From assembly GCF_964275005.1 (NCBI RefSeq), contig NC_092693.1, positions 20,575,706 through 20,639,705 of the forward strand: DNA of 64,000 nucleotides, given 5' to 3'. Below, in pieces: positions 1 through 64,000 of this stretch; the first letter of the stretch is position 1, and every line of letters begins with the position of its first letter. Source of the stretch: Diadema setosum (Eukaryota > Echinodermata > Echinoidea > Diadematoida > Diadematidae). Made by a program: the position numbers and the translations under genes. Under the pieces are notes generated by a model. The model did not search any database. It was not told the origin of the DNA and saw only the letters and a list, made by a program, of their open reading frames with translations.

Positions 1-713
1 ATATTACTGAAACCAAACTAAGCTCTTCTCGGGTGAACAGATCACAACTGTAATTAGCCATTTAAAGTCATCTGTAATGAAACTCGACCCAGAACTTTGC
101 ACTGCATGTATTACAAAGCAAAGGACATTTCTAGGAAATTAGCAAGAATATCAAACTGTGAAATGTAATCATAGACAGGCAATTTGAAATTCTTGAATCA
201 ATCCAACATTTTGTTTGCTTTCATGATTAACAAACTAAAAACTTATAAAAAGACACCAGCACATAACAGCAAGATGGCACTGTGTGACAAAAATTAAGCC
301 CCAGCGTCGTCTGACATCCTTTAGGCCATTAATAGAAAAAATTAAAACAAAGAATGTTTCTTTTGAAAGAAACAGCAACAACAACTAAAGGGTCCAGCCT
401 GCTGGACCATCTGAAATTCACAATGCATCAGTGCTTTCCCACCATGCTATTCAGCTATTGCTTCCAGCAATCAACGTCCTCGTAAAACACTAAAGACTAG
501 TGCGTGGGCCTGAGAAAGAGGAAAGTGCACTTTTTGATGACATCAAGCATAGCTCGTGGACTTCACAGTTCTTTATACACTGTAATGAAGGCACTGCTTG
601 TCAAATCTCCTTCAGTCCCTGAGGCATGGGAGTAGGCGTGGGTGGGGACCACTGCGTCCGAGTTCCACCAATGTTTAAGGTGGAGAAGTGCAGGGAGGCA
701 CCTGCTGATGTCC
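1..713. other. 3' flank of TTLL9
   Basis: AT-rich sequence downstream of the TTLL9 stop, part of it presumably 3' UTR. No other gene, repeat pair or polyadenylation hexamer was recognised. Confidence 0.5.
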
Positions 714-14722
<14,009 letters not shown>

Positions 14723-14849
14723 GATCAGTGTACTGTAATCTAAATCAAAGACAAAGTTTCGATGAATTACCGGTAGAATAACTTTTTGTCAAATTTGTTG
14801 TTACAAGCGTTTGATAGTGCTCATAGACTCATTGTATTAAATGCACTGC

Positions 14850-15060
14850 GTTAAATTGTTTCAACTTGGCATGGCTTGGTGGTTGGGGACGGACGCGGTC
14901 AGACGAGACAGGTTGCTCGCCTTGGCAACGAGACGCCGCTCCGACCCGAACGCGAAGCTATTGTACTGTGTGTGTACAAGGAGCGAGCGCCCCGTACCGA
15001 CCGGAGCGGTACCACAGCTCACTTTTGCCCTTTGTATTCAGACGCTATGGTGTCTAAAAC
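14850..15060 (-). promoter_or_regulatory. GC- and CpG-rich putative TTLL9 promoter
   Basis: In a window that is otherwise strongly AT-rich, about 14.88-15.02 kb is dense in CG dinucleotides. It sits immediately upstream of the candidate TTLL9 first exon and contains an RFX X-box-like site. Inferred from composition and position only. Confidence 0.45.
14916..14929 (-). promoter_or_regulatory. RFX X-box-like site upstream of TTLL9
   Basis: Minus-strand GTTGCCAAGGCGAG fits the X-box pattern RYYNYY-N(1-3)-RRNRAC at every position but the last. RFX factors use such sites in promoters of ciliary genes. It lies about 195 bp upstream of the candidate TTLL9 ATG. On the plus strand the same place also reads GTTGCT-N6-GGCAAC, an inverted repeat of half-sites. 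Confidence 0.4.
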
Positions 15061-15448
15061 GTGGAAATTGACGGAACTACTTACCTTAGGATTTTTATTC
15101 ATGATAACTTCCTGCCTGAAGCAAACCCTTGCCGAATCATGATTCTTTTCTCATAGACATTGAGCTCGCTCGAGACTGGATCATGGACCACCATTTGACT
15201 GCATGGATCATGGACGATGTACTAGTATAAGTATGTGGCTGTTGATAGCGCGATGATGGCGCCATCACAGTCCCGCCCGTTACGTTCACTGATCTCACCA
15301 GTCCAGTACATTCGTATTATCGTTCGCGTTTTACCAACCGTCGTAGAGTTCCCGGGTACGACGCGTTGTAGTGAACTCTTACTACTGAATATAATTGCCC
15401 AATGACAATTGCTCGCGCGAGGCGAATTTACCAGTAAAAGGTGTACCC

Positions 15449-15545
15449 CCCCCCCAAAAAAAAAAAAAATAAATAAATAAATAAAAATAAAAATAATGAA
15501 TAAATAAATAGATAAATAAAATAAAATAAGAAATAAGTAGGTAAA
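15449..15545. repeat. poly-C / poly-A / (TAAA)n composite tract
   Basis: A C tract passes directly into an A tract and then TAAA units; read on the minus strand it is (TTTA)n-Tn-Gn, the same order as at 9170-9243. Confidence 0.85.
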
Positions 15546-15755
15546 GAATAAAAAATAATAATAATGATAAAATAAAAAAGACAAGTGCATGCTTATCTGT
15601 GTATGCCCCATCATCTAGCGTATCTTTTCAAAATTCACAAAAAATTCCCTCTTTCTTAAATTGTTTCTAGCCCATGGAACTGTAAGTTACACAGCAAACA
15701 CAAAATATAATCTACACTACAAACAACCTGAATATTTAGTATATACAGCTACTAC

Positions 15756-15924
15756 AAAATAAAAAGGCCTAATGCTATATACTAATACTAATATACCTAA
15801 TTAGCCCACGTGCACACACACACACACACATACACACACACACTTTTTTGTTTTTCAAAAAATACAAAATAAATACAAAATAAAAAGGCAATTAATGCTA
15901 CTAATATACCTAATTAGCCCACGT

Positions 15925-15960
<36 letters not shown>
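15756..15960 (+). repeat. Tandem duplication with (CA)n tracts
   Basis: Two copies of a unit of about 110 bp: each has AAATAAAAAGGC, TACTAATATACCTAATTAG, CCCACGTG and a (CA)n tract. The units start near 15756 and 15876. Confidence 0.8.
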
Positions 15961-15961
<1 letters not shown>

Positions 15962-16594
15962 ATTCATATTGATACAATCGTATTATCATCGCATCCTGGC
16001 TGTCATCCACTCAGCTGCCCATTCAAGGCCCAGTATTGATCCACTGTTCAATCAGCCAGCCCAAGGTTCGAGGTGCCCGTAATTCAAATATAAAAACATG
16101 ACATCATGAAGAAAATGTGAATGTTATGTTCTGTGCATGCAGATTGGAAACTGAAATAAGCAGCACTTTGTAACATGCCATCCAACTCAACTTGAGTTTT
16201 CGTTAGTTCGTTCTTTGCGTGTGCTTGTAGATTATCTATTTATCTCTCTCCCTCTCTCTCTCGCTATCTATCAATCTATCTATCTACCTACATGTATCTA
16301 TCTACCTATTAAACATACATACATACACACATACATGCATACATAATTATGAATATATGTATATGCACTATATATACCTTATACATATCATACATCCACT
16401 TACATAATTACATGTACATAAAGGCCATCCAGTCTATAGCGGCCATCCTAGATAAACCAAAAAGCTATTAGATAAGGTCTTCAGCATAGCTTTTCTCTTG
16501 GAGGTTTTTTTTTTTTTTTTTTAGTGGTTGTATCCAGCAGGTGGCCGCTACAGGCAAGTTTGACAGACATGGGATTATGCCACTTATGAACAAC

Positions 16595-17050
16595 TTATAA
16601 GCCAGTTCGGGGTTAGCTCATGTACAGATGGGTACAAACGACCTTTTTTCTTTCTCAGTTGATTAGGCACTCCACTAGTCTTCAAGCAACAGAATGCATT
16701 AGCTTGCCCGACATAACAATTCATGGGATCCGCCATCAGTCATGTTCAAACAAAGGATGTACTCGCCTAGACCAGGTGATCAGAATGATCCATCAATTGA
16801 CACTTAAAACATCTCTTTATTTTGCATTGAATGTAATGACAATCTTCTTCTATTGATATCGCCAAATAATACTGCTTTTGCTGCCAGGTGGATGCATGAT
16901 GGCAAGCACCACTTTAATACAAGGATTACTTGAATAATCATTGCATCACAGATGCTTATATCTCAGTGAATTTAAAAACCAACATGCTCTGCTGGTACAA
17001 ATGACCTTTTTCTGCTCATGCTCAAAGTGGAACCCTGAACTGGCTTATAG
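16595..17050. mobile_element. MITE with TTATAAGCCAGTTC ends
   Basis: Left end TTATAAGCCAGTTCGGGGTT with GGTACAAACGACCTTTTT inside; right end is the inverse (AAATGACCTTTTTCTGC...GAACTGGCTTATAG). A related end (TTAGCCAGTTCAGAGTTAGC) is found at 43806. Confidence 0.7.
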
Positions 17051-18573
17051 GGTATTAACTGTGTAACAGACATATTTCAAAGTTAGACGGGAAGAATACT
17101 TGATGACAAGGAGAGGAACAATACACTACTAGGCTATACATTGTATTGTTATTGGTGACTTAATCAGGGCCGGGTTGAGAGATCACGGTGTTTCTACCCT
17201 TCTGGCAATGCTAAAATGACCTAGATACTGTGAAATTGGGTACTAAGCAATCTCATTTCCATCTCCCTGATTATCACACAGCAGTCATCATATTCCATCT
17301 ATTAGGACAAAATATGGCACACATATTTTCTACAATATGCAAACAATCATGACCAAGGAGTTCACATAACAAAAATTCCATACATATCAGCTCAATTAAC
17401 AGTTTATCAAAAGTATAATTTATTGGTGAGAGTATATAATCATTTCACCTATAATCAATTTCATTGACATAGAAACAGGAGTGTTGAATTTTGTGACACA
17501 TACCCGATGATAAATTAAAGATCAAGCAACATTTACCAGTAGTCAAATACAGGTGTTGAGATATACACACAAACACTAATTGCAGAATCATAAATATTAA
17601 CAAAAAAGAAAAAAAAATACAGCTTTTCAGCTGATGATACCATCAAATGATCGAGGCACTCTTTGCTTTGTAGAGTTCATGCAAGTTAGGAGCCAACCCA
17701 TCTGAGTGCCTTCAAAAGAAACATCCTTTTCCATTAACACAGAAGACATAGAAACATACTTCCTTCAAACATGAAATAATGTGGTTTGTATCAAAGTTAG
17801 GGATACGCTGGATAATCCAACCATCTGCCCTCATCACAAATATGTATGTATAGTCTAAGGTGAAGTTGAATGAACTGTAGAAAGAAACGATAATAGCGAC
17901 CTCATTATCACCAAAACAACATACAGTATGTTAAAAGAAAAAATTACCATTGGATTTCCGCATTGATAACTTTCCAATATGATTAAACTGTATGAATGCT
18001 ATTTCAGGGTCTGAAAATATAACATCTTACCTATAACTTGCAGAAACCCCCATTCAATTTGGTTAGGTGGTCACATAGATATGTGGATCATTGTAAAGCA
18101 TGTCATGGGTCTGATTCTTCCAAGTTTAGCACTTGGATGCTTTGGAAACTGAACACAATGGACAGAACTTGGATGGAATTTCTGACATGCTCTACAAAAA
18201 TCCTAATTTCTCTTTGACCATTGAAGCAAATCAGATGGGGTTTTCTGTAAGATGTGGGTAATAAGTTATAGTTTCATACCCTGACATTGTATTGGATTGA
18301 TTCACTATTTTCAAAGTTATTGTTGCAGAGGGTCCCGTTGTAATTCTTGTTGGGACACACAGTACATCAGATATTTCATGTGTATTGGAATGAAGCTCAT
18401 CACAATTTGGCCAAAAGGTACAAGCCCTGATACATTGACATCAAGTTCCCAATCAGCCTTGCAGTACTGATGTAATTCAGCCAGAACTACACACTTCTAC
18501 TGAACACACTTCCAAATCTTTCTCCTTTACACTGCAGCTTTACTGCAATGATAGATTTGTAAAGGGAAAAAAA

Positions 18574-18707
18574 AAAATATATATATATATATCATAAACT
18601 CTCTTGTAACAGCATTGTCTTGCAACGACCATATTCTTATCAACACAAAACGTCTGGAAATATTTACATTTCCGACAGAAGTACATACACACACACACAC
18701 ACACACA
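18574..18707. repeat. (AT)n and (CA)n microsatellites
   Basis: A short AT run near 18576-18591 and a (CA)n run at about 18684-18707. Confidence 0.85.
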
Positions 18708-18871
18708 AAATAGAATAAACTCGCCTGTGTAAAGTTCGTTGCCATCAGAGAAAGTTTTTTTTCTCATGCAACATTTGGCTGGCAGAATCACTGACTGAAA
18801 CTGCAAACGGAACCTTGGTCTGGAGCTGAATACTGTATGCGCCAAATATTTTGCAAAGTTTTTTTATTTTT

Positions 18872-19104
18872 TATTAGTGGAAAAGTGAGCAAAGAAAATG
18901 GGATTCCATCGGGAGTTGAACCCGAGACCTCCGGATTGCTAGACCGGTGCTCTACCGACTGAGCTATAGAAAGCCCTAGTACAGTGTTCATCCCAGAAAC
19001 CCTTAATTCTCAATGCTCGGGTGGTCAGAAGCTATAGCAGTATGTTTGTGTGTGACACACACGCACACACTTGAACCTGGCATAAACCCGAAGGATAATT
19101 CAAC
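18872..19104 (-). mobile_element. tRNA-containing (SINE-like) insertion inside a MITE
   Basis: Flanked by T7-A-T5 at 18859-18871 and again at 19105-19117, which is best read as a 13-bp target-site duplication. The insert carries a tRNA-like sequence on the minus strand with about 130 bp upstream of it, unlike a simple SINE in which the tRNA part is at the 5' end. Confidence 0.6.
18901..18973 (-). tRNA. tRNA-Ala(AGC)-like sequence, probably a tRNA pseudogene or SINE head
   Basis: A 73-nt tRNA-sized sequence: A box TAGCTCAGTCGGTAGAGC, B box GGTTCAACTCC, T stem TCGGG/CCCGA, anticodon stem CCGG/CCGG around loop CTAGCAA (anticodon AGC by position). The outer two acceptor pairs and the innermost anticodon-stem pair do not match. 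It sits inside an inserted repeat, so a tRNA-derived mobile sequence is more likely than a working tRNA gene. Confidence 0.6.
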
Positions 19105-19361
19105 TTTTTTTATTTTTCACGAATTTCGCAAGTCAGGTGCTATTGACAAATCAAAAGACATGTAAAGATATTTCCTTTTATCCCAACAGGAATATGGCAT
19201 GCAGTACTACGGTATAGACCCACAATCGCTAATTTAACTACTTGCTAAATATATGGCGTAAACAGCAATTACAGTACTGGGTTTCTGAAAGAATTTGATC
19301 TACATCAGTTTGACTGTGTCTGTATCCAAGATGGTATCCAAGATGATATTGTACCCAGGGC

Positions 19362-19605
19362 TAAACACTAATTTTTTCCTCTGGTGGCCCATTTGGGGCA
19401 CTCTACTTTTTAAACCAAAAATTTTGGTGGCCAGAAAAAGAAATGAAGTGACCCAAAGTAAATGGAAATATGACAATCCATTTAGAATCTGAAGTGCCCG
19501 ATCAGGCCACCATAAAATAGCTTTTTTTTTTTAAAGTTGGTGGCCCGACATCAATTTTTAGTGGCCCTGGGTCACCGGACCACTGGTAATGTCGAGTCCT
19601 GTGTA
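19362..19605. mobile_element. Probable MITE rich in GGTGGCCC motifs
   Basis: Left part CCAGGGCTAAACACTAA with TGGTGGCCCA; right part carries GTGGCCCTGGG and TAATGTCGAGTCCTG, roughly inverse to the left. Arms are imperfect, so borders are approximate. Confidence 0.4.
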
Positions 19606-20186
19606 CCTCATGAACATCCCCACAAAGTGTTTGCAAGAACTGCAAACAAGGAAGAGTTACTGTCACAAAAAAAAAAAACCCACACATATTTAAGCACCAT
19701 TTGAAGATCAATACTTATTACAGTATACTTCCATTACTTTGTGAACATATCAAATTTGCATGTTTTGGCAAAGCATATCAGAATCACAATCGACCAATGA
19801 TTTACCCTCTTTCCTATTAAATGATAAATAAGTTTCATAAACTTGCTTAGATTTAACTTACTTGAAAATATTAAAGATCCCTATAAAACAATGATAATAG
19901 AAATACAGTGCATTCCAACATCAATGACAAAAAAAAAAAAAAAACAACCCAAAAACCTACCAGTGTTGCCCCAACTAACACTTCATGGATCAAAGCTAGC
20001 CCACCAGAAGGCTCACATGCAAACATATCAGATAAACAAACACACCAGATGTGGTCTATTCATATTTTCAAACTTCAACTTTTGAAGTTGGAATGATAAC
20101 TTCAGATAAATTCCATGAAAAACATTTTTTTTTTTTTTGCATATTCATGTACTTTGGAAGTTTCCAAAATTGCCCATACACCAGCG

Positions 20187-20217
20187 CAAAGAAGAAGAAG
20201 AAGAAGAAGAAGAAGAA
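20187..20217 (+). repeat. (GAA)n microsatellite
   Basis: About ten GAA/AAG units, a purine-only run. Confidence 0.9.
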
Positions 20218-20427
20218 AAAACAAAACCATAAAAAAACACACATTTTGTCAACTTTCACCACACTACACCTAAGCAAATTCAAAAGTGGTACACACTCCA
20301 CACCATCTCATCTTCTGTTAAGGTGATTATGTTTGCCCTGAATATGATTTGTCTGTTTGTTTGTCTGCTGGTGAATACTGAATAAGCTGAAAAGACATTC
20401 ACAGCTTTTGATAAAATTTTCAAGATC

Positions 20428-20741
20428 AATTGATCAATTCAGTGCTTATTTAAGTCAATGTAGGGTAATAATCAGTTGCAATTAAAACAACTCGACTGAA
20501 GAATTTCATGAATTTGAATTTTGCAGTACCCGCTGCAAACTACAAGGACTTGGCTGTCGGGCGGAAGCTCAGTGGTCTAGTGGATAAGATGTCTGTCTGG
20601 GGATCGAATATGTATGCCCATGATTTCTTTTGTCATGGCTACTACAAAAACACTGATCAATTCAGTGCTTATTAAAGTCGATGTAGGGTAATTTGTTCAT
20701 CAGTTGCAATGAAAACAACTCAACAGAATTTCATGAATTTG
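20428..20741 (+). repeat. Direct duplication flanking a tRNA-like fragment
   Basis: About 90 bp (GATCAATTCAGTGCTTATT ... TGTAGGGTAAT ... CAGTTGCAAT ... AATTTCATGAATTTG) occurs at 20428-20517 and again at 20656-20741. Between them is GCTCAGTGGTCTAGTGGATAA, which resembles the 5' half of a tRNA-derived repeat on the plus strand. Confidence 0.7.
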
Positions 20742-20776
20742 TATGTCCACCTGTTCTGAAGTTGTAGTGCAGAGGT

Positions 20777-20777
<1 letters not shown>

Positions 20778-20810
<33 letters not shown>

Positions 20811-20821
20811 GCGCGCGCACA

Positions 20822-20874
<53 letters not shown>
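20778..20874. repeat. (CA)n with (CG)n core, alternating purine-pyrimidine
   Basis: 97 bp of strictly alternating purine and pyrimidine: CA repeats with an internal CG-rich segment (about 20808-20826). Confidence 0.95.
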
Positions 20875-20877
<3 letters not shown>

Positions 20878-22380
20878 TGGAAAATACAAGTAAGTGTATT
20901 GACAGTGTACATAACAGTGTGTCTGGTGGATATATATGTGTGATACAAGCAATACGTTCTGCCAATTTCAGCAAATTAAAGTATGTAGCAGTAAGTAAAT
21001 ATATTTTTCTTTTTCTTTTTCTTTTTTTACCCCACAACAGTGACATCCCAATGAAGGCTATGACATGTTATACCCGAAGAAATTGAATACAACTGCAGTA
21101 AAACTTGTCTATAAAGACCTACCTCGGGTAGAGAAAGGCACATTTTCCATACATGTGGTCTTTATACACAGGTTTGAACGTACATTTTGACTGCATTGCA
21201 CTAAGATTAGCTGGTCTTTGCAGACATGTGGTCACCATACCAAGTGGTTCCTGGAAAAATTCATTAATGTTATCGTTTAAATCTTTCTTGCCACACACAG
21301 CTCTCCATATCCAGTCCAGTGATAACAGCACCCTTTCATGAAATGTCCTATTGCTATTAAAAATCAACAATGCTAGTGAACTTATAACAAACACGCATAC
21401 AACATACAAACATTTTAAAAGAACAAACAAGTACAGTTTTGGAAGACGTCATAAATTTGAAATGAATGTTTCCCCTCTTGAGGCACTGACACATAGGCCA
21501 CAATAAAGATTTTCTCTTCCATCTAAACACTATCTTGTAGTAATGTACTTGTATATTTCAAGCTGTTGTGTTCTGGGCTGACATAATCCATTTAGTCTAA
21601 TTCCAAGGCTTCTCACCTAACGAACAGCACTCACAATATTGACTGTTCATTTTTTTTTTTCTAAATCTACTGCTGGAAATGTGACAAAATCCAAAACCTT
21701 AATCACCTGTAGAAGCCTCCAAATATTGCACGATATCAGCAATCAAGAAATGACAATATCTTGAGTAGTTACGAGTCACTTCCATTCTCTACTTCTCAAA
21801 ATATACATAGACTATGTGAATACCAAACATAATCACTGGAATAAGATTCATCCAAACAGCCATCTAACTGGTAGAACCCATATGATGGGGCCATTGCATC
21901 ACAGCTGCTGTATTTTTGTTTTCTTTAATACACCCTGATACACCATATAGCGGTATTTTGGTTTATCTCACACTGGCAGTTTGAACATAATGAAACCAAG
22001 ACCAGTGTGCATGATAACCTAAAAATCATAATCCTGTAGAAGTTTTGTACACGGTTCTAATAAATCACCTATATTTGAAGCATGAAACAGCCAAATGCTC
22101 CCTGAAAACAAATCATTCAAATAATTTCAACACCGAGCGTATGAACATATTTGATTCCAGAGGCTCTCAGAGTCAATGTTAAACTACTGTAGATGGATTA
22201 TGCAAACCGATCATTAATTTCTTAATGACAATTTACTTATGAATGGGTCATAGATCGGAGAGCAAGAATTTCATATCTTCACAATATCTAATACAGTTCA
22301 ATATCTGCACCTGTACTAGATTACAATGGGACCAACTATGGGATTTTATACTTTTTCTAAATAGTAATCATACAGAATCA

Positions 22381-22538
22381 CAGTGGCGGATCCAGAGGGG
22401 GGCGCAACTGGCGCACGCCCCCCTTTATTTTTCGTTAAAAACAAAAGAGATAAAAAGAAAAAATGACATGAAACCCGGAAGTGGCACCAGAAATATTAGT
22501 TTCGCCCACCCTTTACATAATTCCTGGATCCACCCCTG
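22381..22538. mobile_element. MITE with CAGTGGCGGATCCAG ends and 6-bp target duplication
   Basis: 158 bp. Left end CAGTGGCGGATCCAG, right end CTGGATCCACCCCTG (inverse with two differences). GAATCA flanks it directly on both sides (22375-22380 and 22539-22544). It lies in the 3' flank of SLC35C2. Confidence 0.85.
22424..22429 (-). terminator. Candidate polyadenylation signal of SLC35C2
   Basis: The first minus-strand AATAAA after the SLC35C2 stop codon (22717) lies here, about 290 bp downstream, inside the small transposon at 22381-22538. Confidence 0.35.
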
Positions 22539-22716
22539 GAATCATCAAATTAATTCAAGCATCAAAAGAGTCATTCTCAGTCTCTTAAGTATAAATAAGT
22601 CTTACATTCTCTAATATCTTTGTAAAGTGGTGAGTTGGAAAGAAATTTGTAAAATCAATAAATAACGATGAAAGGAAGAAAATGTCTCTAAAAAGCACTT
22701 ACAACCTCAGTCTCTG

Positions 22717-25700
22717 CTATAAGGTTGTCACTTGCTTCTTTCTTCTGACAAATATCTCTTCCTCGTCGCTACTGACATTAGCATCCCCATTTCGCGTCAG
22801 AAGGTCCTGGTGATCATTGCTACTCTTACTGGCTTTCGTTCCTTGGGTATCTGTCAAAATCCATCAAGGGAGTTACAACAGGAGATAAAGAGTTGTTGTT
22901 TGGACAGTACTGCAAGTGGCATTACAATGTCAGTTTAATCATGTTAGAACATGTATGTTAAAAAACATGTCAATTTTGAAATAAAAATTGATAATTCCAT
23001 TGGCTTACCTCAATCAAGTCAAGAATGAAAGGTAAAGTTCACTAGTTACACTATGACAGTGTATTATTGTGGGTGATATACAAACTAAAGGTGTATCACA
23101 CGGTCAATAAGCAAAATTTTAGTGGTGTGAGAGAGGGGAAAGGATATCATCCCAACAGGTGCACTCTTGTATCTTCAAGTAAAGCTATATGTTTAGGCTG
23201 AATTCAGATAATCGATGATAAGTAGGAGAAGTAAGATTTGCAAAACTGGGTAACAAAGTGAAGTATAAGCTGCAAAAAAGAAAAAAATTGAGTAACATGT
23301 CACAACTATAGACTTGAGTGGGATCACAACAAGAATTTGTCGTCTACTCTGTTTCACTCACCTCTTGTTTCAACTGCCTTCATGATGACATGTACAGTGA
23401 TTCCACACAAGCATATCACCATGCCAACAAAGTTGAGACTCGACATCTGGTCACCCCTTAGAGAAGCAAGGTATAATGTGCAGATCTCCTGCATTGTTTA
23501 GAAAAAAAAAAAATGGATGACAATGACATGGCAATTTACATACAACTTTTGTTCACTGAAAGCTGTTATCTAAAATCCTGTGTATATGCCATATATTTCG
23601 CGAGTCTAAATTTTCGCGAATCAGGAATTCCTGACGATTTCGCGAGTAGTTAAATTCGCGATCGTGGAGTCCTGTACTGAAAGGAGAAGAGTACACGTGT
23701 ATGTCATATTCACATCGGGATCAGAGTCAATATTTTCGTGTGCCTTTAATTTCGCGAATAGCACCTGACTCACAAAATTCGCGAAAATAAAAACCTCGCG
23801 AAATATTTGGCGTATACAGTACCTAAAAGAAAAAGTGTATCTGCAAGAGATTAGGTACATAGATAAAAGGAGATCACACAGTTGCATAGGCCATTATCTT
23901 ACGAGAAATACAGTATTCTTAACCCTTTGTGTGCTTTGAGTGCAAATTGGCACAGAAAATCCTGTAGTGTTGCATATACTGTCCAGAATCCTTGGCACCA
24001 AAAGGGTTAAAGTGAAGTTTGCATAAGACCCTCGAAAGTAGCAAGGAAAATTCTGAAAAACAATGCAATACATCATGCACATCAAAAGAAAAATAGAAGT
24101 GTATGACAAAGAAACACATAACTGATTATCACAAAAACATTTTGAGACTGATTGGTTACCATTACATTTGTTTTTTGTTTGTTTGTTTTTTAATGACTGT
24201 ACCGGTAAGTGTTTTACGTCCAAAGGGCACATTCTTATGATGATTTTGATCAGTTTAAATGTTGTATATGGGAACAAAGCAGATGACAGGATTTTTTATA
24301 GACCCCACCTTGAATATGCCAGATATGGAGAGAGTGAGTGTTGAGGTCTGCGAGAGAAGAAGGTATTCCGACATGGCCAACATGAAAGCAAGACCAGCAC
24401 CTACTGACAGCTTGGCACACGTCATCGAAAACACATGAAAGTTGCTGAACCCAAGGAAGTCTTCTGTCGTACAGATTTTCACACCTGCATTTGAAGAACG
24501 AAAGTAAACGTGCTCAATCTAAATACAATCAATAAGCCTATCCCTCTCCATCTTCCCTTCCCTTTCACACACACATGCACACACACAAACAAATTCCAAC
24601 ATAAATACAAACACATAAGGTCACTTAAACACACATTCACTAACACACATACTCACAACAAACATACACAATCATATACTTGCACACCTAACAACATCCA
24701 ACCTTATTCAAGTCATGTTGGTTGACATTACATAAATTTGGATGAGTGAAGGTGAGGAAAGAGAATAAATACTGTACAGTTGCCCCTGCTAAATTGGGAG
24801 GGGTCCGCAAACAACAGAAACATGCAAAATAATTGTTAGTATATTAAAGGAGACCTCTGGATGATTTTCAGATTTTTACATTTGAACAACTATAAATTAG
24901 TTATACTGAGGACAGAGTTTCAGAATTTGTGATAATTGGGATGAAGAATAAGAATATTTTCAAAATTTAGAACAAATTGCAATGAACAAGGATGATGACA
25001 TGACAGAGTCACCATAAGAATGCATGAGTTGGGGCTCATGGAAGCAGAACAAAAGAAGAAGGCATGCATAGATTATACACAGGTGAACTCGCAAGCAAGC
25101 GGTATTGTAATGAAATTACACTGCTACATTTCTGAAATATGTGAACCTCCTATGTCATCATCCTTGTTCAGTGTAATTTGTTTAAGGTTTTTCAAAGTAA
25201 TGTTTCTCTGCTCCAGAACCACAATAAATTCCACAAATCTATACATGGAGTTGTCGATTTATGTACTACATGATGTGAAATTATGAAAATCGTCTGGAAT
25301 GTCCCTTTAAACATGGAGTCTTCAAATACCAGAGATTTCATCAACACAACCAACATCATATTAGTCTGACAAAATCACTGACATAAAAGCCAAGAAAGCT
25401 GCAAAATAAGGTAAACTGGGATGAAAACGGGTAATTCGATTAATTTGAATGTCGTTATAAAATGCTGAAGATTGCTATCTGAATTACCATCCGTCCAACT
25501 TTTAAGTGTACAGAATTTTTTTTGTTTTTTGTTTTGACGATGCTCATCACTATAATGCTTTGTATTGACCCAAGTTGTTTTAAAGCACAAGCTTGTTTAT
25601 GTTTGATTGCATCCAAACTTGATAGTCCATTTCACAATAACTATACGTCAAGTACCTATCTTGTAGATGGCTTCCTTAAATTTTGTCATACCGCTGTAGA

Positions 25701-28700
25701 AATGCAGTAAGACAAGCCATACATCACTGGAAAGTTTAGATTCTGGAGATGCCAAAATCAGAAATTATCTGAATTCTGGGTCTTTATACAGCTTTTGCTG
25801 TGATGGATTACATGAAAACGAATCAATCTATCATTGGGTGTCACAATCTAATGTTAAGAATTAAGAGACGAAAGAAACAAAGATCACTGTACATACCTTC
25901 AATACCAACTGCAAGAGGCAGAAGACCCAATATCATGATTGGTTGAAGATGATATATCGTATCTACTGGATTTTTCAGACCTTTGCAGAAACAGAATAAG
26001 AATGAAAGAATGCATGGTTTACTGCAAACGAGAAGTGGTTTGCCATTTGCATAAAGAGGACAGTTTCATTGATTTCATATTCACTTCATGACGATAAGGA
26101 GCATGTTTCACAAAAGACATCAAATTCAAACAATGATTTGCCATTTGAACTTGCAATACACATCTTACATTATGTGATTTTATACAGAAATATCATGCAA
26201 AAAAAGAAGAAGAATGAAACACACATACTTTATTCAGATCATCTGACTCAATTCTGCAGAAATCTACAAAATTACTAATGCATGATGAACTATACACAAA
26301 TGAGTGGAATAGTATCATCACAGCTTAATTTTGAAGTGGGGGGGGGGGGGGGTGAGGGGGTCTCTAAACCACCCACAGCTGCCATTCTCAAAAACTGAAT
26401 TACTCATGCGCATGGGTGCCCATGCGTGCATTGTGTGAAAACATGTTTATCATATCAGCATCCAGATGTAGATTGCAAATTAATCTCTCAATACACAGAC
26501 ATTCAATTCGCCTCGCCTCAAACCACACAAACTTGCAATGAAATTGGCTGCTTTCTTCGGCAGATAGAGGTCGGCAGTGCAAGAAACCTTTAGGGTGCTG
26601 AAAGAGTTTTAATGAGGCAACAGAAAGGTGCTGACCTGTTCCTTCTCCCTGGGTGAGGATTTGCGCCAACGACCACCTGAGTCCACTCAGGATGGACGCG
26701 ACGATGACCAGAAGAAATCCTTCCAGGTTGAATTGAGTCGACTTGAATGTGAACATGAAGAGGCCTATGGCTATCAGCATTACAACAATCACCTGCACCC
26801 AGTGCTGCACAGAGCAAATTGAACAAAACAAAGCAAAACAACAAAAATAAAAGCAAAATTAACAGAGAAGAACCGTGAATATTCACCTCTAGTGAAAGAG
26901 ATAACAGATTTTTTTTCTTCAAAGCTGAAAATGTGCATTTTGTAGATGTAACAGAAGTGACATAGAAAGAAAATCTTGTAAATGAAGCTTGTTGATCTCA
27001 CATAGCTTGTTCCATTTACAATAATCAATATTATACAACACTTATCATAACCTAAATTACAGATAAAACTGACTGATGAATCAAAATGTGGCTGTTACTC
27101 TGTACAAAAAACAAACAAATCCAAAACAGAAGCGATACTTAGGTTTGCAAACTATTTCAAACTTTCCTCTTGCGATAAGGAAATCAAAGAATGTATACTT
27201 GCTACCTCGTGTTTTTTCACTGCAAAATTAAGCTTACGAGACAAGTGTTTCAAGCACATTTCCACAAACAACACTACAGCTCTATAAGACAAGCTTTCAA
27301 GGATAGAAATGCATTTCCCCTTCTGCGCGAATCTTTCACTCACCGGTTTTTGAAGACCAAATATAATCGCAAAGACTAGGATGAAAATGATTGCCGATGA
27401 TTTGCACATCGTGTAGAGGGATATTGTGATGAACACCAGACTCCAGTTTGAAAATCCGATGTCAAGAGCGCTGGTTATGCCTGCAGGAATTTCAACAACA
27501 AAAACCACACACACACACAAAAAGGATAATGATACATGTTAATTAATTCATCCATTCATTCATGTCTCACTGATCTATCAACAGATATCTTCACAGAATA
27601 CATCTATAGACTTGGAATCACACACTGATTGAATTTGAATGCAAAGTAAATATGCTTTTGGGGTGGTTTTCATGGAATTGATGGCAATTTTGAAGGAATA
27701 ACAATAGAACACACAGTGTAAAGGCAGTGAAAGTCCTGGGTGTAAATCATATGGGGAATCGGTCCTTCATAACTGCACACATGAAGTGTTTCATGATATG
27801 GAATTTTTTGCTTAAAACTTCATAGAGTGTGATATCAACATGAAAATAAAGAAATGCAAATACACTTATTTTTAATACTACTCTATTTTGTACATATGAA
27901 TTCAAACTGGCACAAGTTTATTAACAACAAAGGTAAACAGATTGATAAATTAAGACTGATTTAAGAATTTGAGAATATGTGAACGTTATCTCAAAGGAGT
28001 GAAAAAGAAAAACATAAGGTGAGCATTTCCGCTTTTAATTACAAGCAACTTGACAACAGTATGATCACATCAAATTATCATATGTTTTGTTCTGCTTTAT
28101 CAGACACATTTCTTTTCAAATGAGGTCTCATTCACATGTTTATCATGTTCTCAAAGTGGAGGGAAGGAAAGCTGTGGTGGCATTTTTCCTCTTCAATATT
28201 AAAATTACTCATGCCATCTTGGATGAGGATAAGTCCTAACTAAATGAAGGTTTCATAGACATTTGCATAAATTTAATTGTTGATGCAACTCATGTATTCA
28301 TTGATAAGACTTTGAATAACATGTTGTGGCATGATTGATATTCCACATTCTTAACAAACCTCAGCATTGCAGAAATCACCTGAAAACTTTAACAGGTTGT
28401 GAAAAGCTGCTGACCTCAAACACCAAAACGGATAGTATAACGTACGCAGAATTTTCTGAACCTGCACAACATTTTGCATGAAGGTCATCTGATGAGTAAT
28501 GATACAGGATTATTTATTGTTTCCTCACCTGTTGGTGTTACAATCCTGATGTACGCAGACCAGTTGAGGGTAACCGGCTTAATGGATGTACACAGCTTCA
28601 GGAACTTCCGTACAATAAGGGCTAAAAGGTATTTTACTGCCAGGTGGATGATGGTGATGGTTAGTGGAAATTTGAAGTCCTGTCATGGTCAAAATGTGAC

Positions 28701-30689
28701 ACAAAATATGACAAACATACGAACAAAATATAATGCAAACTCACTATAATAATGCATCAATTACAGTATTCAGACAAAGTGATTTACATATCTAATTCAA
28801 AATAGACATGGTCCTTTGATTCAAACCATAGCCTATCTTTACTTCAGTCGTTTTTATGAGCCATTTAGGTACCTCCACTACTTCTTTCTACAAACTTATG
28901 ATAAAAAAGAGGCCCAGATTGTGAGAAACAGGACACAGGATGGAAGAGGGGAATGAGGAAGTGATTATGTTGTGGGGGTGTTTCATAAAGCTGTTCGTAA
29001 AGTTAAGAATGACTTACAAGCGACTGATGATCAGTTCTTGTGCTGAATTATGAAAATTCTGATAAGTATAGCACATCAGAACTGATCACCAGTTGCTCGT
29101 AACTTGTTCATAACTTTACGAACAGCTCTATGAAACAGGGACCTGGTCACCTTATAATCAAGAGGACACAGAGTGCCTTATATACAATGTTTTCATTCAA
29201 TGTGGAAAGCATTGATCTGCTTGGTTTGATCAATCTGCCACACTACAACTTCAAACAAAGAAAATGAACATTCGTGCCTTGACCCAAGGAGTGAAACGGT
29301 GAACAGATATCACTACTTTACCATTCACGCTCCTGTGATGGATTTCGAAGGGAAATTTTGAGGATATTTTCCCCTAACTTCAAGAGCTCACATAGATGGT
29401 TACAACCGCTAAAACTGTTCACATCAAAGCTACTGAATGCTAAATACGACAATGAATAACATGGAGGTCTTGCAATTTACCTCTAAATCCATCTTATGAT
29501 GTGATGAATCCACTGTATTCTGTAAGAGTCTAGGGCACTATAATTGGATATTGTCAATCACCCTCATCTTTCAGTTCTTGTTAAAAAGTAAAGAACCACA
29601 GTGCATTTATTTATCTATCTCTATCTATCTATCTAGTTGTGTATTTATCTATTTCAAATTCAATTAGTGTTCTTATGTAGAGTAGTCTGCTCAATACATA
29701 AAAATTACTTTGCAAGACAGCCCTGTATCACACGAAAAATAAATAATGCAGTTAATAATCAGAGATGTTTTTGGAACATTGAAATATTACATTCCATACA
29801 CAGTATACACACTACATACTCTACATGCATAAGTATTGTATATAAGAACATATACTGTAAAAGTGGATATTTTTGCGCAACTAATTTTTTGCGCTCAGCC
29901 TGTTAAGAAGAGTTTTGTGTGTTTTTAATTCCATGGAATCAAAACAGTAAGTACTGGAACATATGGCATGCAAAAATATTTGCATGCCTTTATTTTTGCG
30001 CTAGTTTATGGTTGCGCGAAATGTGCGAAAATTTCAACATCGCGAAAATGTCCACTTTTACAATAGAATATCAAAACCAGTAAAATATTACAAAGGGTTG
30101 ATAACGATCAATGGTTAACCTGCAACAACCACTTGTTGTAGAATGTCAGGCTGATGGAAAAAGTGTAGTAGAAGAGCACAAGGGCAACCACTTTTACTCC
30201 GAGCAGAAACACCTCCATCCATCTTGACTGCACCAGTCGAGGTGGTGACACCTTCAAATGGAAACGCAATGCAGGTGTCATACATATCTTCTTCATATAT
30301 GATATAATAATTCTGTGAAGGTGAGTGTACAGAATGAGGCTCGCAAATTTTATGATTTATAATTCAATGGGATAATCATAATGGGGGGGGGGCAGAAATT
30401 TTATGTATATCTTCCTGCCAAAGCACAAAGGTATTTTGAAGTCAACAAAAATCTGACAACTCAACAACAAATTCAAAAGTAATGTAATACTATGGCAAAC
30501 AAGCTGTCATTTTCAGAACTTCAATTTACAATTGTAACCAGACTCACTAGTCATTGACCCTTATTTGTGAAAACCAAGTCACCGCAGCAGCACACCAACA
30601 AGGCTCCATACATATCCAGAACTTACCTTATATACAGCTTTGTGAATTTGACCCTCTAAACGATTGGGTAGTCTCTTTTTCGATGGCAT
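22717..30689 (-). CDS. SLC35C2: SLC35C2-like nucleotide-sugar/triose-phosphate transporter-family membrane protein, complete gene
   Basis: This is a multi-pass Golgi-type drug/metabolite transporter-superfamily protein; vertebrate SLC35C2 is linked to GDP-fucose handling and Notch fucosylation (family knowledge). Coding exons, 5' to 3': 30627-30689, 30120-30251, 28529-28679, 27344-27480, 26636-26804, 25897-25980, 24309-24484, 23362-23488, 22717-22850; all GT/AG and phase-consistent. The sum is 1173 nt, 390 aa (human about 365). Recognisable blocks: TFYNKWLLQ; FPLTITIIHLAVKY; ALDIGFSNWSLVFITISLYT; KSSAIIFILVFAIIFGL; GLFMFTFKSTQFNLEGF; LRWSLAQIL; NPVDTIYHLQPIM; SEYLLLSQTSTLTLSISGIFK. At least eight hydrophobic segments are visible. 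The acidic tail SSDEEEIFV followed by a basic end resembles the vertebrate C terminus. The start ATG at 30689 gives a 21-residue basic leader (MPSKKRLPNR...). A purine-AG just before the ATG could be an acceptor, so 5' UTR exons may lie upstream and were not found. Confidence 0.92.
23579..23822. mobile_element. MITE of the TTTCGCG family, intact copy
   Basis: Ends TGTATATGCCATATATTTCG and its inverse CGAAATATTTGGCGTATACA; the interior is rich in TTTCGCGA. It lies in the SLC35C2 intron between 23488 and 24309. Confidence 0.85.
24842..25310. mobile_element. MITE with TTAAAGGGA-type ends
   Basis: Left end TATTAAAGGAGACCTCTGG with GATGATTTTCAGA; right end is the inverse (GAAAATCGTCTGGAATGTCC then CTTTAA). 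The inner arms also match (TCATCATCC near the centre). In an SLC35C2 intron. Confidence 0.65.
26337..26362. repeat. poly-G tract
   Basis: A G-rich run broken by TGA. Such runs are prone to assembly error. Confidence 0.85.
28973..29148. mobile_element. Foldback MITE, family 1 copy b
   Basis: Second copy of the element at 2413-2588, better preserved (TTTCATAAAGCTGTTCGT...ACGAACAGCTCTATGAAA). It lies in the SLC35C2 intron between 28679 and 30120. Confidence 0.78.
29853..30063. mobile_element. MITE with ACTGTAAAAGTGGA ends
   Basis: Left end TACTGTAAAAGTGGATATTT, right end AAATGTCCACTTTTACAATA; the interior has TTTTGCGC and GCGAAA motifs. It lies just 3' of the SLC35C2 exon at 30120-30251. Confidence 0.8.
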
Positions 30690-30818
30690 CTTTTGTTAGG
30701 CTTTTCCCTTGCCTTTTTATGAAAATAACAGAGTACACTTCCAGTTGCTAATCACCATCACCTGATATTGTTTGAAGGTGTACACTGCTGTGCCTGCAAA
30801 GGTAAGACAAGAGCATAG

Positions 30819-30949
30819 AATGAGTTCATAGAATAAGTAGAAAAAAAAAACCAACAGAATAATATTTTTCTGAGTACCCTTCATGAGTTCATAGAATGAG
30901 TAGAAAAAAAAACAATAGAACACAATATTTTTCTAAGTACCCTTCAAGG
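30819..30949 (+). repeat. Tandem duplication of about 65 bp
   Basis: Two copies of GAGTTCATAGAAT.AGTAG, an A tract, AATATTTTTCT and AGTACCCTTCA in tandem, about 130 bp upstream of the SLC35C2 ATG. Confidence 0.85.
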
Positions 30950-30999
30950 ACAGACTACGTTATGTTCTCATATTTCATGGTTTAAAATATGTCAAGCAA

Positions 31000-33588
31000 A
31001 AGTTCCATTTTGCCTGAAATACTCCTGTTTCCTACGTCATGTTTTGTTTTGTTTTGTTTTTTGTTTTTTTGATTTGCTAGTGTGAGAACAACTAAGCATT
31101 ACCCTACAGCAAAATGTAACAATAAGGCACAATAAAGCACATCCTACATTAAACCTGAGGTCTAACATAAACATATGATAAACAGATCTGATACACTGAC
31201 CAATACATCCTGTGTCTCAGCTTGAGAACTACACATTTATGTTCGGTTATTCTCCTGTTACAAAACTTGTGAAACTATTTAACTATTAAACCGATATAGA
31301 ACAAAGTCCCTGTTTGCAACAGGGTGCCCATTTGTGGCAGGGGCAGTTTCATTCATTGATAAAATAAGTGTGCCTAACCCCACTTTAGTACAAAAGGAGG
31401 AGTTACTTGCAAGTTTTATGGGAAGTAAGTGTACTCGCAAACCTGATGATTGGGCCTTGTATCATCGAATTAAACGGCCCCTGCCACAAATACAAGCATC
31501 CTGCTGCAAACAGGGATGATTACTCTTGATTTAAATACATGTATACATTTTTAAATTTTTTTCTCACCTTTGCTATGGACACACAACACATTACAATTAG
31601 ACTGTAACAGTATAGTTCAGACTCAAGTGCAAAAAAAATGGGAAAATATTTGACGGGGGAAATATAATGTTAAATATAAATTGAATGTTAACTGTATAAA
31701 CTTCCCAACCCAGTCCTCCTAGACCTACACCACTCTGGCTGCCGCACGTACAAGAGCTCTCCACGCACAAGGATATGTCATACCATGCTCCAGAAGAAAC
31801 CCCGGGGCGCTCCTTGTACACAGTTCGCATTGAGGCTGGTTGCAGTTAGCTCCAGAACAGAACACCACAAAATGCCTTTTGTGAATTGTTGTTTGTTTCT
31901 ACTTTACTTTTTTTTACCCGTAGAGTAATCTGGTAATTGCGTAAGCAGCTAACATGCAGTAAGCAGCAAAATACACACACTCTCATTGATGAATGATGAT
32001 ATAGATCTAAAGTATAGTTGGGTGACCAGCATGTCGCCATAGTTAATGTTTATGCATATTTGAATCACATTTCGTCACTGAAATTCTATGAAATTCCACT
32101 CATATACAGGAAAAATGCTGAAGATTCCAATGGAACCTCAAGTTCACTGTTTGATACCGGAAATTTGCCTATCGTCCTCAAACGCGAATGATGCAGAATG
32201 GTTGCTCGCTAAGGAAGGGGCCCACAATTAAGCAACTCGCCACCCGAGTTCCCACAGACAAAGCACGTAAAAGACGTGCTGTGACCCTGCCAAGTTTCAA
32301 GTTTTTTTAAGGGATACTGAACACTGAAGACAGTCCCGGGCATAAATTTAGATTCAGTGCACCTGTAACAATTTTAAACGGGGTGGCGGTATTCGGGCCC
32401 CTGGTGACGTACGTGCACCTCACTATAGAATCTATATAGAAATTACAATGTAATTTCATAGATCACACTACTAGTAAATTTACTATATTTAATCTAGTTT
32501 CTAGGCCTACAACATTTATCTGAATAATCATATTATTTCAAATCTTGGTCAAAACCATGGTTAATCATATAATCAACCTGTAAATTACACTAGGGCCCTA
32601 GTTAGTATCTTAAAGGGATAGTACAGTATTGGTGGAGATGAGGATTTGACTTTTAATTTTTGGCGAGATAGAACTGAACTGTCTACCAAGAAACCACTTA
32701 TGAAATATTTGTACAGCGCATAAGAGGAATTCAAAGTTTATTAGATGAAAATCGGTTATGGAATGGCTGAGACATCCAAAAACAAAGTAAAACAAAGAGA
32801 TTCTGACAAAAGGTGGGCCCCACCATTGATTAGGATCGCTCTGTTTTTGGATAAATTTATCTCAATTCTCAGCCATTTTGACAAAGGCAAACCAATTTTC
32901 ATCAAATAAATGTAAAATCCCTCTTGGAATTACATCTCTTTCATATTTCATAAGAGGTTTCTCATTATCTCTCTCTCTCAAAAAAAAAAAAAAATGTTAG
33001 AAATATTAAGATAGGTCTCAACCAAAACTATACGATCCCTTTAACGTAAGTAATTTACAATAATCACGATAATCAATAAGAATGTCACTGCACTCCAATA
33101 AACATGTAACATATAACACAAATATACGCACGTGGGATTAAGCAAAAGTGTTTCCGACGCCAAGGCCAAGCAATGCGAAAGGTAGCCCACACATTGGTCA
33201 ACAGTCATAACATGTTACCACTCTTGGTTACCCCATCATGCCAGTGTTCATGAATCAGGACAGGGAGATACAGAGATTAACCGACAAAGTGACGAGCAAG
33301 TTATCTATGGCACAACGTAATCTGAATATCTGTCTGCTGTCTTCCACTTTAATATCAATAGTTTAACACACACAAATACTAGTACATGGGGCTATTATTA
33401 CAGTGGGTAGGCTAAGTGCGTACGTACGTACACAGATGCACAATCGACAAACCAAAGGGGGGGGGGGGGTGCTGCACTGGCAATGGCGACACGTTGATCA
33501 TTTTTCTAGCGCCCACTGGCGACGTACCCCGCAGTCGCCATGCAATGCAGAGAGCTGTATTATATGTGCAGAACCCACTGATCTTAAG

Positions 33589-33621
<33 letters not shown>

Positions 33622-34160
33622 TGAACAAGATAAAAACGAAATTTGACGATTTTCAGTCGATTCTTTATAGGTACACTTCCGATGTACGGTATTGGCCACA
33701 GAAAAAAAAGATAACAAAAAATAAAACAGGAATAAATACTTTATAGAGCATGCAGATTTCGTAAACAATAATTATATAGTAGGCCTAACTTTTATGCAAC
33801 GGGGCCCTGGCTGATATTCGTTTTGCAAAGAGACTCGAGCTGTTTGATGATAATGGAAATCATAAGTTCGTCAGTATGGTCCGGCAGAAACTGCGAGCAG
33901 ATTTCATGGCAAACATCATAATCAATTATCATCAGGTCTATAGATCATACCCATGTCATGCCAAAGCATGTTTAAATCCTTCCGAAACATTTGCAGGATT
34001 ATTGCTATTCATCATTATTATGAAAGACAATTTGTAGGACTTGATAAACTTAATCGAGGAATTGAGTGATGTGCAATGGGCGACGACTGCTGCATGAAAA
34101 TGAAAGCTTTGCTCACAATCATGGATTATAGCCAAGTAGCATATAGTTTAGCAGTGATGG
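31000..34160. other. Upstream flank of SLC35C2, no gene recognised
   Basis: Presumably contains SLC35C2 5' UTR and promoter, but no exon or core element could be assigned. A (TAA)n run at 33587-33619 and a G tract at 33458-33470 are present, and one MITE (listed separately). Confidence 0.4.
32611..33043. mobile_element. MITE family 2 (TAAAGGGAT ends), copy a
   Basis: Left end TAAAGGGATAGTACAGTATT, right end is the inverse (AAACTATACGATCCCTTTA). The interior has TATGAAATATTTG, GATGAAAATCGG and CATCCAAAAACAAAG with inverse partners. It shares its plan with 53614-54012. Confidence 0.78.
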
Positions 34161-34165
34161 AAGAA

Positions 34166-35815
34166 TGAAGTCATCGATAGAATCTTGGTTTGATTTGTTT
34201 TGTTATGTTTTTGTTTTGTTTGTTTTTTTCCGTGGGCGTACCCAAGTAACCTGAAGAAAAACAACAATCACTGGCATCACACGTGTGAAACCAGTGATGA
34301 CTGTTGCTATTAAAGAAACGTATGCAATGCAATTGCGTGTTGATCTGCATTTATTTTGTACGATAAGATATGATGGTTTCACCAACATCACACCATGAGC
34401 CGTTTCAAAATCAACACAGACAGCAACAGTCCTTAGGAATCTGCAAAATAATCCACAAACCAAAAAAAAAGTAATTTTCTGTTTTTAATAAAGACTTACT
34501 TTAACGTTGTAATACAACTGCAGAAAAACAAGATTTGATATTTTGAATGATTTCATGACAATACGAGAACACAGTGAATACTTTGGTGGCACTTGGCAGT
34601 TGGCACATAATACTGGTGTTTCATTTAGCACACAAAGTTACAATACTCATGGTAATTCCCGTAATCCTGGCCTTAAAATTACACACACACATACATATTA
34701 AGAAAAGTGCATTTCAATTATGCAACTGTATCTAAGCAACAAATAACAAGACTCTAGTGGGTCTTGTACTCATACATTTCACTCAAAGGGGAAAACTTGA
34801 TTTCACGCATCCAACCCAGTTGATAAAGTACAGTAAACCTTGCCTAAGTCAAATCGAAAGGGACTTGAAGAAATCCTTCGAGTTGCGCGCATTTCAACTA
34901 TATATTTGAAGTAAAACAGGGCCTGACACAATCACTTGCACACTTTCCCGGGGCTAGTAAAATCTTATGTCGGGCAAGTGAACAAATTAAAATGAAGAAA
35001 TTCACTTACCCATAGGCAAGTAAAATGTTATAAAAAAATGAGGAAAAATGTGGAAATCTTTAGGCTGTTTAATGCCTAATTCATATTTTTTGCAAACTAC
35101 AGAATCACTTGTAACAATATTCCAATGCTATGAAAGGCCAAGCTTAAGTAATTAGATTATTAAAGAGGAAATTATCATTTTCAATGTTTTTGACTTTCTT
35201 GGGGCAAGTCAACTTTGCAAGATTATGGTAGCAGTATTATACCATATGCCAGTCAAACAAGTACCATAAGGTACCATGAAAGTACCATAGAGAACTGTGA
35301 AAGTACCACAAAGTGCAATGAAAATGTCCAAGAGTACCATGGAGTACTATGGAAGTATCACAGAGAACCATGAAAGTACTATGGAGAACCATGAAAGTAT
35401 CACGTGTGAGGATGGCACTCTGTTCAGTATTGTAATTTCATTGTAATACCGTAACATCTATGGTACATTCATGGTAGTACTATGGTACATTATGGTACTT
35501 CTATATTTTCAAATAGTACTTTCCTATTCCGTACGGTACTTCTGTGGTAGTACTATGGTAGTACTATGGTACAAATGAATTTACCATGGTTACTATGGTA
35601 ATACCATGGTAATACCATAGTAATACCATGGTACTTAATGGTACTTTTTTACAAGGGTTCAACTCATCCAGTCATCACTTTATGTGGCCAAGAATCTAAA
35701 GAATATGAATGTGTGACATATCATGATTACTTCTACTGTTTTTCTTCAGGTTACTTGGGTAAGCCCACTGAAAAAAAGGATAAAAACCAAGATTCTGTCG
35801 ATGACTTCATCCCAT
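34166..35815. repeat. Inverted repeat pair enclosing 1.4 kb
   Basis: Sequence at 34166-34270 (GAAGTCATCGATAGAATC ... GTGGGCGTACCCAAGTAACC ... GAAGAAAAAC) recurs inverted at 35725-35815 (GTTTTTCTTCAGGTTACTTG ... GATTCTGTCGATGACTTC). This suggests the ends of a foldback element of about 1.65 kb. Shorter related motifs occur at about 35975 and 44750. Confidence 0.6.
35230..35655. repeat. Swarm of GTACCAT / ATGGTAC units
   Basis: Dozens of degenerate GTACCAT units. The left half (to about 35405) is mainly GTACCATGAAA-like and the right half (from about 35460) mainly ATGGTACT/ATGGTAATACC, so the region forms one large imperfect hairpin made of short palindromic words (GGTACC, CCATGG). Confidence 0.85.
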
Positions 35816-36422
35816 GCAGTTTGTCCACCAATGCTAAAGTAATGTGCAATAAAGATGTCTTTCTGTCTTTTGTTAATCATATTATTCTCTAGTTAATGAT
35901 TGATAGATGATGTCATTGACAATACCTAATTGGTTTGAAAGGCGTGTTTTTTTGTTGTTGGGTTTTTTTTTTGTGGGCCCATCCAAGTAATCTAAAGAAA
36001 AATACGTTGTAATAGAAAAATTATCCATAAGACATATGGCACGTATAGGCCTAGGCCGTAGTAATTTCTTGATGCTGAGGGTAACATATATAACTCAACT
36101 CAACAGCATTTGCATTGCATATAGGTCCAGTAATAACGGGTGAATAGGGGCTAATGTATTATGCAGACGGCAATGTCAATTTGAAAGATAAGTTAATTGA
36201 TCAATTCATTCAATCATGACGTCAAGTACCATTTCCTATTATCTTCTCGCAATAACGACGGTTGATAGCAACGGGGAACACGAATTCAGCTATGTTTAAT
36301 ATCTAAGACGTCATTTTGTGGAAGTCTTGTCAGATCTGTGAGCAATTAAAAAAACAAAGTATTGTGTGACTTAAAGGCCTGGCTAATTATATCTAATGAA
36401 ATATGTTTTCAATGAAATATTG

Positions 36423-36433
36423 TAATAATAATG

Positions 36434-36473
<40 letters not shown>

Positions 36474-36512
36474 TAAGAAGAATGATGATGATAATAATAA
36501 TAATAATAATAA

Positions 36513-36566
<54 letters not shown>
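36423..36566. repeat. (AAT)n then (ATT)n palindromic microsatellite
   Basis: AAT-type units up to about 36513 are followed head-to-head by ATT-type units to 36566, giving a near-perfect self-complementary tract of about 140 bp. All long frames across it (poly-Asn, poly-Tyr, poly-Ile) are artefacts. Confidence 0.95.
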
Positions 36567-36567
<1 letters not shown>

Positions 36568-37949
36568 GCATATGAAAAGATGGATCAGAGCGACGAACAG
36601 TAACAATCACAAAAGTAGCCGCAATCTTCTACTGTTTGCTTGGAAAAAAACTTTTTAATAGTTTGTAGAGCATAGAGGGAAAAGGAACACTTGGCGTCGT
36701 GTTTACATGCTTTGAAAGAAGTCAAAATAATCGAAATTGATGAATGATACCACATGTGTATATGTAATAAGTGATTATTCTTTCGCAACTCTTCAAAGGT
36801 ACAGTACATTTATTGGTCATTTGCAGTGGTCATTTGTTGATAGGAAGATGACCACGTCAGGAGCTATAGAGACGATGTGTGCGAAGCGTTCATTTTCAAC
36901 ACATCAACGTCAAAAAGGGAGGACTGCACTTTACCTCTTTTGGAACAAAAAGATAGGACTTGCGACTCGAGTGTTTTGTAAGACCATGCATATCAAAATC
37001 CGAAATGATTCAGTCGGATAGCTTTAATGAAATCGCTAGCGTTTGTTTTAAGTATAACAGTTTCGGAAAACTAGATATAAGTAGGTCTGTGCTCTTTGAT
37101 TTGCATGTTCGTTCGTCATTTATTTTCTACGCACCCTGAAGACCTATATACCATTTTATATGTTGGTCGTAGTTCCTTGTCCTATGTGAACTAATCCTCT
37201 TGAAATTGAACTTGGTGATTTCATTTTGTATGTATACAATATGTAGACCGTATGAAAATTGCACTTCATCTTCAAGAATTCTGAAAATAATACACGCTTT
37301 GGCAGGTTTTCCGATGGAGAGGGACATGGGCAGGTGCAAATATCCTGAAGTTCAAACACGTGCCTCGTAATTGTATACGTAATCATATATATCTCATTAT
37401 GTCTCAATTATTTAGTGCCCGGTGTGGTGATTCAAGGCAATTTTTATTTCAATTTTACACAAATCATTCTATAAAGTTGTCTTGCAGACATAATGGAAAT
37501 GTTGGGTTTTTTAAAGTTCTCATAGGAGCAGGAGAAATACATAAAACCAGACAATATGAATATGTTTGTGCCAAACTATAATACAAGAAAATTGATGGAA
37601 GACCCTCATTGCAAATATGATAATAATTACTGTTATATAGTACAACATGGTTTCGATAACGTAATGTATAGCAGACGTTCCGAATAAGAAGTTTATACAT
37701 TCTTCTACGAAATTGGGTAGCAGCTGGGAGTCCAAAGTTTCGAGATATCAAATATAGTGGTTACGCATAAAGCCCCCAGAGGTTTGACGTACGTGGCAGA
37801 CCCCCTAAAGATGAAAGGATATGACTATGGATGTAAGTGCCTGACGAGATAAGTAAATGGTATAAAGAACGAGGAGATGTGCGTTGGAGAAGACACTGTA
37901 TTCCTGAGATGGGATTAGGATGGATGGAGAATGGTATATCAAAAATAAA

Positions 37950-38534
37950 TTAACTCCAAAAGAAAGAAAGAAAAATTCCTTACACAACGTTAAAAAAATG
38001 ACAAAAATCGGATAAGAAATAAGGAAGATATATCATTTTGAAATTTTAGTTAGTTTCGGAAAATATTTCTCGACTAATTTATATCAATATCCATATGAGT
38101 GAGTTGATGGTCATACCCTCACAATTTTCATGTCTGTTATATATGAAATTCGGAAAAATTGTGATCTTTAGCTAATACAGGTAAAAGAATATTCCCATAT
38201 TACAATATGATATATATCAGACGTAACATTTTTGTTCATTTTATTTAGGGTGGTTCTAAGACAAGTTTTATATGTATGCAGCTGCATATGAGATTTTTGT
38301 CATTTCTGTATGTAAAACGAATAAGAAATTGTGAGAGCATGACATCATCAACTTGCTGATTTGAATATTCATAATGACTGGTCAAGCAGTGTTTTCCGAA
38401 AAATGTTGAAATTTCAGAATGTCATAACTTCCTTATTTCTTATCCGATTTTGATCATTTTTGCACTGTTCTGCGGGGATTTTTTTTTTCCTTTCTTATGA
38501 AACTGATAAAATTTTAGAGTGGATTTCTTCTTTA
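37950..38534. mobile_element. Foldback element with TTAACTCC / TTAAAGAAG ends
   Basis: Left arm includes AAAAATCGGATAAGAAATAA and GGAAGATATATCATTTTG; right arm is the inverse (TGTCATAACTTCC, TTATTTCTTATCCGATTTTG). Arms are about 120 bp, centre about 330 bp. Confidence 0.75.
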
Positions 38535-39335
38535 AGCATGGTAAAAAGGAGATGTAAAGGGAATCAATGAAGACGGAGACAGGAGATGCCGAGAAAACGG
38601 AGGAGAGGGCAATCAAAATGAATGTGAGAATGCCGCAGTCTGTGAGAAGGTGATAGCCCTATCACTTATCTTATATACATATATGTGAAGGGAAATGTGA
38701 TGGACGTCCACAACAATTGGGAATGGAAGACGTAGGTTTATTCGTATTGAAACGCTAAGAACAGTTGGTTTGGTGGAAAACTTGGTGAGCAGAAAAATAG
38801 AAGTATAATAAATGCCCATAGAAAATCGAGCACGTGTGTGCATAACTATATAGGTACAGTATTCATGCTACGTTTGTCAAGAACGATTGTTTGATTGGCA
38901 TTGACATCTAATACTTTAAATCGTATTACTGTTTGATAGTCCTGACTTCGATCACGCGTCATAGTGGTGGTACAGACCAAGTTGGCATGTTAAGATTGAT
39001 TAAGACAATATTATTTCCATAACCTGTATATATTGTAATTATGATATCTCATTATGTGCGGCTAAACTGAAGTGAATACTGCTCTTAAAGCCCACTTTTA
39101 AGAGACATATTTGATACGACTTAGATTTTGTGTCTGCTGCGTCACCATATCTTTTTTTTTTCTAATTATGGCAACATGTTGTCATAATCATAAACATCTA
39201 ACTGTCCCAACAATACGAAGCATTGTCCCGCTGAAATGCTAGCCTCCATACATCCGCCCTCGTGAAATCAACTTGACAAAGGCAGTTCCTTGACTTCTCG
39301 CACTTCTTAACAGCATTTCTTCTTCTGTGTATAGA

Positions 39336-39338
<3 letters not shown>

Positions 39339-39400
<62 letters not shown>
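39339..39400. repeat. (AT)n microsatellite
   Basis: 62 bp of pure AT abutting the inverted-repeat element that starts at 39407. Confidence 0.98.
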
Positions 39401-39405
<5 letters not shown>

Positions 39406-39700
39406 GTAGTTGAAAGAAATTGGACTGAGGCGGGACGTTGCTCTCGATCTTAGTCTCCCTTTTATTTGTCAAGCTTTCGGCCCGTCATTGGGCCTTCGTC
39501 AGGACCTACCAACAGAACGATTATTACATGAATAATCTGATGTGTCATAATATTATAATATATAATGCAATTTCACATATTACCAATCTTCTAAATCATT
39601 TCCTTTATATACACAAATCAATCATTCAATTCAATACAAATATCCAATCTAACCTCAAATCATCATCAGAATAACATCAATGTCCAAAAAATATATAAAT

Positions 39701-39973
39701 AAATTCTTATATCATAATGCTGCCATATAATAATCATCAATGATCACAAACAGAATCATTATACATTTCATATTCATATGTCTATTTGCATTACGTATGT
39801 GTATACATCCGCATACGCACACATACCTAAATTCTTATATCATAATGCTGCCACATAATAATCATATTGTCTTATAATTCTTAGCATGATGATCACAAAC
39901 AGAATCATTATACATCATATTCATATGTCTATTTGCATTGCGTATATGTATACATCCGCATACGCACACACAC
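39701..39973 (+). repeat. Two direct repeats of about 125-145 bp inside the inverted-repeat element
   Basis: Units start AAATTCTTATATCATAATGC at 39701 and 39829. Both contain GATCACAAACAGAATCATTA and ATACATCCGCATACGCACAC. Confidence 0.85.
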
Positions 39974-40432
39974 ACCCACATACATACGCACATATATACA
40001 TATTCACATACACACACAAGCAAACACACACATACTCACATACGCACGCACACACACACACACACAACTCCGGTTGATATAATACTATCTAAATCAACAT
40101 ATCCTATTTTATATCACCGAAATATAATAGCGTCAACCCTGCCAAAAATATATCAGCTCTTAGATCAAATGTGTAAACAACAACAATTTCTGTAAATTCC
40201 CTGCGTGGGACTCGTGTGGTTATCGTGCATCCCAGCACCGTGTGCTCATATTCTGTTCAAAAATACAATAATTACCATTCAATCATTCATAATACTTGTA
40301 TTTGTATTGAATTGAATGATTGATTTGTGTATATAAAGGAAATGATTTAGAAGATTGGTAATATGTGAAATTGCATTATATATTATATGACACATCAGGT
40401 TATTCATATAATAATCGTTCTGTTGGTAGGTC

Positions 40433-40460
40433 CTGACGAAGGCCCAATGACGGGCCGAAA
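40433..40460 (+). ncRNA. Hammerhead-ribozyme-like core (right arm)
   Basis: CTGACGA (CUGANGA), hairpin GGCCC-AATGAC-GGGCC, then GAAA, in hammerhead order. Stem III and the cleavage site could not be placed, so this is a core-like motif only. A mirror copy lies on the minus strand in the left arm at about 39475-39502. Confidence 0.3.
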
Positions 40461-41149
40461 GCTTGACAAATAAAAGGGAGACTAAGATCGAGAGCAACGT
40501 CCCGCCTCAGTCCAATTTCTTTCAACTATATGCATCCAACAATGCGGCACCGCGTACGTTCGGGACCCAGGGAACTATTTCTCACATTATATATACATAT
40601 ATGTATATATATATCATATATATCATATATATATATATATATACAAGGCGGCTGGCATGTATGAATCATTTATCACAGTCAGGGTAAAAGGATGTCAATC
40701 ATAGTTTCTACACAATGATGTCGTGACAACAGTATAGACTTCACGATGTCATTTCTTACATGCTGACTTTACAAATACCTTTTCCACATAATCTCAGCAA
40801 AAAACGTGAATATTGTGCAGACGTATAAAAGAGAAAGTAGCCGGGCTGGCTCAAAATTTTCTATATGGCATCAGTCGGGCTTGTCCACGTAGAGCATTAC
40901 ATCAGGTATGGTCTATAGGTCAATGGTTTTTACAGGTAACTTGGAAAAGAAATATTTCAGATAATACCACCGTGATTACCCTGCTTTGCTGTTGCACCGT
41001 CATACTTTACTCTTAGTCTTGATGTGGCTATAACCTTGACACATACATGAACAGAAAATTATTGTCCTACATATCCACCGTCCAGCGATTCCGGGGCAAA
41101 ATGAAAAATACTGTTACTGATATCATTTTGATTTATGTTTCTGACACAA

Positions 41150-41535
41150 TTAAAGAAAACCAATCTTTTGGTCATCTGCATCGATCTCATCTTCTTCTAG
41201 CCACATCTTTAGACCTTTGACCCCAGCCCTGTCCGGCTGATATTCACTTCCTACGGGCAGAATATCGTGTTCCGGTATTGGGTGAAGCTTCGTACTCGGG
41301 CATAGCCCAGCAGTCTCATCGGCGCGCGAATGGAAGCTGACTACGCCCTTCTCGTGTAGTTTATCCATTATCGTCATGGTTACCGCATCTGGGGAGTGGC
41401 AGTTGTCCCTGATTCTGTCGACTTCGATCCAAGTGGAATCTTTCATGCGATGCAACGTCTTCAGCATTCTGTGAAAGAGATAAAAGTTGCAGGTTCGCAT
41501 GAAATAGTTTGTTTTGTGTGCGCAGAAAAATGACC

Positions 41536-41599
<64 letters not shown>

Positions 41600-44500
41600 A
41601 CACGTAAAACTTTGGTTCGAAATTTCAAATCTAGTGAAGATTTGTGTGCAGAGCAATTGGAGACTTCTAAGAGAAGAAAATTGGCTCATTTGATTTCCAC
41701 AATATTTTATTGATTTTTGTATCACTGTTTTGTAAAGACATGTGATTTTACTTTCTATTAACAGAAAATCATTTTAAACCTCTTGTGAAACGTGATAAAA
41801 GGTTAACATTAAAACAAACTTACAGTCTTTTCGAAATACGCTCCTCCTTCTCGACCTTGACTGCTGGTGAAACTGCACACTTCAGGCGAATGCTCTTCGC
41901 AGATCCGACGAGGATCACCGCATCCGGCTGCATGAGGTCCTCGGGCCAGGTGTAGACGAAGTGATTCCTGGGAGGAAGGTTGGCCACGCCCCTTCCAACC
42001 TCTGACGTTATGGTGAATGCTGCGGTGCTGTTCCAGAATCTAGAAATGATGGTATAAATAGGAGGGGGTTGGAAAACAAAGCTCGGAGTAGAGTTCTTGA
42101 ACACTAAGTGTGCAGGCTAAGTTAGTACGCAAAATAAGCTTGATTTCAAACGTAAGATTCTTATCAAAAGATTACTTACTTCCATATGCTTCACAACCGA
42201 GAAAATACATATACTGAGAATAAGCAATATCAACTGTAAAAAAGACAAAAAAGTAGAATTACAATACAAAGTTTGAGTGTGTGTGTTTTGTTTTGTTTTG
42301 TTTTTGTTTGTTTGTTTTTGTTTTGGTTCTGCAATATAATAGGCCTATCTCTTTCATTTTGAGAACGTACAGAAATACAAAAACAAAGGTCTTGCTCGAT
42401 CTCAGGACAAGTCTACAGTGTGACGATCTGACAGGATGATTGAATAATTTTACCTTGTGTGTATTACTTCGAAAATCATGGCAGAGTCACTAATAATTAT
42501 TAACGCTCACTTTTGTTGAATACAAACATCGATTCAGGAAAGACATTTTTTTTAAACAGGAAATGATATACAGAAACAAAACAAAACAAAAAACTAGAAC
42601 ACTCTGAGAAGAACGACGACGCTATCCTGATCATAATAATTCTACTCACCGATCCAAGACTACTGGGGCTTTCTTGCTGATATTCGCCACCTGCGCAGCC
42701 AGTATGTAGTTCCCCAAGGTGTAAAAAGCCCCTCGAACCAGCTGGTTTTGAGAGTCAAACGCCTCCTTCAAGTGACGGATACAGCAGGGGGGAGACTGTC
42801 GGTGGACGGCCCCGATGGCCCGACTTAGATGCTGGCTGTACGCGGAGACACCTGTTACCATGACAACAATGGAAAATGCCCACTTGTTAAACTATTTTGT
42901 TGAATATTTCGGAGGGAAATTAGAACTGTTTGTTATGTTTGGAACGCACCGACGTGATATGATTTTGTTTGATGGTGGTAATGACTGTATATATGCATGA
43001 TCCAATATAATATGATTGTACATAATTGACTTAAGATGTTTTGAGACATCCCATTCAGTTGCTGGAATGAAATTAAGTGAAAGTGAATAGCAACGGAGAA
43101 AATCCAGGCCTAAATGACACTGAATATTTGTGTATGAGTATTATTGATTTGAGACGTTTTCAGAAGTGCGAGAGAAGAAACAGGTAGTCAATGTCATTTT
43201 AATTCTCGATACTTTGAGAGATAAAATTCTATATAACAATCGTATTCTAAGATTATCAAAAAAAAAAAAAAAAAAACACCCCAACCTGCAATGTGTTATA
43301 CGTTCCTACATATCCACAAGAAGAAAGACACTCACGAACACAACTATGATTTTCAGCTCGAGCAGGGCTCAGTGATCAGGTGGTTACGCACATTAGTTTG
43401 TTAAAGGAATCATCTTACCGGCATCATAGGTTCCTTCCAGGACAAGCACGGGCTGTCTTTGACTTCGCGTTATTTCAGTTTCGAAGTTGACTTGCTGTTT
43501 GACTATCCTCATCATTTGTCTTGCTTCTGGTAAATAGTCACACTGTAATGTAAACAATGAGTGTCAACGGAAGGATAGCTTTCGAAGTTGACGTTGAATT
43601 CATGAAATGTATCTAAACTTGATCTCAGGAGATTAGCCGCCAAGTTTGCCTTTGGGTAACTCGCGCATAAAAGTAGGCTATCCCAGTTTACATGCCACTC
43701 AAATGAACAAAGAACAAAAATCTAGACATAGAGCACACAAAAGCAGCGGTCACACTGGCAAAAGATCTTAAAGATCGCGATCTTTTGCCAGTTTGACTGC
43801 GACTATTAGCCAGTTCAGAGTTAGCTCATGATGGGACCATTGATACGAATGCCATTACTTTTTTCTCAATCGGATAGGGCACTTCACTCGTTTTCAGAGC
43901 GACACAAATGCATAACCTCTACGTAACAAGTCTGATTCAAAACTTAATAGCTATAATTTAGATGAATCCGACTTCAGAGCACTGTTAAGTCACTTATGGC
44001 GGTCTTACAGGGGGCTACCACCCACAGAAAGAAGAACAAAATAGCTTTCAATGGATTATGCAATGAGCCAACTGGATACGCTGCTATGCCTATGTCAGTG
44101 CGTAAATTATCTTTTGTTACGCATAAGGAGGAGCCCCCAGTTAGAAATTACCACAAAAAACAATACCCAAACCGAATAGGTCTATAGGCCCAATGAAGAG
44201 CTTGTCTTGAGATTGTACAAACTCCCTGCAGCGCGTTATCCTCAAAAGTTGGGATGTGACCCCGCCCACAGCCGTGTCCTCATACCGCGTATACATGCTT
44301 AACATAATCATACTCGTGCGGCGATACGAATATCTAAATTCGTTTCAAATTATCTCGCAATAATTTTCTACTATTTTCCTTCGAATCACTGGGATAATCC
44401 CACTAAAACCTTGGAATTCCAAACCAAGCTTCTGCTCGTTATCTCATCTGTCAATCATTGCTAAAGACCCGTTTAACAAAAGACACTGGAATGCACCTTT

Positions 44501-45701
44501 CCCTGGACTTAGCATAAATTCCACGTTACTAATATGACTAACAAAAGGCATTCTACGTAGGGAAAAATGCAAGCTATACTCAGTCTAGGAAAAGGTGCAT
44601 TCCAATATTTTTGTTAACCAATTAAGGCCCTATTATAGTACTTCAGCAGTTGTTGACAGATACGTGTCACTGGCAGAGTCTTCCTTTGGATTGAAGTTTT
44701 TGTTGTTGTTGTTGTGTATGTTGTCGACGTTGTTGTGTGTTTGTTTGGAGGGGTGGGTGTATCCAAGTGTTATCTGAAGAAAAATAGGAAAATTAACATG
44801 AAATGATAAGATATTCGTTTTGCCACATGTTGACATTATGTTGAGGGTATCATGAATCAACACAAATCAACATGGATTTTTACTGCATATAAGTCCTTTA
44901 AAAGTTTCTGTTCACCTTCGAGAGTATGTCCATGGCATCGTAGAATCTGTGGAAGACACTATTATTACTTCGATCAAGGTAGGCGGGATGATAGCTCAAT
45001 CTCTCAACAACCAAGAGATTCTCCTGAACTTCTCTCACACATCCCTCGAGGAACACGATGGTCTGAGTGTTCCTGCCGCCGGGAAGAATCCTGCACTTGA
45101 AGTAAGCAGCCTGCCTGTACTTCAGCGCCAGACGGTGCACGATGCCCTCGTGATTCTTGGGGTAGGTCAGAGGTAGGATCACGGTGAATCCACGCTCGAA
45201 GTGTTGCGGACGGTGGGGAAAGTAGGAGAAGTTGTTGAGTATCTCGCCGTCGGGGAAGGCGGCGCGCAAGTCGTCGAGGAGAAGCTGGTTGCAGAGGCAG
45301 TTTTGTACGTTGTCTTGCCGGGTGTCCAGCGGGTTGTAGGCAGTGATGGAGTACATGAATCGTCCGTGATCGAATCTGGCGGAGAAATTCGCAATGGGCG
45401 TCAGAAGGGGTTTGTTCTCATTCCGCGAAGGTCTTTTTGCTGGGTTCGCAGGAACCTGCGACTCTTGAACAAGTAAAATATCATCTGCATTACTTCTTTT
45501 CGTTTTCGCAGGAGGCGTACCGTTTGAAGGGACATCTTCCTCTATAGTAGCGATGGCTGTTTTTTCCTCAGGACATCTACTCCACCGCTTCTGAGAAAAA
45601 TATTCTTCATCGCAGAAATAAATCACTCCTTTGGATGTAACGATGGCCGATACACAGTCGAGCCAATTCACTTCCTCGTCTTCAGCCATGTCGGACACCA
45701 T
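41150..45701 (-). CDS. CMPK2: CMPK2-like (UMP-CMP kinase 2 / thymidylate-kinase fold) protein, probable pseudokinase, complete gene
   Basis: CMPK2 is a mitochondrial nucleoside-monophosphate kinase of the thymidylate kinase fold, interferon-induced in vertebrates. Exons, 5' to 3': 44916-45701, 43419-43542, 42650-42851, 41824-42039, 41150-41468; GT/AG, phase-consistent, 1647 nt, 548 aa (human about 449). The first ATG (45701) follows an in-frame stop near 45776. The N-terminal region has the family's pre-kinase segment (FTVILPLTYPKN..., DYLPEARQMMRIVKQ). Kinase core: VLVLEGTYDAG|VSAYSQHL (P-loop), RGAFYTLGNYILAAQVA, PVVLDRFWNSTAAF (DR motif kept), NLPPRNHFVYTWPEDL, QPDAVILV. At the P-loop, Gly-Val-Ser replaces the expected Gly-Lys-Thr/Ser, and the LID region (IRLKCAVSPAVKVEKEER) lacks the arginine-rich RLQGRG-type motif. 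About 60 residues extend beyond the usual C terminus (...GLKMWLEEDEIDADDQKIGFL). I infer loss of ATP-dependent catalysis; a regulatory or decoy role is possible. No mitochondrial presequence is obvious: residues 1-12 from the chosen ATG are acidic. Confidence 0.87.
41540..41597. repeat. (AT)n microsatellite in the last CMPK2-like intron
   Basis: 58 bp of AT about 70 bp 5' of the acceptor for the final exon (41468). Confidence 0.98.
43754..43792. repeat. Perfect 14-bp stem hairpin
   Basis: ACTGGCAAAAGATC (43754-43767) and its exact inverse (43779-43792) are separated by 11 bp. In the first CMPK2-like intron, just before a MITE-like end at 43806 (TTAGCCAGTTCAGAGTTAGC). Confidence 0.85.
44469..44618. 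mobile_element. Foldback MITE with GTTTAACAAAAGACA ends
   Basis: Left arm TTTAACAAAAGACACTGG, GAATGCACCTTTCCCTGGAC; right arm is the inverse (AGTCTAGGAAAAGGTGCATT, CCAATATTTTTGTTAACC). 150 bp, in the first CMPK2-like intron. Confidence 0.8.
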
Positions 45702-45792
45702 TTCAAGTGAGATAGACTGAACACCTTCCAGCCTTGGCACATCCAAGCACAAAATGTTTTGCAAACGATATGCCTACTGGCACGCGAGTATG

Positions 45793-45798
45793 TATATA
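45793..45798 (-). promoter_or_regulatory. TATA-like element upstream of the CMPK2-like gene
   Basis: Minus-strand TATATA within GTTATATACA, 92 bp upstream of the ATG at 45701, is a plausible core promoter position. Motif match only. Confidence 0.3.
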
Positions 45799-46255
45799 AC
45801 GGAACACGCCACCGCCCCATCATGCCGCACTTCTGCAAAAGAAAAAAAAAAAAAAGGCGCCACAAACTGCAGCTGTTCGGGTCATATTCACAATAATTCC
45901 AAGTGTTCTACAAACATTGCATCACGGAGCTACAACAACCACTACCTCCATGATTGCATCACTCTCGGTCGATTCCAGACAGGCATATGTGAACGGCGTG
46001 CATTCCTGACTACGTACTTATGCTGCCAGTTTGAGGGCCGATGGCAGACCAAATAAAGCTCACCTGCCCCTAAAAGAAAGATATGAAAGAAAGAATTTGT
46101 CTTCTTTACAGCAACAACATGATCTATCATTCTCAAGCATTGTCAAGTGTGGCCTTTCTTTCTCTCAAAACTTGTGGTAGATTCGTCCCTCTATTTGAAG
46201 AGCGGACTTTAACAGTTATTGTACTGTCTTGATCATGAACGTGCATGCCTTCATT

Positions 46256-46325
46256 CACGTGAACATGACGTCAAGGGCATGGCCGCTTAGGTCAACCATA
46301 TTGTCTGTGAGGAGAGGCCCCGCCC
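46256..46325. promoter_or_regulatory. Cluster of CACGTG, TGACGTCA and CCCCGCCC upstream of the CMPK2-like gene
   Basis: An E-box CACGTG (46256-46261), a perfect palindromic cAMP-response/ATF site TGACGTCA (46266-46273) and a GC box (46318-46325) fall within 70 bp, about 555-625 bp upstream of the CMPK2-like ATG. The 5-bp gap between the E-box core and the CRE is notable. Motif matches only; no activity is implied. Confidence 0.3.
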
Positions 46326-46617
46326 ATTATTTGGAGGCGTCGTGTGAAGGTTTTAAAAGGTCGAGGCATCCGAAAATGAAACAGCATGATGTAGACATAC
46401 TAATCTAACTATCAATGGAAGACACAAAGCATACGTTGATGATTCTCTAAAGCCTGAATCTAACATTTTTCTCATTTTTTTTTTTTTCTTGACATAGGAG
46501 ACTGTGTGACACAATGGATTGCGGTATGTTATAGATGCGGCAGGATCTACACACAATGTCACGGTTTATTGATCTCGGGATGTCAGCTGTGTCTGCAAGT
46601 GAGAAAGAAAAAAAAAC

Positions 46618-46631
46618 CTCACACACACAAT

Positions 46632-46672
<41 letters not shown>

Positions 46673-46733
46673 CACACGCACACACACACACTAGGCACAC
46701 ACACACATACACACAGTAGACACATATACACAC
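46618..46733. repeat. (CA)n microsatellite
   Basis: Interrupted CA repeats over about 115 bp. Confidence 0.95.
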
Positions 46734-47008
46734 TGACAACGGAAGACAGGGAGGAGGGGAGCGTGATTTCGATCTGTTCATAATTTCTCATTTATAGATG
46801 ATTGTGGTACTGAAATGATATCCGTTGACAATACTGTAGGCTAATTTTCCTACAAACAATATCGCAGTAAAACAACACGAACTCTAGTATGGTAACTCTC
46901 TGTGCACTTGTTAGACGCTGTGTCCAGAACTTATGAGACACTTCTGGCACATTGCTGCGTCCTTCCACATGTTTCTGCGTCTTCAAACATTTCCCTCCAA
47001 GATTTATT

Positions 47009-50000
47009 AGGTGATCCGAGTATCCTCTCGGATCACCTTCTGTATCTGTACGGATTCTTTGTTCTTCTTCTTCTTCTTCTTCTTCTTTCTTTATTTCTGG
47101 ACAAAAGTTGTGTATCTACTTACTCAGAAAGTTTTCAGAGTATCAATTTCAAACTCATACCATATATGTATCATGTCCCAAAGACGACAAATCTAATGTA
47201 TCATAGTGATCAGTCAACCGTGACGTCACTATGACGTCATTATATGAAAACACATTCTCAATCATATCTCTTTAATGGAATAGAATTTTTCAATGAAATT
47301 TACGTCACATGTATTTCAAGTTATGCGCATTCTCCTCATATTCTCAAAATTCATATTTTCTCTTAAAACGTGCGCGTACGCGCGCGTTGAAATATTTGTA
47401 TGCTCAAATCGAGCTCAAATTTTTTTTGCACACGTTTCAGACCATTTAGAGCATTTTTTGAAAAATTGAAAAAATTGGACGGACGCGTACGCGCGCGCAC
47501 ATATAGGCACGCACAGCTCATATGCAATCGAAATTTCCCATTTTTTCACACTTATTTGATGCCTGAAATGTCAAGGAATATTTCTACCAAGTTTCAAGTC
47601 AATCCGACTCAATATGACGTCATACGGACCCGTCAAAGTTGAAATTCCGCGCGCGCGTCAATGGCGATATACAGTCCAACAATGCCAAAAAACCGCCAAT
47701 TTTGAATCCGATTTTACTCGTCAGGATGTACGGTGATCCCCCATTTTCTTTACATATTCTGAAAGCTGATGAGTTGTACATGTCAATTCATGGGTTGGCG
47801 ATGCTGGAAAAATGATTAAAAGATATCAAATTTCTTAATACAATTAAAAAGTAAATTTTCAAAATGACGTCATCAAATTTCAAATTCACTCGAGCGTATC
47901 TCACTTATCCTTTGCCAATTTTCACCCAGATTTCAGTATGTTGTAGCTTATTAAATACTCTTTCATAAATGTAGTAACAACATTTTGATTGGATGACGGT
48001 ATCACCTCGTAAAAATGGATTGAAAGTAATCTTGTCAAATTTGACCAGTTTACGTGTTATCTCTATGGGAGTGCAGTTTTTCTGGAAATGAAAATTGACA
48101 TGACTGTCTTTTTCGAGCACTAGCTCACTTATGCTTCGGTGAATTTCTCCCAGATTTTGATATGTTGTAGCTGAGATTTTGGGCTATCGTAAATGTGCCC
48201 TTCGTTTTTTTCATACGGTGTCGGGATCATGTCCAAAAACTTGGTTGAAATTAAAGCTTGTCTTCGATATAGTGAGATATTCCTTTCTTTTTGCAACTTT
48301 CTTTACAATAACTCACGAAAAACAAGCTCTATCAGCCCAATATTTTGCACATGTTTAGTTCATGTCACGTACATTATTTCATAAAATAACAACTACTTGA
48401 TCAGACGTCATCTTGGGTATGTAAATTAGGGTCAAAGGTCATAAATGTATCATCTTGTATCTTGGTGAATACATGTCCTATCTTTTCCATATTTTGCACA
48501 CGTAACGACCATGTTACAAGGATCATTTCACAAAATAACCAACTTTTGCTCAGATGCAATCTTGGCTGTGCAAAGTGGGGTCAAAGGTCATAATATGTAC
48601 TTCTTTCTTTATCTTCGTTATGACGTGTTATCTCTATGGGAGGGAATTTTTGTAGATGTGAAAATTGACATGATTGTCTTTATCGAGCACTAGCTCACTT
48701 ATGCTTCGGTGAATTTCTTCCAGATTTTAATATCTTGTAGCTGAGACTTTGGGCTATCGAAAATGGGTCCTTTATTTTTCATAAGATGTCGGGATCACGT
48801 CCAAAAACTTGGTTGAAATTAAAGCTGATCTTCGATGTATTGAGATATTTCTTTCTTTCTGCAACTTTCTTTACAATAACTCAAGAAAAACAGGCCTTAT
48901 CACCCCCATATTTTGCACATGTTTAGTTCATGTCACGTACATTATTTCATACAATTACAACTACTTGATCAGACGTCATCTTGGGTATGTAAATTGGGGT
49001 CAAAGGTCATAAATGTATCATCCTGTATCTTGGTGAATACATGTCCTATCTTTCCCATATTTTGCACACGTAAAGACCATGTTACAAGGATCATTTCACA
49101 AAATAACCACTCTTTGCTCAGATGCCATCTTGTCTGTGCAAAGTGGGGTCAAAGGTCAAATATACTTCATTCTGTATCTTCGTTAGTGTATACGGAATTG
49201 TGTACCATAGATGGCAGGTCTGACTCCCTTTTCTAAATGAGAATCCAAACATCACACGGCCACACGACTAGCTCAATTACCCTTCGGTGAATTTCTTCCA
49301 GATTTTAGTATGTTGTAGCCAATGTAATACTCTTTAAGTTTTGTTAATCAAAGTTTTAATCGGATGATGTCTTCACCACGTGAAAATGGATATAATGTAA
49401 CCTTGTCAAATTTAACCAGTTTACGTGTTATCTCTATGGGAGGGAATTTTTCTGGAAATGAAAATTGACATGACGGTCTTTATCGAGCAGTAGCTAACTT
49501 ACCCTTCTGTGAATTTCTCCCAGATTTTAATATGTTGTAGCTCAGACTTTGGGCTATCGTGACTATACCCTCCATTTTTTCATACGGCGCCGATATCACG
49601 TCAAAAAACTTGGTTGAAATTATCCTTATCTTCGATGTATTGAGATATTTCTTTCTTTCTGCAACTTTCTTTGCAATAACTCAAGAAAACCAGCCCCTAT
49701 CACGCCCATATTTTGCACATGTTTAGTTCATGTCACGTACATTATTTCATAAAATAACAACTACTTGATCAGACACCATCTTGGGTATGTAAATTAGGGT
49801 CAAAGGTCATAAATGTTTCAACCTGTATCTTGGTGAATACATGTCCTATCTTTCCCATATTTTCCACACGCAAAGACCATGTTACAAGAATCATTTCACA
49901 AAATAACCACTTTTTGCTCAGATGCCATCTTGGCTGTGCAAAGTTGGGTCAATGGTCAAATATACTTCATTCTGTATCTTCGTTATAGTGTATACCGAAT

Positions 50001-50150
50001 TTGGTACCAAAGATGGCAGACCTGACTCTCTTTTCTAAATGGGAATCCAAACATCACACGGCCAATGTCTCTAAACACAGATGAAACCTATATGGTCATG
50101 CCTATTGCGATCAGGACTCGAATCATCGATTAAAACAAATCGGATCACCT
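47009..50150. mobile_element. 3.1-kb modular repeat element with short terminal inverted repeats and an end hairpin (Helentron-like?)
   Basis: The left end begins AGGTGATCCGAG and immediately forms a perfect 12-bp hairpin with CTCGGATCACCT (47009-47038); the right end is CGGATCACCT (50141-50150), inverse to the left. The interior consists of tandem modules of about 570 bp (about 48118-48684, 48684-49260, 49490-50070) plus a shorter module twice (about 47880-48118, 49263-49490). No open frame of note. One terminal repeat plus a hairpin at the other end, ending in CTAA, resembles Helitron2/Helentron non-autonomous elements, but the class is inferred. Confidence 0.6.
48428..49958 (+). promoter_or_regulatory. 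Six DR1-type nuclear-receptor motifs in tandem modules
   Basis: GGGTCAAAGGTCA (two AGGTCA-like half-sites, 1-bp spacer) occurs at 48428-48441, 48577-48590, 48996-49009, 49145-49158 and 49796-49809, and with one change (TGGGTCAATGGTCA) at 49945-49958. Two per 570-bp module, all in the same orientation. DR1 is the site type for RXR/PPAR/HNF4-class receptors. Binding here is not shown. Confidence 0.55.
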
Positions 50151-50356
50151 AATTTGTCAGTCTTGACAAATTCCAAGTCTAGTTGTTTTTGTTTTCATTT
50201 TCGATGTTTCGATATCATTTCTTGTTGGTGCCAACTGCTTATTCCCAAATTATAGACAACAAAAATGACTGAGCCTATACGCCTATGAAATTGCTCGGCC
50301 ACCTATATTTTCATCTTTCTTCATTTTTAATAACCTATTCGTAATCATGGCAGAGT

Positions 50357-50357
<1 letters not shown>

Positions 50358-50394
<37 letters not shown>

Positions 50395-50397
50395 ACA
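50358..50397. repeat. (CA)n microsatellite
   Basis: About 20 CA units. Confidence 0.95.
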
Positions 50398-50556
50398 AGC
50401 GATATCATAGATATTTGATAGGTATATATTTATAGACAATACACTTTGAAAATTAAATGGTAATTATTGTCACTCCTCCAACCTTTTTGTACATGTTAAA
50501 TTTAACATTCAAAATGTTGTATTTACCTTTTCTGAAATAATATTGGTTCAACATTA

Positions 50557-51368
50557 TACACTCAACCAAAAAAGGAAGTACCCCCTAGCATTTTTTGATA
50601 TATCTCAAAAAGTACTTTACCGATTTTCATAATTCAAACGGGACTGGATAGGGAATTTTATTACTCATAACATGAATGGCATATCATTGCCACCAGATAT
50701 CATTATTGGTGTGAAAAAAAATGCATTTTATGTCAAAATGCATGGAAAAAAGTTGCACTTTAGTGATTTGCATTGACTTTTACCTAATACTTGGTCGGCC
50801 ACTTCTTGGCAAATCTTTGACCTCTCCAGTTTCCTGAAAATTTGCTCTAAGTTTCCTTCCTGGCCACCTCCTTAACCGAAATCCCAGCTTCAAGGAAAGC
50901 TGCAGCTCTCCCTCTTTCAAAAATTTGCAGACGCGGCATGATGCAAAATGGCCAACCCAAATTGGAATTAAAAAGCACATGGCTTCGACCAACATTTTCA
51001 TATTGAAAAGGCCTATTGTTTGAAAAGTATGCATAATATCTGTTTAATAGGGAAGCACATTGTACCTGAAGAAATTCCTGAGAATAATTACTTAACAATT
51101 TAAAAAGGTCATTTGCTAACTTGCATAGGAAATGCACACAATATGCTTCATTGAACCTTAATTAAGTGCAACTTTTTTTCCCATGCATTTTGACATAAAA
51201 TGCATTCTTTTCACGCCAATAATGATATCTGGTGGCAATGATATGCCATTCATGTTATGAGTAATAAAATTCCCTTTTCATTCCAGTTTGAATTTTGAAA
51301 ATCGGTAAAATACTTTTTGAGATATAGCCAAAAATGCTAGGGGGAACTTACTTTTTTGGTTGAGTGTA
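50557..51368 (-). mobile_element. Tc1/mariner-like DNA transposon remnant, internally deleted
   Basis: 812 bp with inverted repeats of about 200 bp (TACACTCAACCAAAAAAG ... ATGCATTTTATGTCAAAATG) and TA on both sides (50555-50556, 51369-51370). On the minus strand a piece of the transposase N terminus remains: MPRLQIFERGRAAAFLEAG (from about 50940) and, in another frame, ETGEVKDLPRSGRP (near 50800), the second being the typical end of the Tc1 helix-turn-helix region. The DDE catalytic domain is missing and a frame change separates the two pieces, so it is non-autonomous. Confidence 0.85.
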
Positions 51369-51978
51369 TACATGTATATGTATATGTATATAATTATCTT
51401 ACTTAATTGTTACGGATGTGTACGTCTCAATATTATATCAATCATCCACTGTACATCCATGATGTAAGTAATTCGGACCTGTCCATTCATTTTGTTCAAA
51501 CGCTTCTGAATCATTGATAATATGTATGAAAAAGAACTAAATTGCGTGGTTTTTCGATAGATGGCATGCTGTACAATTGCCCTGAACGTATTTTTTTTTT
51601 TTTTTTTTGCAGCTCTAATTGGATATTGCATGTTCACAATTTTTATTGTGCATATTTTCGCCACTATTGTACTGCATTATGTCATTTATGTGCTCACTTA
51701 AGAAATGCCAATATTTTTTTTTTCCTTCGGAGACAAGAACTCTACATGCAAATGAGGATGACATCGTCCGATCACCAACATTTAAAGGACGACCCTGGGG
51801 TATTATTTTCATCAACCAATGCTTTGTCAGTGGTTTTCATTAACAAATGATTTCTGTAGCTTCAAAACAGTTGTCATTGACAGACAAGTTTGCCAAAACA
51901 ATTTTAGGAAATGATTTTAAAATGAGAGTGGGAAGGTCGGGGGTCATTTCTCTTTTCTTTTTCTTTTTTTTGCGTTAT

Positions 51979-53247
51979 TATAGGTTTTCCCGGCCAATTT
52001 CGCACTTCTGTCAGTCAATTTGATAAAAGGTTCATTCAATTTAGCGAAAATCCTCGTCACTGCACATTCTGTCATTCAAAATTGCAACTTGTTCGTTCAA
52101 TTTAGTATTTCGATCAATGAAATTCGCACATGTGCCTTTCGAATTCGTAAAATGGGCATTCAAATTGGCACGTGCTCTTCAGTCATTCAAATTCGCCAGC
52201 ACTGGCGGAAAATGGTATTTCAGTCATTCAATTTCGCGTGTGGGCAGTCTAATTCCAAACATGTTCATTCAAATTGGCGTAATTTTATTTCTATTTTGAA
52301 AAGGTGAGAACGGTGATATAAGTATTTAAATGTGGATTTTTGTTTCATCCACACACTGTTAAGTATACAGTAAAGGTATCTTTGACTCTAAATAACTCAA
52401 GTTTGTTGTAACTCCCCTCTTCCTTCATATATGTGTTATCAGAACTATACATGCATCAGTACCATAGATTCACTTCACTTTCTTATGTCCAGTCATGGCA
52501 GCACAAGTTAGAAACAAGCGTATCTCTCAAGAAGACAGGGAAAGAATCATAGAAGCATTTGAGGGTAATAACCTTGATGATTGATGGCTAGAGCTGATTC
52601 AAGAACTTTATCCCTAATGGTGATTAACGCAGTATAGCACCCACCAAATGAAAATAATGAAACATGCAGATGACAGAATTAATCACGACGTAAATTGAAA
52701 CCTCCTTCTCCCATAAAATGTCAAAACAAACTTAAGATTAATGTATCTGTGAATGAAATAATGCTATCAAACATCATAAACACATTCACATATTTTGAAA
52801 GTACTGTTGCAAAGATGACATCAAAATAAAGAATGAATATGAAATTATGAAATGTTATTATGCTTGCAAACAATACTTATGATGAATGACAATGAAAAAA
52901 AGGAATACAAACATTAACGTGTCTGCTAAATTGATTGCGGTAAAAGCGAAATTGGATGCCCAAGAATCGAATGAACGAGCGCAGCGTATACGTGATCACG
53001 TGACTTTATCATGCTAAATTGAATGAACGATTTACGAAATGGTGCTTGTCTTACGAATCTGAACTGAAAAAGTGCTGATTCGAATGATGTTAAAGGTAAT
53101 TTGAATGCTCCAAAATGACTTTGAATGAAAAGATTATAAAATTGAAATACCGAACATGACATCTATATAGGCTAAATTGTGCTAAATTGAATGCAGCAAT
53201 TACGAATTGGACTGAAAAAGATGCGAAATTGGCCGGGAAAACCTATA
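51979..53247 (+). mobile_element. DNA transposon remnant with TATAGGTTTTCCCGGCC ends
   Basis: 1269 bp. Ends TATAGGTTTTCCCGGCCAAT and its inverse (ATTGGCCGGGAAAACCTATA), flanked by TTAT on both sides (51975-51978, 53248-53251). The subterminal regions repeat ATTCAATTTCGC / AATTCGCA words. Near the middle, plus-strand 52495-52584 encodes 29 residues (MAAQVRNKRISQEDRERIIE...) that look like the start of a transposase helix-turn-helix; a stop follows and the rest is lost. Superfamily not determined. Confidence 0.75.
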
Positions 53248-53289
53248 TTATTCCGTATAATGTACGCGGAATCACTGCACGGAAGGGAG

Positions 53290-54172
53290 AGTTAAACGAG
53301 GTCATCCCACGAGACTGACACCCACGAGTCATACAGCCCATGAGTGCGACACTAGGCAGATAATGTCCATGAGTTCGCTCGTTTTTGTTTCGTTTCGTTT
53401 TATTTCATTTCCGACACATGATTACAACATTTGAATACACATACTAATGATACAACAAAGCAATGAAAAGCAAACTATATGGAGAGTGATACAATTTTGT
53501 AAATTTCAAGACAAGTACCGAAAAAAAAATGGTTGGAAATGGAGGGAACTGGTAAGAGCAGTTCGGCAGTACAGGTAAAATCAGCTCATTAGTTCGACAT
53601 TAGAGCACGAGGCTTAAAGGGACTGTATGAGTGTACAGTACTGGCTGAGGTGGGGATTCATGTTTTGGACATTCCTAAGTGAGATAATGAAAAGCCTCTT
53701 ATGAAATATGAAAGAGCATGTAATTTTAAGAAGGATTCAACGTTTATTTGATGAAAATTGTTTTTCAAAAGGCTGAGATATCCAAAAAAGTGCTAATAAT
53801 AAAAGGCGACATGCCACAACTTTATCAGGATCTCTTTGTTTTACCTTGTTTTTGGATATCTCAGCCATTTCAAAACCGATTTTCATCGAATAAACTTTTG
53901 ATACCTCTTAGAACTGCATGCTCTTTGACATCTCGTAGAGTGGTTTCTGAATATCTCACAAAACGTTCAAATCTAAATCCTCACCTCGACCAGAACTGTA
54001 CACACCCTTTAATGTGTCGGTCTCGTGGGCCTTGTTTGCTTAGTGTAGAGCTCATAGGCTGTGTGACCCTTGGGCTGCATTACTCTTGGGCTGTAAGACT
54101 AATGGGCTTGTATGACTCGTGGGCTGTATGATTCGTGGGTGTCGAACTCGTGACGTGTACCCAAGTTAAACT
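53290..54172. mobile_element. Inverted-repeat element built of CACGAGTCATACAGCCC words, with a nested MITE
   Basis: Left end GTTAAACGAGGTCATCCCAC, CACCCACGAGTCATACAGCC; right end is the inverse, with five or more degenerate units of GACTCGTGGGCTGTAT. The family 2 MITE at 53614-54012 lies inside it. Confidence 0.65.
53614..54012. mobile_element. MITE family 2 (TAAAGGGAC ends), copy b, nested
   Basis: TTAAAGGGACTGTATGAG at the left and the inverse CTGTACACACCCTTTAAT at the right. The arms carry GATGAAAATTG / TTTTCATCGAAT and TATCCAAAAAA / TTTTTGGATATC pairs like copy a at 32611-33043. Confidence 0.8.
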
Positions 54173-54470
54173 GCCCATGACTGCTGCAGGACAGTATACT
54201 GCACAGATGGACCACGTTTGCTAATGCTGCTTTATTCTCTCACAGCTGTTGTGCTCATTGAAGCGAATGTAAGGAGAATCATTTGTGTTTGTGGGGCAAC
54301 ACTATACCTGTTCAGTGTTAAATGGCAGTGTTAAATGACATGTACAACATGGAGAAATTTCGACACATACACGCATTAAAAAAAGAAAGAAAGAATGATT
54401 CTGAGGGCAAAAACTTTGATGTACTAGATGTACTTGATATGTATATCTCCAGAGGGTGTTTTGTCGGGTG

Positions 54471-54656
54471 CAGGGTAATTACCCCCTTGGCAATTACCCC
54501 GGACCCTTCCCCTTCCCCTAACCCTAATCCTTATCCTAAACCTAATGCTAACCCTAACCCGCACTTATAACCCTAATCTTTACTCTAACCTTATCAGTAA
54601 CCAGTATTTGGCAGGGGGTAATTGCCCGGGGGGGGGGGGGGGGGGCAATTGCCCTG
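54471..54656. mobile_element. Foldback element with a telomere-like CCCTAA core
   Basis: Ends CAGGGTAATTACCCCC and GGCAATTGCCCTG are inverse to each other. The core (about 54505-54600) is degenerate CCCTAA/ACCCTAA repeats, like the vertebrate-type telomere repeat. A G run of 19 follows. Confidence 0.65.
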
Positions 54657-54835
54657 ATACAATTTTGTCTAATGCAAAAACTACTATGAGTGCCGTCTAC
54701 GAATGCGTTTGTTTCACGTTAAGTTGTAGTCTCTTCATTTTTTTTTCACACCACAATTTAATCAGCGACGTGCAGGTTCACTAAAAATCGTTGTTTCTTT
54801 GGCCTGCTTGTTTGTTTGTTTGTTGTTGTTGGCTT

Positions 54836-54895
54836 TTTTATCTATTTATTTTTTTTTTACTTATCTTTTTTTTTTTTTGGGGGGGGGAGGGGGTG
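54836..54895. repeat. T-rich / poly-T / poly-G composite tract
   Basis: TTTA-like sequence, then a T tract passing directly into a G tract, same order as at 9170-9243. Confidence 0.85.
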
Positions 54896-54899
54896 TTCG

Positions 54900-57800
54900 A
54901 TGTCTAATTCCTGTATTTTGTAATTGTGATTTCACGAGATGTGAAGAAGTCGCCACCTTTACGTGCCTCTTTCTGAGCAGCCTTGACAAGACGGTTTTGG
55001 ACAGATTTTTCTTTTCTTCTTCCTCTTTTTTTTTTCAAACTAAAACCACAAAAAGGACAAAGAGTCAACTACAAATATTCATGATACAAAACATGGGAAC
55101 GATGCAATTCAAAAAAGAAAGAAAATAAAAGAAAAGAAACGTAGTAGTTTCCATGGCACGAAGAATAATCTGACAAAAAGGCAAGCTCTTTTTTAATATA
55201 ATTATAGCTGATAAGTCACAAATTCTAACGTTCCAGACACACATCTTCTAATATTCTTTTAATATTATATGACAAGGGATGAAAAGTAAGACATCAAGTA
55301 TAACACACAGGATGCAGCATACATTTCTGAGCAACGGCTTATTTACCCTTTATTGACATGATAAAATAAGTTAACATGAAGTATTCATCAGTATAAACAA
55401 ACAAACGGCAGTACTATGTACATATCTCATGAAATTACGCCAGCGCGTCACTGACTTTCAATTATTACATATCGCTAACTCTATTAAGGCGACAAACGCA
55501 AAAGATTTGTACGAAGACTTCGATACAGATTCTGTCCTGTGTAAAACATCAAGTAACAGGAGTTCGGAAAGAAAACGAAATTATGTCGCTCTCCTCTTTT
55601 TCGTTCCGTATCCATTATGAAGTGGATTTCATAGTGCCCATAACCAGCAAGGCAAAAATTCTGCATCAAAGTAAATGTACAGCCTCATTTAAGAAATGCA
55701 ACAATTGTTTTTGGTTATTACTGTACATTGTTATTTAGTGGTCAAAGATCGTCATAGATCGTTGGTTGTCTCCTGTCGAAGGAACTGCCATTTGTGGTAT
55801 ATGCTAAAATTTTTTGAGGAGTTCTTTATTAAACTGCTGTCTGGATTTATCTATATAGACATCTTTTACATGTATTATCTACTTCTGAAGATGGTAAATC
55901 TAACAGAATCAATCCTGTGCTCATTTTGAAAAAAGAAAACAAAACAAATTATGAAACGGGACTAAAGATTTAAAGTAATCTATCTAAATCAAAAGTAAAA
56001 ACATGTTGTATCATAACGCATGATAACTTTCTCGCAAATCTGAGTCTGACAGTGAGAGAATATTGAGAAGGCATGCACGCTGGATATCAGAAACCTTGGA
56101 GGAAATATACTGACACTTATTCCTGTCTATAAACAAGGCAACACGATGGGATATTGATATGGCTTTGAAATACATGTAGCTCTTAGAAGTATTATCAGGA
56201 TAAGACCAAAGCGCCCAAAAAAAAAAATGAAGAGTACAAAACTTTTCCACCAAAAACTGACATGTAGTAAAATAGTTGTAAGTGTTCCTTATCACTTGTT
56301 TTGTTTTCTTATGATACACGCATTTTACAACATTTTCATTTCTTTACAACTGTCATTGGCACCATATAATGAATATTCGCCACTATTAATACGAACATGA
56401 CATCACTGCTCACTTTCAAGGTTGAATTGTCGGCTTACAATCATCACCAGTACCACCATTTTAATCAGTTTCATTATTCATATTCACACAGCTGCCTCCT
56501 TCAGGCACTCGCATTACTCCACCAGTCACTGCGATATCTAACTAGGACATCCGACGGTTACAGTATCAGCTACCCTTCCAACAGTTTAGCTTCACACAAA
56601 AAATATAATCTTCTCAAATATAATAAGAGACAGATTAGACACATGGTATAAGGGAGCTACAAGAACATCAGTCTCTTTTCAGCCCATGCACGATTGGGAG
56701 ACTTTTTTTTCTAAACTTTCGATAATTTTGGCAGTGGACAGATAGACGCTGGGGGGAGGTTTGTTGTATAAACCGAGCATACGAGCGACCTCGTATCTTT
56801 TAGAGTACTACTACTTCTTATCATTCATTTATCTAAAAGAAAAAGAAAATGTGAAAACAAATTATGAATAAAGGATGATTGTCTTACCTGTCCTTCCATA
56901 CGTCACAATGCGGGTTCGATTCGGAAGAAGTTTAAATCAAATCTGGCTTAGTGTAAACACATCACTGAAATAACATTGAACTGCATGGATTTTTAAATAC
57001 AAATGTACATCTCACCAATGAACCTTCCCTCATTTTAAGGAGTATAATGCAAAACACAAAATCATGTGCCAACATCTTTTACTTACTGTACAAAGCGAAT
57101 TCTGTATTGATCTATTTCGATTTCATTTCTCCATCATTGTTTGTCGAGTGGCTATATTAGCCGACATGATAGAGACCCAAAATTTCTGATTTAGGCAAAG
57201 TGGCATGTTACAGTCACAATATTCGACAACAAAATCGGAAAATATGGGAAGGTTCCAAACATTCGGAACTAGTTTTGGAAAACAAAAGCAAATAAAGATA
57301 CATAGGAGGGGTCACCACCGATAGATAATGGGATTCGTTTCACTTGTGGGTTGTTATTTTTTTTTTAATCAGCCTTGAAGTTACCTATTTATAATCATAC
57401 ACTTCAAGCTGAAAGGTAAAGACCAGATATGAGGGGCATCTTGTGGGTCTGGAACCACAAAGCATTTCATTGTAGCGAAGATGAACTTTGTTTATGTGAT
57501 TAAAATCGGTCACAAGGAGGCCTTCAACTTGTTGAATAAGGCCTCTGACTTTGAAGGACAAGTGAGTAATCGCTGGAGTATCCAATGGAATAAGACGAGT
57601 AAAGAAAATGCTTCTACTTTTTAATGCTACATCTACTGACAGCTTCCAACTTCGAGCATGTCATTTTGATATCTGTAAGCCGTCTGCAGACAAAAAACAT
57701 GTGAAAACTGAGAAAGCATACACAAAAAAAAGGAGGGGGCCACTCCCGTGACAGCTGGTAAAACAATCCCGGGGGGGGGGGGGGGGGGGGGATTCTCGAA

Positions 57801-58700
57801 AAATGCAAAGAATTCAAATTCATATCCTACAATGAGATTATGGAAGGACGTACAGCTCATGCAAAGAATCTAAGAGGGAATAACTGAACAATGGCTATTT
57901 TATTTTGTACAATACATAGCCATAATATTATCCCAGGTGACATATCATTGATGCAAGTACAAAAACCACAGGCCATTCAAGCTCCAATCTGAGATCATGT
58001 CCCACTAAAATGGTCAAGTGTTGGTAGAGATAGTTAGTCTCGCTACCAAGCCTTTATCAAGGTGACTAATTAATGATCGTTGGTGACAAGCAAACGCAGC
58101 TGTCCCATATATTACTATTCAACAGCTCTTTTTATATTCAATTCTTTTCGAAGGTGAGGTTATTGGGCAGTTAAAGATCACACTACATAATAATTGTTCC
58201 GAAGCTCCTTAATTCAGTATTTCTTGAGCTGTTAACATGTCTTTTTAATAACCAAGCCAATTTATTCAGTGAACGTCAAACGAGAAAGATTGATATACCA
58301 GTCCCAAACATACTCATTTCTCTAATCATAGTCATGTATCATAGGGTTTAAACACTAGTTGACAGATGATTACATAATCATTTTCAAGTCAGCGAGATAT
58401 CGTTATTAGAAACTACTCGTCACATTTATGTTTCAAAATGCACGAAGTTGGTTACTTCTCAGGTGGTACCAAAGATTGAGAAATTATATCTCAGGAATAT
58501 GCTCACTATAAGAATTCATCAACTATCTTGCATACGAATACATAAATGAATTATCAATTTTCAAGTATTCCATTTGCCTATAGCATGTAATCGAGGGAGA
58601 TCCAGGTGACTTGTATCTTCTGTTGCTGAGGAAACGACCCGTGTCATTTTAGCAAATAAACAGCCAAGTTCACAAAGAATACTAAACTATCATTTTAGTA
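54900..58700. other. Intergenic region before the IRF gene, no gene recognised
   Basis: AT-rich, mostly unique-looking sequence. A G tract of about 20 lies at 57770-57790. Some of 58.26-58.72 kb is presumably IRF 3' UTR. No coding frame or repeat pair could be supported. Confidence 0.5.
58261..58266 (-). terminator. Candidate polyadenylation signal of the IRF gene
   Basis: First minus-strand AATAAA found after the IRF stop, 459 bp downstream. Motif only. Confidence 0.35.
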
Positions 58701-58724
58701 GTCTTATATCGAGGGGTTCATCAG

Positions 58725-61700
58725 TCAGTTGGTCGAAGTATGGGAGAATTTGAAGAGGCTTGTGTGATACGAGTCGTAATGCTCCGCTGGCTTCACGGCC
58801 GGGTTGATCCACCGCACCATCTCGCCCGCCTTCCGCGGCTCGATGCTAGCCGACACCAGCTTCGTGCTTAGCGAGCACGAATCGATGTTCCATTTCTGCG
58901 CGAAGCTGAAGCGGACGGCGGGCAGACCGATTTTCTCCTGGTGGCCCTGGACGTAAGCCTGCTTGAAGTTCTCGTTAAACTGCTGCATATCGAAGATCTT
59001 CGTCTCGACCTCGCGAGTCAGCTCAACGGCATCGTGATCCTGCCGCTGCGTGCTCGTCCAGAAGAGTTTTGTGTTGCAGAGCCGCTTCGCAAACAAGTCG
59101 CCGTTGCGAGTGGTGATCTGTAGTCTGCGTCATAATGCAGATGAATATTGATGTAATAAATCTCACTAGGGGAATTCTAAATACCGAGTAAGATGAGAAT
59201 AAGAACACAGCGTTTGAGGAATTTCTCCTTTTCCTTTGCCCGACCAACTTGCTTAGATCAAGGGAAATTTGATTTTTTTTTTTTTGGGGGGGGGCAAAAA
59301 GGCCCCCCCCCCCCCCCCCTTCAGATCTCGGTCGTGGATCGCGCGATCCTCGCGAAAATTTGCACTACGGTAGAGGCCAATGTAATCTACAAGGCTGTAT
59401 AGTTTGATTTTTCAAATCTTAATTTATGTATTTTATATCAATTAATTTATCCTAATCTATGCATTTTTTTTTTTGCCTATAGATAAAGAAATAAAGCTCC
59501 AAGACTTCTAATTTTTGGTGAACATATTCTTTTCAATATCCTCAACAATAATATTGAAGCAAAAATTCAGTTTCATAATTATGTTTTTTGTTGGTTTTTT
59601 TTTGTCAAAATTTGTAGCAGAAACTTTTGAAAGCATAGTTAGGCTAAAATAAATCATTATCAGCCATTGAAAGTAAAGATATTTATTTTTATATGAATTA
59701 ATTGCAAAAACACAGTTTACATTGGATTTGTACACAAAATCATGTTTTTGAGCAATTTTGGGGTCGACGAATTTGTTTCAAAGGGGCGTGGCTTAAAAAC
59801 AGTATGCCCGGGAGCGACAAATGTGGTCTCAAAAGTTGCGCGATACTTGAAAGAAAAAAGTCATAAAATGTCGCGGCGAGAGCATCACGCGTTGCGGAAT
59901 AATCGCGTGAAACGTCGATGGGGGGGGGGGGTAATTGGCTCAAAATAATTTCCTATCGACGAGAAAGATTAAAGAGAAAAAAACATCAATTCACACATGA
60001 TCAAAAAAAATGACGATGAAGAAGAAAGAAATCGGCGTGAAACAAACGAATAAAATAAACAAAATGCAATGCATACCCTTTGTCGAAATTCTGCAGGATC
60101 ATTTGCGTGTACTTCTGGTGAGAATCACGCTGCCAGGGCATGTTCTCGTAATGGAACGTTCCGTCCTTCTCCGTCCGAATTCTGGTGGTGACGGGGATGA
60201 GCTGCAACCCGGATCTGCTGGATGGGGCCACCGTTGATGCTTGGCTATCGGGTTTGTAAAAGACCAGGCAACCCAAGGGCTTGTTGACTGTCTCCTCCAG
60301 AACGCAAGTACCCAGGAATCTCACGGAGATCTTAAACTCGTGAGCTGGAACGGATCGATTCAAGATGGATTACCAGTCATCAAACTTATACCTCGATTTC
60401 GAATACTTTAGTATATGGATGATTCAAAAAACCCCGAAAGGACATTAACTTAGGCCTACAAAATAGACTTAAAAACTCTGTAAAACCTTCAATATTCTGA
60501 GTTAATGCACATAGTTCGTAGAGTGAGCATCTGAGGAAAAATGAAATAACAATAAACAATATCTAATTCAACCATGATATTTCAGAAAATACGGCAAGGT
60601 TGACAAACCGCTGGAAGGATCAGCCTGAGAGGATATGTCCAAATTGCCAATTATCTTAAGAACGGGAGAGGGAGTATTAAATCACGGCAGATGTGAACGT
60701 TTGTTAAAATTATATTATCATGGGTACACTATCCATTGAGTAATGAGATTACTTTTTTACAATTTCACTCTAGAGAAATGAAATTCGCAATGGACAAAAA
60801 CATTTTCAAAAAAAAAATATGCATACGCACAGTTGGAAAAAAGAGCAACTCTAGATTGTAGAAAAGGGTAGAAACCTGTGCACGGCAACAAAATACACAT
60901 AACCTTAAAAACACCGATACGTACACATATCATAAGCACATGTGTATGTCTGCTTCTATAGCAGAATTAGAAAAGATATATTTATTTATCTTAAATACAA
61001 TGCAGTTAGGAAAATGCTGCAGCATAATATTGTAATCTTAGCTGACCTTCTGGTAACTTGGGATCGCTCTCCACTGATGTGCTTGTGCTTGAACTTGTGC
61101 TTGTGCTTGCGCTTGGAGAGGCTCGCACTTTAGAAGGCCCGGAGGCAGCGTCGTGTCTGTTGGCACTGGTAGTGACGCTGTTGGCGGCACTGGCGGGTCT
61201 GGGGCTGGGGGGAACTACTGCAACTTGGAGGTCTTCATGCGTGCGACCTGAAGGTTGATTGCCTGATTAAAAAAAAAGAAGGTCTTCTTTCTATAATGAT
61301 ATACTTGATTTCTGTCATTCCCTTAACCTTACTTGCTCAGAGACTTCTCAAACAAAAGACGTAACTGTGAAAACGACTAAACAAAATAATTTCACATAAG
61401 CATGAAATTGCTTGGCAATGTGATTGTTTTCGGCATGTTTTCTCACACCAGAGAGCTGAATCTGTTCTGTAGATTTAATCACATAAAGTCATTTCCGTTT
61501 GTACGTTAATTTGCCGTCTTTGCCGTGGAATGTGATGAGATCCTTACGATTTCTTTTAAATTAATTACACACGTTTTCAGTATAATTATATGAAAACTCT
61601 TCTTCCTTGTACCTTGTGGAATACTCAACGCTGGATGTAGGGCCTTTGGAGTATAAAAAAACCTACAACTTCATAATCATACTGATCATACATTCATATA

Positions 61701-63781
61701 AAAACACCCTGATACACTAAACTAAGGTTCAAGTGCAGACTTTCACTTGTGTGTTTATAGTAATACAGGCGACTCCCGTTATATCGAAGTTCTTGGGCCC
61801 GGCAGTTTTCTTTCCTTATACCGGAATTTCGTTATAACCGAACAATAACGCTTTATAGAGATATTATGCAGACAATATTTTGGGACCTGCATTTTTACTT
61901 TGTTAAAGAGAGTTTTTTTTTTATGTTTTTTTTTTTTTTTTTGGTAACCGTTACATATATAGCGGAAATGCACTTCACCGATATTCTGAATACATTGTAT
62001 TGATGTGCTAGAGGAACTGATGTGTGTGTGTGTCTGTCTGTCTGTCTGCCTGTGTGTCTGTGTGAGCGTGCTTGCGTTTTTATTTGTGTATGTCGATGAA
62101 AGGAGGGGTAGGCATTATTCTCCGTATCGCCAATACGCAAAAAAACAAACAAACAAACAAACAAACAAACAAAAACCGTCTGCGCATAATGAAAAGCCCC
62201 GTCACAGATGCACTGTGGGATTTCTCTGCGCCATTGTCGCTTCCGGTTGTCTCTAGCGGGTCTTTAACTAATAGTTCCCATCGTGCAATTCAATGCCATT
62301 TTCGTCTGTTTTTCTTTTGCTATTTTTTCATCGGTTAGAATTCAACGAAAAAAACTTTACTGATTTGCGGTCATTAGAACCATGGCTAGCTACTGCGAGG
62401 CTTCAGTGTGCTGGTCACATGACGGAAAGCGAAGAGATCTTTAACAAAAATACCCCTGGACAAAGACGGAACGTGACCCGAGTGCATATGCGGCCAAAAC
62501 CGGGACAAGTTTGTGCCCTGAGCTATCTCATAATGCATCTAAAACGCTGCTCTGCGCACAGCACCTACGTACTGGCGATACCCAGAATTAATAATGTACG
62601 AGGTCGTTTTCCGACACCCTTACACACCGGTGCTGAATCTTGATCCGACACTTTCAGTCGAGGTGAACATCTCCATCGCTCCCCGCGCCTCCACAGAATC
62701 GATGCGCACGGACGGCTCGATGGCGTCGATGGTGTCCATGTTTGTCACGCTGTCTGTGGTGTCCGTAGGATTCTCCTGGCCGACTGCTGCATAGAGGGCA
62801 GGGGCCATGACTGGCGCAGGCTCGTTGGGGATGACAGGGTTCATCGCGTGATACATCTCCTCGTCGGTCTCCATTTGTTCTGTTGAAGGCGGAGTACAGT
62901 TTATCAAAACTGACAAAGGTGAGTTTATCAAAACTGACAAAGGTGATACACAATGCGAGAACCCTCAACCCGGTGCTTTCTTACTGCGTAATTTGGCACC
63001 GGGAAACCGGGGTATACAGTGCATATTTTCAAGGACACAGAGTATAATGAAGTATAATAAAAAAAAAAAACAACACTCGTTTGGTTACGTTCAATTTTGT
63101 TGGCACGCCACGGAGAGCATTATTATTGGATATCAACTACACAGTATTTGCATAATGCAATAAAATGCATATACAACTGAATTTAGGAAAATATTTCATA
63201 TCTGTATACAATTTTATATCTGTACGTGCTCACTGACAAGTTGGTAATGTTTGCAAAGTTAGATTGTATTAAGCGGAATAATCAATCTTAAAAAAGAAGA
63301 ATTATGCCTACATTACAAGTAACAACTGTGAGCTAATTGATCCTATTTCAAGCTTTTGAGAATATGGGGTTTCCAATGTGTTCCCGATGTATTTGAATCA
63401 TTGGATGACTCCATATTGGTATTTGTGACGTACGAATGGACATTCGTATAATTATTATAGAAACAACTTCACACAAACTCACAAACACACGTAAAATTAA
63501 ATTCGACGTGTTTATGGCATGAAAAATGTCAAAATTAATGTTCATTAATAAGCTAAAGGAAGATGATGGAAATAATAATGAGAGACCCTCTCATAGAATT
63601 AATTATTTTTCCTTCTCCTTCGGTCTGTGACAATGTTCCACGCTAGACTTTGACCGATTGATTACTTCCATCCGGATTTTATACATCTTTTTTTATCATC
63701 ATGAATACAGAAAGGATGGGAATTCCACGTACCTCCAAAGGATGTCTGTGCTGATGTTGGACCAGGGCTTGTAAGAATTAA
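58725..63781 (-). CDS. Interferon regulatory factor (IRF) family transcription factor, 3' part (IAD) only
   Basis: IRFs bind ISRE/IRF-E DNA through an N-terminal tryptophan-repeat domain and dimerise through the C-terminal IRF association domain (IAD, SMAD/FHA-like fold). Exons, 5' to 3': 63733-63781 (short, less sure), 62628-62879, 61047-61247, 60077-60344, 58725-59124; GT/AG with continuous phase. The first three encode an acidic/Pro-rich and then Ser/Thr-rich linker (SASTSTSSSTSTS). The IAD begins near 60344: HEFKISVRFLGTCVLEETV, GCLVFYK, then GLQLIPV; the last exon has NGDLFAKRLCNTKLFW, the counterpart of VFVKRLCQGRVF in vertebrate IRF8, followed by KIFDMQQF and VRFSFAQKW. The stop at 58725 is about 20 residues after the fold. 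The first exon here enters in phase 0 with no start codon, so the DNA-binding domain lies beyond 64000. Which vertebrate IRF is closest cannot be settled by eye. Confidence 0.88.
59267..59321. repeat. poly-T / poly-G / poly-C composite tract in an IRF intron
   Basis: A T tract runs into a G tract, then CAAAAAGG and a C tract of about 17. A G-run/C-run pair this close can fold back on itself. Confidence 0.85.
61765..61980. mobile_element. MITE of the GTTATAAC family, copy b
   Basis: Copy in an IRF intron, matching the element at 7209-7413 in order and spacing of motifs, with a long T-run inserted near 61912-61942. Confidence 0.6.
62023..62062. repeat. (TG)n/(TCTG)n microsatellite
   Basis: TGTGTGTG followed by TCTG units in an IRF intron. 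Confidence 0.9.
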
Positions 63782-64000
63782 CTACAATAAAACATAAACA
63801 AAGAGAACAGATTGCTAAACTTCTTGATATGTATGAAATTGTCCCAACAATCTGCTCCAGCGCTCTTCTGCATTCTCATAATCATGAAAAAATTACCAAT
63901 GTACGTACTCATTATCATGTAATGTGATGGCGTTCACAGTAAAAGAATTTTGATAACGTATACAAAGTTGGCTTTGTTGTGTGAAAGTTACAATCCTTGT

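What the first reader, a model, noticed from the sequence alone, without database searches (positions are those of the whole stretch)
42845..43425. CMPK2-family protein with its P-loop lysine replaced by valine
Splicing 43419 to 42851 gives LEGTYDAG-VS-AYSQHL where the family has EGxDxxG-K-T/S. The other two AG sites near the acceptor break the frame. The lysine that holds the ATP phosphates is gone, while the DR motif (VVLDRFW) and the surrounding fold are kept and the frame is fully open. That combination suggests a conserved pseudokinase, not decay.
Basis: partly seen in the sequence, partly recalled or inferred. Interest (0 to 1): 0.8.

Follow-up and report, generated by a model that had tools for sequence, protein, structure and literature searches.

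The report
Kinase-dead CMPK2 in a sea urchin
The only copy of the antiviral gene CMPK2 that could be found in this animal's genome lacks residues its enzyme part needs to use ATP but is otherwise intact, and its usual partner gene, viperin, was not found.

Summary
A clean five-exon minus-strand gene (45701 to 41150; 548 aa; four GT-AG introns) encodes a CMPK2-type protein: N-terminal domain plus thymidylate-kinase-like domain. The only GT-AG junction that keeps both sides reads LEGTYDAG-V-S, so the P-loop lysine is valine (V305). Putting K back in silico moves the Pfam score only from 17.1 to 19.7 bits (human 67.7).

In the window's own 913-Mb assembly no second CMPK2 was found; the one thymidylate kinase found has a normal P-loop. 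A strong bindin match suggests a sea urchin. Viperin, the partner CMPK2 feeds with CTP, gave no match; a radical-SAM control (lipoyl synthase) did.

Best reading: a CMPK2 that lost its ATP site, perhaps after viperin was lost, and is kept for its N-terminal or a binding function. Not shown: conservation in relatives, transcription, or inactivity in an assay. 'Conserved pseudokinase' is plausible, unproven.

The parts
44916..45701 (-). Exon 1, coding part (from ATG MVSDMAED): N-terminal domain, 262 aa. A poly-T acceptor would start this exon at 45832 (5'UTR part)
   Evidence: start codon and exon start inferred
45105..45347 (-). Stretch of the N-terminal domain with weak DUF3293 resemblance (residues 119-199)
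   Evidence: PF11697 E 0.0014, 19.7 bits, below the cut-off of 25
43419..43542 (-). Exon 2: CDYLPEAR... to LEGTYDA-G, first half of the P-loop
42852..43418 (-). Intron 2 (567 bp), phase 1 inside the P-loop glycine codon
42847..42849 (-). GTC = V305, where the P-loop lysine is expected
   Evidence: and the sequence
42650..42851 (-). Exon 3: V-SAYSQH... AFYTLGNYI ... VVLDR (DR motif)
41824..42039 (-). Exon 4: FWNSTA... VYTWPEDL.PD, then the degenerate PEER/lid segment
41150..41468 (-). Exon 5: C-terminal helix region, a tail of about 64 aa beyond the recalled human end, and stop
58728..60369 (-). Neighbour gene upstream, not part of the CMPK2 gene: interferon regulatory factor (IRF-3 association domain in two reading-frame segments)
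   Evidence: PF10401 E 3.7e-16 and 3.9e-6

Best explanation
The gene is a full-length CMPK2 homologue whose C-terminal kinase domain can probably no longer use ATP in the normal way. Shown from sequence: the lysine that holds the ATP phosphates is valine, the Asp two residues after EG is Tyr, and the PEER/lid segment is degenerate, while three substrate-side core segments, the DR motif, the splice sites and the N-terminal exon are intact. Shown for this assembly: it is the only CMPK2 found, and viperin is not found. Inferred mechanism: in vertebrates CMPK2's kinase makes CTP that viperin converts to ddhCTP. If this lineage lost viperin, the kinase became dispensable and its ATP side decayed, while the protein was kept for another job, most likely that of the N-terminal domain, with the former nucleotide pocket acting at most as a binding module. 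The confidence is for 'ATP site lost, protein kept'; for the coupling to viperin loss I would give about 0.35.
For: Gene model and V305. The loss is uneven: three core segments 13/23, 11/21 and 14/25 identical to recalled human CMPK2, against P-loop 5/17 and strand-4/lid 5/27. Pfam thymidylate kinase: window 17.1 bits, window with K put back 19.7, human 67.7, human with K-to-V 59.9, so the lysine is only part of the shortfall. Single copy. The DTYMK P-loop exon of the same genome reads EGCDRSGKST. Viperin: no match by family or protein; control lipoyl synthase found at four places, best E 1.3e-23; the human CMPK2 query finds this gene at about 40% identity. Third-position GC 0.54-0.67 in four exons and 0.41 in exon 2, against intron GC 0.26-0.40. 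Precedent: kinase-dead human CMPK2 (D330A) and the mitochondrially targeted N-terminal domain alone still restrict Zika virus (PMC10150978, passages).
Against: No relatives, transcripts or assay. Helix 1-2 (9/31), the linker (8/21) and the C-terminus (10/38) are also poorly conserved, so the decline is not confined to the ATP side. The predicted N-terminus is acidic and shows no mitochondrial presequence by eye, whereas the human N-terminal-domain activity needs mitochondrial targeting. In chicken the kinase Asp135 was critical for antiviral activity (PMC9132166, passages). Viperin's absence rests on one assembly of unmeasured completeness in which withheld stretches read N, and the tool itself warns that an empty answer without a genome known to match shows nothing. 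The order of events is conjecture.
Confidence: 0.62

Rival explanations
1. Early pseudogene: the gene lost its selection recently (perhaps with viperin) and has not yet gained stops or frameshifts; no function remains.
For: Loss of conserved residues is broad and the partner was not found. No expression evidence.
Against: 548 open codons, four introns with intact splice sites, third-position GC above intron GC in four of five exons, and the heaviest loss on the ATP side rather than evenly spread.
Confidence: 0.2
2. Still an active kinase: ATP is held by other residues, as in the WNK protein kinases where the lysine moved (recalled), and the divergence is ordinary drift of an echinoid CMPK2.
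For: DR motif, FYxLGNY helix and WPEDL..PD are kept.
Against: Valine in the P-loop, Asp-to-Tyr and a degenerate lid together; no Lys close to the loop by eye. P-loop mutations may abolish TMK activity (PMC9132166, passages).
Confidence: 0.1
3. Splicing or assembly artefact: an alternative junction, or an unassembled allele or paralogue, carries the canonical loop.
For: An AT-AC pair (43414|42837) would read GK-S.
Against: It lacks GT-AG signals and removes three helix residues. The V codon differs from Lys codons at all three positions. The Asp and lid changes lie outside the junction choice. No second copy.
Confidence: 0.06

Closest known systems
CMPK2 (UMP-CMP kinase 2, vertebrate)
   Same: Two-domain layout; PEAR linker, FYxLGNY, DRxW.STA and WPEDL..PD motifs; 36% identity over the kinase domain (human recalled)
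   Different: P-loop K and Asp lost, lid degenerate, a tail of about 64 aa, no obvious mitochondrial presequence; no viperin found in the genome
MAGUK guanylate-kinase-like domains (PSD95 GK; PMC9005747, passages)
   Same: A nucleotide monophosphate kinase fold that lost catalysis; there the nucleotide site became a phosphopeptide pocket
   Different: Different kinase family; any binding role here is conjecture
Kinase-dead human CMPK2 D330A (laboratory mutant; PMC10150978, passages)
   Same: CMPK2 without kinase activity, N-terminal domain intact
   Different: Here the change is natural and hits the P-loop and lid, while an Asp stands in the DR motif
DTYMK thymidylate kinase (this genome, contig C22)
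   Same: Same fold family (PF02223)
   Different: P-loop exon canonical, EGCDRSGKST

Membership tests
CMPK2 | N-terminal domain spliced to a C-terminal TMPK-like domain | tested here: met
   Exon 1 joins exon 2 in phase; the junction SVFHRFYDAMDILSK-CDYLPEAR looks CMPK2-like by eye against recalled human sequence; no transcript
CMPK2 | Best genomic match to the human CMPK2 kinase domain | tested here: met
   Two of three hits in 913 Mb are exons of this gene (E 3.0e-11, 3.9e-11); the third, E 9.97, looks like a multicopper oxidase by eye; human query recalled
CMPK2 | P-loop GxxxxGK[ST] | tested here: not met
   GTYDAGVS
CMPK2 | DR catalytic motif (DRxWHSTA) | tested here: met
   DRFWNSTA, His to Asn; motif residues as listed in PMC9132166 (passages)
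CMPK2 | PEER/lid segment | tested here: not met
   5 of 27 identical to recalled human over strand 4 plus lid
CMPK2 | Nucleotide kinase activity | not testable with these tools
   needs an assay
CMPK2 | Mitochondrial targeting sequence | tested here: inconclusive
   Predicted N-terminus MVSDMAEDEE is acidic by eye, but the start is not settled
Thymidylate kinase PF02223 | Pfam gathering score 27 bits | tested here: not met
   17.1 bits, E 0.0046, aligned only to profile 76-170; the whole-genome PF02223 search did not list this gene, only three DTYMK-locus matches
Conserved pseudokinase | Same substitution and purifying selection in relatives | not tested
   No related animal genomes reachable; viral and prokaryote scans found no relative

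The most novel reading that the evidence does not exclude
A sea urchin lineage lost viperin and kept its partner CMPK2 as a protein without kinase activity: a natural separation of CMPK2's two activities, with the N-terminal antiviral or scaffold function surviving alone, possibly within an IRF-led response (an IRF gene is the next gene found upstream).
Probability: 0.3. Interest if true: 0.75.

Novelty: new variant of a known kind. Interest (0 to 1): 0.58.

Why it matters
Whether CMPK2 fights viruses by making CTP for viperin or through its unexplained N-terminal domain is disputed: Zika work says the N-terminal domain suffices (PMC10150978), chicken work says the kinase Asp is critical (PMC9132166). 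An animal with no detectable viperin and a CMPK2 whose ATP site is gone would be a natural test of the second activity. It would also be another nucleotide kinase turned pseudoenzyme, beside the MAGUK guanylate-kinase domains.

Tried and rejected
Sequencing error in one base: rejected, the codon differs from Lys codons at all three positions and other conserved elements are changed too. Read-through 'GK' at the donor: rejected as uninformative. Alternative exon 3 in the window: tblastn of the full protein against the window at E up to 10 gave the gene's own exons and two chance-level hits (E 6.2 and 8.7). Viral and prokaryotic relatives: none confirmed. Structure prediction: switched off, so the fold was not modelled. 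PDB sequence search: no match to the kinase domain, none meaningful to the N-terminal exon (best E 0.52). NCBIfam: no family for the kinase part. ISRE-like GAAANNGAAA sites are enriched across the whole window (18 against 5.0 expected), so no claim for this promoter. Literature: of the papers listed, none describes, by title, abstract start or opened passages, a kinase-dead CMPK2 gene or viperin in echinoderms. The lists were capped (20 of 607, 12 of 1,247, 15 of 9,702; none of the 15 holds 'CMPK2'), and passages of only seven papers on these subjects were opened. This is no proof that nothing is in print.

My first splice script had an off-by-one and was replaced. A script meant to read the fetched DTYMK locus L008 failed on the file name and was not repeated; DTYMK was judged from the ORFs of L002.

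Full report
WHAT IS THERE. The finding lies inside a complete minus-strand gene. Coding exons: 45701-44916, 43542-43419, 42851-42650, 42039-41824, 41468-41150, giving 548 codons plus stop (1,647 nt). All four introns are GT-AG: donors GTGAACAG, GTAAGATG, GTGAGTAG, GTAAGTTT; the acceptor tract of intron 2 is mixed rather than pyrimidine-rich. The first ATG of the long exon gives MVSDMAED; a poly-T acceptor would start that exon at 45832, in the untranslated part. The translation start is inferred.

THE P-LOOP. Enumerating donors from 43470 to about 43300 against acceptors down to about 42780 gave 27 open-frame pairs; the only GT-AG pair that keeps LEGTYDAG and the downstream frame is 43419|42851. 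It yields E-G-T-Y-D-A-G-V-S-A-Y-S-Q-H. Valine 305 (GTC) stands where the P-loop lysine belongs, and in register the EGxD aspartate is tyrosine. One AT-AC pair would read GK-S but removes three helix residues and has no other support. The straight read-through GGT AAG at the donor spells G-K in any phase-1 G|GTAAG donor and says nothing.

HOW WIDE THE LOSS IS. Pfam thymidylate kinase scores 17.1 bits (cut-off 27) and aligns only to profile 76-170 of 185; restoring K in silico gives 19.7, recalled human scores 67.7 and human with K-to-V 59.9. The lysine is thus one of several losses.

GENOME CONTEXT. The window is on contig C9 of a 912.7-Mb, 102-contig assembly. A protein search with this kinase domain returned only its own four exons, four of four matches. 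The recalled human kinase domain returned three matches: two exons of this gene (E 3.0e-11 and 3.9e-11) and one at E 9.97 that looks by eye like a multicopper oxidase. The N-terminal exon is also unique. A PF02223 family search listed three matches, all in one locus on C22 and not this gene; the P-loop exon there reads EGCDRSGKST and matches human DTYMK structures. Bindin (PF02084) is present with E 2.9e-54, so the animal is most likely a sea urchin (that bindin marks echinoids is recalled). Viperin: TIGR04278 gave 0 matches in the own genome (in that call's 14 control genomes it rings in 10, none over the cut-off), and the human RSAD2 core gave 0 matches at E up to 10 (recalled sequence checked against PDB 5vsl, 622.6 bits). 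As a control, lipoyl synthase TIGR00510, another radical-SAM enzyme of similar length, gave four matches, best E 1.3e-23. The tool warns that an empty answer without a genome known to hold the query shows nothing; the controls reduce this doubt but do not remove it, and a planned DTYMK protein control did not complete. Viperin is reported in a mollusc (PMC9334734, passages) and a cnidarian (PMC13319465, passages), and a Tribolium protein matches mouse Rsad2 at E 8e-121 (PMC2656531, passages), so an ordinary urchin viperin should be easy to find. Upstream on the same strand lies an IRF gene.

HOW IT PROBABLY WORKS. CMPK2 in vertebrates has a kinase that supplies CTP to viperin and a separate N-terminal domain; kinase-dead D330A, and the N-terminal domain alone when sent to mitochondria, restrict Zika virus (PMC10150978, passages). 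A review says that viperin activity depends on CMPK2 and that 15% of bacterial viperin genes sit beside a CMPK2-like kinase (PMC11249213, passages). With viperin gone, the supply function has no customer. The simplest account is that the ATP site decayed while the N-terminal domain, and perhaps the nucleotide pocket as a binding site, stayed under selection. Against this: chicken CMPK2 needs its kinase Asp for antiviral activity (PMC9132166, passages), human N-terminal-domain activity needs mitochondrial targeting that this predicted N-terminus does not show, and selection was not measured.

VERDICT. Observation confirmed and extended; 'catalytically compromised CMPK2' likely; 'conserved pseudokinase' open. 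New variant of a known kind.

Noticed in passing
own genome, whole assembly: No viperin (RSAD2) match by family or protein search, although a radical-SAM control is found.
   Followed up: partly
window 45347-45105 (minus), inside exon 1: The CMPK2 N-terminal exon resembles DUF3293 (PF11697, E 0.0014, 19.7 bits, below the cut-off of 25). Possible origin of the N-terminal domain, whose function is unknown.
   Followed up: partly
window 58728-60369 (minus): Interferon regulatory factor gene (IRF-3 domain) upstream of this CMPK2 on the same strand.
   Followed up: partly
window 45823-45668 (minus): Upstream reading frame MMGRWRVPLYTYSRASRHIVCK... (51 aa), basic and without acidic residues, in another frame than the protein: a uORF, or a presequence in a form I could not splice.
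   Followed up: partly
window 39201-39671 and 40282-40701: Near-identical translated stretches on opposite strands, a foldback or MITE-like element 3' of the gene.
   Followed up: no
window 4911-6101 (minus): Tubulin-tyrosine-ligase-like gene exons (PF03133).
   Followed up: no
window, whole: GAAANNGAAA motifs 18 against 5.0 expected, many in A-rich runs.
   Followed up: no
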